A stretch of DNA of 64,000 nucleotides from Anaerolineae bacterium (GTDB lineage Bacteria > Chloroflexota > Anaerolineae > Aggregatilineales > J027): contig JAJTXY010000019.1 of assembly GCA_021463865.1 (NCBI GenBank), forward strand, positions 1-64,000, in the 5' to 3' direction. The notes beneath the pieces are model-generated. The model worked only from the letters and a program-made list of their open reading frames with translations, ran no database searches and had not been told where the DNA came from. Numbering within the stretch: the stretch's first letter is position 1; each line of letters begins with the position of its first letter. Positions 1-64,000 of the stretch are shown piece after piece. A program made the position numbers and the translations under genes.

Positions 1-997
1 CAACCCCCACTGAATTTGAAGCTGCTTATTGGGTTGCTCAAGTGGCGGGCGGCACCTTACAAACCTGATTTTTGTGTCCAGATTTTGGGGTGCATTACAG
101 GCAAATAGCATAATCCCGGCTGCGGCAATCCCCGGTAAGAGGATCATCTAAAGCATCAAGTCATAACTACCGAAGAAATCATACAACCACCCGGCTCCGA
201 CTGGCGCGACGGTGGCCGCCAAGGTCAGGAAAATAACCATCACGCTAGAAATCCGGCCATAATGGGAAATACCAAAGACCTCGGCCAGAATGGAAGGCCG
301 AGCAAGGGTGCGAGCGCCATAGGCCGCGCCAAAAATCACGATGAATAGGCCAATGCTCCAGAGGGATGTCCCTACCATCAAAAACAACATCGCCACGGCT
401 TGTAAGGCGAATACGCCACTCACCATCACCCGCGTAGAAAATCAGTTATCAAGTGGAGCAAAAACAACACACCCGACTACCTGCATTAATCCAATCGCCC
501 CGCTGGCATAGGCTGCAACGCTGGCATCAACCCCTGCATCAATCAGCAATGGGATGAAATGGACACGAATGGCTGCTGCTGCAAGGTAGGACAAGCTGAA
601 GACCAACGTCAGGATCCAGAAATAACGGCTATGCCACGCCTCCGTAAGCGCAACGCCTGATGGTTGCGGTTGAGTTGTAGCCGTAATGGACTGAACCTCG
701 CCATCGGGCATATAACCCAAATCATGGGGATGTCGCCGCAGTACAAGGGCGTGCAGAGGAATGGTGGTCATACCAAGCAGAATACCTAACCCGAATACCG
801 CATCGCGCCACCCCAAAGCATCGAGCAAGGCATCGGAGAGCGGGAGAAAAATCGTGCTGGCTAATCCGGCAGCAAATGTCACGGTCGCCAATGCCATGCC
901 ACGCTACTTGACAAACCAAGTCGAGATCACAGCGAAGGCGGGTTCATATAGAATGGCAGCTGAACAAGCTCCCAAAGCAGCCCAGATCAGATAAATA
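1..997 (-). pseudogene. MFS transporter, broken by stops and truncated
   Basis: Read on the minus strand, one continuous frame encodes hydrophobic major-facilitator segments but is broken by in-frame stops near 903 (after WFVK), near 430-441 (after PLDN) and near 154 (after DLML). The fragments at 442-897 and 148-429 lie in the same frame, and hydrophobic sequence continues past each stop. The 5' end stops at about 997, where the inverted end of a transposase remnant begins, so the first membrane segments are missing. The family moves small solutes across the membrane; no substrate can be assigned. At least two stops are explained by a single C-to-T change (CAG to TAG, CGA to TGA). The frame has no clear end before the window edge. 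Non-functional gene remnant. Confidence 0.8.
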
Positions 998-1001
998 GGA
1001 C

Positions 1002-1829
1002 TTACGCAAACTGCATATGGACAGCAGGTGAACGCAATTGAGCACGCATGTAATCATCCAGCAAGCTGGGTTTAATATGATAGAGAGTGGAAGCAGTTTC
1101 TTGGGCGACTTGCTTGAGCCGAACCCATACTAAGATGGCACAGGCGATGTGGTTACGTTGCATACGTGCCAAGCGACATTGGCAACCTTCAATCCCGGTG
1201 GTTTGTTTGGTTTCTCGATGAAACTGCTCAATCTTCCAGCGCAAGGCACACACCTCTTGTGTGTCATGGGTGGAATCCTGAGCCATGTCGTTGGTCGCCA
1301 CATAGTCCGTGCGCTTGGAGGAAAGCACTAACCGGAACAGTTTCACTTGATGGTCTTTGGGGAAGGTCTTGAGATGGACGACTTTGCCGTGCGCTTGTTC
1401 AAGGTCGGTCCACGTCAGGCTGTCCACGCGCTGATAGCCAGCTTCGCCGCCCGTCTCGTCTACCTACCGATTATCCTTCAGTGGACAGTAGTAGACCTTG
1501 TTCAAGCCTTCGATATGCAGCATCAGCTTGCGTTCGGCATACCAGCTATCCATCAACACCCCTCGGAACGACAGTTGTTTATCACTGAACGTGTTGTCCA
1601 ACATCTCGCGCACATGGTCGAGTTTAGTCTTGCCATCCTGATCCGGGTCATAAATGCGATAGTCAATCAGCCAGCATTGATCCAGTTCTGGGTTGATATA
1701 CACGCAGGTGACCACCCCAATCCCTTTGATGAAGGCATGGGCATTACCACTGTATTGTCGTCTGACCAACTCGATCTTGAACGCGCTGTTGTGATCCAGC
1801 ACCGTATCGTCAATCGAACTCCGTGTCAA
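1002..1829 (-). pseudogene. IS701/IS4-like DDE transposase remnant
   Basis: Two in-frame pieces (1464-1829 and 1002-1427) are separated by one TAG after KDNR. Together they give about 275 residues with features of an IS701-type DDE transposase: a Met-Asp-Ser-Trp-Tyr region that plausibly holds the second acidic residue, and a C-terminal WKIEQFHRETKQ segment with the Glu of the DDE triad. The N-terminal third is missing; at about 1835 the sequence switches to a serine recombinase fragment on the other strand. The sequence AGGACTTACGCA at 998-1009 overlaps the stop codon and looks like the right terminal end of the element. It cuts the MFS gene. Not functional. Confidence 0.8.
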
Positions 1830-1857
1830 TCTACGGCGTCAGAATGATCAAGCGGCG

Positions 1858-2376
1858 TTGCAAGAAGAATTGGACAAGCTGGCAAAGTACGAAAAACTGA
1901 TCTACATGGATCATCTAAAAGGCAAAATCACTGAGGCACTCTATACTGAACTCTGGCGTGATTTTAGCGATCAGTACCAGAAAACCCGCGCCGCATTAGA
2001 GCATTTAGGGCGCGAAAAGCAGTACTATTTTAAAGGTTTGGATGATGCAGTACAGTTACTCGTAAAAATTGGTATACTCTATGGCAAATTGGAGCCAAGC
2101 CAGAAACGTCAATTACTGCTCCATCTTATTGAACGTGTAGTGGTAAACCGTGAGGGGATGATTGTAAGAATGGATTTGCGGCCTCCGTTTGGATACTTGA
2201 CCAGTTTTAGACCCACTGGCAAGGGCGACGGACAGACCACGCCTACCGAAGATGCTTGTTTAGAAACAAAAACCAGCAAGATTGATCCCGCTGGTTTGAT
2301 AGAAGTACATAGGTGTGACTCAGGAGGGACTCGAACCCCCAACCAATTGATTAAGAGTCAACTGCTCTGCCATTGA
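1858..2376 (+). pseudogene. Large serine recombinase, C-terminal fragment
   Basis: The frame is open from about 1840. It starts mid-protein with a coiled-coil-like region (QEELDKLAKYEKL, then TELWRDFSDQY) and continues to a segment typical of the C-terminal end of large serine recombinases (EPSQKRQLLLHLIERVVV, then the PPFGYL end). The catalytic Ser domain and the zinc ribbon are absent. Recognisable homology ends near 2215; the remaining frame runs by chance through intergenic DNA and into the antisense of the tRNA-Lys gene. This is a relic of an integrated element whose front was lost when the transposase remnant was joined at about 1835. It encodes no working recombinase. Confidence 0.7.
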
Positions 2377-2387
2377 GCTACTGAGCC
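2316..2387 (-). tRNA. tRNA-Lys (anticodon CTT)
   Basis: The minus strand folds as a 72-nt cloverleaf. The acceptor stem is GGCTCAG with CTGAGTC (one G-U pair), the D stem is GCTC/GAGC, the anticodon stem is GTTGA/TCAAT around the loop CTCTTAA, and the T loop is TTCGAGT. The anticodon CTT reads AAG. CCA is not encoded. It has its own promoter immediately upstream. A recombinase remnant abuts its 3' side, so this may be an old integration site. Confidence 0.95.
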
Positions 2388-2401
2388 GAATTTTGGGTGC
2401 A

Positions 2402-2429
2402 AGTATAACAAAGAATGCTTGGGTGTCAA
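2402..2429 (-). promoter_or_regulatory. Promoter of tRNA-Lys
   Basis: On the minus strand a perfect TTGACA (2424-2429) is followed after 16 bases by TATACT (2402-2407), preceded by TG one base upstream (extended -10). It lies about 15 bases before the tRNA 5' end. Confidence 0.8.
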
Positions 2430-2476
2430 TCCTTTTTAGGGCAGTGCAATGGCATAAATATACCCTCTTGTATACA

Positions 2477-2698
2477 TCAATTCGCTTCAGCACCCTTACC
2501 CGAATAACCCGCCTCATGGATCGCCTGCAAAATGTCGGTCTCGCTCACTTGGTTTTCGTCATATTCCACCACCGCCACTTGGCGTTTATAGTTGGTGGAG
2601 GCCGATTTCACTCCCGGCAAATCTTCAACCGCGCCATCAATCGTCATGGCACAGCCGACACAGTGCATCCCCTGAATTTTGAACTGCTGCTTCACCAT
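2477..2698 (-). CDS. Heavy-metal-associated (HMA) copper chaperone-like protein
   Basis: This is a 73-residue single HMA domain. The metal-binding loop is GMHCVGC with Cys13 and Cys16, and the ferredoxin-like pattern of the family follows (a central DLPGVKSA turn and a closing HEAGY). Proteins of this kind bind Cu(I) through the two cysteines and hand it to P-type ATPases or membrane partners in the cytoplasm. It lies 12 bases downstream of the TauE/cupredoxin gene on the same strand, so the two are probably cotranscribed. A second, distinct HMA chaperone is encoded at 4280-4495 on the other strand, so each arm of the copper island has its own chaperone. Confidence 0.9.
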   Translation of the reverse strand: MVKQQFKIQGMHCVGCAMTIDGAVEDLPGVKSASTNYKRQVAVVEYDENQVSETDILQAIHEAGYSGKGAEAN

Positions 2699-2710
2699 AC
2701 ATAAGTCCCC

Positions 2711-3757
2711 TTATTGAATCTCAATCTTGCCCGTATACATGCCCATACTACACATAAAATTGATTTCACCGGGTAGCTGTGGCGGCAATTCCACTACCTG
2801 TTCATCCGTACTCTCCAAAAATTGTACTACGTCATATTCGGGAATAGTAAAAACAAGGGTACAGCCATAGGTGTCTTCGGTAATCAAACGAATCCGGAGA
2901 GGTTTGCCTTGTTCAGCGATCCAGTGATTCGGTTTATAGGCTTCCGCTTCCACATGAATCGTCATCTCCTCAACCCCATCTACATCTTCGGCATAGACAG
3001 GCTTCGGCGTCAAAATCCCCAACGACTCAAGGACCGATGTCACCGTATAGCTGGGCACAAATGGCGAATTAAGGACTTTGAGCGCACTGTCGGCGGATAA
3101 CATACCCACCAAAATAATCAAAGTGGCCGCGGTGTAGTTGAATGCTCGTTTGACCCAATGCTGTAATTGGGTCGCCAGAAAACCGAGGACAAAAAAGGTC
3201 GGGGATGTACCAAGCACAAAAATCGCCAAGATCGCCGCGCCCAAAACCGCCTGCCCTTCGCTAATCGCCAAAACCATCATGGCTTGGGTTGTGCCGCAGG
3301 GAATCAGCACGGTCATCGCGCCTAAAATCGCAGGCGTGTAGAAACTTTGCTGACGGGCCTGATTCCGCACCCGTTTGGTAAATGATTTGGGGGGTTGAAT
3401 CACAAAATAGCGGAAAACGGGGTGGACTTCTAACATATTGAGAGCCGTCGCCAGCATATAAAATGCGGCGAGAAGTTGCATGACTGCTTGGGTCTTGGGG
3501 GAGATTTGGAGAGCCGATCCTACCAGACCAAGCAAAAATCCCAATGCGGTATAGACCAATAATTTTGCACCTAGAAAATAGACTACGGGCCAAGGATTGG
3601 CAGCGACTTGCATCTGCAATACTTCATCGTGGAGTTTTTTTTGGCGTCCGGTGTGGCTCTGTCCTGTGATAGCAGTTGCCAGTAGCCCCCCCTGTACCGC
3701 CAAGCACGATAACCCACCAGTAGTAAGGCCTGTCAGAAAAATTACCCATAAGTTCAT
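2711..3757 (-). CDS. TauE/SafE-type membrane protein with C-terminal cupredoxin-like domain
   Basis: The protein has 348 residues. Residues 1 to about 230 form around six membrane helices of the sulfite exporter TauE/SafE (UreH/DsbD-like) type, with conserved motifs SCLAVQGG near the N-terminus and PCGTTQAMM in the middle. Residues from about 258 form a soluble beta-rich domain resembling a cupredoxin; it ends with a Cys-Ser-Met-Gly-Met motif that could supply Cu ligands. The likely role is copper or thiol transfer across the membrane (inference from the domain pair and from neighbours csoR, copZ and copA). An AAGGA site sits 8 bases before the ATG. It heads a minus-strand pair with the HMA gene and is divergent from csoR across 218 bp. 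Confidence 0.85.
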   Translation of the reverse strand: MNLWVIFLTGLTTGGLSCLAVQGGLLATAITGQSHTGRQKKLHDEVLQMQVAANPWPVVYFLGAKLLVYTALGFLLGLVGSALQISPKTQAVMQLLAAFYMLATALNMLEVHPVFRYFVIQPPKSFTKRVRNQARQQSFYTPAILGAMTVLIPCGTTQAMMVLAISEGQAVLGAAILAIFVLGTSPTFFVLGFLATQLQHWVKRAFNYTAATLIILVGMLSADSALKVLNSPFVPSYTVTSVLESLGILTPKPVYAEDVDGVEEMTIHVEAEAYKPNHWIAEQGKPLRIRLITEDTYGCTLVFTIPEYDVVQFLESTDEQVVELPPQLPGEINFMCSMGMYTGKIEIQ

Positions 3758-3895
3758 TGTAGCGATCCTTCATTGCGATGAAACGTAACAGCCAAGTTTG
3801 GGTCAATAGTTCTATTATCGGCGACGTTTGTCTCCTGATACATCGCGTCTGGCACATTTTTTATATGACATTGCGCGTGAATTTTCAAAAACGGC

Positions 3896-3923
3896 TTGAC
3901 ACCCTGCTACTATTTACTAGAAT
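3896..3923 (+). promoter_or_regulatory. Predicted csoR promoter
   Basis: TTGACA (3896-3901) is followed after 16 bases by TAGAAT (3918-3923). It points towards csoR, about 50 bases upstream of its start, and lies directly before the GC-rich inverted repeat. Confidence 0.6.
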
Positions 3924-3937
3924 AGGAGTATAGCATA

Positions 3938-3962
3938 TCCCACCCCAGAGGGGGGAGGGGTA
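3938..3962. promoter_or_regulatory. CsoR-type operator (C-run/G-run inverted repeat)
   Basis: A run CCCACCCC is followed after AGAG by GGGGGGAGGGG and TA. This imperfect inverted repeat of C and G tracts has the form of known CsoR operators. It lies just downstream of the predicted -10, where bound repressor would block transcription, and copper binding would release it. Inferred from position and form; there is no direct proof. Confidence 0.6.
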
Positions 3963-3975
3963 AATTGAGGGGACT

Positions 3976-4257
3976 ATGGAACATCACAATCACACCAACC
4001 TCGTCAACCGCCTCAAAAGCGTTTCGGGGCATATCAACGGCATCATCACCATGTTAGAAGAAGATCGCTATTGCATTGACATCATCAAACAAATACAGGC
4101 GACCCAAGCCGCCTTAGCCCGCGTCAGCGAACTCATCTTGGAAAACCACCTAGACACCTGCCTCACCACCGCCATTCGCGGCGACGACCCGAATGAACGG
4201 GAGCGTGTCCTAGCCGAAGTTATGGAAGTATTCCGTACCGAACACCGGACAAAGTAA
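3976..4257 (+). CDS. csoR: CsoR family copper-sensing repressor
   Basis: This 93-residue all-helical DUF156/CsoR protein carries the Cu(I) ligand set of the family: Cys33 (RYC), His58 and Cys62 (NHLDTC). The N-terminal MEHHNHTN adds extra histidines. Family members are tetrameric DNA-binding repressors that leave their operator when Cu(I) binds. It is the first gene of csoR-copZ-copA, with copZ starting 22 bases downstream. The GC-rich inverted repeat at 3938-3962 is the likely autoregulatory site and may also control the divergent TauE gene. Length and ligands fit a functional copper sensor rather than the nickel (RcnR) or formaldehyde (FrmR) branches. Confidence 0.92.
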   Translation: MEHHNHTNLVNRLKSVSGHINGIITMLEEDRYCIDIIKQIQATQAALARVSELILENHLDTCLTTAIRGDDPNERERVLAEVMEVFRTEHRTK

Positions 4258-4279
4258 CCCATTCATAGGAGAAATCTCA

Positions 4280-4495
4280 ATGTCTACCAAAACCTTCAAC
4301 GTTCCAGCCATTAGCTGCGGTCACTGTGTCCACACGGTAGAACGCGAAATCAAGAGCATCGCAGGCGTAAAATCGGCCCATGCCGACGAAAAAACCAAGC
4401 AGGTCGTCGTCGAATGGGACAACCCGGCGACATGGGAACAAATCAAAAACGCCCTCGTCGAAATTGAATATCCCCCCGAAGAAGTAAAAGCCTAA
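4280..4495 (+). CDS. copZ: Copper chaperone CopZ-like HMA protein
   Basis: This 71-residue single HMA domain has the motif SCGHC (Cys13, Cys16) after a short beta strand, followed by the usual helix and the VKSAHAD strand. It would carry Cu(I) in the cytoplasm to CopA encoded next. The ribosome site AGGAG lies 9 bases before the ATG. It follows csoR closely and is separated from copA by an intrinsic terminator, which may set a higher level of chaperone than pump. Confidence 0.9.
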   Translation: MSTKTFNVPAISCGHCVHTVEREIKSIAGVKSAHADEKTKQVVVEWDNPATWEQIKNALVEIEYPPEEVKA

Positions 4496-4506
4496 CGCAT
4501 TCCCAT

Positions 4507-4534
4507 GCCCTGACTCTCAACAGGGCTTTTTTTT
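4507..4534 (+). terminator. Intrinsic terminator between copZ and copA
   Basis: GCCCTG and CAGGGC form a 6-bp stem (4507-4512 with 4521-4526) with an 8-base loop, followed by eight T. It lies 12 bases after the copZ stop and 35 bases before copA, so it probably works as a partial terminator inside the operon; no separate copA promoter is obvious. Confidence 0.85.
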
Positions 4535-4568
4535 CGGTGCATGAAACGACATTCAGAAAGGATCATAG

Positions 4569-6896
4569 ATGTCAGACGCCACTGTCACACCCAACAACTT
4601 CATTACCATCGAACTTCCCATCACTGGGATGACTTGCACCAATTGCTCAAAAGCTGTCAATCGCGCTCTACGCAAAGTGGAAGGCGTGGTTGAAGCTGAT
4701 GTCAATTTCGCTACCGAGCGGGCCGTTGTAAAGATTGCCCCAACCGTTTCCACCAACACCCTCGTGACTGCGGTGGAAAACGCTGGTTATGGCGTGGTCG
4801 TGGCTGCCGAAGAAGAAGATTTACAGGACAAAGAAGCCGAGGCCCGTGCCGCCGAATTGAAACATCAACAGCGCCGATTTTTAGTCGGGGCGATTTTTTC
4901 CTTCCCGTTACTGGCCTTCAGCATGGCCCGCGATTTGGATCTATTGGGCATGTGGGCGATGGAAAGTTGGGTCAATATCCTGTTCTGGATTATCGCCACC
5001 CCTGTCCAATTTTATGTTGGCAAGGATTATTACGTTGGCGCATACAAAGCGCTCCGCAATGGGGCCGCCAATATGGATGTATTGGTGGCAATGGGGTCAT
5101 CTGTCGCCTATTTCTATAGCATCCCGATTGCGTTGGGGATTGAAGGTCTCGGCGAACACGTCTATTTTGAAACCGCCGCCATCATCATTACCTTGATTGT
5201 CCTCGGCAAGCTGCTCGAAGCACGCGCCAAAGGCCGGACGAGTGAAGCCATCAAGAAATTAATCGGCCTTCAACCCCGCACGGCCCGCGTCGTTCGTGAG
5301 GGAATTGAGGTGGATGTGCCGATAAGTGAAGTCCGTTTGGGTGATCTAGTGATCGTGCGCCCCGGCGAAAAATTTCCGGTGGATGGTGTCGTCAAAGAGG
5401 GCATCAGTTCCGTAGATGAGAGTATGCTCACAGGTGAATCCCTCCCCGTCAGCAAATCCCCCGGCGAGATGGTCATCGGTGCGACCCTCAACAAAAATGG
5501 TCTGCTGAAATTTGAGGCCACCCGCATTGGCAAACAAACCGCGCTCGCCCAAATTATCAAGTTGGTGGAACAGGCACAAGGTAGCAAAGCCCCTATCCAA
5601 GCGATTGTAGATCAGGTCGCGGCGGTGTTTGTGCCTGCGGTGATCGCCCTTGCCCTAGTGACCTTTGGCGTTTGGTATGCTGTAGATGGTGATTTCACCC
5701 ACGCCCTCATTCGTACCATCGCCGTGCTGGTGATTGCCTGCCCGTGTGCAATGGGTCTTGCCACCCCTACCGCGATTATGGTTGGCGTCGGCAAGGGGGC
5801 GGAAAACGGTATCCTGTTCAAAAACAGCCGTTCACTGGAAAGTGCCCATAAATTGCAGGCGATTGTCTTGGACAAGACGGGCACGATTACCAAAGGCGAA
5901 CCCACCGTCACCGATATTGTTTTAAGCGAAAACACCCAGATGGACAAAAATCGGGTGCTCGCCCTTGCCGCCAGTGCCGAACGTGGCAGTGAACATCCAT
6001 TGGGTGAGGCCATCGTCCAAGCCGCCCAAAATCAGGGATTGGCCCTGAGCGAACCGCAGCAATTTGAGGCCATTACCGGGCACGGCGTTTCAGCCCAAGT
6101 GGAAGGCCAACAGGTTTTGGTCGGCAATCGCAAATTGATGAAAGAACGCCATATTGCGCTTGCCAATCTTGAAATTGAAACTGAAAAATTGCAGTCGCAG
6201 GGCAAAACCGCCATGTGGGTTGCTCTAGAGAACCAAATCGTCGGGGTAATCGCCGTCGCCGATACCATCAAAGATGGCTCGCGTGATGCAGTAGCCGCTA
6301 TGCACGCAATGGGCCTACAGGTCATTATGCTGACTGGGGATAACCACGCCACCGCCCAAGCCATTGCCGCCGAAGCAGGCATTGACCGGGTATTGGCTGA
6401 AGTGCAACCCGCCGAAAAAGCCGCCCAAATTCAGAAACTGCAAGCCGAGGGGCTGACAGTAGCAATGGTTGGGGATGGCATTAACGATGCTCCGGCCCTT
6501 GCCCAAGCCGACGTTGGCATGGCGATTGGCACAGGTACAGACGTGGCAATGGAAACCGCCGATGTCACCCTGATGCGTGGTGATTTGCGTACCGTCCCGA
6601 CTGCCATCCAGCTTTCACACCAAACCATGCAGGTCATTTACCAAAATCTGTTCTGGGCGTTTGGCTACAATGTCATTCTGATTCCTGTCGCCGCTGGTGT
6701 ATTAGCCCTGTTGGAATTTGGCCCGATGATGTTGCGCGAACTAAATCCAATGTTGGCAGCATTCGCAATGGCCTTTAGTAGTGTCAGCGTTGTTTCCAAT
6801 AGTCTCCGCCTCCGGGGTAAGACCCTCAACAAAATCATACGGAATGAGCGGCACACCTCAAGGGATACACGTACTACAGCCCAGCAATCTGCCTAA
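4569..6896 (+). CDS. copA: Copper-exporting P1B-type ATPase
   Basis: The protein has 775 residues. There is one N-terminal HMA domain (GMTCTNC, Cys23 and Cys26), about eight membrane helices with the CPC ion motif at 391-393, an actuator TGES motif, the phosphorylation site DKTGT (Asp435), the HP dipeptide of the nucleotide domain (SEHPLGE) and GDGINDAP near 635. All catalytic elements of a Cu(+)-exporting ATPase are intact. It pumps cytosolic Cu(I) outwards at the expense of ATP. The site AAAGGA precedes the ATG. It is last in csoR-copZ-copA, and a hairpin follows at 6910-6957. The C-terminal 25 residues are polar and basic and lie outside the conserved domain. Confidence 0.97.
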
Positions 6897-6909
6897 ACCC
6901 TATCGTTGA

Positions 6910-6957
6910 GCGAAGAGGCATTCAAATCCGTCTAAGCTGTCTAATTGGCCTCTTCGC
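6910..6957 (+). terminator. Stem-loop downstream of copA
   Basis: A perfect 10-bp inverted repeat, GCGAAGAGGC with GCCTCTTCGC (6910-6919 and 6948-6957), has a 28-base loop. It begins 14 bases after the copA stop. No strong T-run follows (only CGCATTTTGCC), so it is a weak or factor-assisted terminator or an mRNA-stabilising hairpin. Confidence 0.55.
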
Positions 6958-7423
6958 CGCATTTTGCCTATCTACCCAAACGACATTTAAGCACGCATTG
7001 GCAATGGTTTCTAAGAGGTTAAGACTTCGTGGAAAAATGATCTAGGGAGTTTGTGGAATAGGATGAGATTCACATGAGCCATCCCAAAACAGGACCGAAC
7101 CTAACGTAAGGCCTAGCAAACTTTGGTAAAAGAGGTCTGCAACTCTCTTCTACGGGTGCTATACATGGCCCACAAATCTGAGGATAACTTGAATACGCTA
7201 GGATGGCGGGGTAAAAAAACAGGCGAAATCACGGCCTCTTCCCCACGATAAGACAGGTGATTCCTTGTAGGGATAGGGCGGTGCAGCCTTCTGTACCACC
7301 CCTCTCTTGAAATATAGGTAATATACAGCTTACAGACGAGCGCCACTCAATCACCACTCTGAAAATTCGGGATGACTCATGTTTGAAACAAACCCAATGT
7401 CAATGCGAACCGCTAGATTGTTT
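6958..7423. other. Intergenic stretch, nothing recognised
   Basis: About 470 bases lie between the copA hairpin and the end of the SDR gene. Short open frames here (for example minus strand 7113-7346) show no family features and no ribosome site. No tRNA, repeat array or convincing promoter was seen. Confidence 0.6.
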
Positions 7424-8206
7424 CTAACTAGCCTTTGGAACCTGACCCGCCACCGTACCGCCATCAATGGGAAACGCAACCCCAGTGATAAACGAAGCGG
7501 CATCTGACCAGAGCCACACAACCGCGTTTGCAACTTCCTCAGGTTGACCAATACGACCAACGGGGTGCGTTGCAAGCAAATAATGGTAAACCTCGGGGTA
7601 TGCATCTTTGACCTGATCAATCATCACGGTATTATCAATGACGCTTGGGCAAACAGCATTCACTCGTATGCTAGACTTGGCATATTCGAGGGCGGCACAT
7701 TTGGTCAATCCTATAACCCCATGCTTACTTGCTGTATAGGCAGCAATACCAACAGAGCCAACCAATCCAGCTGCAGACGACATGTTCACGATACTACCGC
7801 CACCTTTAGCAAGCATCGCCGTCAATTCATACTTCATACATAACCACACGCCTTTGAGATTCACATCCATAATCTCTTGGAAATCCGACTCAGCAAGCTG
7901 GAACAAAGGGCCTGCTGGACCGGATACGCCAGCGTTGTTGAAAGCATAATCCAATTGCCCATATGTCTTCAGTGTTGTTTGGATCAAGTTCTCCACGTCG
8001 TCAGCGATGGAAACCTCAGTTTTGACAAAAATTCCATCACCACCAACCTCTTTGACCATACGGAGCGTTTGTAAAGTGCTTTCCTCGTTACGGCTGGCAA
8101 GCACGACTTTAGCCCCCTGTTTAGCGAACGCAATTGAAGTTGCTCGACCAATACCCGAACTCGCCCCAGTCACTAGGGCAACTTTGTTTTTAAGGCCTTT
8201 GTACAT
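7424..8206 (-). CDS. SDR family NAD(P)-dependent oxidoreductase
   Basis: This 260-residue classical short-chain dehydrogenase/reductase has TGASSGIG at 14-21 for cofactor binding, the NNAG motif, the active-site Ser of NMSSAAG and the YTASK catalytic Tyr-Lys pair. The C-terminus has the FITGVAFPIDGG signature. Such enzymes interconvert alcohols and ketones; the substrate is unknown. Arg or Asn in the ASRNEE turn after the second strand hints at NADP(H). AGGA precedes the ATG. It lies 156 bases downstream of the truncated haemoglobin gene on the same strand, so cotranscription is possible. Confidence 0.92.
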   Translation of the reverse strand: MYKGLKNKVALVTGASSGIGRATSIAFAKQGAKVVLASRNEESTLQTLRMVKEVGGDGIFVKTEVSIADDVENLIQTTLKTYGQLDYAFNNAGVSGPAGPLFQLAESDFQEIMDVNLKGVWLCMKYELTAMLAKGGGSIVNMSSAAGLVGSVGIAAYTASKHGVIGLTKCAALEYAKSSIRVNAVCPSVIDNTVMIDQVKDAYPEVYHYLLATHPVGRIGQPEEVANAVVWLWSDAASFITGVAFPIDGGTVAGQVPKAS

Positions 8207-8362
8207 AATTAGAATCCTCTCCCAATTGGCTTATAGGCACGTGTTTTCAGAGTTGATATTACACGCGCCGTAAATGTGTCACCTTGGTGTTCCCGCTTCA
8301 AACCCAAATGAATACGGTGTTTCTTCTTTGCATTGCTTCACATACCACAACCTCCTTGCCGA

Positions 8363-8761
8363 TTATCCGAGGGTTGTGTCAACAATATCTGATCGTGTGC
8401 TCTCGACGATAACCTTTAGCTCATCCTGCTCCTGCTGTGGAACCTTGAACTTATCCAGTGTCTGCTGAAAATCATCCATAAAGGCTAGCCACTCTTGATT
8501 CGAAATCAAAAGATGGTGATGAGAATCAAACATTGTCCGACCTGTATATTGTTGTGGGCCACCTGTTACTTGACAGACCAACTCCGTGACAAGGTACTTG
8601 AACCCTGACGCCGTTACCCGATGATGCGCTTCGTCCACTCGCGGATTTATGTTCAGACGTGCATCCACCATGATTCGGTCAATAAAGTCATCCACGACGG
8701 CGGCAATGCTGTAAACGCCTCCAAGTCGCTCATAGAGGGTGCTATTGGCTTGAGTGGGCAT
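8363..8761 (-). CDS. Group I truncated haemoglobin
   Basis: The 132 residues match the short 2-on-2 globin family (trHbN). The start is TLYERLGG, Phe-Ile-Asp-Arg falls in the first helix region, and a TGRTMFDSHHHLLIS segment supplies the proximal His of helix F. These proteins bind O2 or NO and often detoxify NO. It is encoded upstream of the SDR gene on the same strand. AGGAG lies 7 bases before the ATG. It may serve redox or nitrosative defence, but no genetic partner here proves it. Confidence 0.92.
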   Translation of the reverse strand: MPTQANSTLYERLGGVYSIAAVVDDFIDRIMVDARLNINPRVDEAHHRVTASGFKYLVTELVCQVTGGPQQYTGRTMFDSHHHLLISNQEWLAFMDDFQQTLDKFKVPQQEQDELKVIVESTRSDIVDTTLG

Positions 8762-9050
8762 AATACATCTCCTGAAAACCTATAAACTCTTCCATTGATT
8801 CAGCCCCAGACCAATTTTGATTACACTGGGATTGCAGTTTTTGTTGATGGGGGTTATTCACTATTTGCTTCTCCTCATAGGAATGACCGTATATCTGAGC
8901 AACTACACCAATATAGAAGATTAACATCACCATATAGTCACGAGAACATCACGAACACAGTACATCCCTCCTAAGAGAAAAAGTAAGTTAACTCCGACTA
9001 AGCCTGTCTCTATAAAGATATTTGTGGACAACATAAAGAGTGAGAAAAAC

Positions 9051-10148
9051 ATGGCAGTTGCAACGAACACGCCCAAGCATGAACGCCCCTTTGAGTTAGG
9101 GCTGCACACTTTTGTCGAGCGAATGCCCCACCCCACAACAGGCGCGAAAATCAGCCCAGTGGAGCGGATGCAAAATCTACTGGAAACCATTGAGTTGGCT
9201 GACCAAGTGGGTCTGGATGTCTTTGCGATTGGGGAACATCATCGAGAAGAATATCTGGCCTCATCCCCGCTGGTAATTTTGGGGGCCGCCGCTGCACGCA
9301 CCAAATCCATTCGTCTCTCGACGGCAGTAACAGTATTAAGTTCAGACGACCCGGTGCGTGTCTTCCAAGATTTCGCCACCCTGGACTTACTCTCCAATGG
9401 GCGGGCGGAAATTATGGCGGGGCGTGGCTCGTTTATCGAATCTTTTCCGTTGTTTGGCTACGACCTTGATGATTACAATGAGCTTTTTGCCGAAAAATTG
9501 GAACTACTGGTCAAACTCCGTGAGTCCGAGCGGATTACATGGTCAGGTCAATTCCGCTCCCCCATTGATAATCTTGGCATCTATCCTCGACCTGCCCAAG
9601 CAGAAATACCGATTTGGGTCGCGGTGGGTGGCACACCAGAATCCGTTGTTCGGGCGGCGTCATTGGGCCTGCCGATGGCATTGGCGATTATTGGCGGGAT
9701 GCCGGAACGCTTTGCACCATTTTTTCATCTCTATCGGGAAGCCTCCAAACAAACCGGGCATAATCCCGACCACATCCCATTGAGTGTAAACTCACATGGC
9801 TTTATTGCGGATACGACACAGGAAGCGATAGACGAATATTATCCGACGGCCCATATGTTGTTCAGCCAGATTGGACGAGAGCGTGGTTGGTCGCCAACCA
9901 GTCGCCAACAGATGGAAACAGGTCGCCATTTGCGCGGGGCAGATTTTGTCGGCACACCAGATGAAATCATCGAGAAAATCCTGTTCCAGCACGAGTTATT
10001 TCATCATCAGCGTTTCTCGCTCTATATGGGCTACAACACCATCGAACACAAAAAGATGATGCACGCTATCGAGCTTTTTGGCACCAAGGTCGCCTCCGTC
10101 GTCCGGCAAGAAATCGCCCGTCGTAATGCCGTCGCTGTGCCAAAATAA
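9051..10148 (+). CDS. LLM class flavin-dependent oxidoreductase
   Basis: A luciferase-like monooxygenase of about 365 residues. It has the FELGLHTF strand, the GEHHREEY motif found in the bacterial luciferase fold, a [17 protein letters not shown] strand and [12 protein letters not shown], which binds flavin phosphate. The later [12 protein letters not shown] segment is also typical. It would oxidise an unknown substrate with reduced FMN and O2. The frame is open from a GTG at 9024, but the ATG at 9051 is preferred because family homology begins shortly after it and AGTGAG lies upstream. No partner flavin reductase is adjacent. The creatininase gene follows 78 bases downstream on the same strand. 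Confidence 0.92.
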
Positions 10149-10226
10149 TCGCACCAGACCCTGTGAGTTTGACCCAACGATGGTAGTATTGATTCCAGTA
10201 TTTTTGTCATTCAAGGAGTCAAATCC

Positions 10227-11033
10227 ATGCGTTGGGAAGAACTCACCGGCGATGAATTTCCACAAGCCGTAGCAACCACACAGGGCGTTTGCCTGTTGCC
10301 CCTCTCTTGCATCGAACGCCATGCCCACCACTTACCTCTCGGCACCGATATGTACATCGGGCGCGAAATTTGCCGTCGTGCCGCTGCAATTGAACCCGCC
10401 CTCATCTTTCCTGATTTTGTCTTCACCCAAATTTTAGAGGCCCGTCACTGCGCAGGCACGATTGCGATTGACGCCGATTTGATTGTCCGCCTTATAGACA
10501 ACCTGTGCCGCGAAATCGCCCGTAATGGTCTCAAGAAAATCATCCTTGTCAATGCACACGGCGGCAACGAAAACCTCATCCATTTTTTCTTGCAGATACA
10601 ACTGCAAAGCCCGCGCGATTACGTCGTCTATGTGGCACAACCACACCTCCACCCGGATGATGAAGTGGCGATACAAAAACAATGGGAGTCCAGCGTAGAT
10701 GGTCACGCAGGGGAGGTCGAAACGAGCGCGATTATGGTGATCCGCCCTGATTTGGTTCACGCTGACCAACTCCGCAGCGATGGCGAAGGGATGCCATTGA
10801 AACGCATGAAAGCCTTACGGGATGCGGGAATCAGTACCGGCACATGGTGGTATGCCGATCACCCAACCCATTATCGGGGTGATGGCAATGTGGCAACTGC
10901 CGAGAAAGGCGAACGTTGGCTGGCGGCACTGGCGAAGGTCTTAGCACAAGCGATTCGATTGATTAAGGATGACACGGTGACACCTCAACTACAAGCCGAA
11001 TTTTTTGCAGCGTCCCAAAAACCTATTGGATGA
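10227..11033 (+). CDS. Creatininase family protein
   Basis: This 268-residue protein has the metal-ligand pattern of the creatininase/MftE-like amidohydrolase family: Glu and His in SCIERHAHHLPLGTD, NAHGGNE in the middle, and DGHAGEVETS carrying a further Glu and His. The family hydrolyses cyclic amides or formamides with a two-metal site. The substrate here is unknown; the adjacent luciferase-like oxygenase suggests catabolism of an N-containing compound (inference only). AGGAG lies 9 bases before the ATG. Its 3' end overlaps the convergent U32 peptidase gene by 11 bases. Confidence 0.9.
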   Translation: MRWEELTGDEFPQAVATTQGVCLLPLSCIERHAHHLPLGTDMYIGREICRRAAAIEPALIFPDFVFTQILEARHCAGTIAIDADLIVRLIDNLCREIARNGLKKIILVNAHGGNENLIHFFLQIQLQSPRDYVVYVAQPHLHPDDEVAIQKQWESSVDGHAGEVETSAIMVIRPDLVHADQLRSDGEGMPLKRMKALRDAGISTGTWWYADHPTHYRGDGNVATAEKGERWLAALAKVLAQAIRLIKDDTVTPQLQAEFFAASQKPIG

Positions 11034-13530
11034 CAGGCAGCCGCAGATAATCCTCCGGCACAAAAAACGAGCCTTCCGTCGTCGGGATAACTTTTCGTAA
11101 TCGCTGGTCGAGTTCTGCCGCCGTGATTGCGCGTGCAAAATAGGCTTGGAATGCCGCCGCGACCTTTCGCACCTGCTCCGGCGACTCATGCACAAATTCC
11201 AGCCGATAGTCGTGGATGCCGCTCCGCAAAAGCTGATCGAGGTGACGACTGGCGACCTGTGCCTCCGCGCCAAACACCGTATTGCGACAACCAACATCGG
11301 CCATGACGGGATGACTGCGACCTTGCCCATCACGTAGGGCGACCTTGTGGCTTTCGCAGGGTTGCCCACAATCCACATGGCTTGTTCCACTGGACAGGAA
11401 ACGGCAAAAAACACAGTGTTCGGTGTGGAAAACGGGTAGATGGTGATAGGCGATTACTTCAAAACGCTCACCCCCGATAGACTGCGCCAATTTGCCAATC
11501 TGCTCGGCGTTTAGGTCATGCGTCGGCGTGATTTTGGCGAGGCCGAGTTTAAGATAGGTATCCGCCGAAAGTTGATTGGCAACATTCAGACTGAAATCCC
11601 CGATTAATGGATGTTGATGCCGGCCCTGCAAGGCTTCTAACAACCCTCCCGAACGCACTACCAGTTCGCAATCCAAGCGTAGCAGAAAATTCACCACCCG
11701 CTGTTCGTCTGGTTTCAAAATGCGTGGGCTGGCGACACGTGCCGTAATTCCAGCCGCCTTAATGCGCTCAACCGCCGGACTCAGGCCGTATAAGTCCAAA
11801 TAATCGAGCGTGATACTGGCGGGCTGAATTTCCAGTGCTGCCTCCAACTGCTCCGGCGTTCTCACCAACAAATGCAGTCGGGGGGCATCCAGCGACACCT
11901 CCTCCGAACGGTATCCCAGTGCGAATAGGGCATCTTCCAAGACGCCAATGGGATCAGCCGTAATAATTTCCGGTGCATCGGCCTGCTGCTGGATCAGCGA
12001 CTCAACCGCTTCTTGACGTAGCCGATTCAGCAGCGAACTAGGAATAAACGGGTCGCCCTCAATATCCGCTGTCAAATTTTCCAGCCGATACGCTGTATTC
12101 CCCAAACGGCCTAGCTGCTGATGCAAATAATCGGCGGTGACACTGCGGCTGTTAGCGCGAGTCAGAGATTCATCGGATTGAACAATGACTCGAATTTCAG
12201 GATTTTTCACCAGCACCCATATCAATTCAAGCGGTTGTCCCTCCCGTGCCACCACCTGCACATCAACAGGCTGGCGATAAACGGGGGTATTGGCTTGAGT
12301 GAAGGGTTTCGCAGCCTTATCAACCGTCACATCATGCGTGCGCCACACCCAATCGCCAACGTGGATACGTGCAAAGTGAATCGCCCCTTTGCCAAAACGC
12401 AGTTCGAGATTTTTGCCAAGCGGCTTGACCTCATACAACCGTCCACCCTCTTCTTCGATTTCGGGGCTGCGCCAATCGGCAGCATCAAAAACAACCCCAT
12501 CCCCGGCCTTCAATGGCGCGACATGTTGAATCTCGGTTGGCTCAACAACGACAGCATCTTGACTTATCCGTACCACCCTGCCACACAACACCCCCCGATG
12601 ACGCGGCGAACGGCCCAGCACAACCGCTTGGTGATTGGTGCCCGTCAGGAAATGCGGCCCCAATCCCCGTGAATAAACCTGCTCGATCGCCACTTCCTCT
12701 TGTGGGGTAATGGGAATTGGTCGGTTCGCCCATGCCGCATCCACCGCTTGCCGATAGGCATTGGTGGTCAGGGCCACATAATTTTCATCTTTATAGCGCC
12801 CTTCAATCTTGAGCGTTGAAATCCCAATATCTATGATTTCGGGGATTTGATGTAGGGCATATAGATCGCCGGGGGATAACAAATAACGGACGTCTCCTAA
12901 CGGCCTCATTTCGTCATCCACTATTAAGTCATAGGGCAAACGGCACGCTTGGGCACACTGACCCCGATTGGCACTCCGTCCACCCCACGCCTCCGATGAA
13001 AAACACTGGCCCGAATAGGACACACACAGCGCCCCGTGTACAAAGATTTCCAGTTCACAATCGGTCTGCTCACGGATGGCTCGAATTTCTTTAAGCGAGA
13101 GTTCCCGCGCCAGTACCACCCGACTGACCCCAAACCGCTGTGCCAGTGCCACCCCTTCCGCGCTGGTGATGCTCATCTGGGTGCTGCCATGCACATCGAG
13201 ATTCGGCGCGATCTGCTGCACCAATTGGGCCATCCCGACATCTTGCACAATCACCGCATCCGCCCCGGCAAGAGCGATTTGTTCAAGTGTCCTACACGCC
13301 TCACGCAGTTCATGGTCAAAAATTAGGGTATTAAATGTAACATAACCCTTGACGCCACGCCGATGCAGCGTTTGCATGACATCCGGTAGTTCGGTCAGGG
13401 TAAAACCGACTTTGGCACGTGCAGTAAAGTGTTTAAGTCCAAAATAGACGGCATCCGCCCCCGCCTCAATTGCGGCATTCAGTTGGGGCCAATATCCGGC
13501 AGGACTCATGATTTCGGGCTTGATAGGCAT
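11023..13530 (-). CDS. U32 family peptidase, RlhA/YhbU-like
   Basis: The 835-residue protein starts with the U32 signature (PEIMSPAGYWPQLNAAIEAG, then DAVYFGL). Conserved cysteines lie in GALCVSYSGQC, in NRGQCAQAC and in a late cluster HTEHCVFCRFL with CGQPC. The size and the central Peptidase_U32-associated region match the long form related to E. coli RlhA, which hydroxylates 23S rRNA cytidine 2501 using an Fe-S cluster and prephenate. Other U32 proteins act with ubiquinone synthesis or as collagenases, so the substrate is uncertain. It is monocistronic and overlaps creatininase at its 3' end. An ISAs1 element lies about 90 bases upstream of its start and may have displaced its promoter. 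Confidence 0.9.
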   Translation of the reverse strand: MPIKPEIMSPAGYWPQLNAAIEAGADAVYFGLKHFTARAKVGFTLTELPDVMQTLHRRGVKGYVTFNTLIFDHELREACRTLEQIALAGADAVIVQDVGMAQLVQQIAPNLDVHGSTQMSITSAEGVALAQRFGVSRVVLARELSLKEIRAIREQTDCELEIFVHGALCVSYSGQCFSSEAWGGRSANRGQCAQACRLPYDLIVDDEMRPLGDVRYLLSPGDLYALHQIPEIIDIGISTLKIEGRYKDENYVALTTNAYRQAVDAAWANRPIPITPQEEVAIEQVYSRGLGPHFLTGTNHQAVVLGRSPRHRGVLCGRVVRISQDAVVVEPTEIQHVAPLKAGDGVVFDAADWRSPEIEEEGGRLYEVKPLGKNLELRFGKGAIHFARIHVGDWVWRTHDVTVDKAAKPFTQANTPVYRQPVDVQVVAREGQPLELIWVLVKNPEIRVIVQSDESLTRANSRSVTADYLHQQLGRLGNTAYRLENLTADIEGDPFIPSSLLNRLRQEAVESLIQQQADAPEIITADPIGVLEDALFALGYRSEEVSLDAPRLHLLVRTPEQLEAALEIQPASITLDYLDLYGLSPAVERIKAAGITARVASPRILKPDEQRVVNFLLRLDCELVVRSGGLLEALQGRHQHPLIGDFSLNVANQLSADTYLKLGLAKITPTHDLNAEQIGKLAQSIGGERFEVIAYHHLPVFHTEHCVFCRFLSSGTSHVDCGQPCESHKVALRDGQGRSHPVMADVGCRNTVFGAEAQVASRHLDQLLRSGIHDYRLEFVHESPEQVRKVAAAFQAYFARAITAAELDQRLRKVIPTTEGSFFVPEDYLRLPVIQ

Positions 13531-13618
13531 CGTTTAATCTGTGGTATGGGACTAGGCTCGGATGGGAAGAAAATTATCGCACAAAAAACTGCAAATCTCT
13601 ACGATGGCCTGATGATAC

Positions 13619-14823
13619 CAGGGCTTTCACATTCTCGAAAAAAAGATAATCTCACCATTTGAGACCACTCAAAAGAGGTGAGATAAGATGAGCAACGAAG
13701 TGCCCGCCTTACTGGAAATTCTAGCGGAGATTCCCGATCCCCGACAGGCACAAGGGCGACGGTACCCATTGGCAGGGATGTTGACCGTGTTATGCGTGGC
13801 GCTGTTGTGCGGGTATGAAACGATCCATGCGATAGCGGAGTGGGGTGAGAATTACGGGGAAGCCTATCGAGAACGGTTGGGGTTTGGGCGGCATGGGTAT
13901 GCGTCGCGCATGACATGGTATCGGGTATTAGGACAAGTGGATATGGCAGTGGTGGAGGCGAAGTTGGGCGCGTGGGCCGAACAAGCACTGGTGGAGACGT
14001 TGACCCCGGATGAGTTAGTGGTCATGAGCGTGGATGGGAAGACCTTGCGCGGGAGCAAGAAGCAAGGGGCCGCAGATAGCCATTTACTGGCAGCCTATGC
14101 CTCGCCGAGTGGGGTGGTGCTCGGACAGGTGGTCGTCAGCGACAAGACGAATGAAATTGGGGCGGTGGAGGACTTGTTGACTGGGGTGAACCTTGCCGGA
14201 CGCTTGGTGACTGCCGATGCCATGCTGACTCAGCACAAGGTCGTGGCACACATTCTGGCAGCAGGCGGCGACTACCTCTTACCGGTCAAAGGCAATCAAG
14301 ACCTGACCTACTATGCCCTCCGCACTTGGTTTGCCAAAGCCCCACCGCCCGGTTTTGTTAACCGCAGTGCCGAAGTGGTGGAAAAATCGCATGGACGACT
14401 GGTCAAGCGTCGTCTCAATGTTACCCCGCACCTCAACCCATATTTGGATTGGCAGGGCATGTCCCAAGCCTTTCAACTCGTCCGCACCACCACCTATCTG
14501 GCCCCCGGCAAACAGACCTTTGAACTCGCCTATGGCATTACCTCCTCACATGCTGACCCAGCCACTTTACTCGCCTGCATCCGTCAGCATGGGGCCATCG
14601 AAAATCGCCTCCACTATGTCCGCGATGTCACTTTCCACGAAGACCTTGCCACCCTACGGGTCGGGCGTACTCATCACTGTCTTGCCACCTTTCGCAACCT
14701 CATCCTCTCCCTCCTACGCCTCGCCCAGTGGCAAAATATTGCTCAAGCCCTGCGTTTTTATGCCGCCCAACCCCACCATGCCTTTACCCTTCTCGCCTCT
14801 CCCGCGAGAATGTGAAAGCCTTG
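13619..14823 (+). mobile_element. ISAs1-family insertion sequence (about 1.2 kb)
   Basis: A single transposase gene is bounded by 19-bp inverted repeats: 13619-13637 and 14805-14823 match at 18 of 19 positions, with 16 inner bases identical (core GGCTTTCACATTCTCG). The right repeat overlaps the transposase stop codon, a compact arrangement. No target duplication was seen when the flanks were compared by eye, so the ends or flanks may have changed. The element sits between the U32 peptidase start and the glnA end and disrupts no gene. Confidence 0.88.
13688..14815 (+). CDS. ISAs1 family transposase
   Basis: The 375-residue intact DDE transposase has the family signature IPDPRQAQGRRYPL at the N-terminus, VDGKTLRGSKK with the first catalytic Asp, TADAMLTQ with the second, and IENRLHYVRDV with the catalytic Glu. 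Length is normal for the family and there are no stops, so the element may be active. AGGTGAG stands before the ATG. The stop codon lies inside the right inverted repeat. Its G-rich first half and C-rich second half give a different look from neighbouring genes, consistent with a mobile origin. Confidence 0.95.
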   Translation: MSNEVPALLEILAEIPDPRQAQGRRYPLAGMLTVLCVALLCGYETIHAIAEWGENYGEAYRERLGFGRHGYASRMTWYRVLGQVDMAVVEAKLGAWAEQALVETLTPDELVVMSVDGKTLRGSKKQGAADSHLLAAYASPSGVVLGQVVVSDKTNEIGAVEDLLTGVNLAGRLVTADAMLTQHKVVAHILAAGGDYLLPVKGNQDLTYYALRTWFAKAPPPGFVNRSAEVVEKSHGRLVKRRLNVTPHLNPYLDWQGMSQAFQLVRTTTYLAPGKQTFELAYGITSSHADPATLLACIRQHGAIENRLHYVRDVTFHEDLATLRVGRTHHCLATFRNLILSLLRLAQWQNIAQALRFYAAQPHHAFTLLASPARM

Positions 14824-14857
14824 GGGACACCCTTGCGGATGCCCTCCCCCATTTCGA

Positions 14858-16279
14858 CTAGAACTGATTCCAGTAGTATTGATTGGTGACTTCGTGGTGG
14901 AATTGAATTTCGGCGGGCTTGATCTGTGAACCCAACAGGCGTGGGCAGCGATCAGCCGAGGCTTGCTTCAATGCCGCATAGCGTTCGCAAATCTCGTCTC
15001 CCAATACTTGTCGGACAAACACCCCGCCACAGAAATCGGAGATGGCGTCATAGATGTTGTCGGGCAGGATCGCATCCGGGGAGAGATGAGTGCTAATTTT
15101 TCCTTCGAGGCCTGTGCGGAACAATGTGTAAACCGCGAGGTAGGGATTGGCGTCGGGCGCGATGGAGCGGACTTCTATACGGGCCGAACGCGAATTACCG
15201 ATTGGAATACGCACCATGCTGCCCCGGTCAATCGGTGACGCCTTGATTTGATTGGGCGCTTCATAGTGGGGGTCGAGACGGCGGTAGGCATTGACACTGG
15301 GGTTCAGAACCAAGCAAATTTCGCGGCCAACGCTCAAAATACGTTTCACAAAATCCCATGCGAGACTAGAGATGCCATCTTGACCATCTTTTTGATAGAA
15401 CAGATTGGTGTCGCCTTTGGAGATGGACATATTGGTGTGCATCCCGCTGCCATTCACCCCAGTTACGGGTTTCGGCAGGAAGCTGGCGGTCAAATCCATT
15501 TGCTGCGCGACTTGGCGGGCCACCAGTTTATACAGTTGAATCTGATCGGCGGCAATCACGGCTTCCGAATAGGAGTAGTTCATTTCAAATTGCGACGGGG
15601 CGACTTCAGGATGATCTTTTTCATTCGCAAACCCCATCGCACGCTGCACTTCCGCAGCCTTGTCAATAAATGTGCGCAGTGTATCGCCGGGGAGCGAATG
15701 ATAGTAACCACCTGTCGAAACAAACTCAAATTGACCCGTTTCAACATAGCGTTGTTCAGCATGGCGACCCCGGAAGATGAAACCCTCAATTTCATTGGAT
15801 AAGTTGAAGGTATAACCGTTCTTTTGATATTGGTCGGCAGTATACAACTTCAGTGCCGAACGCATGTCGGCAGGATAGGGGCCACCCTCACGCTCCAAAA
15901 CTTCACCGAAGACCAAGACTTTGCCGGGGCCAAATACATCGGAGGGCAGCCAATAGAACGCCGACCAGTCAATGCCCAAGCGCAGGTCGGATTCGGATTG
16001 TTGGCTAAAGCCGCGTACTGATGAACCATCGAAGGTGAGATTATCGGCAGCTTTCAACAGGAATTTCTTGTCATAATCCAGCATGTGGAAGCGGCCTTCG
16101 AGGTCGGTGAAGCAAACCGTCACGGCCTTGATACGCTTTTCATCCGCCAAATAACGCATCCGTTCTTCACGGATAGTATCGGCTGAAACACGATTTTGGC
16201 GTTTTGTTTTTGCCTCAAGATTCAGCTCTTCTAGCTGTTCATAGGGAATTTCGAGGAAGTTGCGGAGTGATTCAGACAT
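14858..16279 (-). CDS. glnA: Glutamine synthetase
   Basis: This 473-residue type I glutamine synthetase has the beta-grasp domain with LTFDGSSVRGF, the metal-ligand Glu in NEIEGFIF, the ATP and ammonia region NGSGMHTNMS, NPSVNAYRRLDPHYEAP near the glutamate site, and IPIGNSRSARIEVR. It makes glutamine from glutamate, NH3 and ATP and is the main route of ammonia assimilation. It is monocistronic. Upstream, between it and the divergent gene at 16509, lie two inverted repeats (16374-16389 and 16401-16423) that could be operators. The ISAs1 element ends 35 bases beyond its stop. Confidence 0.95.
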   Translation of the reverse strand: MSESLRNFLEIPYEQLEELNLEAKTKRQNRVSADTIREERMRYLADEKRIKAVTVCFTDLEGRFHMLDYDKKFLLKAADNLTFDGSSVRGFSQQSESDLRLGIDWSAFYWLPSDVFGPGKVLVFGEVLEREGGPYPADMRSALKLYTADQYQKNGYTFNLSNEIEGFIFRGRHAEQRYVETGQFEFVSTGGYYHSLPGDTLRTFIDKAAEVQRAMGFANEKDHPEVAPSQFEMNYSYSEAVIAADQIQLYKLVARQVAQQMDLTASFLPKPVTGVNGSGMHTNMSISKGDTNLFYQKDGQDGISSLAWDFVKRILSVGREICLVLNPSVNAYRRLDPHYEAPNQIKASPIDRGSMVRIPIGNSRSARIEVRSIAPDANPYLAVYTLFRTGLEGKISTHLSPDAILPDNIYDAISDFCGGVFVRQVLGDEICERYAALKQASADRCPRLLGSQIKPAEIQFHHEVTNQYYWNQF

Positions 16280-16400
16280 AACTACCTAACCTTCTATATG
16301 TTTTGACGAACGACATGGCGTTGGAATAATATCGGGCAAATTGTATTCACTTCTCAAATTTCTGAAGCCTATTTTGTGAATTTACACAAGGGTCAATTTT

Positions 16401-16423
16401 TTACCCCCTCACTTTGGGGGTAA
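16401..16423. promoter_or_regulatory. Perfect inverted repeat in the glnA divergent region
   Basis: TTACCCCC and GGGGGTAA form perfect 8-bp arms around a 7-base spacer. A second smaller repeat, TTGTG with CACAA around 6 bases, lies at 16374-16389. Neither is followed by a T-run, so an operator is more likely than a terminator. The C-run/G-run form recalls the csoR operator at 3938-3962; the regulator is unknown. Confidence 0.5.
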
Positions 16424-16508
16424 TCCACAAGAGTTTCGCTTGACATTTTGAATTTTTAAAATGCGTTAGAATGGGTATGACGGATTCAACCTATACGTGG
16501 AGGCATTC

Positions 16509-17081
16509 ATGAAACGGCCTAAACATAAGCAGAACCCCAAAGCAACCACTATACCGTTGCCAGCGAACCACACATGGAAAGCACCCGAAGGCTACAAAAT
16601 CGTGGTATTGGAGCGTGGTTTGGTGAGTTTCAACGTGCCGGATACATGGATTGTGGCAAAACTCGAGCCGTTTGAACTGCATGACGCCGACCCACCCAAT
16701 GATAATGCCCGGTTGACTACCTCGTTTTGGCGGCTACCTGTTGGGGTAGATTGGAGCGGACTGCCATTGGATAAGATGCTGGTTGATTCCACCAACGATA
16801 GCAAAATGAAAGTCCTTGCCAAAAGTGAGCTATTCCGGGTCAGCCGTCCGGGTGTTGAAATCGTGTGGGTCGAACACCGTTTTGAAGACACCGAGAATGA
16901 CAATCGTGAGGCCTTTACCCGTATCCTAGTCGCACGTGGGTGGAATGTTCAGATACTGATTACATTCGACTTTTGGGTGGACGAGGCCGCGAAATATGAG
17001 GCCGCGTGGGAGGAAGTCATTCGTTCGCTGATACTGGGCCGTTATATCCAAGACCCAACCAAGCCACCACTCGACCACTAA
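16509..17081 (+). CDS. Conserved hypothetical protein, PsbP/DUF1795-like fold suspected
   Basis: The 190-residue soluble protein has no signal peptide and a basic Lys-rich start. The stretch VSFNVPDTWIVAK, followed by alternating strand-like segments (ARLTTSFWRLP, VEIVWVEHRF, VQILITFDFW) and a closing helix ending WEEVIRSLIL, resembles PsbP-like or DUF1795 proteins of unknown role. The start at 16509 is chosen because GTGGAGG stands just before this ATG; an upstream GTG at 16497 falls within that ribosome site. It is divergent from glnA and a strong hairpin follows. No function assigned. Confidence 0.75.
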   Translation: MKRPKHKQNPKATTIPLPANHTWKAPEGYKIVVLERGLVSFNVPDTWIVAKLEPFELHDADPPNDNARLTTSFWRLPVGVDWSGLPLDKMLVDSTNDSKMKVLAKSELFRVSRPGVEIVWVEHRFEDTENDNREAFTRILVARGWNVQILITFDFWVDEAAKYEAAWEEVIRSLILGRYIQDPTKPPLDH

Positions 17082-17096
17082 TCTGAACCAATCGTA

Positions 17097-17129
17097 CCTG
17101 TCACTATGTGAAACTAAAGTAGTGACAGG
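17097..17129. terminator. Bidirectional stem-loop between convergent genes
   Basis: CCTGTCACTA and TAGTGACAGG form a perfect 10-bp stem with a 13-base loop. It sits between the 3' ends of the plus-strand hypothetical gene and the minus-strand SHMT-like gene. T-runs are weak on both sides, so it may be factor-dependent. Confidence 0.6.
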
Positions 17130-17139
17130 CGCTTTAGTC

Positions 17140-18498
17140 TCACCGTTGAGCGACGGGCCAGCCGTTATCGAAGTTATAGTAAAAATCCTGCATGGGCAGG
17201 CGGAAATCTTCCACATCCCGCCGCACCGATTGTGAGTCTTCGCCATTCACCAATACCCGCGCCATAAACTCGGCAATCGTCTCCATGTCCTTTTCCATCA
17301 TTCCCAAGCGCGTCACTTCAATCGTCCCCATTCGTAATCCGCTGGGACGATCCCAATCCGCCGGAGTATCACCGGGAATCAGGTTCTTATTGGAGATGAT
17401 ATTGGCCTCCGCCAAACGATGAGCCACTTCTAATCCACCTCCAAATTGGCGCACGTTGGCAATCACTTGATGGGTACGGGTATAGCCACGATGGGCCGCT
17501 AGGACTGGAATACCGCGTGAATCTAATGCTTGGCCGAGGGCTTGAGCGTTCTTGACGATCTGCGCCATATAAACCCGTCCAAATTCAAGCATCTCTGCGG
17601 CGGCGACGGCCAATGCTGCCACACGATTGACCTGATGTGTCGCCACCAACACTGGAAATATGGCCTCGGTTATGGGTTTGGTCAACGATGGGTCGTTCCA
17701 CATGATCATGCCGCTCTGTGGGCCACTGAAGGTTTTGCCCGCCGAGCCTGTCAAAATTGCCGCGCCTTCAGCTAATGGGTCTTGGAATTGACCACCCGCG
17801 ATAAGGCCCGCTTGGTGCGCCCCATCAAACACAAATTGACCGCCCCACTCCGCAATAATCGAGGCCATCTCACGCACGGGCAGGGGAAAGAGGGTCATAG
17901 ACATACCCATCACCACCAATCTGGGACGAATGCGTTGAGCTTCTTCGGCAAATTTATCTAAATCTACTTCAAGTTCATCTGGGTCATAGGGAATATCGTA
18001 GATTTCGAGGCCACGTGTACCCGCTGGCCCGTCGGGGCGATTGCTCGAATGCCCGCCAAACGGCTGCGACGCGGTCATCACGCGATCACCCGGCTGGACA
18101 AGCGCATGATAAACCGCCATATTGCCCAACATGCTCCCCATCAGACGATGATCGGCATAGTTGCAGCGAAAGACCTTCTTGAGCAACTCGACGCACAATG
18201 ACTCGACCTCATCAATGTACTGTGTCCCCGCAAACCAACGATTGACCCGTCCGATATGTCCTTCGGCGGCGCGTGTCCCGATTTCGGATGCCAATAGCCG
18301 ACGTACAGTAGGGCTAGTGGGAGCTTCGGGAGCTAAGAGATTGATACAGCGTTTGCCGCGCCATTCTTCATTGCGTTGCACCGCCGCAATGACCGCATCG
18401 GCCATGCCTTTGGGAGAATTTGCTTTTTCGAGGATGACCCGTGCATTTTCCAGAATCGTAGGATCATGCACTTCAAATTGGGATGAATTATTTGTCAT
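17140..18498 (-). CDS. Serine hydroxymethyltransferase-like PLP enzyme
   Basis: The 452-residue fold-type I PLP protein is related to GlyA. It has INLLAPEAPTSPTVRRLL and a gapped RVNRWFAGTQYIDEVE in place of the usual KYAEGYPGxRYYGG. The cofactor Asp-His pair is in VFDGAHQAGL and the Schiff-base Lys in TGSAGKTFSGP (about residue 250). The changes around the substrate region suggest a paralogue acting on another beta-hydroxy amino acid, for example a methylserine or threonine-type substrate, rather than housekeeping GlyA; this is inference. AAAGGA precedes the ATG. It is encoded 14 bases downstream of a GntR regulator, probably one operon with control by its own substrate. Confidence 0.85.
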   Translation of the reverse strand: MTNNSSQFEVHDPTILENARVILEKANSPKGMADAVIAAVQRNEEWRGKRCINLLAPEAPTSPTVRRLLASEIGTRAAEGHIGRVNRWFAGTQYIDEVESLCVELLKKVFRCNYADHRLMGSMLGNMAVYHALVQPGDRVMTASQPFGGHSSNRPDGPAGTRGLEIYDIPYDPDELEVDLDKFAEEAQRIRPRLVVMGMSMTLFPLPVREMASIIAEWGGQFVFDGAHQAGLIAGGQFQDPLAEGAAILTGSAGKTFSGPQSGMIMWNDPSLTKPITEAIFPVLVATHQVNRVAALAVAAAEMLEFGRVYMAQIVKNAQALGQALDSRGIPVLAAHRGYTRTHQVIANVRQFGGGLEVAHRLAEANIISNKNLIPGDTPADWDRPSGLRMGTIEVTRLGMMEKDMETIAEFMARVLVNGEDSQSVRRDVEDFRLPMQDFYYNFDNGWPVAQR

Positions 18499-18512
18499 CG
18501 TAACCTATTCCT

Positions 18513-19154
18513 TTACATTTCTGACCTTAGAAAAGTCGCTAAGGTGGTGGAGGCCGATTGGAGATGCTGGCGAAGTAACTGAACGGCTTGTGGCCTGTTT
18601 CCAGCACGGCAGGCTTGCAAAATCGCGTAATGTTCAGACTGGGAAGTGGTTTGAAAACCGAGGTCATTGAGATAGAGCACCAGATAACGCGCCACATTGA
18701 TATGCAGGGGTTCCAAGATACTTATCAATCGGGGCAGTTGGCCGGCTTGGTACAATTGGGCGTGAAATTGCCAATTGAGTTCCGTCCAACGGGCCACATC
18801 GGTCTCAACATCCATCACCCGCAGTGTGTTTTCGGCCTGCATCAATTGGGCTGGTGTATGATGTGGAATCGCCGATTCAAGGGCGACGGTTTCCAAAGCG
18901 ATGCGGATGGTATAAATCTCACCTGCCTCTGCTGCATTTAAGCTCGAAACAAAAGCGCCGCGATTGGGGTGCAATGTTACCAACCCTTCGACTTTGAGTT
19001 GCACCAAAGCCTCGCGGATAGGAATCTTGCTAATGCCTAGTTCTTCAGCGATTTTGTCTTGGCGCAGGGGTTCATTACTTTTGATCTCCCCGCGTAGAAT
19101 TGCCATCCGAAGATATTCCGCCACATACTCGGCAGTGTTTTTGGCTAGTACCAA
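18513..19154 (-). CDS. GntR family (FCD/FadR subfamily) transcriptional regulator
   Basis: About 213 residues. The N-terminal winged helix contains LRQDKIAEELGISKIPIREAL, the hallmark GntR recognition helix, and HPNRGAFV forms the wing. The helical FCD domain follows, with metal or effector residues in the DVARWTELNWQFHAQLY and QSEHYAIL helices. The TTG at 19154 is preferred because GGAGGGG stands 5 bases before it; the frame stays open to 19217 but that part overlaps the promoter. It probably represses itself and the downstream SHMT-like gene through the palindrome at 19196-19207, responding to an amino-acid-type ligand. Confidence 0.88.
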   Translation of the reverse strand: MVLAKNTAEYVAEYLRMAILRGEIKSNEPLRQDKIAEELGISKIPIREALVQLKVEGLVTLHPNRGAFVSSLNAAEAGEIYTIRIALETVALESAIPHHTPAQLMQAENTLRVMDVETDVARWTELNWQFHAQLYQAGQLPRLISILEPLHINVARYLVLYLNDLGFQTTSQSEHYAILQACRAGNRPQAVQLLRQHLQSASTTLATFLRSEM

Positions 19155-19189
19155 TCGTCCCCTCCAATAATCTACACTATTCGTATAAT

Positions 19190-19217
19190 TGTATAATCGT
19201 ATACGATTTTCTGTCAA
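19190..19217 (-). promoter_or_regulatory. Promoter of gntR with palindromic operator in the spacer
   Basis: On the minus strand TTGACA (19212-19217) and TATACA (19190-19195) are 16 bases apart. The perfect 12-bp palindrome ATCGTATACGAT (19196-19207) fills most of the spacer, and a related half (TTCGTATAATT) continues downstream at about 19180-19190. A dimer bound there would block RNA polymerase. The TTG start at 19154 fits this layout. Confidence 0.75.
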
Positions 19218-19329
19218 GATATACAGAACAAAGTCACCTAAACCAGTGACTTACTCGCTTGCCGCCCCAAAACATTTCATCTACAGTCATTTTTAGAGTC
19301 AAAACTCGAAATTAGGGAAATGACCCTTG

Positions 19330-19863
19330 ATGAGCGAATTACCCAAAACGAAGCGTATTTTGGTTGTCTATGCCTCACGCGGCGGCACAACCCGCGAAAT
19401 AGCCGAGCAGATAGCCGAGACTCTCCGTCTTAAGGGAATAGGGGTAGAAACCGCCGCAGTAAAGAAGGTGTCAAACGCAGGCGACTATGACGTGATTGTG
19501 TTGGGTAGCGCAATTTACTTCCGGCGCATGATGCCATCCGCTGTTCGTTTTATCCGACAAAACACGAGCATTTTGGAGTCTTGCCCAGTCGCAGTTTTCA
19601 GTGTTGGCGCTCAAATGAGAAAGCCTACTCCCCAAAATCATGCCCTTGTCGAGAAGTGGGTTCGTAGAGGCTTGAGGCCCTATCCCAACATCCAACCCAT
19701 TGCAGTGGAGCATTTCGCCGGGGCAGTCGCATTCAGACGACTGAATGTATTGTGGCGTGTGCTGCTGATTATCACCTTTGGGGAACGGGGTGATTGGCGG
19801 GATTTAAACGCGGTACGCACTTGGGTGAATCATATCTACCCCCTATTGGTTAACGAGATTTAG
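19330..19863 (+). CDS. Flavodoxin-domain protein (HemG-like)
   Basis: The 177-residue protein begins with the flavodoxin FMN-phosphate loop YASRGGTTREIA, followed by VIVLGSAIYFRRMMPSAVRFIR, typical of the menaquinone-dependent protoporphyrinogen oxidase (HemG/flavodoxin_5) group. HemG oxidises protoporphyrinogen IX for haem synthesis; other members only carry electrons. No haem genes are nearby, so the substrate is uncertain. The ATG at 19330 is chosen over the adjoining TTG at 19327. Its end overlaps the convergent modB by 14 bases. Confidence 0.85.
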   Translation: MSELPKTKRILVVYASRGGTTREIAEQIAETLRLKGIGVETAAVKKVSNAGDYDVIVLGSAIYFRRMMPSAVRFIRQNTSILESCPVAVFSVGAQMRKPTPQNHALVEKWVRRGLRPYPNIQPIAVEHFAGAVAFRRLNVLWRVLLIITFGERGDWRDLNAVRTWVNHIYPLLVNEI

Positions 19864-20743
19864 CGGAATCTTGCCGATCTTCGCGGCTCAGTAGCTGTAC
19901 TACAAACAAAACACTGGCAGCAATACCAATCAAAATCAGAGCTGTCCAAAGGGCTGCTGGAATATTCTGCTGATAGGTCTTATAAATCAACAGCGTCATG
20001 GTTTGGGTACGTCCCGGCGCACTGCCCGCGAACAAAATAGTCGCCCCAAATTCACCCAGCGCCCTTGCCCAACTCATCAAAGCCCCTGTCAGCAAGGCCC
20101 GACTGGAAAGCGGTAAGGTGACTAACCAGAAACGACGCCAGCGTGAAGCGCCATCCACCAAAGCAGCGGCCTCGATTTCACGATCCACATGATTAAACCC
20201 GACTTGGGCTGACCGCACATAAAAAGGCATTGCCACAAAGGTTTGGGCCAAAATGACGGCATAGCGGGTAAAGGTCAGTCGAATGCCTAAATCCATTAGT
20301 GTCGGGCCAAGCAATCCACGTCTGCCGAACGCAACCAACAGTGCAAAACCAGCCACCGCTGGAGGCAACACAATAGGTAGCTCAACCAGCACATTCAACA
20401 GCCGCCGACCCCAAAAGTGACCGCGTGACAGAACATAGGCCAATGGCGTTCCAAGTAGCAAAATCAGCGCGAGGCTTACAGTGGTGGTCTGGAAAGTGAG
20501 GGAGATGGCTTGGGGGAGAAGTGGATCGGCTCCCGCTTCCCATGCCTGTTCTTGGTAGACGCGGTAAATGAGAGAACCTAAAGGCAAGGCGATCAACAGA
20601 ATCGCCAACAGAAACAACAGGGCAAGACCGCTTTTCCCCAAAAGGTTGATTAGCCAGCGGAAACCCTGCAAAACATAGGGGATTTTGTGAAAAGGGGTGA
20701 CACGCACATCACCCCGACTCCCTTTCGTCTCTTGGATATCCAT
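19850..20743 (-). CDS. modB: Molybdate ABC transporter permease
   Basis: This 297-residue permease has about six membrane helices and the conserved cytoplasmic EAA-type loop (REIEAAALVDGASRWRRF) that couples to the ATPase. The motif VELPIVLPPAVAGFALL is characteristic of ModB/CysT permeases. It imports molybdate (or tungstate) delivered by ModA. It starts 6 bases after modA, with AGGA ahead of the ATG. The expected ATPase gene modC does not follow; the next gene is convergent. The N-terminus has about 35 extra polar residues before the first helix. Confidence 0.93.
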   Translation of the reverse strand: MDIQETKGSRGDVRVTPFHKIPYVLQGFRWLINLLGKSGLALLFLLAILLIALPLGSLIYRVYQEQAWEAGADPLLPQAISLTFQTTTVSLALILLLGTPLAYVLSRGHFWGRRLLNVLVELPIVLPPAVAGFALLVAFGRRGLLGPTLMDLGIRLTFTRYAVILAQTFVAMPFYVRSAQVGFNHVDREIEAAALVDGASRWRRFWLVTLPLSSRALLTGALMSWARALGEFGATILFAGSAPGRTQTMTLLIYKTYQQNIPAALWTALILIGIAASVLFVVQLLSREDRQDSAKSR

Positions 20744-20749
20744 TGAATC

Positions 20750-22006
20750 CTATTCTACAGGTGGAGCGTCACGCACTTCCAAGCTGACCAAGCCACTTAC
20801 ATAACGGCCACCCCGATCATCACCGGGAACCACCAATTGTGGTGCATCCAAAGCCGTCCCATCTTTTTCAAAAGCGACTAAGATAGGTTGATTGCCAAAT
20901 TCAGGGTCAATCTCACCCCATGCGATGACGGCCTGAAATCCATTGCCACCTGTCGCCACGATATAGAAGCCCAGTTTATCATTGCCTACGTCGGCATTAA
21001 AATTGACCTGTGCGCTACTCAAAATATCCCATAACAACACGCCTGTGAAACTTGCACTAACAGTATCCTCGCCGCCGAGATACATCACTTCAGCTGTTTG
21101 GGAGGGATAAGCGCGTAGATTATCCATAGTCAAGATGAGTGGGTTATAAACCTGTCCCCCCACATGCAGGGTGCCATCGCTTGGAAGGCTGATAGTGTTA
21201 GGGATTTCTGGAATTCGCACTGAAATAAAATTCCAAGCCACTAGGATATCCTGACCCGCATCCGACAGCACGTAATCAATAAACGCTTGGGTCAATTCTT
21301 TATTGGGTGAATCGTTGGTGATGCCAATTGGATAGGTCGCCAGTGTGTTATAGGCGTCCGGCACACTTATCATTTTGACATCTTCGGCAATATCCGGCGT
21401 GACATCCGAAACATAGACTAGGCCCGCATCGGCTTCCCCTAATGCGACCTTTGCCGTAACCTGCCGTACAGTGTCCTCTTCAGAAACGACATTATTAAAA
21501 AAGGCTGTCTTAAACTCTTCGCCATAGCCTGCCACGTCGACCAGTTTGTCGACCATCGCGTTAGTGTAATCGCGTACTGGAACACCTTCGGCTGCAATCA
21601 CCAGCAACACCCCATCGTTCGATAAATCATGTAAAGTCTCGATGTCAGCAGGGTTATCGGCAGGCACAATCACGACTAAGCGATTTTTGGCGAACGTATA
21701 CGTTTTGCCTTCAATCCGACCCGCATCTTTCGCCACCTGCATTTGCCGATTATTGGCACTCGCAAAAATATCGGCAGGCGCACCCTCGGCTAACTGGGCG
21801 GCGAGATCGGATGATGCCCCAAATTGAAATTCGACGTTCACTCCCGGATTGGCAGCCTCAAAAACCCTACCGATTTCCTCGAAGGCATCCGTCAGTGAAG
21901 CAGCAGCTAGGACGGTCAGGGTTGTGTCTTGGGCATAGGCATGGTGTGGAACAAAAAGCAGCAATAATGCAACAACTAAAATAACCGACAAAGCACTACG
22001 TTTCAT
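20750..22006 (-). CDS. modA: ModA molybdate-binding protein fused to a molybdopterin-binding domain
   Basis: The protein has 418 residues. A signal peptide (basic start, hydrophobic core, cleavage near YAQD) is followed by a full ModA domain with AASLTDAF, FGASSDLAAQL and GAPADIFASA, which bind the oxyanion. From about residue 283 a second domain begins, with VGGQVYNPLILTMDNLRAYP, GVLLWDIL and WGEIDPEFG; this resembles the molybdopterin-binding domain of sulfite oxidase-type oxidoreductases. ModA is normally only about 250 residues, so the tail is an unusual addition. It lacks the conserved Cys expected for Mo coordination in that family. GAGGAGG precedes the ATG, and the start overlaps padR by 11 bases. 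Confidence 0.88.
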   Translation of the reverse strand: MKRSALSVILVVALLLLFVPHHAYAQDTTLTVLAAASLTDAFEEIGRVFEAANPGVNVEFQFGASSDLAAQLAEGAPADIFASANNRQMQVAKDAGRIEGKTYTFAKNRLVVIVPADNPADIETLHDLSNDGVLLVIAAEGVPVRDYTNAMVDKLVDVAGYGEEFKTAFFNNVVSEEDTVRQVTAKVALGEADAGLVYVSDVTPDIAEDVKMISVPDAYNTLATYPIGITNDSPNKELTQAFIDYVLSDAGQDILVAWNFISVRIPEIPNTISLPSDGTLHVGGQVYNPLILTMDNLRAYPSQTAEVMYLGGEDTVSASFTGVLLWDILSSAQVNFNADVGNDKLGFYIVATGGNGFQAVIAWGEIDPEFGNQPILVAFEKDGTALDAPQLVVPGDDRGGRYVSGLVSLEVRDAPPVE

Positions 22007-22544
22007 CTAATTCCTCCTCATTGAACGGGACAAGTTCGCAGCGATCAATCCACTGCAAAATTGCACCGAGTTGGGCAATCTGCAATTCTACTGCCAAAAA
22101 GCCAATCCCCGGTGCTGTTTGGTCACGTTGAGTCAGCAAATGATGATGGGCTTTCATACACGCCTTTTTTTGATACTCCACCAATGCGGCTGTTGGCCTA
22201 TTCTGCAAACGGGCAATATACAATCGGCTCAGAAATTCGACCCGCACACACCGGATACTAGATAGGGGAGACGGGTTGTACAGCCATGTTTCAAAACGAT
22301 TCTTTCCCTGTGTCGTAAGCGTATATTCGGTGCGTGTTGGCGCATTAATGACCTCAATCGCTTGCCCCACAATCAGCCCCTGCTGTTCAAGACGTTTTAG
22401 TACGGCATACAACTGGCTGGTGCTTAAATTCCACACCTGCCCTAGCTTGGTTAGGTCTCGGAAATGTTCCAACAATTGATAGCCATGGCTGGGTTGGATT
22501 GCCAATAAGCCTAACAGCACTTCGTCGGGTGTTAACTGGCTCAC
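21996..22544 (-). CDS. PadR family transcriptional regulator
   Basis: The 182-residue protein has an N-terminal winged helix with LLGLLAIQPSHGYQLLEHF and STSQLYAVLKRLEQQGLI, the PadR hallmark, then a hinge (RTEYTLTTQGKNRFETWL) and a C-terminal helical dimerisation domain. PadR proteins usually repress their own operon and release DNA on ligand binding. It is the first gene of padR-modA-modB and overlaps modA, so it probably governs molybdate uptake. This is an unusual choice, since ModE normally does this. The inverted repeat over its own -10 (22576-22594) is the likely operator. Confidence 0.9.
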   Translation of the reverse strand: MSQLTPDEVLLGLLAIQPSHGYQLLEHFRDLTKLGQVWNLSTSQLYAVLKRLEQQGLIVGQAIEVINAPTRTEYTLTTQGKNRFETWLYNPSPLSSIRCVRVEFLSRLYIARLQNRPTAALVEYQKKACMKAHHHLLTQRDQTAPGIGFLAVELQIAQLGAILQWIDRCELVPFNEEELDET

Positions 22545-22575
22545 AATACTGCTACCTTGACGTAACCACAGCCCA

Positions 22576-22605
22576 CTATTCTAACATGGAATAGATTACA
22601 AACAA
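22576..22605 (-). promoter_or_regulatory. Promoter and operator of padR-modAB
   Basis: On the minus strand TTGTTT (22600-22605) and TAGAAT (22578-22583) are 16 bases apart, with TG one base before the -10. The inverted repeat CTATTC-N7-GAATAG (22576-22594) covers the -10, a natural repressor site for PadR. Confidence 0.6.
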
Positions 22606-22611
22606 ATAACA

Positions 22612-23649
22612 TTAGGGTTGTAGTGGCTTCAGGTATACCGTAATTTCACTGCGATTATGAAACAACTGACGTGCCCCGGCAATGCCATAGGCTTTGCGTA
22701 AAATATCGAAGGTCTGTTTAAGAACAGGCTGTCGATCTTCTTCGGGCAATTTGAGCGTCATCAATCCTGCCCCGTGAGGATAGAGAAATGTGGCATAGGA
22801 AACCATGACACGGGCTGAATCACGGGCATCCATCCGCATATCGTTGACAATCAGGTCATAAAAATCTGGTTCATCTTTGAGATAGGCTTGGGCAGTCATG
22901 CGTAAATAGCGAATCCCGTCATCTCCCTTAAGCCGAATATCTAAGCGGGCCGGGTCAATCGCGGTGACATACTGCCCCTTTTGGCGTAAAATGCGTGTCC
23001 ACCCCCCCGGCGCAGCACCTAGATCAAGGGCCAACCCGCGCACAGGCAGTTCAACTTTAAAGACCTCTAGCGCCTCTAATAACTTAAACTCGGCACGGCT
23101 GATTTGTTCGTCTTCGTGCATAAAACGGCGCATCCCCCCGGCCCAATCCGAGATATTCAGCATCGTTGGAGAAAGGCCAAGATAGGCAATGGCTGGATTT
23201 TGGGCGACCACTACTGACAAAATTTGCAGGGGCTTACGGACATCCAGTGGGGCATCGGTAGACTCGTGAATCAGATTGGCAAGGGCGGTATTCACATCAA
23301 AGGGCTTAAGCGGATAGTTCTTGCTCAAAATACGGGTTTGCACTGAAAAAAGCAGTTCAGGGTCAATTAATTCATTAAATTCCACCGCGACAGCCTGCAA
23401 TAGGTCGTCTAAATCCTGCGGATTGGAATGTAAGGATACGGTCACTTGGACGGGGCAAAGATGGCGCACAAAAATGGGTGGCTGTTGATGCCATTTTTCG
23501 GCAAACTCCCAATAGGAATCCCCTAACTCAACTAACAGTACACCGGGGGATAAAATTTCTTCAATATGGGCATTTGCGGCAGCTTCTTTTAATTCATGGC
23601 GGGCAAGGTCAACGGAATCCGGGTCACAGGTCAAAATGGCTTGAGGCAT
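22612..23649 (-). CDS. FtsJ/RlmM-like SAM-dependent RNA methyltransferase
   Basis: About 345 residues. The N-terminal half resembles a THUMP-like RNA-binding region. The C-terminal Rossmann methyltransferase domain has the SAM motif LDLGAAPGGWTRIL, an Asp in IVNDMRMD and a Lys in LKLPEED, giving the K-D-K type catalytic set of 2'-O ribose methyltransferases such as RlmM (23S rRNA C2498) and RlmE. The upstream SRAEFKLLEAL segment supplies the first Lys. The ATG at 23649 is chosen because GAAAG stands before it; the frame is open to 23703. Precise rRNA target unknown. Confidence 0.88.
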   Translation of the reverse strand: MPQAILTCDPDSVDLARHELKEAAANAHIEEILSPGVLLVELGDSYWEFAEKWHQQPPIFVRHLCPVQVTVSLHSNPQDLDDLLQAVAVEFNELIDPELLFSVQTRILSKNYPLKPFDVNTALANLIHESTDAPLDVRKPLQILSVVVAQNPAIAYLGLSPTMLNISDWAGGMRRFMHEDEQISRAEFKLLEALEVFKVELPVRGLALDLGAAPGGWTRILRQKGQYVTAIDPARLDIRLKGDDGIRYLRMTAQAYLKDEPDFYDLIVNDMRMDARDSARVMVSYATFLYPHGAGLMTLKLPEEDRQPVLKQTFDILRKAYGIAGARQLFHNRSEITVYLKPLQP

Positions 23650-23715
23650 AACTTGTCTTTCATAAGGGGCGATTGATTGAACCAACCACCCCACACTAAC
23701 CACATGGGTAAAGAT

Positions 23716-25047
23716 TTACTGGGCCGTACTGGTCGAATATTGGAAGGGCGTCACCGTCGGTGGGAAGCGATAAGGTTGCGTTGGAATCAGTGTCGGTGGC
23801 GGGCCATCCGCTCCCAACGATCCACGCCACGCCGTTTCCATATCTACCAGCGACATGCTCGTAACAATCTGCAAGGCATCATTACGCGGTGTACCTGTCG
23901 CCAATTCATGGATAAGTTGATGATGAGCTTCCAATCCAAAAGTATCGGTCAGCCACACAAAAAACGTGTAGCCAATATCATACCCCAAGCGCCCTTGTCC
24001 GTCTGGCCCTGTTTCAAAAGAGATCGGGCCGTCACCTTCCAACAAAATGGGCAATTCGTCATGCTGAGCCAGATTCCGCACACGCCGGACATAGCTGTAC
24101 TGCTGATCGAGTTCAAAAAAGGTAGCATTGCCTTCCGTAAACCATGAACCAGCCGGGAAAGCATCCGGGGCCATATGAAATTGATAGAGATGCCCAATTT
24201 CATGCAGCACCGTGCCATAGGCAAGGCGACGGGAATCCTCATCCGAAATAACCTGCACCGTCGCACCCCAGTCATCGGAGGTCTGTCCAATCACACTACT
24301 GCCACCGAACGCATCCCGCCACCGCTGGAAATCTGTTTGGTTGGAAAAGAGAATGACGCGCGGAATATAGGGCAGAGGTTCCCCCCACGCCGCGATAAAG
24401 GTCTCGTGTTGTTCTGCGACTGCCGCCACCGTCAAATCCAAGATTTCTTCAGGCAGGCCAGATTGAATATAGACAATCACATCCTCGGATTCAGTGCGCT
24501 CCCATTCATCCCCAGAATCCGCATATTCATTGCCCAAAATCCAGTCGGTGCGATAGCGGTTGCCCTCACTATCGGCAAAACTCCAATAGAAATTGACGGC
24601 GACCCAAGGCGGCAAGGATTCATCCGGACGCCAGCGCATCGAGACATGGCCCGTTCGAGTATCAATCTCGGCATCGCGCCGGGTCAGTTTACCGGGGACA
24701 TGTGACCAAATCACGGAGGCTTGGACGATCTCCCCCTTATCACTGCTGGCAACCGTCGAAAAACCAAATCCGTTAGGATAATAGCTTTCAAAATCACTTT
24801 CACTGACTGTCCATGTGGCATCACCCTCACTGGTGCCGGGTAAATAGTAGGGCAAATCCCATTGTGTGGTTTGCGTATACCAATCATCACCAAACGGTGT
24901 AGGGGTCGTGGTTATGCCCCCCTGAGCAGATGCGGTCAAATTAACCACCAGCAGCACGGAGAATAACAATCCCCACACCGCCAGAAGTGCTGGTATGATA
25001 AGGCGGCGTTGACGAGCAGGGTTACGATAAGATTCAGGTGTCACCAC
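23716..25047 (-). CDS. Membrane-anchored or secreted gluzincin metalloprotease (peptidase MA-like)
   Basis: About 443 residues. An N-terminal hydrophobic segment (LLAVWGLLFSVLLVVNL) anchors or exports it. The middle is a beta-rich domain, and the C-terminal half has the zinc motif HEIGH in VLHEIGHLYQFHM, followed about 20 residues later by WFTEGNATFFE, whose Glu is the third zinc ligand of the peptidase MA/gluzincin fold. It acts outside the membrane; the substrate is unknown. GTG at 25047 is preferred since AAAGGA lies 5 bases before it, but the frame is open from 25065. Its 5' end lies head to head with the glycosyltransferase gene and the two may overlap. Confidence 0.87.
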   Translation of the reverse strand: MVTPESYRNPARQRRLIIPALLAVWGLLFSVLLVVNLTASAQGGITTTPTPFGDDWYTQTTQWDLPYYLPGTSEGDATWTVSESDFESYYPNGFGFSTVASSDKGEIVQASVIWSHVPGKLTRRDAEIDTRTGHVSMRWRPDESLPPWVAVNFYWSFADSEGNRYRTDWILGNEYADSGDEWERTESEDVIVYIQSGLPEEILDLTVAAVAEQHETFIAAWGEPLPYIPRVILFSNQTDFQRWRDAFGGSSVIGQTSDDWGATVQVISDEDSRRLAYGTVLHEIGHLYQFHMAPDAFPAGSWFTEGNATFFELDQQYSYVRRVRNLAQHDELPILLEGDGPISFETGPDGQGRLGYDIGYTFFVWLTDTFGLEAHHQLIHELATGTPRNDALQIVTSMSLVDMETAWRGSLGADGPPPTLIPTQPYRFPPTVTPFQYSTSTAQ

Positions 25048-25073
25048 AATATTCCTTTCCATCACAACTCGAC

Positions 25074-26924
25074 ATGTTAAAGTTTAAGCGAAATTTCAGA
25101 AAACTAAACTCAGAAAAACTACCATCATGGCTGGCTCTCCTTGGTTCAGTGCTTGTTCTGCTATTGGCAGCATACCTGCGTATACACCACCTCGACGCAA
25201 ATGGCTTATGGGGCGATGAGGGTTGGTCAGTCGAATTTTCCGAACCCAGCAGTCCGGCGCTTGTCACCCGTAATCTAGTAGATGATTTACACCCCCCATT
25301 GTATTTCGTAACACTCAGTGCATGGCGGCAGGTTGCGGGGGACACCGAAATTCCGATGCGGTTTTGGGCGGTATGTCCGGCTCTTTTGTCTATCGCGCTG
25401 GTAGACCGGATTGGGCGGAAGTTGTTCTCACCCTCTGCCGGAATCGCGGCGGGATTGGTCTTGGCGATTGCCGATAAACATATTTTGCTCTCACAAGAAG
25501 TACGGCATTATCCCCTTGCCTTTATGTGGATGGCAGCCAGTAGCCTCGTATTTCTGCTGTGGCTGGAAAACCCGACCCGCCGACGCACTTTGCTTTATGC
25601 GATGCTCATCATCGCGGGTGTCTATACCCATTATTACACCACCCTCATCTTGCCGGTTCAGGTCATCTACGCCACGCTGGTACTGTCTCCACGAAGGTGC
25701 ATCTGGCACTTACTCGGCATTATGGGTCTATCACTGCTGGCCTTCGCGCCTTGGGCCATTGTCGCCGTGCATCAACTATTGATTCGGCCCGAAGGCATCC
25801 TTCATTCCATGTCCCTGTCGTGGGAGACCGCCGATACCTTGACGATTGATTATTTGGGTAGACCTGTCATCTTGGGCATTGGATTAATATTGGTCGGCAG
25901 CTTGGCGTTCAAAAATCGTCTGCAATGGAATCAATCCCCTACTGTGTGGTATCCGGTGTTATGGTTGGGTGTGCCGATTGCCATTTCAATTGTGGTCTAT
26001 CCGCTGGTGACAGTGCTGACAGATCGTAATCTGGCCCTGCTGCTGCTGCCGATTGCCATTCTCGCGGGGCATGGCATCGTGTCTTTTCGTCCACCCGGAC
26101 GTGTTATTCTTGCGGTGTTGGTATTGGTGAATGGGCTTGCCAGTACCGATTCGCGCTATGTTCAACCCGATTGGCGCACCATGGCCCGCTATGTCACCCA
26201 AAATTACCCGATTGGTGAACCTGTTTTGATGGACGTGCGAGGCGGTGACAAAGCTCTCGCCTATTATCTACGGCGCTATTTACCCCCTGACACGCAGGTT
26301 ATTTCACTGAATCAATGGCGTATTGACTACGGCATCTATTTTCAAGGGCCTGTACAAGATTTGCTTCAGGCCAATAACGGTTTCTGGGTCGCCTATTGGG
26401 GGGATGGCCCATACGAAATGGACAGCACCTATCAAAATTATGGTTATACCCAAACCGCCATGCACCGTTTTTATCATCTTGGGGCACCGATTGACTGGTA
26501 TCATTATGACCGTCTGCCGACGAGCGATGAGGTTCTGGGAATTTTTGGCGATTCCATCCAACTGCATCGGGTCAAAACGACCTTTGAGGTTAAGCGAGGA
26601 GAACCATTAACCGTCAGTTTGTGGTGGAGCACCGCCGAAAAGCTCACCATTAGCTACAGCGTCTCCGTATTTTTGCTCGATGGCAATGATGTCCTTCGCG
26701 CTCAACACGACAGTGCCCCACAAAATGGACACTCCCCCACCAATTCTTGGACACCGAATCAGGTGGTGCTGGACAGCCATGCGGTAAAAATTCCCAAAGA
26801 TTTGCCACACGGCGACTATTTATTGGCCGTCAAAGTGTATAACTCTGCCGATGGGCAAATCTTGCATATTCTGACAGATGGTGCTATAGAGTATCTCATT
26901 ATTGGGACGGTGCAGGTGCGCTGA
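25074..26924 (+). CDS. GT39-type polytopic glycosyltransferase
   Basis: About 616 residues with roughly ten membrane helices. The first outside loop carries the catalytic acidic motif GDEGWSVEF and LHPPLYF, as in GT-C glycosyltransferases of the dolichyl-phosphate-mannose mannosyltransferase (GT39/ArnT-like) group. The C-terminal 200 residues are soluble and beta-rich. It would move a sugar from a polyprenyl phosphate to a protein or lipid outside the cell. The frame is open from a GTG at 25038; ATG at 25074 is taken because basic residues then precede the first helix, but no clear ribosome site marks either. It is divergent from the metalloprotease gene with almost no promoter space. Confidence 0.85.
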   Translation: MLKFKRNFRKLNSEKLPSWLALLGSVLVLLLAAYLRIHHLDANGLWGDEGWSVEFSEPSSPALVTRNLVDDLHPPLYFVTLSAWRQVAGDTEIPMRFWAVCPALLSIALVDRIGRKLFSPSAGIAAGLVLAIADKHILLSQEVRHYPLAFMWMAASSLVFLLWLENPTRRRTLLYAMLIIAGVYTHYYTTLILPVQVIYATLVLSPRRCIWHLLGIMGLSLLAFAPWAIVAVHQLLIRPEGILHSMSLSWETADTLTIDYLGRPVILGIGLILVGSLAFKNRLQWNQSPTVWYPVLWLGVPIAISIVVYPLVTVLTDRNLALLLLPIAILAGHGIVSFRPPGRVILAVLVLVNGLASTDSRYVQPDWRTMARYVTQNYPIGEPVLMDVRGGDKALAYYLRRYLPPDTQVISLNQWRIDYGIYFQGPVQDLLQANNGFWVAYWGDGPYEMDSTYQNYGYTQTAMHRFYHLGAPIDWYHYDRLPTSDEVLGIFGDSIQLHRVKTTFEVKRGEPLTVSLWWSTAEKLTISYSVSVFLLDGNDVLRAQHDSAPQNGHSPTNSWTPNQVVLDSHAVKIPKDLPHGDYLLAVKVYNSADGQILHILTDGAIEYLIIGTVQVR

Positions 26925-26946
26925 CCACAATTTGCGGGAGAGAACC

Positions 26947-27807
26947 ATGCGGATAACCAGATTTCTTTCGATTGGGGCAGTCATCACCCTGTTGATGCTG
27001 ACATTGGTCGCATGTTTGGAGGATGATGATCCAACGCCCGGCCCACGTCGCACCCTCAACGTCCTCGATAATGCCGTGCAATTGGGTGAAACCCAACAAG
27101 CCGCGACCCGTAACGCTGTTTCTAATGCCACCCAATCCTTTGAACAAACCTTAAGTGCTTACCAAACCTCCATCGCCCCACCGACGCAAGCCCCTATCCG
27201 CCTGCGCAGCCCTCAACCACCCCCAACAGCCACTGATGCGCCTGAAAATGATATTCTTGGCAACATCATTTATCCGGGAAATTGGTTGGAAATGCCCTTC
27301 ACTACCATTGAGGGACAAGAGGAATCATTGAGCAGTTTTGAGGGCAAGATTATCGTGCTATTGCCCATGTCGTTGGACTGCCTACCTTGTCAAGAGCAGT
27401 TAGCGTTTGCCCGTGACACTGATCGTCAGTTCCGCCTTGATGGTGTGGCATATGAAGTGGTCTACCTTAATCTCAATGTCAGTCCATTGGATGAACTGGA
27501 TAACCTCACCGTATGGGCAGAGGGACAGGGATTTGAATCCACCGAACAGTTTACATGGGTAACTGGAAAGGCCTCCCCCGAATTGGTAACAGCCCTCAAC
27601 GCGGCATTTGGTGGCAGTGCGTTAAATTTGCAGCGCACCCCAATACTCATCGTTGACACAAAGGGACAAGGGCACACAGCGGCTGAAGAGGGAATGCTAA
27701 TTAGCAGTCGTCTGCGGGATGTGATTGTGTTTTATAGCGACCAAGCCACGCCAGCAGAAGTGAGTGGAGGCGAAACAGAAGCAACGGAAGAAGTCACGTC
27801 TCAATAA
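26947..27807 (+). CDS. Thioredoxin-fold lipoprotein
   Basis: 286 residues. An N-terminal lipoprotein signal ends in the lipobox LVAC, then a Gln/Ala-rich linker and a redoxin domain. The active pair is in LDCLPCQEQ (CxxC), and a TPILIVD segment supplies the conserved cis-Pro. It would be a membrane-tethered thiol reductase or oxidase outside the cytoplasm. GGGAGAG lies before the ATG at 26947; the frame is open from 26902 but those residues overlap the previous gene. It follows the glycosyltransferase gene by 22 bases, so they are likely cotranscribed. Confidence 0.85.
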   Translation: MRITRFLSIGAVITLLMLTLVACLEDDDPTPGPRRTLNVLDNAVQLGETQQAATRNAVSNATQSFEQTLSAYQTSIAPPTQAPIRLRSPQPPPTATDAPENDILGNIIYPGNWLEMPFTTIEGQEESLSSFEGKIIVLLPMSLDCLPCQEQLAFARDTDRQFRLDGVAYEVVYLNLNVSPLDELDNLTVWAEGQGFESTEQFTWVTGKASPELVTALNAAFGGSALNLQRTPILIVDTKGQGHTAAEEGMLISSRLRDVIVFYSDQATPAEVSGGETEATEEVTSQ

Positions 27808-27858
27808 GCTAGTTTTGACTGCTTGGGCGACCTCGGGGGCCGCCCCGGTCATTTTGAA

Positions 27859-28191
27859 TCAACCCAAGCCAAAAATGCTTTGCAGTTTCATCGCCAAGCC
27901 CATATTGCCCTTGACCTTGATTTTGCCAGCCATAAACGCGGACATGGCTGAAAGTTCGCCATTCACCATCTTAAGATAGTCATCGGCACTTGAAATCACG
28001 GTAATCGTGGGACTGCTGGCTTCACCTTCATGCAGTTCCATCTGCTGATTGGCAATCTTGACCCAATATTTTGCCGCATTGTCACCTGTCAGATCAAACT
28101 GAAAAATGGCATCCACACCAGAAGCAGCATTGGCATTGAAACGGCTGGGCATTGCGTCAAAAACCTGTTGAATAGAGGTCGCTTTTTCCAT
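27859..28191 (-). CDS. SCP2 sterol-binding domain protein
   Basis: The 110-residue single SCP2 domain starts with IQQVFDAMPSRFN, has the central AIFQFDLTGDN strand, and ends with GKIKVKGNMGLAMKLQSIFG, the family's lipid-tunnel helix. Proteins of this size bind fatty acyl or isoprenoid lipids in the cytoplasm. It is monocistronic and convergent with the thioredoxin-like lipoprotein gene. Its ligand cannot be told from sequence. Confidence 0.93.
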   Translation of the reverse strand: MEKATSIQQVFDAMPSRFNANAASGVDAIFQFDLTGDNAAKYWVKIANQQMELHEGEASSPTITVISSADDYLKMVNGELSAMSAFMAGKIKVKGNMGLAMKLQSIFGLG

Positions 28192-28288
28192 GAGTGCTGA
28201 AATTCTCCTAAACTATTCAAATCACAATTTGATTAAGTATAGACGATACTCAGGCGTCATGCCATACCGTTTGACACATTTTGCGAAA

Positions 28289-29308
28289 CTAAATATGGCG
28301 CGAAGCCACCCGAATGAGGGTTTGCAGGTAGTCCAAATTATTGTGGAAATGCGACCATTGGATCCGCCCCTCCGCCACATCGGTCACACTCAGTGCCAAG
28401 ACATGATTAACAGGTGCGGGGAGTTGTAATCCATAGGCCGCCTGTGCCACAGCCCCATTGAGATAGGCGGCGTCACTATGCCCCGATTGGTACTCAAGGT
28501 CAACACGCAGGCTTGGCGGACGAACCCCCCGTTTCAAAATTTTGGCTAACCAAGACGGGGGCAATAATCGCACGAGCCACGCCAAACGCGGCACATGAAT
28601 CCCCGGCAGATTCACCAAATTGATGTTTAGGCGATCAATCACCGCAATTGCTTCAAGCAGTTGGCGATATTCAAGCTGCCAAATATTGGGGTCGTCATAA
28701 ACACTGGCGGGGGCGATATTCAACAAAGTGGGCAGAGCATTGGCATGGAGCCGCCAAAAGACATCACTCCATCCCAATGAATCAGCAGGAGCGGTTCGCG
28801 GTTTTCCTAGCCCTGCCTGTTGAAGCAATCCACCGACGAATGGGGCTTGGGGGTGCTCACTGACGACAAACCCACCTGCCCCACTTGTCATGACAGCAGC
28901 ATCCATCCATGCAAAGTCGCGGGTAACGACAGCACGCAGCGATTTTTCCACCCCTAAGAGGCTGATTAATTTTTCGAGGCTACCGATTCCCGGCTGCAAG
29001 GATAATACATGGGGCAATTTCTCTGGCGTGGCAGTCATGGCAAGCGTGGTCAAAGCACGGCTCAGACCCCACCCCGGCATCGCAAAAATAACCCACTCCG
29101 GCAATGGTGTCAGAGCCTCGTGTGGTTCAGTTAATACACTTAATCCAGTTACTTGCTGGTGTGATTGGCCTGCTACCAACTCGAAATCGTCTGTCAATGG
29201 AAAGGGGAGCGGTGTATCGGCTAACCAGATAACGTCATATTGAGCTTGGTGCAATCGGGCGGCGAGCCATCCCCCCAACGGACTCGCCCCCCAAATCAGT
29301 AATCGCAT
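28289..29308 (-). CDS. PanE/ApbA-like ketopantoate reductase family protein
   Basis: 339 residues with an N-terminal NAD(P) Rossmann motif (IWGASPLGGWLA), a middle segment (VLSLQPGIGSLEKL, VVTRDFAW) and a C-terminal helical domain typical of ketopantoate reductase relatives. In true PanE the conserved Lys and Glu reduce ketopantoate; the late LEYQSGHSDAAYLNGAV segment resembles the SMxQDxxxGR region but is divergent. It may reduce another 2-keto acid. It is encoded 12 bases downstream of the aquaporin gene on the same strand. Confidence 0.75.
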   Translation of the reverse strand: MRLLIWGASPLGGWLAARLHQAQYDVIWLADTPLPFPLTDDFELVAGQSHQQVTGLSVLTEPHEALTPLPEWVIFAMPGWGLSRALTTLAMTATPEKLPHVLSLQPGIGSLEKLISLLGVEKSLRAVVTRDFAWMDAAVMTSGAGGFVVSEHPQAPFVGGLLQQAGLGKPRTAPADSLGWSDVFWRLHANALPTLLNIAPASVYDDPNIWQLEYRQLLEAIAVIDRLNINLVNLPGIHVPRLAWLVRLLPPSWLAKILKRGVRPPSLRVDLEYQSGHSDAAYLNGAVAQAAYGLQLPAPVNHVLALSVTDVAEGRIQWSHFHNNLDYLQTLIRVASRHI

Positions 29309-29320
29309 AGGCGATAGGAA

Positions 29321-30022
29321 CTAGCGCTTCTTGGCAGAAGTGGTCTTGGGTTCCTCACGCAGCGCAAACAGATCGCCGTGCAGCAACCCCGCCAGCGCAC
29401 CACCGCCTAAAATCCCAATGGCATATTGCAGCACTTCGCCGAGGTCTTGGGTATCTTTTGCGACCAATGCAGGGCCAAGTGTCCGCGCAAAATTAGCCGA
29501 ACCGCCGGTCAATGGGCCAGCAAGGAGGATAGCGGCAGCCAGCGTGAAACCGATTAAAACCGGGGTCGCAGCACCACCCTTGTTATAGACCGATGCCTGA
29601 TAGATTGTCCCGACCAAGAAGAAGGTGATAATGGCTTCAATCAAGATCAACTGCCCAGTGGTTACACCTGAACCCGGTGCTGTTTGCCCGAGGGTGCTTA
29701 CACCCGCCTGACCACTTGGCAACGCAATTCGCAGTACAACCGCCGCCAACAACCCGCCCGCAATCTGGGCCACCCAATAGATGACGGCTTTGCGTGGGCC
29801 AATTTTCCCCCCTATCAGCAGACCAAGTGTCACAGCGGGATTAACGTGTGCACCAGAAATATGCCCATAGGTCGCTACGATAGCGGCCAAAATTAGCCCG
29901 TGTGCTAATGCTACGGCAACCACATTGCCGGGGGACATTGCCAGCGCGCCTGCCCCGACCAAAACGAGCATAAATGTGCCAAGTGCTTCAGCAAGACCTT
30001 CGCGTGTCTCTTGTGGACTCAT
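29321..30022 (-). CDS. Aquaporin / MIP family channel
   Basis: About 233 residues with six membrane helices. The first NPA box is intact (SGAHVNPAVTLG). The second, which normally reads NPARxxGP, here is Asn-Phe-Ala-Arg in GSANFARTLGPALV, so the Pro is replaced by Phe. The conserved Arg of the selectivity filter is kept. Members pass water, glycerol or other small neutral molecules; the substitution may change pore selectivity. The ATG at 30022 is chosen by homology of GLAEALGTF; the frame is open from a TTG at 30034. The C-terminus has a basic tail (TTSAKKR). Confidence 0.88.
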   Translation of the reverse strand: MSPQETREGLAEALGTFMLVLVGAGALAMSPGNVVAVALAHGLILAAIVATYGHISGAHVNPAVTLGLLIGGKIGPRKAVIYWVAQIAGGLLAAVVLRIALPSGQAGVSTLGQTAPGSGVTTGQLILIEAIITFFLVGTIYQASVYNKGGAATPVLIGFTLAAAILLAGPLTGGSANFARTLGPALVAKDTQDLGEVLQYAIGILGGGALAGLLHGDLFALREEPKTTSAKKR

Positions 30023-30100
30023 TTCTCCGTCCAACTCCTAAAATGGTGAAATTTTAAAATGGATAACAACGGGCAATTATAGCGCGTGCCACCTACCCGC

Positions 30101-30134
30101 AAAAATAAAAACAGCGCACATCAAATGTACGCTG
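30101..30134 (-). terminator. Intrinsic terminator of the parvulin gene
   Basis: On the minus strand the hairpin CAGCG-mismatch-ACAT with ATGT-mismatch-CGCTG (30112-30134, 3-base loop) is followed by TTTTTATTTTT. It lies 28 bases beyond the PPIase stop. Confidence 0.75.
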
Positions 30135-30161
30135 CTGATTTTTTCCCTAGTGGGTCAAGAT

Positions 30162-31592
30162 TTATTGGAAGACATTACCCAACAGATCGTTATAGCTGGG
30201 GTCGCTGGGTGTACGGTCTTCCCAATCGTCACGGCGCTGAATATCAGCATTGGCAACCAGATCGGTTTCCCATTCTTGATAGGCCGTGCTGCGATTTTGC
30301 TGCAATTGGCTGCTCGTAATGTCGCGCAGTTCACGTTCCATCACCTGAATCACATGGAAGCCAAATTGTGAGCAGACCGGGCCAACAATGGCACCAATGT
30401 CAGCAGTCTCAACCGCCGTTTTGAATTCGGGCACATAACCACTGCTGGCACTCCAACCGAGACCCCCACCATTTGCGCCGCTGCCATCGTCTGAAACCGC
30501 CTGCGCCAACGCTGCGAAGGGTTCACCCGCATTCAAAGCCGCCAACACTTGCTCGGCTTCTTGTTTAAAGGGTGCCCATTCTTCAGAATCGCAGGTTTCG
30601 GCTGTAAAGACGCGGGCCGGGTCTTCAGGGACTTTGATAAGAATGTGGCGGGCATTGACCCATACCTCTTGGGTAGGCTGGTCTTTGGTCACATCTTCGA
30701 GCAAGGCCGCACGCAACGCACGCAATGTAAAAATATCACGCACTGCATCTCGATCAATGCTGGCAACTTCTTTGGCATCATCATAGAAGCTGTTTTCCAG
30801 TTTGGTGACAGTTGAACGGATGTCGTCGGGTGCGACAGGGGTATCGCTTGGCGTCGGTGTATAGGTCTGTTCCAACGTCGGGGTTGGCGTCAGGGTCAGG
30901 GTATTAGTTGGCAGGGGTGTCACCGTCGGGCAATCCGTCTGGCCCTCTACACAACCCTCTGCTGTCGGCTGAATGGTTTCAGTTGGTGTGTTGGTAATGG
31001 TCGGTGTGTTCGAAGCCGTTGAGGTAATAATCGGCGTCGAAGTGGGTGTCGTTGGCTCCGTCGCGGACGGGCTAGGCGTGGGGGTCAGTTGGTTCACCAA
31101 AAACGACGCCACATATTGATCCACTGATGCATCAATCGCCGCACGGTCAATTTCAATCCCGCGTGCTTCGGCCTCTTTCTCTAACAATACCTGCAATTCC
31201 ATATCATCCAGCACCTGCCCACCAAACAGGGAGGGTTCACGCAGGGCCAAAATGTCATTGCTGTACTGATTGACGGCTTCATCTACGCCAACAACCGAGG
31301 CATAGCTCCGAATTTCATTAGCAATAAACCAACGCTCGGTCTTTACCCGTTCTTGGAAGTCTTTGGTTTTGATCTCCGTGCCATTCACCGTCGTAATGGT
31401 TTGTCTAGGCACGAACACGTAGTCGTTGGTCAGCGCATACACTAAAATGAGCGCTGCAATCGCAAAACCGAAAGCCGCGACATACAATACAATCCGCTGA
31501 ATGTAATGCTCCTGCTCGGCCTTTGAACGGCGGGCTTTTAACTCTTGTTCGCGCACCTTACGGGCACGAGCTGTTGTATCCTTTTTGCTCAT
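30162..31592 (-). CDS. Membrane-anchored parvulin-type peptidyl-prolyl isomerase (SurA/PrsA-like)
   Basis: About 476 residues. A basic cytosolic start (SKKDTTARARKVREQELKARR) is followed by one membrane helix (VLYVAAFGFAIAALILVYAL), a SurA_N-like chaperone region, a long Thr/Pro/Ser-rich linker (about 190-270), and a rotamase domain with WVNARHILIKV and the ASSGYVPEFKTAV to SQFGFHVIQVM core. It would fold exported proteins at the outer face. ATG at 31592 follows GAGGAATT. It lies downstream of rpsR but past a terminator, so expression may depend on readthrough or its own promoter. Confidence 0.9.
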   Translation of the reverse strand: MSKKDTTARARKVREQELKARRSKAEQEHYIQRIVLYVAAFGFAIAALILVYALTNDYVFVPRQTITTVNGTEIKTKDFQERVKTERWFIANEIRSYASVVGVDEAVNQYSNDILALREPSLFGGQVLDDMELQVLLEKEAEARGIEIDRAAIDASVDQYVASFLVNQLTPTPSPSATEPTTPTSTPIITSTASNTPTITNTPTETIQPTAEGCVEGQTDCPTVTPLPTNTLTLTPTPTLEQTYTPTPSDTPVAPDDIRSTVTKLENSFYDDAKEVASIDRDAVRDIFTLRALRAALLEDVTKDQPTQEVWVNARHILIKVPEDPARVFTAETCDSEEWAPFKQEAEQVLAALNAGEPFAALAQAVSDDGSGANGGGLGWSASSGYVPEFKTAVETADIGAIVGPVCSQFGFHVIQVMERELRDITSSQLQQNRSTAYQEWETDLVANADIQRRDDWEDRTPSDPSYNDLLGNVFQ

Positions 31593-31608
31593 AATTCCTC
31601 GTAGGCAC

Positions 31609-31636
31609 AAAAAAGGGGGACAGTCACTCTATCCCC
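31609..31636 (-). terminator. Intrinsic terminator after rpsR
   Basis: On the minus strand GGGGATAG pairs with CTGTCCCC (one G-U pair, 5-base loop; 31616-31636), followed by CTTTTTT. It sits 17 bases before the PPIase start, so it may also work as an attenuator for that gene. Confidence 0.75.
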
Positions 31637-31652
31637 AAAGAATTTTTACAAC

Positions 31653-32018
31653 TTAACCACGACCACTGTTGACGTGCTGCGGCGCATAGGGCAGCAGGGC
31701 CAAATGACGGGCACGCTTAATCGCCAGCGCCAACGCCCGTTGACACTTGGCACAGGCCCCGGTTTGACGGCGCGGACGAATCTTGCCCGAATCAGTTAGA
31801 TAACGGCGCAGCGTCTCGACGTCTTTGTAATCAATGTTGCATTTACCATCCACAAGGAATGGGCAACCCTTACGACGGCGTGCGCCACCCGAAAACCGAC
31901 TGGGTTCACGGACATCATCATCACCGTCATCCATATCATCAAAATCAGGCCGACGCGGGCGACGGCGCTCTTCCGCAAAATCATCCATATCGTCACGTTG
32001 ACGTGGATCGTCACTCAT
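31653..32018 (-). CDS. rpsR: Ribosomal protein bS18 with acidic N-terminal extension
   Basis: The 121-residue protein has an S18 core with [25 protein letters not shown] and [35 protein letters not shown]. Four cysteines (GC, KC, CAKC) form the zinc-type (C+) version. About 45 residues rich in Asp, Arg and Glu precede the core, which is much longer than the usual S18 N-terminus of about 10 to 20. It is the last gene of rpsF-ssb-rpsR; rplI, its frequent neighbour, is absent. GAGGAG stands before the ATG. Confidence 0.95.
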
Positions 32019-32093
32019 CTGAATACACTCCTCATAGTTGCTAGTTGATTGACCGCTGCGACGCGGGCATAGTGCTATTTGGGGAGCTACAGC

Positions 32094-32495
32094 CTAGAAG
32101 CCATAGCTTTCGTCATCCCCTTCAGGATAATCTTCTTGTTGTTGAGTAAAACGGGGGCCAACCCGATCACCGAGAATAATCATTTCTTGGGCCACCAATT
32201 CTGTCCGATAGTGCCGCTTGCCGTCGTCATCTTCCCATCCGCGTGTTTGCAGCCGACCTTCAATGTAGACCTGCTGATTTTTGCTAAGATGGGTATTGCA
32301 GATTTCGGCGAGAGGCCCCCACGCCACCACATTAAACCATTCGGTTTCTTCACGCCGTTCGCCTTCATACGAAGTCCACGTGCGGGTGGTCGCAACATTA
32401 AAACTGGTGACGGGACGACCACTGGGGGTGTATCGCATTTCCGGGTCGCGCCCCAAATGGCCTATAATCATGACTTTATTGAGTCCTCGGGCCAT
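32094..32495 (-). CDS. ssb: Single-stranded DNA-binding protein
   Basis: About 133 residues. The OB-fold begins MARGLNKVMIIGHLGRDPEMRYTPSGR and continues with EWFNVVAWGPLAEICNTHLSKNQQVYIEGRL, which matches bacterial SSB closely. The C-terminus ends in an acidic tail with a final aromatic residue (GDDESYGF), the DDxPF-like tip that recruits repair and replication partners. ATG at 32495 is chosen over a GTG at 32504 since GGTGA precedes it and homology begins there. It is cotranscribed with rpsF and rpsR. Confidence 0.95.
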   Translation of the reverse strand: MARGLNKVMIIGHLGRDPEMRYTPSGRPVTSFNVATTRTWTSYEGERREETEWFNVVAWGPLAEICNTHLSKNQQVYIEGRLQTRGWEDDDGKRHYRTELVAQEMIILGDRVGPRFTQQQEDYPEGDDESYGF

Positions 32496-32577
32496 GTCAT
32501 TCACCGTTTCAACTCATACATTTGGACGGGATGCACTCTACAACTTCACGGACGGGGGTCTTTCAACCCCAACCCGA

Positions 32578-32868
32578 TCATTCATCCTTGCGTATAACCA
32601 AATAACGCAGAATATTGGCTTCGATATTCATCTTACGTTGGAATTCATCCACTGCTTTGGGTTCAATATCCACCTCAAGCAGTACATAATAGCCTTCGCG
32701 GTTGGTGCCAATTGGATAGGCCAAGCGGCGGCGGCCCCAGTGGTTGGTGTTTTTGATTTCACCACCCGCATCTGTCAGCCAATGCGCAACCTTTTCGATG
32801 AGGCCTTTTTGTTCGGCATCAGGGATACCAGTCGGCACAATATACGTTATTTCGTAAGGTCGTTTCAC
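32578..32868 (-). CDS. rpsF: Ribosomal protein bS6
   Basis: The 96-residue S6 protein has the core YEITYIVPTGIPDAEQKGLIEKV, the NHWGRRRLAYPIG signature and IEANILRYLVIRKDE. It pairs with S18 on the 30S platform. It starts with GTG, preceded by AAGGAG at 6 bases. First gene of rpsF-ssb-rpsR, a widely conserved order. Confidence 0.96.
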   Translation of the reverse strand: MKRPYEITYIVPTGIPDAEQKGLIEKVAHWLTDAGGEIKNTNHWGRRRLAYPIGTNREGYYVLLEVDIEPKAVDEFQRKMNIEANILRYLVIRKDE

Positions 32869-33048
32869 AGGTTCTCCTTCCCTTGGGTTTGTCCGGTTTA
32901 AGCAAAAGAAGGCTTTGGGTACCGGACGGAAAGTGATGAGTTATCACTAAATTCGGCGGGCAACATCTTACCGTAAAGGGATAGCATTGACAAGGTACAA
33001 CCCAAATCCAATAATTAAGAGAACGTCGTAGTGGATGGAGTGCCTTAT

Positions 33049-33402
33049 ATGACCCTCCTTGTCGTGATGTTTATGGGAATGGGCCTTTTGTTGGTTGCGC
33101 TGGCGATTCCGTTGATGCAGCGGCGCATCAAACCCAATGGATGGTATGGTTTCCGCACCCCAAGCACCCTACGCGATGCTGATTTGTGGTATGATGCCAA
33201 TGCCTACTCTGGGCGATTGTTGCTCGGCTATGGCGCGGTGATTGTGATAGCAGCGTTTTTAGGGGCGCTCATACCAGACATTACGGTGGATAGTTATAGT
33301 AGTGTGATGTTAATTGTCACACTGCTTGGAATCGTTATTTTGCTCATCCTGTGCTGGAATTTTCTACGCACCTATCCCCATAAGGATAAAACTCGTCCAT
33401 GA
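33049..33402 (+). CDS. SdpI family membrane protein
   Basis: 117 residues with three membrane helices. The motif RRIKPNGWYGFRTPSTLRDADLWYDANAYSGR between helices 1 and 2 is the SdpI/YhfL-family signature. B. subtilis SdpI gives immunity to the SdpC toxin, but most family members have no known role. ATG at 33049 is chosen because TGGAG stands 8 bases before it; a GTG at 33031 is also open. Its stop overlaps the esterase start (ATGA), so they are translationally coupled. Confidence 0.88.
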   Translation: MTLLVVMFMGMGLLLVALAIPLMQRRIKPNGWYGFRTPSTLRDADLWYDANAYSGRLLLGYGAVIVIAAFLGALIPDITVDSYSSVMLIVTLLGIVILLILCWNFLRTYPHKDKTRP

Positions 33403-34406
33403 CAAGTCCTAGCCGAATTGATATGCTGCCGATTGAAAGTGCTGCCCTCAAAGACAATCGGCTTGGCGACTCTCACCGGCGTGAATTAATCGTTTATCTC
33501 CCGGCTGGTTACGATGAGCAGACCGAACGGCGGTATCCCGTTTGTTTTCTGTTGAGCAGTCACGGGCGAACTAGTTATTATCATATTAGCTGGAATCAAT
33601 GGGACGAAACCCTGCCACAGCGTCTTGACCGCCTGATCCAAACTGAACAAATGCCACCCGTCATTGTGGCGCTACCAGACGCTTGGACACGATTTGGAGG
33701 TTCGCAGTATTTAGATTCAGCCATCGGGAACTATTCTAGCTATTTAATTAACGAACTTGTGCCGCTGGTGGATGCCACCTATCGCACGCTGGCGAGTCGG
33801 GAACATCGCGGCATTTTGGGCCACAGCAGCGGGGGTTATGGTGCGTTAGTAAATGCCATGCAGCACCCGGAGGTGTTTGGGGCCATTGGCTGTCGGGCAG
33901 GCGATATGTATTGGGAATACACTGCAATACCCGGCCTATCGCATTTCCATCAACAGCTTGAAAAATGGGGCGGGATTGAAAAATTTATCGCCTGTATCCC
34001 AGAAATTCAGCCCAAGAGCGGGGCATTTTGGGAGGCCATTCATACTGTCATGCAGTCAATGGCCTACGCGACGAACCTAGACTCGCCATTGGGCTTTGAT
34101 CCACCGATTGACCTTGAAACGGGAGCGATAATCCCGGAAGTATGGGAACGCTGGCTGCAACTCGACCCAGTACGTATGATTGACCGCCCAGAATACCGGA
34201 CCGCGTTGAAAACCATGAAGAGCATTTTTATCGAGGTCGGGCGCTTCGATGAATATCAATTACAGGTTGGTTCACGCCTGCTGCATCGTAAACTTGACCA
34301 GTATGGCATCATCCATACTTATGAGGAGTTTCCAGACGGCCACCGCGATACGAATTATCGGTATGATGTGGCGTTCCCGATGATAGTCAAAGCATTGAGT
34401 GAGTAA
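33399..34406 (+). CDS. Alpha/beta-hydrolase, esterase D-like (putative esterase)
   Basis: 335 residues. Early strands with RRELIVYLPAGYD and RYPVCFLLSSHG are followed by the nucleophile elbow GHSSGGYGAL and a late GHRDTNY segment that supplies the catalytic His; this is the Esterase_phd fold that includes feruloyl and S-formylglutathione hydrolases. No signal peptide is evident. It lies between the SdpI-like gene and the LysM-M23 lipoprotein gene, overlapping both, so the three form one tight operon. Substrate unknown. Confidence 0.88.
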   Translation: MTSPSRIDMLPIESAALKDNRLGDSHRRELIVYLPAGYDEQTERRYPVCFLLSSHGRTSYYHISWNQWDETLPQRLDRLIQTEQMPPVIVALPDAWTRFGGSQYLDSAIGNYSSYLINELVPLVDATYRTLASREHRGILGHSSGGYGALVNAMQHPEVFGAIGCRAGDMYWEYTAIPGLSHFHQQLEKWGGIEKFIACIPEIQPKSGAFWEAIHTVMQSMAYATNLDSPLGFDPPIDLETGAIIPEVWERWLQLDPVRMIDRPEYRTALKTMKSIFIEVGRFDEYQLQVGSRLLHRKLDQYGIIHTYEEFPDGHRDTNYRYDVAFPMIVKALSE

Positions 34407-35997
34407 TAGGATAGTGGGAAAACGACCTTTTTACATCTTACTGGCGGTGCTTAGCCTGTTGGTCGCAATCTTGGCCTGTACTAGACCGGGTTCGGAAAAG
34501 GTAGTGTATGTTACAGCCACCTTTCCCGGCGGAGTATTGCTGCCAACTGAGACATCCAGTGCGCCAACCGATACCCCCATCAAGCCGACGCCCAATCCGG
34601 CCAGATTTGATACTCCGGTGGCGGTAGCGGCCTCTGGTGGCGGTGGTGAGCAAAGCTATACCGTACAATCCGGTGATACTCTGAATGTCATTGCGGCACG
34701 CTTCGGCACAACCGCCCAAGCTATTATGTCACTGAATGGGTTAACCAATCCCGACATCTTGGAAGTGGGTCAAGTCTTGCGGATTCCGGCCAATACCAGT
34801 GCCCCACCACCACCAAGTTCTAACTTCAAGACTATCCCCGACAGTGAATTGGTGTACAGTCCTGCCGTAAAGGATTTCGATGTCGCGGCCTATGTCAAAT
34901 TGAAACCCGGTTTTCTGCGGGTCTATTCCGAAGAAATCAGCGGGGAACTGTGGAGCGGGGTCGAACTCATTAATCAAGTTGCGCTGGACTACAGTGTCAA
35001 TCCACGTCTGCTATTGGCCCTAATCGAATATCAAAGTAGCTGGTTATCCGATCCTAACCCGTCTGAAGATCAGCAAAATTACCCAATGGGCATCATTTCG
35101 TTAGATCGTGTTGGCTTATGGCGTCAATTGTTGGCGGCGGCGAACGCTTTGAACGCGGGCTACTATAGCTGGAAATATCGCGGGTTGGAGACCAGCAATT
35201 TTGCGGACGGCACGCTTGTGACCTTCGCCCCAGAGTTAAACGCGGGAACCGTCGCCGTTCAATTTTTCTTCTCGCAATTCAGCACCCCGGCCCAATATCA
35301 GATAGACATTAGCGAACAGGGCTTTTTCCAGACGTATTTATCGTTGTTCGGCGACCCGTTCCGCACCGCAGTCGAGCCGCTCGTGCCCGATAACTTGCAG
35401 CAACCCACCCTCATGTTCCCGTTTGGGCAAGGCGAAACATGGTATTTTACAGGGGGGCCACATGGCGGTTATAACTCTGGCAGCGCATGGGCCTCAGTTG
35501 ACTTCGCGCCCCCCACCCCCTCCGATGAACTGGTAGCGCAGCAAGGCTATTGTTACATTTCCGTCCATTGGGTAACTGCTGTCGCCCCCGGCGTTGTTGC
35601 GCGAAGTGGGGAAGGCTATGTTATCCTCGATCTCGATGGTGACGGAAATGAACACACCGGGTGGACAGTCGTCTACTTACATATCTCCAGTCAAGAGGTC
35701 GTCAAACCGGGCACACGGGTCGAAACAGGCGATAAACTCGGCCATCCCTCCTGTGAAGGGGGTTATTCAACAGGTACCCATCTGCATTTTGGGCGGCGCT
35801 ATAACGGCGAATGGATTCCGGTGACGTGTGACAAATGTCCCAAAGGCGTATCTGTTCCCCCGCTGGTGCTGAGTGGCTGGACAGTGCTGGGCTATCCAAA
35901 TGCCGAATATCAGGGCTATATGGTCAATGATAAACTGGGGGCCGAACGGCGGGCTAATGTTGGGCGGGAAGACCCCATCAACCAAATTAGCTGGTAG
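34399..35997 (+). CDS. LysM and M23 peptidase lipoprotein
   Basis: 532 residues. A lipoprotein signal ends at the lipobox ILAC, then a Thr/Pro-rich linker, a LysM domain (SYTVQSGDTLNVIAARFGTT, INGL-like core), a middle helical region about 190 residues long, and a C-terminal M23 (LytM) domain. Candidate zinc ligands are the His and Asp in PHGGYN to SVDFAPP, and the HxH motif in GTHLHFG. It would bind and cleave peptidoglycan outside the cell. The GTG at 34399 overlaps the esterase stop. The conserved HxH and Asp suggest an active enzyme. Confidence 0.9.
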   Translation: MSNRIVGKRPFYILLAVLSLLVAILACTRPGSEKVVYVTATFPGGVLLPTETSSAPTDTPIKPTPNPARFDTPVAVAASGGGGEQSYTVQSGDTLNVIAARFGTTAQAIMSLNGLTNPDILEVGQVLRIPANTSAPPPPSSNFKTIPDSELVYSPAVKDFDVAAYVKLKPGFLRVYSEEISGELWSGVELINQVALDYSVNPRLLLALIEYQSSWLSDPNPSEDQQNYPMGIISLDRVGLWRQLLAAANALNAGYYSWKYRGLETSNFADGTLVTFAPELNAGTVAVQFFFSQFSTPAQYQIDISEQGFFQTYLSLFGDPFRTAVEPLVPDNLQQPTLMFPFGQGETWYFTGGPHGGYNSGSAWASVDFAPPTPSDELVAQQGYCYISVHWVTAVAPGVVARSGEGYVILDLDGDGNEHTGWTVVYLHISSQEVVKPGTRVETGDKLGHPSCEGGYSTGTHLHFGRRYNGEWIPVTCDKCPKGVSVPPLVLSGWTVLGYPNAEYQGYMVNDKLGAERRANVGREDPINQISW

Positions 35998-36022
35998 GGG
36001 CGAAGAACTGCCCTCTCGCCCC
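35997..36022. terminator. Hairpin between convergent genes
   Basis: GGGGCGA pairs with TCGCCCC (7 bp, 12-base loop) directly after the M23 gene stop, followed by ATTTCTT. It probably ends transcription from both sides, though T-runs are weak. Confidence 0.5.
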
Positions 36023-36032
36023 ATTTCTTGCC

Positions 36033-36764
36033 CTACTGCAAACTAATCAATTCCGCCGACAGCAGTCCTTTAATCACGTTGCCTGTTCGCGCGGCGATGT
36101 CCTCCGTAAAGGTAACTGTATAACTAGATTGGGTTAGATCAAAGGTATATTTTGTGCGTTCCGTCTGGGATAACACAGGCCAAATCAAGTTCGGTTGGGA
36201 AACCGTTCGCCATTCACCATTGTCGGATGGGCAGCGCACCTCATAATTTTCCACTGCCGAATAGTCAGTGGGCGTGATCTCCACGTCCATTAAAATCCGT
36301 TCACCATCCGGTCGCAACGAACCCTGCATTTTGAAAGCAAGCCCTTCGGGGTCTAACGAGCGAATTTCGCAGGCAGGGTCAAAGGGGATTGGCATCAACA
36401 TGCCCGATCCTGTCACTAACGCATAATCAGTGACCTCAAGGGTGGCGGTTGCCGAATAACCCAACTGCTGTACGATGGCCGTGTTATTAAGGTCAAAGCG
36501 GACATATAAATACCAAGTGCCCGCTACTCGATAAGCTGGAAAATCGAGAGTAGGGGTGATACTTGGGGTAATCATGGGCGTCGGCGTGCGCGTCACCACA
36601 ACGGTAATGACCTGCTGTGGGGTACTTGGTATAGGCGTCGCCACCTGCACCCCCGATACATCATCCTCGTTATTCGGCTTATCCTCTTTACACGCGGTCA
36701 ACCCCAACAGCAGCAATACCATCACCCCAAAGGTCGCCGAAAGCCGATAATAATTCCCTTTCAA
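36033..36764 (-). CDS. Hypothetical lipoprotein
   Basis: 243 residues. The N-terminus has a signal peptide with the lipobox GLTAC, then an acidic and Thr/Pro-rich linker (VVVTRTPTPMITPSITPT) and a beta-rich domain with several aromatic strands and two cysteines (PACEIR, VRCPSD). No family recognised. It starts 20 bases after the kinase-TPR gene on the same strand and is probably cotranscribed with it. Confidence 0.8.
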   Translation of the reverse strand: MKGNYYRLSATFGVMVLLLLGLTACKEDKPNNEDDVSGVQVATPIPSTPQQVITVVVTRTPTPMITPSITPTLDFPAYRVAGTWYLYVRFDLNNTAIVQQLGYSATATLEVTDYALVTGSGMLMPIPFDPACEIRSLDPEGLAFKMQGSLRPDGERILMDVEITPTDYSAVENYEVRCPSDNGEWRTVSQPNLIWPVLSQTERTKYTFDLTQSSYTVTFTEDIAARTGNVIKGLLSAELISLQ

Positions 36765-36784
36765 GTAGATGTCCCTTTCCGTAA

Positions 36785-39700
36785 TTAATTTGCAGGCGCA
36801 GGGCCAAGTTCAACAATTTTCTCTCGGATCGTCTCCTGCATTTCCTCTTCCTCGGCCAAGTCCAATGCGATAAGCAGTTCAGCCCGTGCCCCTTCAAGAT
36901 CACCCGTCTCGATCAACACATCAGCCAATTCGAGGCGAGGGGTCAGCCAGCCGTAATATCGCTCAAGCGCACGACGATATGCAGCAATCGCCGCATCGGG
37001 TTGTTCGAGTGCAACATAATTCCGAGCGATTTCAAGGTCAAGCGAGTGATCAAAGTCGGGATTGAAAAATGGATAATCATACTGCCACACCTCAACCTCA
37101 AGGAGCGACTCCAACCGAGCATTGGATTCCTCATATTGCCCATCTAGTTGCAGCAGCAGTGCGTTCATGAGAATGACCTTTGGCTCTTCCCGATAGCCCA
37201 CATTCACCCGATTGAGGAAAGACCTTGCGAGATCGAGGTCTTCATCCACCCATGCGATGAAAGCCAAATCAGGGTAATAGTTGCTGGTGGTGTCTTCACT
37301 CATCTGGATGTTTTGGTATTGGATGGATAACGCTACAGCGGATTCGAGGTCATCATCTCGCAGATAGTATCCCGCCAAGCGGGTCACAAGATATGGATCG
37401 TCCGTCCGAATTTGCATAAGCGCCAAGACATCTTCGATAGCCTGATCAAGATCACCGATCTGAGCCGCATAATTGGAGCGCTCATCCAGCACTACTGCCC
37501 GATCTGCCCCAAGTTCCTCAGCATCATAATAGGCCTCAATCACCGCGTCACCCAAATCGGCATCATTAAGGATTCGAGCATACTCAAGGGCGATAATGGG
37601 GTCTTCAGGCGCACGGTCAATCGCCTGTTGAGCATAGGCCAGCATCTGCTCGTCGCTGTCCTGTTCCGTCCGACGATAGTAATGTGCCATCACCAAATAA
37701 CCTAGTGGGCTGTCAGGGACAGTTTCAACTAGATACTGACCTTCTTCCAGCGCAGCATCATATTCCTCGCGCAGCACGTGTACCTCGGCCATGTAGAAAA
37801 GCAAGAGATGGTCATCTGTAAACTTTGCCTCGGCTTCGGCGGCAAAATCATGGGCCAAATCGTAGTTACCATCCTCCTCAATCCACTGGCGGATGACGGC
37901 TCGAATGACCTCCACTGGTTGGGTCATCAGTGCTTCAACCACTCTTGCGTGTGAATCGAAGCCTTCCGTTATCCGATAAGCCTCTCGGAAATCCCTAGCG
38001 GCAGCATCCCAATTCTCTTGTTCTACAAACAGGCTGGCCTGCTCCACATAGGGTATCTCCCACCACCAACCCGTATCGTCTATTGTCATTTGATAGAACT
38101 CAAGAGCCTCATCAACTTTACCCAACCCACGAGCAGTGCGGGCTTGATCAAGCGGTAAAAGGCGGTCAAACGTTGGATTCAAATAGGGATATTGATAATC
38201 CTGATTTCCGGCGTCGGCCACTTCTTGGAAACGGGCTTCAGCCACTTCAAACTCGCGGCGACCAAACGCCAATAACCCCAACACATAGCGGGCAGTGGTC
38301 ATGTCACCGTCCAAAGCGAGGGCCGTGTTTGCCCACTCTTCAGCTTGCTCACCATCACCAGCCGAATGCGCGACATAGGCAGCATTGGCATAATAACGTG
38401 GCTCGGTATCATAAAACTCAAAGCCGCCTTCAATCACTTGCATGGCCTCCTTTGGACGGCCCGTCAATAAGTATGTACCAGCCAAATTGTAGCGAATTTC
38501 CGGGGTCTCTTGGATTTCTAATAAGCGTTCAAGGTCAACACTCGCCGAGGCGTAATCGCCCTTTTGCCAGTAAGCATCTGTTCGTCGTGAAAGGATTTCA
38601 ATTAACGGAGCGCCTAACGCCTCAGCACGGTTAAATTGCTCAATAGCCTCATCCACCCGAGATTGACCGAGTAGGGCCAATCCATAGACAAATACGGTCG
38701 TGCGATTATCAGGGGCGAGACTCAAAGCCGTTTCAACATTTTGAAAGGCAACTTCATAGTCATAATCATCTGAACTATAGTAGTAATTGGCAAGGGCCAA
38801 ATAGCCTGCCGGGTGCTCTGGAAAATCCGCGACCGCCTGTTCAGCATCGGCTAGGGCTTCAGGGTCTCGATCCAATCGCAGCAAGAAACCCGAACGCAGT
38901 GTTAATAAAATCGGATTGCCGGGGTAGGTCTGTAAGGCCGTTTCTGTCAGAGCAAAAGCCGCATCCAGCCCTTGAGTAGAATCCAACGTGTCAATGGTAT
39001 TGGCAAGCTCAATCACCGCCGGGTCGTCATTCAGCAAGAACTGAGTATAACGGCCTTCACTCTCTGCATTGGCAGGCGGGGCCATCACGGGTTCTGTCGA
39101 GGATGGAGGGTTGTCAGGGTTGCCACCTGTACCGCTGGACGCATCCAAATCAACCGTTGGGACGATCCCAACCTGAGTCTGTGAAACTGGAACAGTAGGT
39201 AATGGAGGAGCCTCGGTGGTCATCACACCCGCAAATACCGTTGGCTGTGGCCCTACTTCAGTGGCATTTTCAGTCGCGCCGGATGGCCCGGTTCCCGCTT
39301 CGGTAGCGATTTCGGTGATGGCCTCGGTTGGTTCGGCAGTCGGCGCAGGGGGTAGGCCAGCCTCTGCTTCGGTAGTGTTGGTTGGGGTTGGGACACTCAC
39401 ATCCTGCTCGTCGTCGCCATCTTCCCCACCACCAAACACCAATATCGCCGCAATCGCCACTACTGCCAAGATTAGGGCCACGCCACCCCAAAGGACATAG
39501 GGAATTTTGGGTTTGGCTACCGCTACTGGAGGTTGGGTTTTCTCTTTGGCGAACGTATCCGGTACAGCGGCGGCATGTTGTGGGCTGATGGTCGGCAGTT
39601 CTTTGTCACTGGCGGTATCGGGTATATAAGTCGGCATTTCAGTGGGGGATTTACCACCAACCGCTGTAGACAACTTGTGACTGTCTGCCGTTGGAGCTTC

Positions 39701-40537
39701 GGCTTTGGCATCTTCACGGGCTTTTTGGACAGCTTTGCGCAGATCACCTGCGGTCTGATAACGATCTTCAGGGTCTTTGGATAAGGCTTTTAATACAACG
39801 ATTTCCACCGCATTTGGCAAGTTCACATTAAAGCGGCGTGGCGAAGGCAGAGGGTCGTTGATATGCTTCATCACAATGGCAAAGGGCGTATCGGCATCGT
39901 AAGGGACTGTGCCAGTCACCATCTCATACAACATAATCCCCATGCTGTAGATGTCGGATCGCTCGTCCACCTTGGTCCCCCGCCCCGCTTCGGGACTCAT
40001 ATAGGCAGGTGTACCGATAAATGCCCCGCTCATGGTAATGCCTGACTGCCCCAATATCCGCGCAATACCAAAATCGGTTAGGACAGGATGGGTAAAACTG
40101 TTGTCGGTAAACATAACATTGGCAGGTTTGATGTCCCGGTGAATCATGCCATTTTGATGGGCATAGGCCAACGCATCGGATAACTGTCCGGTTACCCGCA
40201 GGGCTTCGTCAACAGGCAATGCGCCTTTTTGCTGAATATAGGTCTTCAGCGTGCCGCCCTTGATATATTCCATTACCATATAATACACATCGCCTTCGAC
40301 ATCAAAGTCAATTACTTGGACGATGTGCGGATGACGCAAGTTGCCGACACTCTGGGCCTCGCGTTTGAAGCGCACCACAAAATCTTCTGATTCGGCAAGA
40401 TGTCCGTGCATCACCTTTACGGCGACAAAACGCTCCATGCCGCGCTGAATGGCTTTATAAACATCGGCCATGCCACCACGTCCGAGGCGCTCCACCAGTT
40501 CATATTTTCCGAGAGTACGCCCTGTTAAGTCGCTCAT
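36785..40537 (-). CDS. Ser/Thr protein kinase with transmembrane segment and TPR repeats
   Basis: 1250 residues. An N-terminal PknB-type kinase (1 to about 275) has GRGGMADVY for ATP, AVKVMHG with the Lys, HRDIKPAN and DFGIARI, all intact, so it is catalytically competent. A membrane helix (LWGGVALILAVVAIAAILVF, about 350) and a Thr/Pro/Glu-rich linker follow. The outer part, about 700 residues, consists of repeated TPR-type helices that bind partners or ligands. It is a receptor-like kinase. TAGGAG lies 7 bases before the ATG at 40537; the frame is open to 40564. The 5' end faces the dinG gene. Confidence 0.92.
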   Translation of the reverse strand: MSDLTGRTLGKYELVERLGRGGMADVYKAIQRGMERFVAVKVMHGHLAESEDFVVRFKREAQSVGNLRHPHIVQVIDFDVEGDVYYMVMEYIKGGTLKTYIQQKGALPVDEALRVTGQLSDALAYAHQNGMIHRDIKPANVMFTDNSFTHPVLTDFGIARILGQSGITMSGAFIGTPAYMSPEAGRGTKVDERSDIYSMGIMLYEMVTGTVPYDADTPFAIVMKHINDPLPSPRRFNVNLPNAVEIVVLKALSKDPEDRYQTAGDLRKAVQKAREDAKAEAPTADSHKLSTAVGGKSPTEMPTYIPDTASDKELPTISPQHAAAVPDTFAKEKTQPPVAVAKPKIPYVLWGGVALILAVVAIAAILVFGGGEDGDDEQDVSVPTPTNTTEAEAGLPPAPTAEPTEAITEIATEAGTGPSGATENATEVGPQPTVFAGVMTTEAPPLPTVPVSQTQVGIVPTVDLDASSGTGGNPDNPPSSTEPVMAPPANAESEGRYTQFLLNDDPAVIELANTIDTLDSTQGLDAAFALTETALQTYPGNPILLTLRSGFLLRLDRDPEALADAEQAVADFPEHPAGYLALANYYYSSDDYDYEVAFQNVETALSLAPDNRTTVFVYGLALLGQSRVDEAIEQFNRAEALGAPLIEILSRRTDAYWQKGDYASASVDLERLLEIQETPEIRYNLAGTYLLTGRPKEAMQVIEGGFEFYDTEPRYYANAAYVAHSAGDGEQAEEWANTALALDGDMTTARYVLGLLAFGRREFEVAEARFQEVADAGNQDYQYPYLNPTFDRLLPLDQARTARGLGKVDEALEFYQMTIDDTGWWWEIPYVEQASLFVEQENWDAAARDFREAYRITEGFDSHARVVEALMTQPVEVIRAVIRQWIEEDGNYDLAHDFAAEAEAKFTDDHLLLFYMAEVHVLREEYDAALEEGQYLVETVPDSPLGYLVMAHYYRRTEQDSDEQMLAYAQQAIDRAPEDPIIALEYARILNDADLGDAVIEAYYDAEELGADRAVVLDERSNYAAQIGDLDQAIEDVLALMQIRTDDPYLVTRLAGYYLRDDDLESAVALSIQYQNIQMSEDTTSNYYPDLAFIAWVDEDLDLARSFLNRVNVGYREEPKVILMNALLLQLDGQYEESNARLESLLEVEVWQYDYPFFNPDFDHSLDLEIARNYVALEQPDAAIAAYRRALERYYGWLTPRLELADVLIETGDLEGARAELLIALDLAEEEEMQETIREKIVELGPAPAN

Positions 40538-40647
40538 ATAGAAACTCCTAATATGGGAGATCATCCATTGTCAATGAGGCTGTGTTTTGGTGTCCTATTT
40601 AGCAGGATAACATCAACTGAGACACAGTACAAGCATTCGACCAACTG

Positions 40648-40656
40648 TGCTATAAT
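40648..40656 (+). promoter_or_regulatory. Extended -10 promoter of dinG
   Basis: TGC-TATAAT fits the TGnTATAAT extended -10, 41 bases before the dinG start at 40697. No good -35 is visible, which is common with extended -10 promoters. It shares a divergent region of about 160 bases with the kinase gene. Confidence 0.6.
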
Positions 40657-40696
40657 ATCACTCTGCGCCTCTCATTACACTAGAATGGAGTATTGG

Positions 40697-43507
40697 ATGC
40701 GTGGTGAGATCGTCACGCTCGACCTTGAAACCACAGGGCTAGACCCCACAACCGACCTAATCATTGAGGTGGGAGCAGTCCGATCCGTTGATGGCAAAAT
40801 CCTTGCAACCTTTAGCACACTCGTAGACCCCGGTATCCCAATTCCGCCTCGTGTCACCGCGATTACAGGCATCAGCGATGATGATTTACATGGTGCGCCA
40901 ACCATCCGCGAAGTTTTGGATGAGTTAGGCCAATTTATTGGTACTAGCCCGGTGATGGGCCACCGCGTCGAGTTTGATCTGGGGTTTCTAAAGCGGTATC
41001 GCCTTGCCGAGACCAACACTGCCATTGACACCTATGAATTGGCGGCGGTGCTGTTCCCAACCGCCCCACGTTACAATCTCACCAGTCTAACCGAGTATTT
41101 TAATCTGCAAGACCTCACCAACGCCCACCGCGCATTAGATGATGCGATAGCAACTGTCAATCTGTATCAGCATTTGTGGGGAAAATTACTCACCCTTCCG
41201 CTGGCAACCCTTAAAGAGATCGTGCAAGCCTCACAGGATTTGCAGTGGAACGCTAAAGCGCCATTCATTGAGGCGCTTAATCTACGTATCAAAACCTCGA
41301 TGGTGGAGCAGCAAAATGAATCCGAATTGGACACAGGACCATTCAAAAAAGCCGAAAAAGGCTGGAAGCGGCTCAAGCCCAACGATGACCGCACTGCCCT
41401 GAATCCCAAAGCGCTAGGTTCACTCATCGAACCGGGTGGACTGCTCTCACAAAGAATTGACGGTTACGAAAGCCGCAGACCTCAAGTAGATATGCTGCGA
41501 GCCATTACGCAGGCTTTCAACAAGGGCAATCACCTGATGATTGAGGCCCCCACAGGCACAGGCAAAAGCATCGCATATTCGATTCCTGCCATCTATTGGG
41601 CCTTCACCAATAACGAACGGGTGGTAATTTCAACCGCGACGATTGCATTACAAGATCAACTGGTCAACAAAGACCTGCCTACGCTGCAAAATGTTTTGGA
41701 TGTGCCGTTCGAGATGTCGGTGGTCAAAGGGCGCAGTAATTATCTGTGTCCCCGCCGCCTTCATACCGTGCGCCGGCGTTCGCCAACCTCCACCGAAGAA
41801 CTACGTATGTTGGCGAAAATCTTAGTGTGGCTGTTGGAATCCGACACCGGGGATCGTGGCGAAATCACGCTGCGGGGGCCTGCCGAAGAAAAAACATGGG
41901 CACGTCTCTCGGCTCAAGATGAAGGCTGCACACTGAATCGCTGCGAATCCCAAATGGGGGGCGCTTGTCCATTTTATAAAGCCCGCCAACAAGCCGAAGC
42001 TGCCCATGTGTTGGTCGTCAACCATGCCTTACTGTTGAGTGATGTCAACATTGGCAACCGTGTCTTGCCAGATTATCGCTATTTGGTGATTGATGAAGGG
42101 CATCATTTGGAAGCCGCCACCACCGATGGCTTGTCATCACAGCTGGATCGGAATGGCTTGCGCCGCCGTTTTGCCGATCTGGGTGATATGAAAAAAGGGC
42201 TGTTGGCTGATATTCTCAATGCCATCAAAGACAAAATCCCAGAGCGCAAGAATTCCCAAATCAAAGATTATGTGCGGAGTGTGGCCGAGGCGGTCAAGGC
42301 CATGAACCACCATGTTGACCAATATTTCTATACGCTGGTACTGTTCCTTCGCAGCAATGATGAATTTCAGGGCAGTGAGTATTTCGTTAATGTTCGCATC
42401 ACGGAACAATCGCGTGACCGCGAGGATTGGGGCGAAGTGCAGCGGGTCTGGTCAAACCTAAGCGAATTTACGAGTGTCATCAGCAAAGCAATGGAGAATA
42501 TTGCACGCGCATTGGCGACCCTCGAAGAGTATGAAATCGTGGATTATGAGGATATTCTCAGCAGCACCCAAACCGCCGCCCGCCATCTGCAAAGCATTCA
42601 TCAGCAGCTTGACCAATTTACCGATAACCCCCTACCGAATACGATTTATTGGTGCGAAGTTAACCCCAGTGATGATTATGTATCTATCAACGCTGCCCCA
42701 TTGCATGTTGGGCCACTGATTCAACAGCACCTGTGGGAGCCTAAAGAATGCGTGGTATTGACCAGCGCCACCCTGAGTACGGCTGGGTCATTCGACTACC
42801 TGCGCGAACGATTGGATGCCGCGCCTTCGGAAGTGGATGAATTGACCGTAGAATCCCCTTTCGACTACAAAAACTCGACACTACTCTATATCCCCACCGA
42901 CATGCCCGACCCAATTAATGGTCGCAATGATTATCAACTGATGGTTGAACGTGGCATTATCGAACTTGCCACCGCGCTAGATGGCCGCCTGCTGGGGTTG
43001 TTTACCAGCTATACCCAACTGCGCCAGACCGCCCAAGCCATCACCGCCCGTCTTGCGTTGGGAGGCATCACAGTCTTTGACCAGACCAGCGGCAGCAGCC
43101 GTCAACTGCTCATTGACAGTTTCAAATCTACCGAAAAAGCCGTGCTGTTGGGGACACGCTCCTTTTGGGAAGGCATAGACCTACCGGGAGATGATTTGCA
43201 GGCTCTCGTGATTTCCCGCCTACCCTTTAATGTCCCCACCGACCCGATTTTCGCGGCCCGCTCCGAGACGTTTGAAAATAGCTTTTTGGAATATGCCCTA
43301 CCCGAAGCTATCTTGCGTTTCCGACAGGGTTTTGGACGACTAATCCGCAGAAAAACAGATCGGGGTGTTGTGGCAATTTTTGACAGCCGTATCACCAGCA
43401 AACGCTATGGCAAACATTTCATTGAGAGTTTACCTGAATGCACCATTCAACGTGGCCCATTGGCAAAATTACCACTGGCAGCAAAGGACTGGATGAAACG
43501 TGCGTAA
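40697..43507 (+). CDS. dinG: DinG-type helicase with N-terminal exonuclease domain
   Basis: About 936 residues. The N-terminal DnaQ-like 3'-5' exonuclease domain has DLETTGLDP, and later NAHRALDDA with acidic metal ligands. The C-terminal part is an XPD/DinG superfamily 2 helicase with Walker A EAPTGTGKS, DEGHH, and four Fe-S cysteines: Cys in NYLCPRRL, then CTLNRCESQMGGAC. GSFWEGIDLPG and RQGFGRLIRR are late motifs. It unwinds DNA 5'-3' and may trim it. GGAG lies 6 bases before this ATG, so it is chosen over upstream ATGs at 40553 and 40685. The next gene overlaps its 3' end by 8 bases. Confidence 0.93.
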   Translation: MRGEIVTLDLETTGLDPTTDLIIEVGAVRSVDGKILATFSTLVDPGIPIPPRVTAITGISDDDLHGAPTIREVLDELGQFIGTSPVMGHRVEFDLGFLKRYRLAETNTAIDTYELAAVLFPTAPRYNLTSLTEYFNLQDLTNAHRALDDAIATVNLYQHLWGKLLTLPLATLKEIVQASQDLQWNAKAPFIEALNLRIKTSMVEQQNESELDTGPFKKAEKGWKRLKPNDDRTALNPKALGSLIEPGGLLSQRIDGYESRRPQVDMLRAITQAFNKGNHLMIEAPTGTGKSIAYSIPAIYWAFTNNERVVISTATIALQDQLVNKDLPTLQNVLDVPFEMSVVKGRSNYLCPRRLHTVRRRSPTSTEELRMLAKILVWLLESDTGDRGEITLRGPAEEKTWARLSAQDEGCTLNRCESQMGGACPFYKARQQAEAAHVLVVNHALLLSDVNIGNRVLPDYRYLVIDEGHHLEAATTDGLSSQLDRNGLRRRFADLGDMKKGLLADILNAIKDKIPERKNSQIKDYVRSVAEAVKAMNHHVDQYFYTLVLFLRSNDEFQGSEYFVNVRITEQSRDREDWGEVQRVWSNLSEFTSVISKAMENIARALATLEEYEIVDYEDILSSTQTAARHLQSIHQQLDQFTDNPLPNTIYWCEVNPSDDYVSINAAPLHVGPLIQQHLWEPKECVVLTSATLSTAGSFDYLRERLDAAPSEVDELTVESPFDYKNSTLLYIPTDMPDPINGRNDYQLMVERGIIELATALDGRLLGLFTSYTQLRQTAQAITARLALGGITVFDQTSGSSRQLLIDSFKSTEKAVLLGTRSFWEGIDLPGDDLQALVISRLPFNVPTDPIFAARSETFENSFLEYALPEAILRFRQGFGRLIRRKTDRGVVAIFDSRITSKRYGKHFIESLPECTIQRGPLAKLPLAAKDWMKRA

Positions 43508-43997
43508 TAGTTTCGTGGTCGAAATGCCAATTGAGGCAACCCGTGATCGGTATGTAGCAGAATTTGTCAAACGTGGCCCCGGCAGTGTCGGGCTTGAAAC
43601 AAATCTGGCTGGAAAAGCCGATGCCCGCCGTCGTTTTGTGTTAGCGATTCAGGGTTGGGAGAAAAACGAGTGGATTCGGCCCTTTTTAACACGACTTGAA
43701 GGGCATTTTGAAAAAGTCGAGGGTCACGAAGAAATTTCGCGGGTGGTCTTTGTTTCACGCGGCATCGGCTGGCCTTTGACGTTTATCTCATTACTGTTTC
43801 CCTACTGGGTCGCTATGCAAATCCCGCGTTGGCCCCCACCCCATTTTACATGGACGCTGCTCATCAGCGTGGCCTGTGCCGTAGTTCCAGTGGTGGGTGC
43901 AACGTTCTATTTCATCGAACGGCGCATCTATCGGTTGCTATTGGATGCTTTGCTGGCGGCCTATGATCGCCCTCCATTAGAAGGAATGCGGCGTTAG
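43500..43997 (+). CDS. Hypothetical two-helix membrane protein
   Basis: 165 residues. The N-terminal half is soluble and charged (Arg/Glu rich). Two membrane helices follow (PLTFISLLFPYWVAM and TLLISVACAVVPVVGATFYF), then a short amphipathic end. No family recognised. GTG start overlaps dinG by 8 bases, so it is translationally coupled to the helicase. A hairpin follows at 44057. Confidence 0.7.
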   Translation: MRNSFVVEMPIEATRDRYVAEFVKRGPGSVGLETNLAGKADARRRFVLAIQGWEKNEWIRPFLTRLEGHFEKVEGHEEISRVVFVSRGIGWPLTFISLLFPYWVAMQIPRWPPPHFTWTLLISVACAVVPVVGATFYFIERRIYRLLLDALLAAYDRPPLEGMRR

Positions 43998-44056
43998 GAA
44001 AGGCATTTCCCACGCAGTTGAACCTTTTCATCCATGATTAGTATATATAGTGTAGG

Positions 44057-44109
44057 GCCGGGGGACGGGGACTCACTTGATGCAAATTCCCCCCGGCTCC
44101 TTGTTTTTT
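44057..44109 (+). terminator. Intrinsic terminator upstream of efp
   Basis: GCCGGGGGA pairs with TCCCCCCGGC (9 bp with one bulged base, loop about 22 bases), followed by CTCCTTGTTTTTT. It ends the dinG transcript. Confidence 0.7.
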
Positions 44110-44123
44110 CGCACAAATCGGCC

Positions 44124-44154
44124 TTGACGCCTCTGACTTCCCTTTTGCTATAAT
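44124..44154 (+). promoter_or_regulatory. Promoter of efp
   Basis: TTGACG (44124-44129) and TATAAT (44149-44154) are 19 bases apart, with TG one base before the -10 (extended -10 TGCTATAAT). It lies about 50 bases before the efp start. Confidence 0.6.
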
Positions 44155-44202
44155 AAAATCCGCAACGCAAAAATCAAAACCTAAGGCATAATTGAAAATC
44201 CC

Positions 44203-44760
44203 ATGATTGACGTGAATCAACTACGTAAGGGCACAACCTTTACTTTGGATGACGAAATTTATAAAGTGCTTGACTATCACCATCACAAACCGGGCCGTGG
44301 TAATGCGACCATTCGTACCACCGTCCGCAACCTTCGCAGCGGCTCGGTAACCACCATGACCTTTGGCTCTGGTGACCGGGTAGAAGATATTCGGGTAGAA
44401 GGCCGTGAAGTCGAATATCTGTATGCCGACGATGAGTTTCTGACCTTCATGGACTTGGAAACCTACGACCAACCCCATCTGCGCCGCGATATTTTTGGCG
44501 ACGACTACCTCTATCTCATTGAAGGTCTGAAACTGGTCTTGAACCAATGGCAGGAGGAAATCATTGACTATGCACTGCCCAGCACCGTTGAGCATGAAAT
44601 TGTAGACGCTGAAATGGCGATAGCCGGTGATACGGCCACCAATGCCAACAAGCGGGTAAAAACGCAGACAGGCCTTGAAGTGATGGTGCCGCTGTTTGTG
44701 AATGTCGGCGACAAAATCCGCATCAAGACTGAAGACGGCAGTTACGTCACCCGCGTTTAA
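44203..44760 (+). CDS. efp: Elongation factor P
   Basis: 185 residues, the standard length. The KOW-like N-terminal domain has VNQLRKGTTFTLDDEIYKVLDYHHHKPGRGNA, followed by two OB domains, ending DKIRIKTEDGSYVTRV. EF-P rescues ribosomes stalled at proline stretches. The tip residue that is usually modified, Lys in PGKG, is Arg32 here (PGRG), the residue rhamnosylated by EarP in some bacteria; no earP or epmA gene is in this window. It has its own promoter and terminator. Confidence 0.97.
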   Translation: MIDVNQLRKGTTFTLDDEIYKVLDYHHHKPGRGNATIRTTVRNLRSGSVTTMTFGSGDRVEDIRVEGREVEYLYADDEFLTFMDLETYDQPHLRRDIFGDDYLYLIEGLKLVLNQWQEEIIDYALPSTVEHEIVDAEMAIAGDTATNANKRVKTQTGLEVMVPLFVNVGDKIRIKTEDGSYVTRV

Positions 44761-44797
44761 AGCCAACTTTTCACTTCCAGCGTATAGAAATGTAAGC

Positions 44798-44826
44798 AAA
44801 GGGGCAGTCAATGCCTCTTTGTTTTT
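44798..44826 (+). terminator. Intrinsic terminator of efp
   Basis: AAAGGGGCA pairs with TGCCTCTTT (one G-T wobble, 5-base loop), followed by GTTTTT. It begins 38 bases after the efp stop. Confidence 0.7.
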
Positions 44827-44892
44827 GCTTAGAGACGCGGTGATTCGTTATATTGGTACAAGCTAATTTTTCGGGGAGGATAAAAAGCTGCT

Positions 44893-45252
44893 ATGAGAAC
44901 ACCCGATGGCCGTGAATGTGCCTTTTACTACAGTGACTATTTTCGTGGGCGTGAGGTGGAAGAATGCCGTATTCCTAAAAATGAAGCCTCGGCCCACTGG
45001 AAACCTGAATACTGTGTCAAGTGCCCTGTGCCAGAAATTTTGCGAGCCAATGCCAGCCCCTACCTTAAAATGGAACTGACCATTAAACAGACCCTGCTAG
45101 GCTTTGGACGCAAAATGCTGGTGCAGGCATGGTGTGATCGACATGACATCCCTATTGAAGACCCCTACGTCGGCTGTCCAAAATGCAATGAGGAGCGTCC
45201 GGGGTTAAAACTATTCGCACAGGCGTTAGAACAGGATGACAACGATGATTAA
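44893..45252 (+). CDS. Small Cys-rich hypothetical protein
   Basis: 119 residues with seven cysteines: C9, C25, C41 and C44 (CVKC), C81, C95 and C98 (CPKC). The spacing suggests a bound zinc or Fe-S cluster. It is soluble with no signal and an acidic C-terminus. No family recognised. GGGAGGA lies before the ATG. Its end overlaps the HAD-DinB gene by 8 bases, so the two are cotranscribed. Confidence 0.75.
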   Translation: MRTPDGRECAFYYSDYFRGREVEECRIPKNEASAHWKPEYCVKCPVPEILRANASPYLKMELTIKQTLLGFGRKMLVQAWCDRHDIPIEDPYVGCPKCNEERPGLKLFAQALEQDDNDD

Positions 45253-46471
45253 AGCCATCCTGTTTGACTTGGATGACACCCTGCTGACCAATCCTGCCAA
45301 TGAATTTGTCCAACACTACAAAAAAGCCTTGCTGCCCTTGTTGACAGAAGCCTTTCCTACTTTGACAGTGGATAAATTGGAGGCTGGGATTATTAATGGG
45401 ATTCGCAACGTTATCAAGAATTGCGACCCACTGCGGCTGAATTCAGAGGTCTTTTATACTGCCTTCCAAGAGGTCACTGGCCTATCACTTGCCGACCACC
45501 AAGACTTAATGAAAACCTTTTTTGAAAAAGTGCATCCATCACTGAAGCAGGTAACGACTCCTATTGAGACAGCACCGCTAGTTGTCAAATGGTTATTGGA
45601 TCATCGGTTTGCCGTCGCCGTCGCCACCAATCCCCTATTTCAGCATCGAGCAGTAGAACAACGCCTCGAATGGGCCTGCCTGCCAATACCAGAGACGGGC
45701 TTTTGGTTTGTGACCTCGCTGGACAATATGCACTATTCCAAGCCATGGCCCCATTACTACGAGGAGATTTTGACCCGGCTCGGTTTTGAACCCGATGAAG
45801 CCGTCATGGTTGGGGACGATTGGGTCAATGACATGGTTGGGGCGTCGCAAGCCGGTCTCAATACCTTTTGGATTCGCAATCATCATAATGAAACCCTCGA
45901 TATTCACCAAGAACCTGTACAGCCAGATGGAGAAGGTACACTCGCCGATTTTTTCCGACTCGTCACCGAAGAAAATTGGCTGCAAAGCCTGACCCCCAAG
46001 CCGCTTATACCAAACCAAATCGCCCCGCGCATGATGGGCAATATCAGTGCCTTGTTAGGCATGGTCAGCGAAATCCCATCCCGTTATTGGCATCAACGAC
46101 CTGACCCGAACGAGTGGTCGCCAATGGAAATTGTGGTGCATCTACGAGATAGTGAATCCCGCGTGCAGAGGCCCCGTCTGGAACGGATTTTACGAGAAGA
46201 TGACCCGTTTCTTGTGCCGCCGCCTTCCCCACCCCGCCCCGGTGAGCAGCAATTACAAGGCTTGGACGGAACACAGGTCACCCTTGAATTCGCAACGGAG
46301 CGAGCCATCACGTTAGAATTGCTCAATGGCCTATCCGCCGAGGCGTGGGGGCGTCCAGCGCGACATAGTGTGTTTGGCCCAACCAACTTTTTGGAGATGG
46401 CATCCTTCACCGCCCGACATGACCGCCTGCATATTAACCAACTTTGCCAGACACTTGGTAAGTGTGAGTAA
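45245..46471 (+). CDS. HAD hydrolase fused to a DinB-like domain
   Basis: About 408 residues. Residues 1-230 form a HAD hydrolase: nucleophile DLDDTLL, ATNPLF as motif II, the Lys in KPWPHYY, and VGDDWVNDMVGA as the acidic motif IV. Residues from about 255 form a DinB/DUF664-type four-helix domain with NEWSPMEIVVHLRDSE and HDRLHINQLCQ, whose His residues can bind metal. The pair is an uncommon fusion; each half looks intact. ATG at 45245 is chosen since AGGA stands 8 bases before it. Confidence 0.85.
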   Translation: MIKAILFDLDDTLLTNPANEFVQHYKKALLPLLTEAFPTLTVDKLEAGIINGIRNVIKNCDPLRLNSEVFYTAFQEVTGLSLADHQDLMKTFFEKVHPSLKQVTTPIETAPLVVKWLLDHRFAVAVATNPLFQHRAVEQRLEWACLPIPETGFWFVTSLDNMHYSKPWPHYYEEILTRLGFEPDEAVMVGDDWVNDMVGASQAGLNTFWIRNHHNETLDIHQEPVQPDGEGTLADFFRLVTEENWLQSLTPKPLIPNQIAPRMMGNISALLGMVSEIPSRYWHQRPDPNEWSPMEIVVHLRDSESRVQRPRLERILREDDPFLVPPPSPPRPGEQQLQGLDGTQVTLEFATERAITLELLNGLSAEAWGRPARHSVFGPTNFLEMASFTARHDRLHINQLCQTLGKCE

Positions 46472-46578
46472 GCCATTTTCAAACGAAAAGGAGTACGCTA
46501 GGGGTATCGTTTTCCAACGAAAATTTTTCGGCATACAATACATGCTCTAAATTCACGCATGGTTACAAGGTTAATGAC

Positions 46579-47811
46579 ATGGTACAAGTAGTTGCCACAA
46601 GCCTAGAGGATGCTGTAATTCGTGATAAGCCACCTCATCTTGTCATTGTGGATGATGACCCCAAAGAAGCTCACAACTTACAGGCATACATGGAACGGAT
46701 GGGATATAAGGTCAGCGTGGCTTATAGTGGTAGCGATGCGCTCGAAATCATCTTTCACCTGCACCCCGATTTAGTAATCCTTGACCTCTCCATGCCCGAT
46801 TTAGACGGCCTAGCCGTCTGTCAACGGATTCGCGGCGATGCCTCGCTTGGCTATTTGCCTGTTATTGTCGTAACGGAAGTCGAAGCCGAACGCCAGCGAC
46901 TGGCTGGGATGCTTTCTGGTGCGGACGACTATTTGCGTAAACCGGTTGTCGAAAAAGACCTCTTACTGCGGGTACAGGCGCTGCTGCGAACGAAATTTCA
47001 ACTAGACGACCTAATCCAGAAAAATCATGATCTAACCGAAGATCTGCGCAAACGAAACCTTGAATTAGAACGTGCCCTTGAGATGGCCCAACAAGCCGAA
47101 GTCTTAAAAAACCACATCATGGAAAGCGTCAATCACGAATTACGGACGCCCATGCTGCAAATCAAGACGGCGGTCTCCATGTTGGTTGAAGTGATTAAAG
47201 AGGTATCAAGCTTTGAGCGCGATCAGACGATTGCCCGCATGGCAACTGGGGCAGTCACCCGTATGGAAGAGCTGGTGAGCAACATTTCGGAACTACATCT
47301 GGTCGAAAATCTCAAACCCAGTCCAACCATGCTTAATGACGCGATTCATCAAGCAATCAACAATCTGCGCCGCAGTTGGTCACACCGCGACGATTTTAGG
47401 CGCGTCCAGTTTGTGCCAGAAGAAATCTTACCTGTATTTGCAGATCGCCGAGCCGTCTCTCGTATTTTAATCTTGCTGCTGGATAATGCCCTCAAATTCA
47501 GTCCACATGATACCCCGGTCTATATCTTCACCAGCCTCGAAAATCATCTGGGACATTCGTTTGTGCGCGTCAGTGTCAAAGATGAGGGTATTGGCGTTCC
47601 CAAACAATATCAAGAAAGAATCTTTGAGCCGTTCTTTCAAGTGGACAGCGGCACCGCCAAACGCTATAACGGTGCGGGGGTGGGTCTGGCATTGGCACGC
47701 ATGTTGGCACGCGGGATGGGCAGCGATATTGAATTGAAAAGTCGCCCCAAACAAGGCAGTACATTTTCATTGCTGCTGCCAATTGCCGACCTAGATTCCG
47801 ACGGTATCTAG
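46579..47811 (+). CDS. Receiver-histidine kinase hybrid
   Basis: 410 residues. A receiver domain comes first (VDDDPKEA, phospho-Asp69 in LDLSMPD, Lys in LRKPVV), then a coiled coil, a HisKA domain (His186 in NHELRTPM) and a HATPase domain with the N box LLLDNALKFSP and G boxes KDEGIGVP and GAGVGLALA. It has no sensor or membrane segment, so it takes phosphate or a signal through its receiver in the cytosol. No partner regulator is adjacent. The ATG at 46579 is taken, with AAGG nearby. Confidence 0.92.
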   Translation: MVQVVATSLEDAVIRDKPPHLVIVDDDPKEAHNLQAYMERMGYKVSVAYSGSDALEIIFHLHPDLVILDLSMPDLDGLAVCQRIRGDASLGYLPVIVVTEVEAERQRLAGMLSGADDYLRKPVVEKDLLLRVQALLRTKFQLDDLIQKNHDLTEDLRKRNLELERALEMAQQAEVLKNHIMESVNHELRTPMLQIKTAVSMLVEVIKEVSSFERDQTIARMATGAVTRMEELVSNISELHLVENLKPSPTMLNDAIHQAINNLRRSWSHRDDFRRVQFVPEEILPVFADRRAVSRILILLLDNALKFSPHDTPVYIFTSLENHLGHSFVRVSVKDEGIGVPKQYQERIFEPFFQVDSGTAKRYNGAGVGLALARMLARGMGSDIELKSRPKQGSTFSLLLPIADLDSDGI

Positions 47812-47826
47812 ACAGGGCTGTCAGCC

Positions 47827-47855
47827 TAGACAGGGACAGGGGTTTCTGCTATAGT
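47827..47855 (+). promoter_or_regulatory. Promoter of tRNA-Leu
   Basis: TAGACA (47827-47832) and TATAGT (47850-47855) are 17 bases apart; TG one base before the -10 makes it extended. It lies 13 bases before the tRNA. Confidence 0.75.
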
Positions 47856-47868
47856 GTTACACAGCCAC

Positions 47869-47953
47869 GCGGGAGTGGCGGAATTGGCAGACGCGCATGA
47901 CTTAGGATCATGTGGAGTAATCCGTGTGGGTTCGAGTCCCACCTTCCGCACCA
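47869..47953 (+). tRNA. tRNA-Leu (anticodon TAG)
   Basis: 85 nt with the long variable arm of class II tRNAs. The acceptor stem is GCGGGAG with CTTCCGC (one G-U pair), the anticodon stem is CATGA/TCATG around CTTAGGA, the T loop is TTCGAGT and CCA is encoded. Anticodon TAG reads CUA and CUG-type leucine codons. A T-run follows at about 47957. Confidence 0.96.
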
Positions 47954-48102
47954 TACTTTTTTCTAGCCCTCTTTTAGCTCTATTCACCCCAATATAAAAA
48001 GTTTATCAGAACGCAAAATCGCGCTAGATACCCCTTTACAGGGCGTGTATAATACTGAATCCATTAACAGTCAATAGACCCCATTTTTAAGGATTGCAAA
48101 CG

Positions 48103-49575
48103 TTGGAACTGCAAGTCGAACACCTCGCTGATCATACCGCGCAACTCAAGGTGAAGGTTGACCCCGAACGGGTCGAACAGGCCATGCGTGGGGCCGCCCG
48201 CAAAGTCTCAAAAGAGTTACGCATTCCCGGTTTCCGTCCCGGCAAAGCCCCTTATCATGTGGTACTCAATTTGGTGGGCCGCGAGGGATTGATTCGTGAA
48301 GCCATTGAAGATATTGGCGACGATATTTATGGCAAAGCCCTCGACGAAAGTGGTATTCAACCGTATGCAGCAGGTGAGATTACCGACCTCAACGTGGAAG
48401 ATGGGCTAACCCTGACCTTCATCGTCCCCAAGCGCCCCGAAGTTAAATTAGGCGATTATCGTGCACTGCGTCTCGATTACAACGAACCCGATGTCACGGA
48501 AGAAGCGGTTGAAAATGCAGTGGATCGCACCCGTGAAACTCTGGCTGTGGCCGAAGCCGCCGGACGCCCCGCTCAAATGGGGGATAAGGTGATGCTCAAG
48601 ATTCGTGGGGTCTTTGCCGACAGCGAAGGCCATGAACATGAGCACGACCATGAACACGCTGAGGGCGAAGAACATGACCATGACCATGCCGAAGTGTTTA
48701 TGGATGAGGCCAATTATGAAGTGATTTTACGTGAAGACCCCAAGCGCGATTTGTTGCCCGAATTTTCGGCACAGTTGGTGGGTCTGGCGGAAGAAGAAAC
48801 AAAATCATTCTCCCTCAGCATCCCTGAAGATGAAGAAAATAAGGAATTGGCGGGCCGTCCTGTCAACTTTGAAATCACCATTAACAAAGTCGAAAGCATG
48901 ACGCTGCCGGGTAAAGACGATTTTCTGGCGGAACTTGCCACCAACGGCGAAGTGAAAACCTTGGATGGACTGCGTGATAAATTGCGCGTAGATCTGCGCG
49001 AAGCAATGGTCAGCATGGCCGATGAAGAATATTTCGTCAAAGCCGTTGACAAGCTGTTGGAAACTGCCGAAATCACCTACCCCAATTTGATGTTGGAAGA
49101 CTACATTGACGACATGCTCAACGACGTAGATCAAAGCCTGCGTCAACGGGTGGGGGTGCCATTGACCGATTATCTCAAGCTCATCAACAAGCCTGAACAT
49201 GAATTTCGCCAAGACTATAGCGAACGAGCCGTTGATCGGTTGCGCCGCTCCCTTATCATGAGTGAATTGGCAAACCAAGAAGGCTTGACGGTGGATGATG
49301 CCGCTGTGGATGCCGAAATTGAAAAACGCCTTGAGCAATTTGGCGTACAAAGCGAGATGTTCCGTCAATTTCTGCACCAAGACGAAAATCGGCGCAATCT
49401 TGCTATTGACCTCGTGTCGCAGCGCACTATCCGCCGCCTGATTGACATTGCTAAAGGGTTGAACCCTGCAACTGGCCCAGATGAGGCCGACGCGGGCCAA
49501 CATGAATCTACCACCGGGCTGGCTGAAGAAACCTCCGAAGTTGCTGAGAGGGCCGCCAGCGAAGCCACTGAGTAA
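48103..49575 (+). CDS. tig: Trigger factor
   Basis: 490 residues. The ribosome-binding N-terminal domain has the FRPGKAP signature. The PPIase domain and the C-terminal chaperone domain follow. Between about residues 176 and 197 the PPIase domain has a His/Asp/Glu insertion (HEHEHDHEHAEG and EEHDHDHAE) that is not part of normal trigger factor. It folds nascent chains at the ribosome exit. TTG at 48103 is chosen because TAAGGA lies 9 bases before it; a TTG at 48094 is also open. It lies upstream of clpP and clpX, a widely conserved group. Confidence 0.95.
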   Translation: MELQVEHLADHTAQLKVKVDPERVEQAMRGAARKVSKELRIPGFRPGKAPYHVVLNLVGREGLIREAIEDIGDDIYGKALDESGIQPYAAGEITDLNVEDGLTLTFIVPKRPEVKLGDYRALRLDYNEPDVTEEAVENAVDRTRETLAVAEAAGRPAQMGDKVMLKIRGVFADSEGHEHEHDHEHAEGEEHDHDHAEVFMDEANYEVILREDPKRDLLPEFSAQLVGLAEEETKSFSLSIPEDEENKELAGRPVNFEITINKVESMTLPGKDDFLAELATNGEVKTLDGLRDKLRVDLREAMVSMADEEYFVKAVDKLLETAEITYPNLMLEDYIDDMLNDVDQSLRQRVGVPLTDYLKLINKPEHEFRQDYSERAVDRLRRSLIMSELANQEGLTVDDAAVDAEIEKRLEQFGVQSEMFRQFLHQDENRRNLAIDLVSQRTIRRLIDIAKGLNPATGPDEADAGQHESTTGLAEETSEVAERAASEATE

Positions 49576-49678
49576 GGTGATGTAACGCTAGAGTGTCTAT
49601 AGGGTATCAACAAGAAAGGGAGAAAAGCGTCGAAGTTTGCCTGTTTGATTACGGCAACGACGATGCGGTAGACGACAT

Positions 49679-50302
49679 ATGAACCCAACGCAAATCTATA
49701 ATGGTGTTATTCCAATGGTCATCGAGCAGAGTGGACGTGGTGAACGTGCCTACGATATTTACTCACTGCTCTTGAAGGAACGCATCATCATTCTTGGTTC
49801 CGCGATCCACGACCAAATCGCCAACTTGATTGTGGCCCAACTGCTCTATCTGAATCAACAAGACCCTGAAAAAGAGATCCAGATTTATATCAACTGCCCC
49901 GGCGGTGTGATCTATTCCGGGTTGGCAATTCTGGATACCATGCGCTCGATTACCAATCCCATCCGCACCGTTGCCGTCGGGTTGACTGCCAGCTTTGGCA
50001 CCGTCCTGCTAACGGGTGGCACCAAAGGCCGTCGCATGGCCCTGCCCAACGCGACCATCCATATGCACCAGCCATGGCAATCCGGTGGTGGTGGTCAGGC
50101 AACCGATATTGAAATTCAGGCCCGCGAAATCCTGCGTCAGCGCGATTTGCTGAACCGCATCTTTGTGGAAACGACGGGTCAACCATTGGAACGTATCGAA
50201 CAAGATACAGATCGTGACGTGTATTTGACTGCTCAACAAGCTCTGGAATATGGCTTGATTGACACCATTCTCGAACCGCCAACCAAGAATAATCATAAAT
50301 AA
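49679..50302 (+). CDS. clpP: ATP-dependent Clp protease proteolytic subunit
   Basis: 207 residues, normal length. Catalytic Ser105 lies in [11 protein letters not shown], His130 in IHMHQPW, and Asp within the EQDTDRD region. The usual GMAASMG is replaced by GLTASFG. It forms a double seven-fold ring that degrades proteins fed by ClpX. A propeptide may be removed at the N-terminus. clpX starts 9 bases after its stop. Confidence 0.96.
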
Positions 50303-50311
50303 GACGGGATC

Positions 50312-51598
50312 ATGAACAAAGAAAGTGGGCCGCCGCGCTGCTCCTTTTGCGGCAAGTCGCCTGATGAAGTCAACCGCCTGATTGCAGGGCCAGATGGCGT
50401 ATTCATTTGCGATGAATGTGTACGTCTGTGTGAACACATCCTCAGTCAGGAAGTAACCACCAGTGAATTTCACATCGAGTCTATTCCGACTCCACGTGAG
50501 ATTCAAAAATATCTGGATGATTATGTCATTGGGCAGAACCGCGCCAAACGCATTCTCAGTGTAGCGGTCTATAATCATTACAAACGCATCAACTCTGGTG
50601 GCAATTTCAATGATGTTGAGATCGAAAAAAGCAACATCTTGATTGTTGGGCCAACGGGCTGCGGAAAAACGCTACTGGCTCAAACCTTAGCCCGTCTGTT
50701 GGATGTACCTTTCTGCATCGCCGATGCCACTGCCCTCACGGAAGCGGGTTATGTAGGTGAGGACGTAGAAAATATCCTACTGCGTCTCATCCAAGCCGCC
50801 GACTTTGACATCAGCCGAGCCGAAAAAGGCATCATCTATATTGACGAAATTGATAAGATTGCCCGCAAGAGTGGCGACAACCCCTCCATCACCCGCGATG
50901 TGAGTGGTGAAGGCGTCCAGCAGGCCCTCCTCAAAATTATTGAGGGGACATTGGCGAATGTACCGCCGCAGGGTGGCCGCAAACACCCCCATCAAGAATT
51001 CATCCAGATTAACACGGACAACATTCTGTTCATCTGTGGTGGAACCTTCTCCGGTGTCGAAGAAGTGATTGCAGATCGTATCGGGGTGAAGGGGGCAATG
51101 GGTTTTGGCTCGACCAGCGGCCCCGGCAGTTCCGGCAACAAATCGGATGTATTGAAGCACATTCGGGCCGACGACCTGATGGAATTCGGCTTAATTCCTG
51201 AATTGGTGGGACGCCTCCCCGTATTGTGCCATATTGAACCACTGGAAGTAGACGCACTGATTCGCGTCCTGCAAGAACCCAAGAACGCCCTAATCAAACA
51301 GTATCAAAGCCTATTCGCGCTGGATAATGTCGAATTATCCTTCACCGACGAGGCCCTCCGTGCTGCTGCCGAACTCGCCATGAAATATGAAACAGGCGCA
51401 CGTAGCCTGCGTGGGATTTTGGAAAGTGTCCTGCTGGATGTGATGTTTGAAATTCCCTCAAGCAAGAACATCGCCAAAGTCGTCGTCACTGAAGAAGCCG
51501 TTCGCCACGAAGCCCGTCCCGTGATTGTGGACACCAAGGGTACTACCCTGAAGTGGACAGACAACGGCCTAGAGCTTGAGACTGCTACGGCGGCCTAG
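50312..51598 (+). CDS. clpX: ATP-dependent Clp protease ATP-binding subunit ClpX
   Basis: 428 residues. The N-terminal zinc finger has CSFCGKS and ICDECV. The AAA domain has Walker A GPTGCGKT, Walker [11 protein letters not shown], the IGF-type ClpP loop region (GFGSTSG segment) and PELVGRLPV. It unfolds substrates and feeds ClpP, encoded immediately upstream. A stem-loop follows at 51667. Confidence 0.97.
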
Positions 51599-51666
51599 AG
51601 CCAAGTCAGCAGTCATCTAAGATTCCCACTGTAATTATGTTAGCCTAACAGTTAAATATACTGTTT

Positions 51667-51717
51667 AAATAGCTCTATGCAACTTGTCGTCTTTCGATAA
51701 TGAGTATAGAGCTATTT
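51667..51717. terminator. Perfect 12-bp stem-loop after clpX
   Basis: AAATAGCTCTAT and ATAGAGCTATTT pair perfectly (51667-51678, 51706-51717) with a 27-base loop, followed by GTTTTAT. It is likely to end the clpX transcript. It is the start of an AT-rich stretch. Confidence 0.6.
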
Positions 51718-51847
51718 GTTTTATGAAGCCATTTTCGCATAACTTATTATTAACATACAGGATTTTGACATTAGTAAAAAAAAAGATAATATCGACATTG
51801 GGTGCTTCTCAAGGCAAAATTCAAACCTTAGAAGAAGAGAGGGAAAA

Positions 51848-52138
51848 ATGAATAAGCTGTATAAATTCACAGTCTCTGTGCTGGTAGTTTTGTTCATTTC
51901 CTCCATTGTGATAACTGCAATAGCAATTTTTCAAGAACCCCATATGGCTCATGCAGATCAAGAACCACCGGGTCCGGGTTGTGAAGATCGCCAAATTCGC
52001 AATCTTTTCTTGGATGTTTGTGGTACCTGTTCGAATCCTCCATATGGCAGATATACCTCAGGTCAAATAAGAATTTGTAACAAGTGTACCGGCTCCTGTG
52101 GGCCTTGGACAGATTTTACTTCTTGTTCTCCTTGCTAA
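51848..52138 (+). CDS. Small exported Cys-rich protein
   Basis: 96 residues. A basic start and hydrophobic core (SVLVVLFISSIVITAIAIF) are followed by Ala-His-Ala at 34-36, a signal-peptidase site, giving a mature peptide of about 60 residues. It has eight cysteines: C45, C58, C61, C77, C80, C84, C93 and C96, including CGTC and CNKC pairs and a Gly-Pro-rich start. No family recognised. It could be a disulfide-linked secreted peptide or a metal-binding protein. GGGAAAA precedes the ATG. A DsbA-like oxidoreductase is encoded 1.3 kb downstream in the same AT-rich block. Confidence 0.75.
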   Translation: MNKLYKFTVSVLVVLFISSIVITAIAIFQEPHMAHADQEPPGPGCEDRQIRNLFLDVCGTCSNPPYGRYTSGQIRICNKCTGSCGPWTDFTSCSPC

Positions 52139-52173
52139 TATTTAGCGACTGATTTTCTTTTGAGAGGCACACA

Positions 52174-52283
52174 ATTAATGATGTTGTTGGCAAACCGTTT
52201 TGGGTGACACGGGGCTAAAGACACCGTGCTGAATCTAGCGTGTATCCAAACCGTTTGGGACATTCGCCAACAACATCATTAAT
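52174..52283. repeat. 110-bp element with perfect 18-bp terminal inverted repeats
   Basis: ATTAATGATGTTGTTGGC at 52174-52191 is exactly repeated in inverse at 52266-52283. Inside are two direct copies of an AAACCGTTT-GGG motif (near 52192 and 52250), each close to an odd palindrome, and an inner CACGG/CCGTG stem. It has no open frame. It could be a MITE-like element, a structured RNA or a divergent operator. It ends 31 bases before the start of the next secreted protein gene. Confidence 0.75.
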
Positions 52284-52314
52284 CCAATTGGCTGAATTTT
52301 CAAAAGGGGATTCC

Positions 52315-53481
52315 ATGATACCTCGAATAAGAGTTTTAACACTAATGTTAATTGTACTAAACATAATTCCCCTGTCTTATCAAATAAGTCACGCTCAAGG
52401 AGATTCTGGACACCTATATATTAGTTGTGCAAGCGACGGCACTTTAAGTTTTAGGTATCCACAAGGCTGGTCAGTCGATGAACGAACACTAGAGGTAATG
52501 ATGGTCAACATTACCTCTGGCGATCTATCAGAAGTTGGTTTCACTGAGAAGCCTGTATCTGAAATCAGACTAGTTTCACTTGATCGCAAATCTAAAATTT
52601 ACATTCGTGAAATTGAACCAATGTATAGTCGGGCATCAACTACAGCAGAATGGGAAAGAACAGCCCCTATTGATCTAATAGGTAACTTTGGCGACCCCTC
52701 ATTTATGAGTCGAAACTCAGGTCGTAGCGAATACACATGGACAGATATAAATATTAATCAGCAACGAGGGGTCATGACCTATTTTACTCGTAACCAATAC
52801 GGGTTCATCAAGGAAGGGTTACTCTTAGTGATAGAAGTGGGCAATACAGATGTTATGATAGATGCCGAGACCCGTGACGAAAATGCGACCGATTTAGAAT
52901 CTGTCGTTTTTTCCTTAGCTGAATCTATGGTGTCAACACGTCCTGCACCTAATTTTGACGAAACAGGGTATGTAGCCCCACCAGCAACATATTTTGAAAA
53001 AAATTGTGTTTTCACTTTCAATTATTCTCCAGAATGGCGTACTATAGTACGTTCGGAGCAGGTACAACTTTTCAATAACGAGGAGGCGAAAAGAGTTCAT
53101 TCCCTCAATGATACCCTTTCTTCAGAACAAATAGCGGTAGAAGTAATCTCCCCTACCCAACTACCATCCTTCTTCATTGGTAATTTTGACCCAATGGCAA
53201 CCCCTGAAGAAATCTTGCAAACATACGCAATAGCCGAAGGGCTGTATCCTAATGGCGCAATCGCAGAGATGACCATTAATGGTATACCCGTCTACCGATT
53301 GACAGTTATCACAGAAGATGAAAAGGTAGAGGGGTTTATCATGGTCTATGATTTTGGGAATGGAGCATATGCCCTTTTATCAGCCCGCAGCGGAGAAGGC
53401 GGACTTGTCAACTTTGAAGAACAGGTAACACAGATTGCTGAATCCATCGAATATAACCCTGAGCGACTGGAGTCTGAATGA
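52315..53481 (+). CDS. Hypothetical secreted protein with two PsbP-like repeats
   Basis: 388 residues. A signal peptide (LTLMLIVLNIIPLSYQIS) with a cleavage near SHAQ is followed by two similar modules: one starting LSFRYPQGWSVDE and another at about 255 starting VFTFNYSPEWRTIV. Both resemble PsbP/DUF1795-like beta domains of unknown role. AAGGGG lies before ATG 52315; the frame is open from 52240, inside the inverted repeat, so that start is rejected. A/T-rich codons set it off from clpX. Its end overlaps the DsbA-like gene start (TGATG region). Confidence 0.75.
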   Translation: MIPRIRVLTLMLIVLNIIPLSYQISHAQGDSGHLYISCASDGTLSFRYPQGWSVDERTLEVMMVNITSGDLSEVGFTEKPVSEIRLVSLDRKSKIYIREIEPMYSRASTTAEWERTAPIDLIGNFGDPSFMSRNSGRSEYTWTDININQQRGVMTYFTRNQYGFIKEGLLLVIEVGNTDVMIDAETRDENATDLESVVFSLAESMVSTRPAPNFDETGYVAPPATYFEKNCVFTFNYSPEWRTIVRSEQVQLFNNEEAKRVHSLNDTLSSEQIAVEVISPTQLPSFFIGNFDPMATPEEILQTYAIAEGLYPNGAIAEMTINGIPVYRLTVITEDEKVEGFIMVYDFGNGAYALLSARSGEGGLVNFEEQVTQIAESIEYNPERLESE

Positions 53482-54167
53482 TGGCAAGTCGGCAAATCAC
53501 CGTGTTTTTCGGACTCATTGTTGCTCTCTTGTTTGTACAAGTTGGATTCTCAGCAGCCCTTATGAGGCGGCTAAATGATTTAGAAGAAACTATCAATCAA
53601 CGAACTTTCACCGCCCAAAGTATCAATCAAACCGAATCATTGCCAGCGTATGTCGAAAACGTCTCAGTGGATGATGACCCTAGCAAGGGAACTATCGGTG
53701 CCCCCATCACAATCGTTGAGTTTTCAGATTATGAATGTTCCTATTGCGCTCAAGCCGCAGGGGATGTCGAAGAAATATTGGCTCGCTATGAAGGCAAGAT
53801 ACTATTTGTCTATCGAGACTATCCCCAATTTCCGAACGCTCCCAAAGCAGCAGAGGCCGCCCAGTGTGCAGGCAGTCAAGGGAAATTTTGGGAAATGCAC
53901 GATCTTCTATTTGCCAATCAAAATCAGCTTGCTGCCGAATTCTTGCCAGAATATGCTAACCAATTAGGGTTAGATGTTGATCAATTTAATGAATGTATGG
54001 GGAACGGCGTATTTACAAATGAAGTCAATCGAGATAAGGTCGACGGTGAAACCTATCAAGTTCGTGGGACACCTACCTTTTTTGTAAATGGCTATCGTAT
54101 TCCCGGAGCAAGTTTTGATGCGTTAACTCAACAGATTGATGCGCTTCTCCTAGAGATTGAAAATTAG
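53478..54167 (+). CDS. Membrane-anchored DsbA family thiol oxidoreductase
   Basis: 229 residues. An N-terminal helix (ITVFFGLIVALLFVQVGF) anchors it outside the membrane. The thioredoxin_4/DsbA domain has the active site C87-SY-C90 in YECSYCAQ, then a helical insert and the cis-Pro in VRGTPTFFVNG. It forms or shuffles disulfides in exported proteins. It is translationally coupled to the preceding secreted protein gene and may help fold the Cys-rich peptide encoded upstream (inference). A terminator follows. Confidence 0.9.
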   Translation: MMASRQITVFFGLIVALLFVQVGFSAALMRRLNDLEETINQRTFTAQSINQTESLPAYVENVSVDDDPSKGTIGAPITIVEFSDYECSYCAQAAGDVEEILARYEGKILFVYRDYPQFPNAPKAAEAAQCAGSQGKFWEMHDLLFANQNQLAAEFLPEYANQLGLDVDQFNECMGNGVFTNEVNRDKVDGETYQVRGTPTFFVNGYRIPGASFDALTQQIDALLLEIEN

Positions 54168-54178
54168 ATAGTGGCTCG

Positions 54179-54212
54179 ACGGCACAAAGCGGTAGACAAT
54201 TGTGCCGTTTTT
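54179..54212 (+). terminator. Intrinsic terminator after the DsbA-like gene
   Basis: ACGGCACAA pairs with TTGTGCCGT (9 bp, loop about 12 bases), followed by TTTTTC. It closes the AT-rich secreted-protein block. Confidence 0.88.
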
Positions 54213-54262
54213 CATTATCCCCCTATAATTGCATTCTAAAAACATGATAGGGAGAATAAACG

Positions 54263-54802
54263 ATGGCCTATCCCCTTATTGGCGTTCTGTCCGATTCGCA
54301 TGATCAAGTACATTGTCTCGATCAAGTAGTGGCTTATTTTAATGAACAGCAGGTTGGCTTGGTCATCCACTGCGGGGATTGGGTCGCGCCCTTTACCCTG
54401 CGCTATTTCACCAAGCTCAATGCGCCGCTGTATGGGGTCTTTGGGAACAATGATGGGGAGAAATGGGGGCATCGCGGGGTTGGCGTTCAGGTGAAAGAAG
54501 CCGGATTACGCTTGATGATGGAAGATGTTTTCTTGACCCTCAATGAATATGGGAAGCGTATCGCGGTCTATCACGGCACAGCCCCCAAATTGGTGGAGGC
54601 ATTGGTCAAATGTGGGGATTACGATGTGGTCTTCTATGGTCATAACCACATCGCCAAAATCGAGTTGGTGGGCAACGTTTTGAGTATGAACCCCGGTACG
54701 CTCTTGGAAATGACCAATCCCGGTACAGGGGTAGCGTCTTTCGGGATTTATGACCCCAACACGCACACGGGGCGTTTGGTCAACTTGGCAGACCTAGCCT
54801 AG
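54263..54802 (+). CDS. YfcE/MJ0936-type metallophosphodiesterase
   Basis: 179 residues. Metal motifs of the calcineurin-like phosphoesterase fold are intact: SDSHDQVH, VIHCGDW, GNNDGEK, and a late YGHNHIAK, with VYHGTAPKL supplying another His. Such enzymes split phosphodiesters in vitro; the in vivo substrate is unknown. GGGAG precedes the ATG. It overlaps the convergent UPF0173 gene by 4 bases. Confidence 0.92.
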   Translation: MAYPLIGVLSDSHDQVHCLDQVVAYFNEQQVGLVIHCGDWVAPFTLRYFTKLNAPLYGVFGNNDGEKWGHRGVGVQVKEAGLRLMMEDVFLTLNEYGKRIAVYHGTAPKLVEALVKCGDYDVVFYGHNHIAKIELVGNVLSMNPGTLLEMTNPGTGVASFGIYDPNTHTGRLVNLADLA

Positions 54803-55428
54803 ACCGTTGCCTGTAACCAGACCACTTTTGCCAAGTCACTCAAAGTAGTCTCTAATGCTTTCGCATCTAAGAGTGTGCCGCCTTCTACCGAGCCAAAATG
54901 ACTTGGGATGACATATTTGGGGCGCATCGTTTTTACGAGGTCTTTGGCGCTATCCATTGTCATAATGCCGTCTTTACCGCTGACTGGCAGAATCGCAATG
55001 TCACAGCGTACCCGCTTGAGTTCCGCAACGAAATCGGTATCTCCGGCATAGTAGATGTCTTGAAAGTTCATCGCAAGGACAAAGCCGAGATCACCCCGCG
55101 CCGCCGGATGATGATTGGTATAGGTGTAGGCGGGAACGGCTTTGATGTTGGCCCGACCCACATTCACGCTCTGCCAATGCCGCAGAACCATCACCGGGTA
55201 TTCATCTTTTAGAAATTCGGCAACGCCCTCTCCTCCAATGATGCGTGTGTGGGGTGCGAGGATACGATCAATATCAGCGGGTGAACAGTGATCATAATGT
55301 TCATGTGTGAGCAAAATAACGTCAGCAGGCGGGCAGTCAGCAGGAATACGGAAGGGGTCAATATAGATGCAGGTCGGCCCGTCAATGCGAAAACTGGCAT
55401 GTCCTAACCAATGGATATGCTCGATCAT
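54799..55428 (-). CDS. Metal-dependent hydrolase, UPF0173/UlaG-like
   Basis: 209 residues of the metallo-beta-lactamase fold. The metal motif LTHEHYDHCSPADI and later YAGDTDFV and PSHFG supply the ligands. The UPF0173 group has broad unknown substrates; UlaG is an ascorbate-6-phosphate lactonase. GAGAGG precedes the ATG. No neighbouring gene hints at the substrate. Confidence 0.9.
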   Translation of the reverse strand: MIEHIHWLGHASFRIDGPTCIYIDPFRIPADCPPADVILLTHEHYDHCSPADIDRILAPHTRIIGGEGVAEFLKDEYPVMVLRHWQSVNVGRANIKAVPAYTYTNHHPAARGDLGFVLAMNFQDIYYAGDTDFVAELKRVRCDIAILPVSGKDGIMTMDSAKDLVKTMRPKYVIPSHFGSVEGGTLLDAKALETTLSDLAKVVWLQATV

Positions 55429-55560
55429 AATGACCTCTCAGGATAAATTTACCGATGAATATCCCCCTGTGGATAAAGGCGGTTTAGGTTATATCAGAGC
55501 AGCGCGTTAAAATCAATGGCGCAAGCTCAACTCTTGGCTGACAACGAAGGTAAATTTTGC

Positions 55561-56760
55561 ATGACGATCTCTACTTCTATAACCCCCGTTTACAATATTA
55601 CTGCCCTACGCCACGACGAATTCCCATTGGCCGAAACCGTCACCTACCTCAACCATGCGGGCATTTCCCCCCTACCCGAACGCAGTCGCCGTGCTACCCA
55701 ATATGCGATTGACCGCATGGCTCACAATGCCAGTAAATTTTTTAGGACGGACGCCATCCCCATGTTAGAGCGTTTTCATCATGAATTGAAGGCCTTTATC
55801 AATGCCGAACATGCCTCCGACATTTGTCCGGTGCAAAGCAATTCGCTCGCGTTTAATCTGGTGGCAGGTGCGATTGATTGGCATCCCGGCGATAACATTA
55901 TTTTTTGCAATGTCGAGTTCCCCGCCAATGCTTATCCTTGGATGGCGCTGGAACGACAAGGTGTGATGTGCAAAATCGTCCCACCGCAGCACGGCACATT
56001 AACCGTTGAGGCGGTAGATGCAGTGGCAGATCAAAACACGCGCTTAGTCGCCGTCAGTTCTATGCAATTTTTCACCGGGGCACGCGCAGATTTAGCCGCC
56101 CTCGGCGCGTATTGTCGGGAACGTGGCATCTTGTTTTCAGTAGATGCGATCCAATCCATCGGGCATATTCCAATTGACGTACAAGCCATGAATATTGATA
56201 TTTTGGCCTGTGGTGGACAAAAATCACTGCTGGCCCTAACCGGGATTGGCTTTTTATATATCCGCCCCGAAGTCGCCGAACAAATGCAGCCCTCATTTGT
56301 GGGTGGTAATAATGTGGAGGGATGGGAGCATTGGCTGAAATACGACATGACCCCGCGTCAAGGGGCATTACGGTTCATGACCGGAACGTTTAATGTGCCG
56401 GGGATTTTTACTGTCGTCGGTAGCCTCTCGCTTATCAATGAACTGGGGGTTCACCATATTGATACCTATACCACTCAATTAGCGGCGTATTTCATGGATG
56501 AATTGGATGCACACGGTTATGAAATCCTCACCCCACGCGACCCTGCCCTACATGGCTCGATTGTGACGTTTAAGGTTGCCGAGACAACCGAAGAAACAGA
56601 TCGCATTGTGAAATATCTAGGCGACCATGACATCCCAACGGTCATCCATTTGGATGCGGCAGGTCATCCATTTTTGCGTCTGTCGCTACATTGCTATAAT
56701 AACCAACAGGACAGCGCACGATTCTTTGAATATTTATCATCTGCTGTCCAGTCATCATAA
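55561..56760 (+). CDS. Class V aminotransferase (cysteine desulfurase-like)
   Basis: About 399 residues of a fold-type I PLP enzyme. YLNHAGISPLPERSRRA is the N-terminal signature of the group; the cofactor Asp is in SVDAIQSIGHI and the Schiff-base Lys in CGGQKSLLAL. It is related to cysteine desulfurases, but the conserved active-site Cys loop of IscS/SufS is not seen, so it may act on another amino acid. ATG 55561 is chosen by AAGGT; an ATG at 55516 is also open. Neighbours do not include suf genes. Confidence 0.87.
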   Translation: MTISTSITPVYNITALRHDEFPLAETVTYLNHAGISPLPERSRRATQYAIDRMAHNASKFFRTDAIPMLERFHHELKAFINAEHASDICPVQSNSLAFNLVAGAIDWHPGDNIIFCNVEFPANAYPWMALERQGVMCKIVPPQHGTLTVEAVDAVADQNTRLVAVSSMQFFTGARADLAALGAYCRERGILFSVDAIQSIGHIPIDVQAMNIDILACGGQKSLLALTGIGFLYIRPEVAEQMQPSFVGGNNVEGWEHWLKYDMTPRQGALRFMTGTFNVPGIFTVVGSLSLINELGVHHIDTYTTQLAAYFMDELDAHGYEILTPRDPALHGSIVTFKVAETTEETDRIVKYLGDHDIPTVIHLDAAGHPFLRLSLHCYNNQQDSARFFEYLSSAVQSS

Positions 56761-56784
56761 ACCCATTACACAGGAGAGCCGCCA

Positions 56785-58131
56785 ATGAGTTCACCCGGAA
56801 CAGGTTCGCTTGGCGCTAAAAAACAATGGAATCCGCCAGCCATGCGGACGGTGGAAGATACCGGACTCAACATGGGTATCTTGACTGACCTTGCCATTAA
56901 GACGATTTATTTTTCAGGTTATCTCAGTGGACAGCAGCTCGCTGACCGAATGTGTTTGCCCTATACCGGCGTCGTGGATCGCGTGATTGATTTTATGAAG
57001 CGCGAAAAATGGATTGAGGTGCGCGGTGCGGCGGGTATCAGTGAAGCCTCCTACGAATACCTCATTTCCCAGAAAGGCTCATCCAAAGCCCAAGAAGCCA
57101 CCGAACGCAATATGTATGCTGGCCCGTGTCCAGTTACGTTGGCACAATACGTATATGCCGTCAAAGCTCAATATAATCGCCCATTGGTGCAGCGCGAAGG
57201 ACTAATCAAAGCCTTCGACGATTTGGTCGTTGGGGACGCCATGCTAGACAAAATCGGCCCGGCCATCAACTCTGGCAAAGCCATTTTTATGCACGGGCCA
57301 CCCGGAAATGGGAAAACCACTTTTGCCACTCGTGCCGCCCGTTTTGTGTTGGGCGAAGATTTGTGGCTACCCTATGCGATTGACGTAGATGGTCAGGTGA
57401 TTCGGGTCTATGATAACGTCAATCATGAGATCATCGAAGTCCCCGAAGAAATCAACCGCACCCAGACAGGCGTCCGGCGTGACCCGCGTTGGATCAAAAT
57501 CAAACGTCCGGTCATTATGGTCGGGGGTGAATTGACGATGGCTGGGCTTGACCTTGTATATGACCCCATCAATAAGTATTACGAAGCGCCCTTCCAGCTC
57601 AAAGCCAATTGCGGCATGTTCTTCATTGACGACTTTGGTCGCCAACAAATGCGCCCCCAAGACCTGTTGAACCGCTGGATTGTCCCGCTGGAAAGCCGCA
57701 TTGACTTCTTGACACTCAGCACTGGCCGCAAAATCGAAATCCCCTTTAACGTGCTAATTGTATTTAGCACCAACCTCCCACCCGCCAATCTAGTAGATGA
57801 GGCTTTTCTACGCCGTATTCCGCATAAGATTGAGGTCGGCGACCCCACTTTTGAGCAGTTCCGCGAAATCTTCAAACGTATGTGCCAAGTTAAGCGTGTG
57901 CCCTATGATGAAAAAGCGCTGGCCTATCTCATCCAAGAGTGGTATCTGAAATATAACCGCCCACTGCGTTCCGTCCATCCGCGTGACATCCTTGACCAAT
58001 TGCTAGACATTGCCCGTTATCTCAATCGCCCACCTCAATTGACCAAAGATTTGATTGATAAAGCCGCCGACGCCTACTTTGTGAATCTATCGGGTGAATA
58101 CAAGCCCGTTACCACCGGAGGCAGTAATTGA
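56785..58131 (+). CDS. AAA family ATPase with winged-helix-like N-terminus
   Basis: 448 residues. Residues 1-110 suggest a winged-helix-like region (LSGQQLADRM, VVDRVIDFM, WIEVRG). The AAA domain has Walker A GPPGNGKT (171-178), Walker B FFIDDFGR (Asp282-Asp283), the sensor IVFSTNLPP and the Arg-finger region EAFLRRIPHKIEV. It is a cytosolic ATPase of unknown target, overlapping the receiver gene that follows. The order suggests that they work together, perhaps in signalling or pilus/gliding control (weak inference). CAGGAGA precedes the ATG. Confidence 0.87.
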   Translation: MSSPGTGSLGAKKQWNPPAMRTVEDTGLNMGILTDLAIKTIYFSGYLSGQQLADRMCLPYTGVVDRVIDFMKREKWIEVRGAAGISEASYEYLISQKGSSKAQEATERNMYAGPCPVTLAQYVYAVKAQYNRPLVQREGLIKAFDDLVVGDAMLDKIGPAINSGKAIFMHGPPGNGKTTFATRAARFVLGEDLWLPYAIDVDGQVIRVYDNVNHEIIEVPEEINRTQTGVRRDPRWIKIKRPVIMVGGELTMAGLDLVYDPINKYYEAPFQLKANCGMFFIDDFGRQQMRPQDLLNRWIVPLESRIDFLTLSTGRKIEIPFNVLIVFSTNLPPANLVDEAFLRRIPHKIEVGDPTFEQFREIFKRMCQVKRVPYDEKALAYLIQEWYLKYNRPLRSVHPRDILDQLLDIARYLNRPPQLTKDLIDKAADAYFVNLSGEYKPVTTGGSN

Positions 58132-59135
58132 ACCCGCGTTCTGCCCCGATTCCACGCCACTATTTTTTCACCCTAGAGGATGGCACATGGGTGGTACAGC
58201 GTGGCATGGATCGTGTCCAAGAACTCTTAACCGGGGCAGAACGCACCTACAGTAGCCTTGACATCAGCTTTGAAATCGAGGATTTGGAACTTGAACTCCT
58301 CAAGGCGCAGGGCGTCATAGACCGTTACGATGATTCATTCGTTTGGCTGCATGAAGACCCTCAGAATGAGATTGTCGTCCCCACCAGTACACTGCAAAAG
58401 ACATTAGGGGTGGCCGTTTATTATCTCGTTCAAACGGGCTTGGGTGTCAGTCAATTGGAAATCGTGCAGGAGCGGTTGGATGAAATTGGGCTTGCAGACC
58501 GCTATCGGGCTTCAGAGCGTCAAAACAACGTCATTATCATCCACGCCCATGATGAGCCATTCTCTCGGTTGGGTTCGGCGGAAGACGCTGAAACATTAGT
58601 CATGCCTGCCTTAACCAATCTGGGGGCAAAACTCAAGGTGGAGGCGGTGCGCTTCAATGCCCAAGAACTGCCCATGCTGGTGTCGGGTCGCCTATTGAGT
58701 GACATTCCCAACCATCCCCTTGTCCGAAAACTGGAACCCAAGATCAAGCTGCAAACGGTGATTTGCGTAGATCACGAAATGGAGACCCACACCACCGTCC
58801 GCGAGGTAGTTGAGGCATTGGGGCAGGAAATGGTCTCGGCGTTCACTGTCCAAGAGGCCCTTGCCCTGCTCCAAGATGTTGACCCGGCACTGCTGCTCAT
58901 CAGTCTCGATATGCCGGACATGCACGGCTACAAGGTGGTAGCAGCGGTACGGAACGATCCCGAACTCTCGCGCATCCCAATTTTGATTCTGAACACTTTG
59001 GATACAGACAAAGACCGGACATTGGCCTTTAATGTTGCAAATGCGGTGGATTTTGTCATGAAACCCGTTTATCCTGAGCGTATTCGGCGCAAAATCTGGC
59101 GGGTATTGAACCAATACACGACATTAATGGTATGA
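58128..59135 (+). CDS. Response regulator with novel N-terminal domain
   Basis: 335 residues. The N-terminal 215 residues are unrecognised: a strand-helix region ending in HAHDEPFSRLGS. The C-terminal receiver has a phospho-Asp261 in SLDMPDMHGYK and Lys in FVMKPVYPE, but the first acidic pair is VDHEMET instead of the usual double Asp, so metal binding may be altered. It has no DNA-binding domain. TTG start overlaps the AAA gene stop. It may regulate that ATPase. Confidence 0.82.
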   Translation: MNPRSAPIPRHYFFTLEDGTWVVQRGMDRVQELLTGAERTYSSLDISFEIEDLELELLKAQGVIDRYDDSFVWLHEDPQNEIVVPTSTLQKTLGVAVYYLVQTGLGVSQLEIVQERLDEIGLADRYRASERQNNVIIIHAHDEPFSRLGSAEDAETLVMPALTNLGAKLKVEAVRFNAQELPMLVSGRLLSDIPNHPLVRKLEPKIKLQTVICVDHEMETHTTVREVVEALGQEMVSAFTVQEALALLQDVDPALLLISLDMPDMHGYKVVAAVRNDPELSRIPILILNTLDTDKDRTLAFNVANAVDFVMKPVYPERIRRKIWRVLNQYTTLMV

Positions 59136-59177
59136 AACGCTAAAATAGGTGATGTGCTAGTTTTATAGGAACAAATC

Positions 59178-59825
59178 ATGATCTGGGCACTATTTATTAT
59201 GGGCCTCATCGTGATAGCAATCGTGCTTGGCTTTTTAGCCGCCTCTAGCCAAAGTGAACTTACGCCATGGCTGGATAAAATGCGGCGGGCCAACCCCGGC
59301 AAACGTCATAAGAGTGAATGGATGGCCCCAACCGAAGTGGTGGATCAAGTCGTACAGCATTATCTTGAAGGGGTACAATACGCCATCAATACCCTGCCCA
59401 AAGGGTATGTGTCGTATGCGCGTGACCTTGATAAATATATGACTGGTGCGTATCTAAGAAATCAGCGCACGACGATTGATGCCCGTCTGCGTCAGGATAC
59501 CCTCCGACTCATTGATATTTTGCGTGCCGATCATCGGGTACGTGTGCGTTATTTTGCAGATGACGGCCTTGCCTGCATTTTGTTGGATTATCAAACCGAG
59601 CGCCGTCTGGCAACCTATCATTATTGGTCAAAACGGCGCGTGCATACCCAACACTTGGAAGATACCGTCATCGTTTATAGAATGGAATATGATACTCATG
59701 CCCGCCGCTGGAAAATTGCGGAATATATTCAAGAACTGCCTGCTCACTATGGCCCGTTGGCGATTGACGGCCCATTGGACAAGCTCCATCTTACCCTGCC
59801 CCCCCATTCTGGGCGCGACGACTAA
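59178..59825 (+). CDS. Hypothetical membrane-anchored protein
   Basis: 215 residues. One N-terminal helix (LFIMGLIVIAIVLGFLAA) is followed by a soluble domain with WLDKMRRANPGKRHKSEW, a helical region and a beta-rich end (VRYFADDGLACILLDY, VIVYRMEYD, RRWKIAEYIQELP) that resembles SnoaL/Tim44-like folds. No function assigned. AGGA lies before the ATG. It follows the AAA-receiver pair and precedes the epimerase, so it may be in the same transcript. Confidence 0.75.
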   Translation: MIWALFIMGLIVIAIVLGFLAASSQSELTPWLDKMRRANPGKRHKSEWMAPTEVVDQVVQHYLEGVQYAINTLPKGYVSYARDLDKYMTGAYLRNQRTTIDARLRQDTLRLIDILRADHRVRVRYFADDGLACILLDYQTERRLATYHYWSKRRVHTQHLEDTVIVYRMEYDTHARRWKIAEYIQELPAHYGPLAIDGPLDKLHLTLPPHSGRDD

Positions 59826-59840
59826 AAAGATAGACAATCC

Positions 59841-60836
59841 ATGATTCTGGTCACAGGGGGGACTGGGTTTCTCGGTCACAATCTGCTGCCGATGTTGGTT
59901 GCATCGGGTTATCATGTACGGGTCGTCACACGCCACCCAAAAGACCACACTTGGCTCAAAGACCTGCCTGTCGAAATCATCCACGCCGATGTCACAGACC
60001 GGGTTGCGATGTTCGAGGCCGCACAGGGCTGTCGTTTTGTGGTACATGGTGCGGGCCGTTTCCGATTTTGGGGCAAGCGTGAGCAGTTTGAACAAACGAA
60101 CGTGCAAGGCTCCAACAATGTCATGGATGCGGCCCTCGCTGCCGGGGTGCAAAAATTCGTCCACATTTCAACCATCGTGGTCATCGGTAAGCCCGAATCC
60201 ACCCACGAAATTGATGAAACCCACCCGGCCCATCCAATGGACGCCTATCAACGCTCCAAATATGCCGCCGAACAATTGGCACTACGTCATTACACTGAAA
60301 AAGGCCTGCCAGTGGTCATCCTGCGCCCCGGTGCTTTTTACGGCCCCTATGGTCGCTATGCCTTTAATCGGCTGTTTTTTGAAGACCCCCTACGCGGCCT
60401 ACCTGTCGGGGTGAATGGGGGCAAGCTGATTACCTTCCCAGCATATATCAAAGATGTTGCCAAATCGGTGATTCTGGCAGTTGAGAAAGGCCGCCCCGGT
60501 GAGATTTACAACATTTGCGGCCAATATTTGCACCACCGCGAGGTAGATCAGATATTGGCGGAGGAAGCTGGAATTTCAGCCTTCCGTTTATACTTCCCCG
60601 GCTCTATCATGATTCCATTCGCCCGATTGTTAACCGTACTGGGTTATATCACGGGCCGCGAACCCTACTACCCAATCACCTTGAGATCGTATATTTTCAA
60701 TAACTGGCGCGTATCCACTGCCAAAGCCCAGCGCGAACTTGGTTTTGAGCCAATCCCTTTTCGGGAGGGCGTGCGCGAGACGCTGGCATGGTATCGTGAG
60801 AGTGGTGTCTGGAAACCAAAGGAGACAAAAAAGTAA
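59841..60836 (+). CDS. NAD-dependent epimerase/dehydratase
   Basis: 331 residues of the extended SDR type. TGGTGFLG binds NAD; ISTIVVIG and AYQRSKYAAEQLAL carry the catalytic Tyr-Lys; PGAFYGPYG follows. It resembles the hopanoid-associated sugar epimerase (HpnA-like) group, but no hopanoid genes are seen. Substrate unknown. Its stop overlaps the Nnr start by one base (TAATG), so they are coupled. Confidence 0.88.
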   Translation: MILVTGGTGFLGHNLLPMLVASGYHVRVVTRHPKDHTWLKDLPVEIIHADVTDRVAMFEAAQGCRFVVHGAGRFRFWGKREQFEQTNVQGSNNVMDAALAAGVQKFVHISTIVVIGKPESTHEIDETHPAHPMDAYQRSKYAAEQLALRHYTEKGLPVVILRPGAFYGPYGRYAFNRLFFEDPLRGLPVGVNGGKLITFPAYIKDVAKSVILAVEKGRPGEIYNICGQYLHHREVDQILAEEAGISAFRLYFPGSIMIPFARLLTVLGYITGREPYYPITLRSYIFNNWRVSTAKAQRELGFEPIPFREGVRETLAWYRESGVWKPKETKK

Positions 60837-62554
60837 TGGGAATTAAGATCGTATCGGTTGCCGAGATGCGGGCGATTGAAGAAGCCGCCGACAAAGCCGG
60901 GCATTCGTATGCCGCAATGATGGACTTAGCGGGACGAGGCCTAGCTGAACAAATCCCCTATAGTGGTGCCAGTATTTTGATTTTGGTTGGACCGGGTAAC
61001 AATGGTGGAGATGGCCTAGTCGCAGCTAAATACCTCGCTGGCGAGGTTGGGGCCAACGTGACGGCCTACCTGCTTGAAACCCGCAAAAAGACCGATTCCC
61101 TTATCAAAGCTGCCCAAGAAGCAGGCGTCACATTCGCGGATTATCCCAGTGATGCCAAGAATAAGTTTCAGGGCCTGCATGAGTTGATCGCTGATACTGA
61201 TTTCATTGTGGATGCGCTGTTTGGTATTGGGGCGCGGCTGCCAATTGAAGGCAATGCTGCCACATTATTAACCCAAGTCCATGCCGCAATAAACAAATCT
61301 ACTGAACGCCCTGCCATTGTGAATCCCGCCGGAAGCGCCGCGCCGAATCAAAAGCCGATCATCATCGCCTGCGATTGCCCCAGTGGTTTGAATTGCGATA
61401 CGGGCGAACTTGATCCTTTGGCCCTCCATGCCGATGTCACTGTCACTTTTGCAGCCGCCAAGTCCGGCTTGTTCATATTCCCCGGCGCGGAAGCAGTTGG
61501 CGAATTGGTGATTGCCGATATTGGCCTGCCGCAAGATTTGCCAGAATTGGTGAACGTCGGTCTCGATTTGGCGGATAGCGAATTCGTCAAAAGCGCCCTG
61601 CCTGTTCGCAAGCGCAATTCACACAAAGGCACATTTGGCAAGGCGATGGTTATCGCGGGCAGCCTCAATTATATCGGCGCGGCCTATCTTGCGGGCAAAG
61701 CCGCCTATCGCACGGGGGTCGGCTTGGTGACAATTGGCGCACCTCAAGCCATTATCCCTACCCTTGCCGCAATGCTGCCAGAAGCGACATGGCTGCTTCT
61801 GCCGCACGAAATGGGGGTAGTCCATGAAAACGCCGTACCAATTCTACGTGAAGAAATCGAGCAATATGACGCCCTGCTGATGGGCCCGGGATTCAGCACG
61901 GAGGACAGCGCCAAGCGGTTCATTGAATTGGTGCTGCAATCTGCCAAACCGCAACATCCCGCTATACAAAAACACATCGGTTTCCGCTTCAATGTACCTG
62001 AAGAACCCAAAGCTGTCGAAGCTAAAGATCAGGTCAAATTGCCCCCAATGGTGATTGACGCCGATGGTCTCAACTTGCTGGCGGAAATCCCCGATTGGTG
62101 GCAATTGCTGCCCCCCAACACCATTCTGACCCCCCACCCCGGTGAATTTGCGCGATTAGCGGGTCTCAAAGATGAAGAAAAGGGACCAAGTGCCATCGAA
62201 CAGATACAGGCCAACCGAGTCAGTTTTGCTGCGAAGTATGCTCAAGCATGGAACGTGGTGGTGGTACTCAAAGGTGCATTTACCGCCGTTGCCGAACCGA
62301 ACGGACATGTCACGCTGCTGCCCTTTGCGACAAGCGCCCTTGCCACCGCCGGAACAGGCGATGTGCTGGCAGGGATTATCGTGAGTCTTTTAGCACAGGG
62401 TGTCGAACCTTCCAAAGCCGCGATTGCCGGGGCATGGCTGCATGGCTACGCAGGTGAGGAAGCCGCCGAAGGAAGCCACTTCACCGCAGCGAGTGTTATT
62501 GCTAGCGACGTATTAGAAGCCCTACCCAAAGCACTTGCCGCTGTGACTCAGTAA
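60836..62554 (+). CDS. nnr: Bifunctional NAD(P)H-hydrate repair enzyme
   Basis: 572 residues. The N-terminal NnrE epimerase has MRAIEEAADKAG and GPGNNGGDGLVAAKYL; the C-terminal NnrD dehydratase has KGTFGKAMVIAGS, PHPGEFARL and TAGTGDVLAGII. Together they convert damaged NAD(P)HX back to NAD(P)H, using ADP or ATP. The joined form is usual in bacteria. A short extra stretch near 310-340 precedes the second domain. It is coupled to the upstream epimerase gene. Confidence 0.95.
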   Translation: MGIKIVSVAEMRAIEEAADKAGHSYAAMMDLAGRGLAEQIPYSGASILILVGPGNNGGDGLVAAKYLAGEVGANVTAYLLETRKKTDSLIKAAQEAGVTFADYPSDAKNKFQGLHELIADTDFIVDALFGIGARLPIEGNAATLLTQVHAAINKSTERPAIVNPAGSAAPNQKPIIIACDCPSGLNCDTGELDPLALHADVTVTFAAAKSGLFIFPGAEAVGELVIADIGLPQDLPELVNVGLDLADSEFVKSALPVRKRNSHKGTFGKAMVIAGSLNYIGAAYLAGKAAYRTGVGLVTIGAPQAIIPTLAAMLPEATWLLLPHEMGVVHENAVPILREEIEQYDALLMGPGFSTEDSAKRFIELVLQSAKPQHPAIQKHIGFRFNVPEEPKAVEAKDQVKLPPMVIDADGLNLLAEIPDWWQLLPPNTILTPHPGEFARLAGLKDEEKGPSAIEQIQANRVSFAAKYAQAWNVVVVLKGAFTAVAEPNGHVTLLPFATSALATAGTGDVLAGIIVSLLAQGVEPSKAAIAGAWLHGYAGEEAAEGSHFTAASVIASDVLEALPKALAAVTQ

Positions 62555-62574
62555 TTCATTTTCGCAGGGGGTCA

Positions 62575-63483
62575 ATGTTGAAAGATTTTATTTCCCTATT
62601 GGACTATACCCATCAAGACCTCGTCCAGATTTTGGATCGGGCCGATGTGTTGCGTACTCTTTGGAAACAAAATCAGATGCCTCCTGCCTTGTCCAACCAC
62701 CAAATTGGTCTGTGGTTTTTGGGGCAAGGTTTTCGAAATCGCCTTGCCTTCGAGATTGGGGCGCGGGCAATGGGTGGACAGGTTGCCTATATTCCCGGCG
62801 ACTTGGGCGTACAGGAACCGCTGGAGGACATCGGTTATTATCTGGAGAACTGGTTTATGTTGCTGGTTGTTCGGGCCGCGCGTCATGAAGACCTAGTTTA
62901 TCTTGCCAAACATACCCGCATTCCAGTGATTAACGCCCGAACAAATTTCAGCCACCCTTGTGAAATCATGGGAGATTTGCAGTTCATTCGGCGTCATCGG
63001 GGCAGTCTTGATGGATTACAGGTGGTGTTTGTAGGCGAGGTCAGCAATCTAGGGATGAGTTGGTTCGAGGCCGCCGTCCGTTTCCCGATTCAGGTAATAC
63101 AAGTCGCACCAGAAAAGTTCCTTGCCAACCCAAGTGTGATGGCTGAATTGAACGGCCAAGCAATGGGGTCAATTAGCTGTACTACGGATTTGGCGTCAAT
63201 CATTGCCAATGCCGATTTGGTTTATACTGATTGTTGGCCCAAACCCAATGACAACATCACAAAAGAGCAAATTCGTGCCTTGTTCTTGCCTTATCAAATT
63301 ACAGAAAATTATCTCTCCCAGCTAAAAACGAATTCGTTATTTCTGCCCTGTCCGCCTGTCACACGCGGCGAAGAGGTCTCCGCCGAGGCCATGCGTTCGG
63401 CGTTATACCAAAACTACGCTGCAAAAGAATATCTGCTCCACAGTCAAAACGCGATTATGGAAATGGTGGCGGCAAAAAGTTAA
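62575..63483 (+). CDS. Atypical aspartate/ornithine carbamoyltransferase family protein
   Basis: 302 residues. The two-domain fold is recognisable by LLDYTHQDLVQIL, NFSHPCEIMGDL (the HPCQ-like motif at 127-130), YTDCW and FLPCPPVTRGEEVSAE (HCLP-like). The carbamoyl-phosphate loop STRTR is changed to QGFRNR at 51-56, so the phosphate contacts are partly lost. It may use another carbamoylated substrate or have lost activity. It follows nnr by 20 bases. Not argF by sequence. Confidence 0.82.
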   Translation: MLKDFISLLDYTHQDLVQILDRADVLRTLWKQNQMPPALSNHQIGLWFLGQGFRNRLAFEIGARAMGGQVAYIPGDLGVQEPLEDIGYYLENWFMLLVVRAARHEDLVYLAKHTRIPVINARTNFSHPCEIMGDLQFIRRHRGSLDGLQVVFVGEVSNLGMSWFEAAVRFPIQVIQVAPEKFLANPSVMAELNGQAMGSISCTTDLASIIANADLVYTDCWPKPNDNITKEQIRALFLPYQITENYLSQLKTNSLFLPCPPVTRGEEVSAEAMRSALYQNYAAKEYLLHSQNAIMEMVAAKS

Positions 63484-63492
63484 CCACACAGA

Positions 63493-63801
63493 TTATCCTT
63501 TTTTGTTATTGCCATTGACCTGCTCGGCTAAGGTGGCCCTTTTCTGATGGGCGATGGCTTTGCCCTGCTCAATCGAATCTTCGACACTTTCCCCCTGCAC
63601 CTTCTCGACGACCTGCTTCACTGAATTGCCTGCCCGCAAACGCAGGGTAATAACATTATGGCGTATCTCGTCGCGGGTTTTTCTACCACTGCGCGGGGCC
63701 ATCCACACGGCGAGGACACTCCCAACCACAAACCCCATCATCATGCCCACGACAAAAGTCGGGGTATCATTCGGCTGATTCACAGATGATTGATTTTCCA
63801 T
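63493..63801 (-). CDS. YtxH domain protein
   Basis: 102 residues. One membrane helix (VVGMMMGFVVGSVLAVWMAP) is followed by RSGRKTRDEIRHN, the YtxH signature, and a helical charged tail. YtxH-like proteins occur in stress operons; the function is unknown. It is convergent with the carbamoyltransferase gene and lies 11 bases downstream of a partner at the window edge. GGAAGGG precedes the ATG. Confidence 0.85.
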   Translation of the reverse strand: MENQSSVNQPNDTPTFVVGMMMGFVVGSVLAVWMAPRSGRKTRDEIRHNVITLRLRAGNSVKQVVEKVQGESVEDSIEQGKAIAHQKRATLAEQVNGNNKKG

Positions 63802-63812
63802 GTGGCCCTTCC

Positions 63813-64000
63813 CTAATTTGAGGCCTGATCCGACTCTGAACGCGAAACCGCTTTGGATGAGGTTGGCTTGGTCAAGCGGCTAATGGCCCTCATCTCGCGT
63901 ATAAAAGCCCTTGCCCCGGCGAGATAGCTACTCGCTTTGATGGCTGGGGTCGTGACGTTTTTACTCATAAATTCCGCCGTACCCTTGACCGTGCTGACGG
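63813..64000 (-). CDS. Partial YtxG/DUF948-like protein (C-terminal end)
   Basis: At least 61 residues are open to the right edge, so the start is outside the window. The segment VSTVKGTAEFMSKNVTTPAIK and the LAGARAFIREMRAI helix resemble the C-terminal end of YtxG/DUF948 proteins, which are usually encoded just before YtxH, as here. The stop TAG is at 63813-63815. Function unknown. Confidence 0.6.
   Translation of the reverse strand, partial: VSTVKGTAEFMSKNVTTPAIKASSYLAGARAFIREMRAISRLTKPTSSKAVSRSESDQASN

Follow-up and report, generated by a model that had tools for sequence, protein, structure and literature searches.

Here, we identified, within a 64,000-nucleotide stretch of DNA from an Anaerolineae bacterium (hereafter the window), a gene whose product appears to be an extracytoplasmic molybdate receptor (ModA) carrying at its C-terminus a domain of the sulfite oxidase (SUOX) fold that has been deprived of the Mo-ligand Cys. 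We infer that this tail is a ligand-binding accessory domain and not an enzyme. The explanation that we favour, although we would put it somewhat short of an even chance, is that the tail is a non-catalytic extracytoplasmic domain that most likely binds a PruR-like, pterin-type ligand and thereby tunes ModA. The gene is part of a compact padR-modA/SUOX-modB operon (Table 1), and the same SUOX subfamily recurs, although not always, beside molybdate transporters.

Table 1. Features of the padR-modA/SUOX-modB region (positions are those of the window)
Feature	Position	Strand	Length	Basis
modA/SUOX fusion gene	20750..22006	-	418 aa	ORF, domain profiles, predicted fold
Putative Sec-type leader, residues 1-25 (..HHAYA/QD)	21932..22006	-		By eye from sequence
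ModA domain, residues 30-258	21233..21919	-		PF13531, TIGR01256, PDB ModA chains
SUOX-fold tail, residues 269-418	20753..21202	-		PF00174; predicted model; fold matches
Codon of Gly311 (SUOX Mo-ligand Cys position)	21074..21076	-		Alignment by profile with sulfite oxidases of plant and chicken
Codons of conserved motif VVPGDDRGGRYVS (residues 392-404, Arg401)	20795..20833	-		Alignments
padR-family regulator gene	21996..22544	-	182 aa	PF03551, 1.2e-14
modB permease gene	19850..20743	-	297 aa	PF00528; TIGR02141

The fusion ORF starts with an ATG at 22006 and its stop codon ends at 20750. By eye, the putative leader contains no lipobox Cys, and A25 and Q26 are invariant in an alignment of 13 fusions. 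The original prediction of a complete ModA domain was borne out by profiles and by PDB sequence matches: Pfam SBP_bac_11 (PF13531) matched residues 30-258 at 6e-51, the modA equivalog TIGR01256 was covered from position 1 to 216 of 217 with 168.3 bits (cut-off 62.5), and 13 PDB sequence matches of the ModA part were obtained at E<=1e-10, including E. coli ModA (1amf). We used as reference the Ser, Ser, Val and Tyr positions that we take to be the molybdate contacts of E. coli ModA; the corresponding Ser37, Ser65/Ser66, Val180 and Tyr198 are kept on the 1amf alignment and are invariant in the 13 fusions. Because the positions aligned with these oxyanion contacts are kept, the ModA part looks functional. 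The site of P. aeruginosa ModA is given in PMC9171197, where variation between species is also remarked upon. Compared with ModA as defined by TIGR01256 and PF13531, the fusion protein is alike in its near-full model match over the equivalog cut-off and in the modB gene that follows directly, but a further folded domain (~150 residues) is attached to it, its operon includes a padR gene and no modC lies alongside.

The tail had been said to resemble the molybdopterin domain of sulfite oxidases, and the domain search and the structure prediction both agreed with this. When the tail was scanned alone, PF00174 (Oxidored_molyb) scored 26.8 bits, above its gathering score of 24, and was the sole Pfam family listed at E up to 10; in the whole fusion protein it scored 22.9 bits, slightly under the cut-off of 24. 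In an alignment of 26 tail homologues, 23 rows likewise matched PF00174 (E<=0.01, best 1.3e-14), with no other family listed. The tail model predicted from this 26-row alignment was confident (mean pLDDT 92.1, pTM 0.87), and sulfite oxidases and PruR can be superposed on its residues 8-147 (276-415 of the fusion). At E<=0.001, Foldseek listed 34 rows, every one of them either PruR or an enzyme of the SUOX family, among which nitrate reductase was counted. VIA-align, for which structural neighbours with Z below about 7 were left out, aligned the model with 2xts (Z 16.2, rmsd 2.0, 125 residues), 2blf and 3hbg (both Z 16.0) and PruR 7rkb (Z 14.8, rmsd 2.3, 121 residues). The full-length AlphaFold model has a mean pLDDT of 66.8 with tail segments <50 and gives no inter-domain geometry, whereas the tail modelled alone with the deeper alignment folds well. 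Two other candidates for the tail, a sterol carrier protein (PDB sequence search, E 1) and 9ncf (PDB profile search, E 0.011), were rejected, being absent from the good fold matches.

Sulfite oxidase, sulfite dehydrogenase and YedY (PF00174) share the domain fold of the tail, with Z values reaching 16.2 and identities of about 20-26%, but the tail is joined to a transporter receptor and is without the Mo-ligand Cys. The dimerisation domain that sulfite oxidases carry in addition is missing from the tail, as it is from YedY. In profile-based alignments with sulfite oxidases from plant and chicken, the Cys of QCAGNR falls on tail position 43, that is, Gly311, and the 418-aa fusion protein contains no Cys at all. 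A shorter alignment to sulfite dehydrogenase was shifted by one residue and placed the Cys on Leu310; both residues are non-Cys. The 12 other fusions have Ser (11) or Asn (one) at this position. Thus, the absence of an obvious Cys ligand was confirmed, and the doubt about catalysis expressed in the original prediction is supported by profile, fold and alignment together. On the other hand, in alignment A2 the Cys is present in 10 of the 14 actinobacterial standalone rows (FxCxxxGxRRH), with Thr in the remaining four and in the Mesorhizobium row; since these ten retain the Cys, the tail family is not uniformly cofactor-free.

To look for the same architecture in relatives, which the original prediction had proposed as a check, we used a set of 61 genomes (the own genome and 60 relatives). 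Any match to the fusion was found in 36 of them, and eight, own included, matched end to end. The seven others comprised four genomes of the same genus (79-91% identity) and three from two other families of the order (60-66% identity); matches in the remaining 28 genomes were partial and mostly covered the ModA region. When a species-genome collection was scanned with the tail profile, 74 loci were obtained, 12 of which (L062-L073) were fusions, six of them on contigs common to the 61-genome set. Eleven of the 12 were titled Chloroflexi or Anaerolineae and one Bacteroidetes. The latter (L066) is a 9-kb contig with the gene order of the Anaerolineae contig L067, and it is probably misbinned. 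Further fusions with both domains above cut-off came from two other families (G205, 536 aa; G221, 553 aa; G113, 414 aa, which is cut by the contig end). In an even class sample of 199 genomes, 114 matched the fusion profile, and among the matches listed only the own genome had a two-domain match, although a diverged tail could escape such a search.

In the phylogenetic tree of the SUOX domain, the 13 window-type fusions formed one clade (97/90), and G205, G221 and G113 were placed elsewhere among unfused copies, with weak deep forks. The ModA tree contained a window-type group of 30 (95/99) that leaves out the same three proteins and has unfused members both basal to and within it (L150 and L152 with L071, 98/93). 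Over the starred branches, at least one change of the fused label is forced on the SUOX tree and at least three on the ModA tree. Judging from these topologies, the fusions of G205, G221 and G113 are probably independent of the window-type fusion, and the likeliest history appears to be one of independent fusions and at least one tail loss.

The operon is tightly packed. The 3' part of padR and the start of the fusion share 11 bases, and only 6 bases separate the fusion stop from modB, whose product scored 211.4 bits against TIGR02141 (cut-off 182.6). A padR homologue was found upstream in all 12 other fusion loci and a modB homologue downstream in 10, the exceptions being L068 and L069. An additional SUOX gene, leaderless by eye, lies between the fusion and modB in L066 and L067, and a mobA-type gene scoring under the MobA equivalog cut-offs is found above padR in L068. 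Within the window, no modC adjoins the operon. In the own genome nothing exceeded the cut-off of TIGR02142 for modC, a weak result because only one of 14 control genomes passes the same cut-off; the transporter ATPase may be shared with another system. The own genome has a moaA above cut-off and therefore probably makes Moco, and it encodes two other PF00174 proteins that score stronger than the fusion tail. A search of positions 16000-27000 against Rfam for an RNA switch gave no match at E<=1.

We also examined the distribution of tail relatives and their linkage to molybdate genes. In a sample of 400 Chloroflexota genomes, the tail had matches at E<=0.001 in 49 and strong matches (>=80 bits) in 12, own included. 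Among the 11 other strong regions, three were fused to modA, four had modA within about 2 kb of an unfused SUOX gene (L139, L140, L141 and L143), and in four (L145, L146, which is a short contig, L147 and L149) no modA was found. The gene order in L140 is modA-modB-yqeB-like-SUOX (yqeB 196 bits, under the cut-off of 220), and in L143 a SUOX gene, a gene for a leaderless ModA-like protein and padR are divergent from modA-modB. In a control limited to flanks of about 1.5 kb, six of 11 strong tail matches had modA nearby, versus one of 18 weak ones; the sensitivity of this control was unequal, as four of the six positives matched with their own ModA as query, although all six had been found earlier with the window ModA. 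The single weak positive (L044, 56 bits) was the strongest of the weak set.

Outside Chloroflexota, the tail-profile scan of the species-genome collection gave 62 loci (61 in Actinomycetota and one in Mesorhizobium), for which up to 6 kb of flank was fetched. A ModA or ModB match was present in the flank of 22, a count that has no background control, and the fetched flank of the other 40 had no ModA, ModB or PadR match. Examples include a Streptomyces locus with SUOX, a MerR-TOBE protein, modA and modB in order (L100), a Planotetraspora locus in which SUOX faces an ABC-ATPase/TOBE gene, modB and modA (L091), a Nonomuraea locus arranged alike by eye (L083), and the Mesorhizobium locus with SUOX, modA, modB and, by eye, an ABC-ATPase-like ORF. 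Seven plasmid records also contained a tail relative, five of them with usable annotation: a Deinococcus plasmid with the order modA-TOBE-SUOX-permease, Nostoc plasmids with two closely similar loci that contain modD and a Mop-type protein, a Pseudomonas plasmid with moaA and nar genes, and a Rhizobium plasmid with no Mo gene found within 5 kb. Among 61 genomes around Mesorhizobium (itself included), the A2 profile gave strong tail matches in three, two of which had no mod gene within 1.5 kb. Linkage of the tail family to Mo genes is frequent but far from universal. Small SUOX proteins annotated as 'molybdopterin-dependent oxidoreductase' (such as Deinococcus WP_124874670.1, 43.7%) are related to the tail in sequence, and some of them are encoded beside mod genes; unlike the tail they are separate polypeptides, and many of the actinobacterial ones are leaderless by eye and keep the Cys.

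A functional precedent is PruR, which PMC13259868 describes as a periplasmic protein that has lost the Cys, binds reduced pterins and, in PruR-DcpA systems, acts on the periplasmic domain of its partner. The tail is like PruR (PDB 7KOS, 7KP2, 7KOM, 7RKB) in its SUOX fold, in its extracytoplasmic place (leader by eye) and in the loss of the Mo-ligand Cys, and the sizes are about 150 aa (within a 418-aa protein) versus about 170 aa for PruR. However, identity in the structure alignments is 15-21%, PruR has Trp at the Cys position where the fusions have Gly, Ser or Asn (a column placed via the sulfite oxidase alignment), and the tail is fused to ModA and has padR and modB as neighbours, with no adjacent DcpA or DTB partner; PruR is encoded in a two-gene operon with a regulator of the DcpA or DTB type. 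In addition, PruR was not reached by sequence, either with tail-family profiles against the PDB, by searching it with the relatives from Mesorhizobium and Rhizobium, or with the A2 profile in the 61 Mesorhizobium-centred genomes. With neither the Trp nor DcpA, the tail is, as judged from sequence, not PruR.

A pterin-type ligand is favoured because PruR shares the fold, the approximate size, the periplasmic place and the missing Cys; the absence of the PruR Trp and the failure to find PruR by sequence mean that pterin binding need not carry over. The ligand of the tail would most likely be a pterin, either a small one in reduced form or a fragment of molybdopterin. Its binding could alter the loading of the attached ModA or its docking to ModB, whereby molybdate uptake would follow pterin or cofactor status. 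The original prediction had inferred that the tail may bind the cofactor or sense molybdenum use outside the cell, a suggestion that stays conjectural, given that the ligands of PruR are small reduced pterins and that its pocket is reported as unlikely to accommodate full Moco. It is possible, if doubtful, that the tail belongs to a cross-phylum family of mod-locus SUOX proteins that gate molybdate uptake by sensing pterin or molybdopterin outside the cytoplasm, in which case the fused forms in several Chloroflexota lineages would be two-ligand (molybdate and pterin) receptors.

Other explanations of the tail were also considered, of which a structural role and cofactor salvage compete seriously with the favoured one. 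The former, which we regard as rather unlikely, is that it binds no ligand and serves solely to anchor ModA or to dock it, whether on ModB or on the cell surface. The leader without lipobox would suit an anchoring role, tandem SUOX copies exist, some of them without modA near (L145 and L147), and the tail seems dispensable since the unfused ModA relatives L150 and L152 nest within the fused group of the ModA tree. However, an unfused ModA of the order (L152) likewise lacks a lipobox, and the tail parts that are best conserved across phyla in the alignments, PGDxRGGRYVS and DGYQxVI..GEIDPxFG, fit ligand binding better than a scaffold.

Less probable still is a salvage function, in which the tail would capture Mo cofactor outside the cell, either intact or as a Mo-pterin breakdown product, and ModA would take the released molybdate. 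SUOX folds bind molybdopterin, the tail is directly coupled to the molybdate receptor, and in a profile alignment the Arg of PGDxRGGRYVS falls on that of the GARSVKW segment of plant sulfite oxidase, a residue that we assume to contact the cofactor in SUOX enzymes. Moco-synthesis genes also adjoin some loci (the mobA-type gene of L068, the yqeB-like gene of L140 and moaA on the Pseudomonas plasmid). Against such salvage stand the loss of the Cys ligand and the statement in PMC13259868 that the pocket of PruR, which is of similar size, is likely unable to hold full Moco.

That the fusion protein is an active molybdoenzyme whose Mo is bound by Ser, or by some other ligand, instead of Cys is very improbable: Ser is present at this position in most of the other fusions and is a known Mo ligand in other Mo enzymes (PMC13259868), but Gly occupies it in the window protein and Asn in one relative, and PruR is a precedent for a Cys-free SUOX fold that is not an enzyme. 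An accident of assembly, reading frame or annotation that joined neighbouring genes could be dismissed almost entirely, as many relatives are metagenome-assembled genomes but the whole fusion recurs in eight of 61 genomes (own included), in 12 loci of the other collection (six shared) and in two other families.

The 2018 survey of molybdenum use (PMC6147048) listed new SO-family fusions, and ModA is absent from its Table 4. Likewise, the covered passages of PMC7759655 mention no ModA/SUOX fusion, and a search for ModA together with Oxidored_molyb yielded, in the parts of the texts covered, only PF00174 named among search families. No description of a ModA/SUOX fusion was found in the literature searched, a scope outside which most subscription papers and domain-architecture databases fall. 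The ModA and SUOX domains are both known. That tail relatives recur next to mod genes in several bacterial phyla suggests a helper or sensor of molybdenum uptake that has apparently gone undescribed. The known control of molybdate uptake is exerted within the cell, through Mo-binding regulators and riboswitches. If our favoured pterin-binding reading is true, a pterin-type domain on the outside receptor would make uptake responsive to the state of the cofactor's organic half. Transporter biology would then be joined to the pterin signalling known from PruR, and a testable role would be available for many small 'molybdopterin-dependent oxidoreductase' proteins, which possibly are not oxidoreductases.

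Several minor observations were made at these loci. In the window, a gene for a Flavodoxin_5 protein (19327-19863, plus strand) is convergent with modB, and it is kept next to the operon in all four loci of the same genus (L062-L065). Proteins with tandem SUOX domains are encoded in L141, L144, L145 and L147, with modA near or not, and several have lipoprotein-like leaders by eye. The leaderless ModA-like protein of L143 (8050-8808, PF13531 121.8 bits), encoded between the SUOX gene and padR, is perhaps a cytoplasmic molybdate sensor. The actinobacterial SUOX proteins of L074-L109 (such as L076, 5956-6435) are ~155 aa long, leaderless by eye and Cys-keeping; some of their genes are located near MerR-TOBE regulators and modAB, and these proteins are a possible cytoplasmic counterpart.
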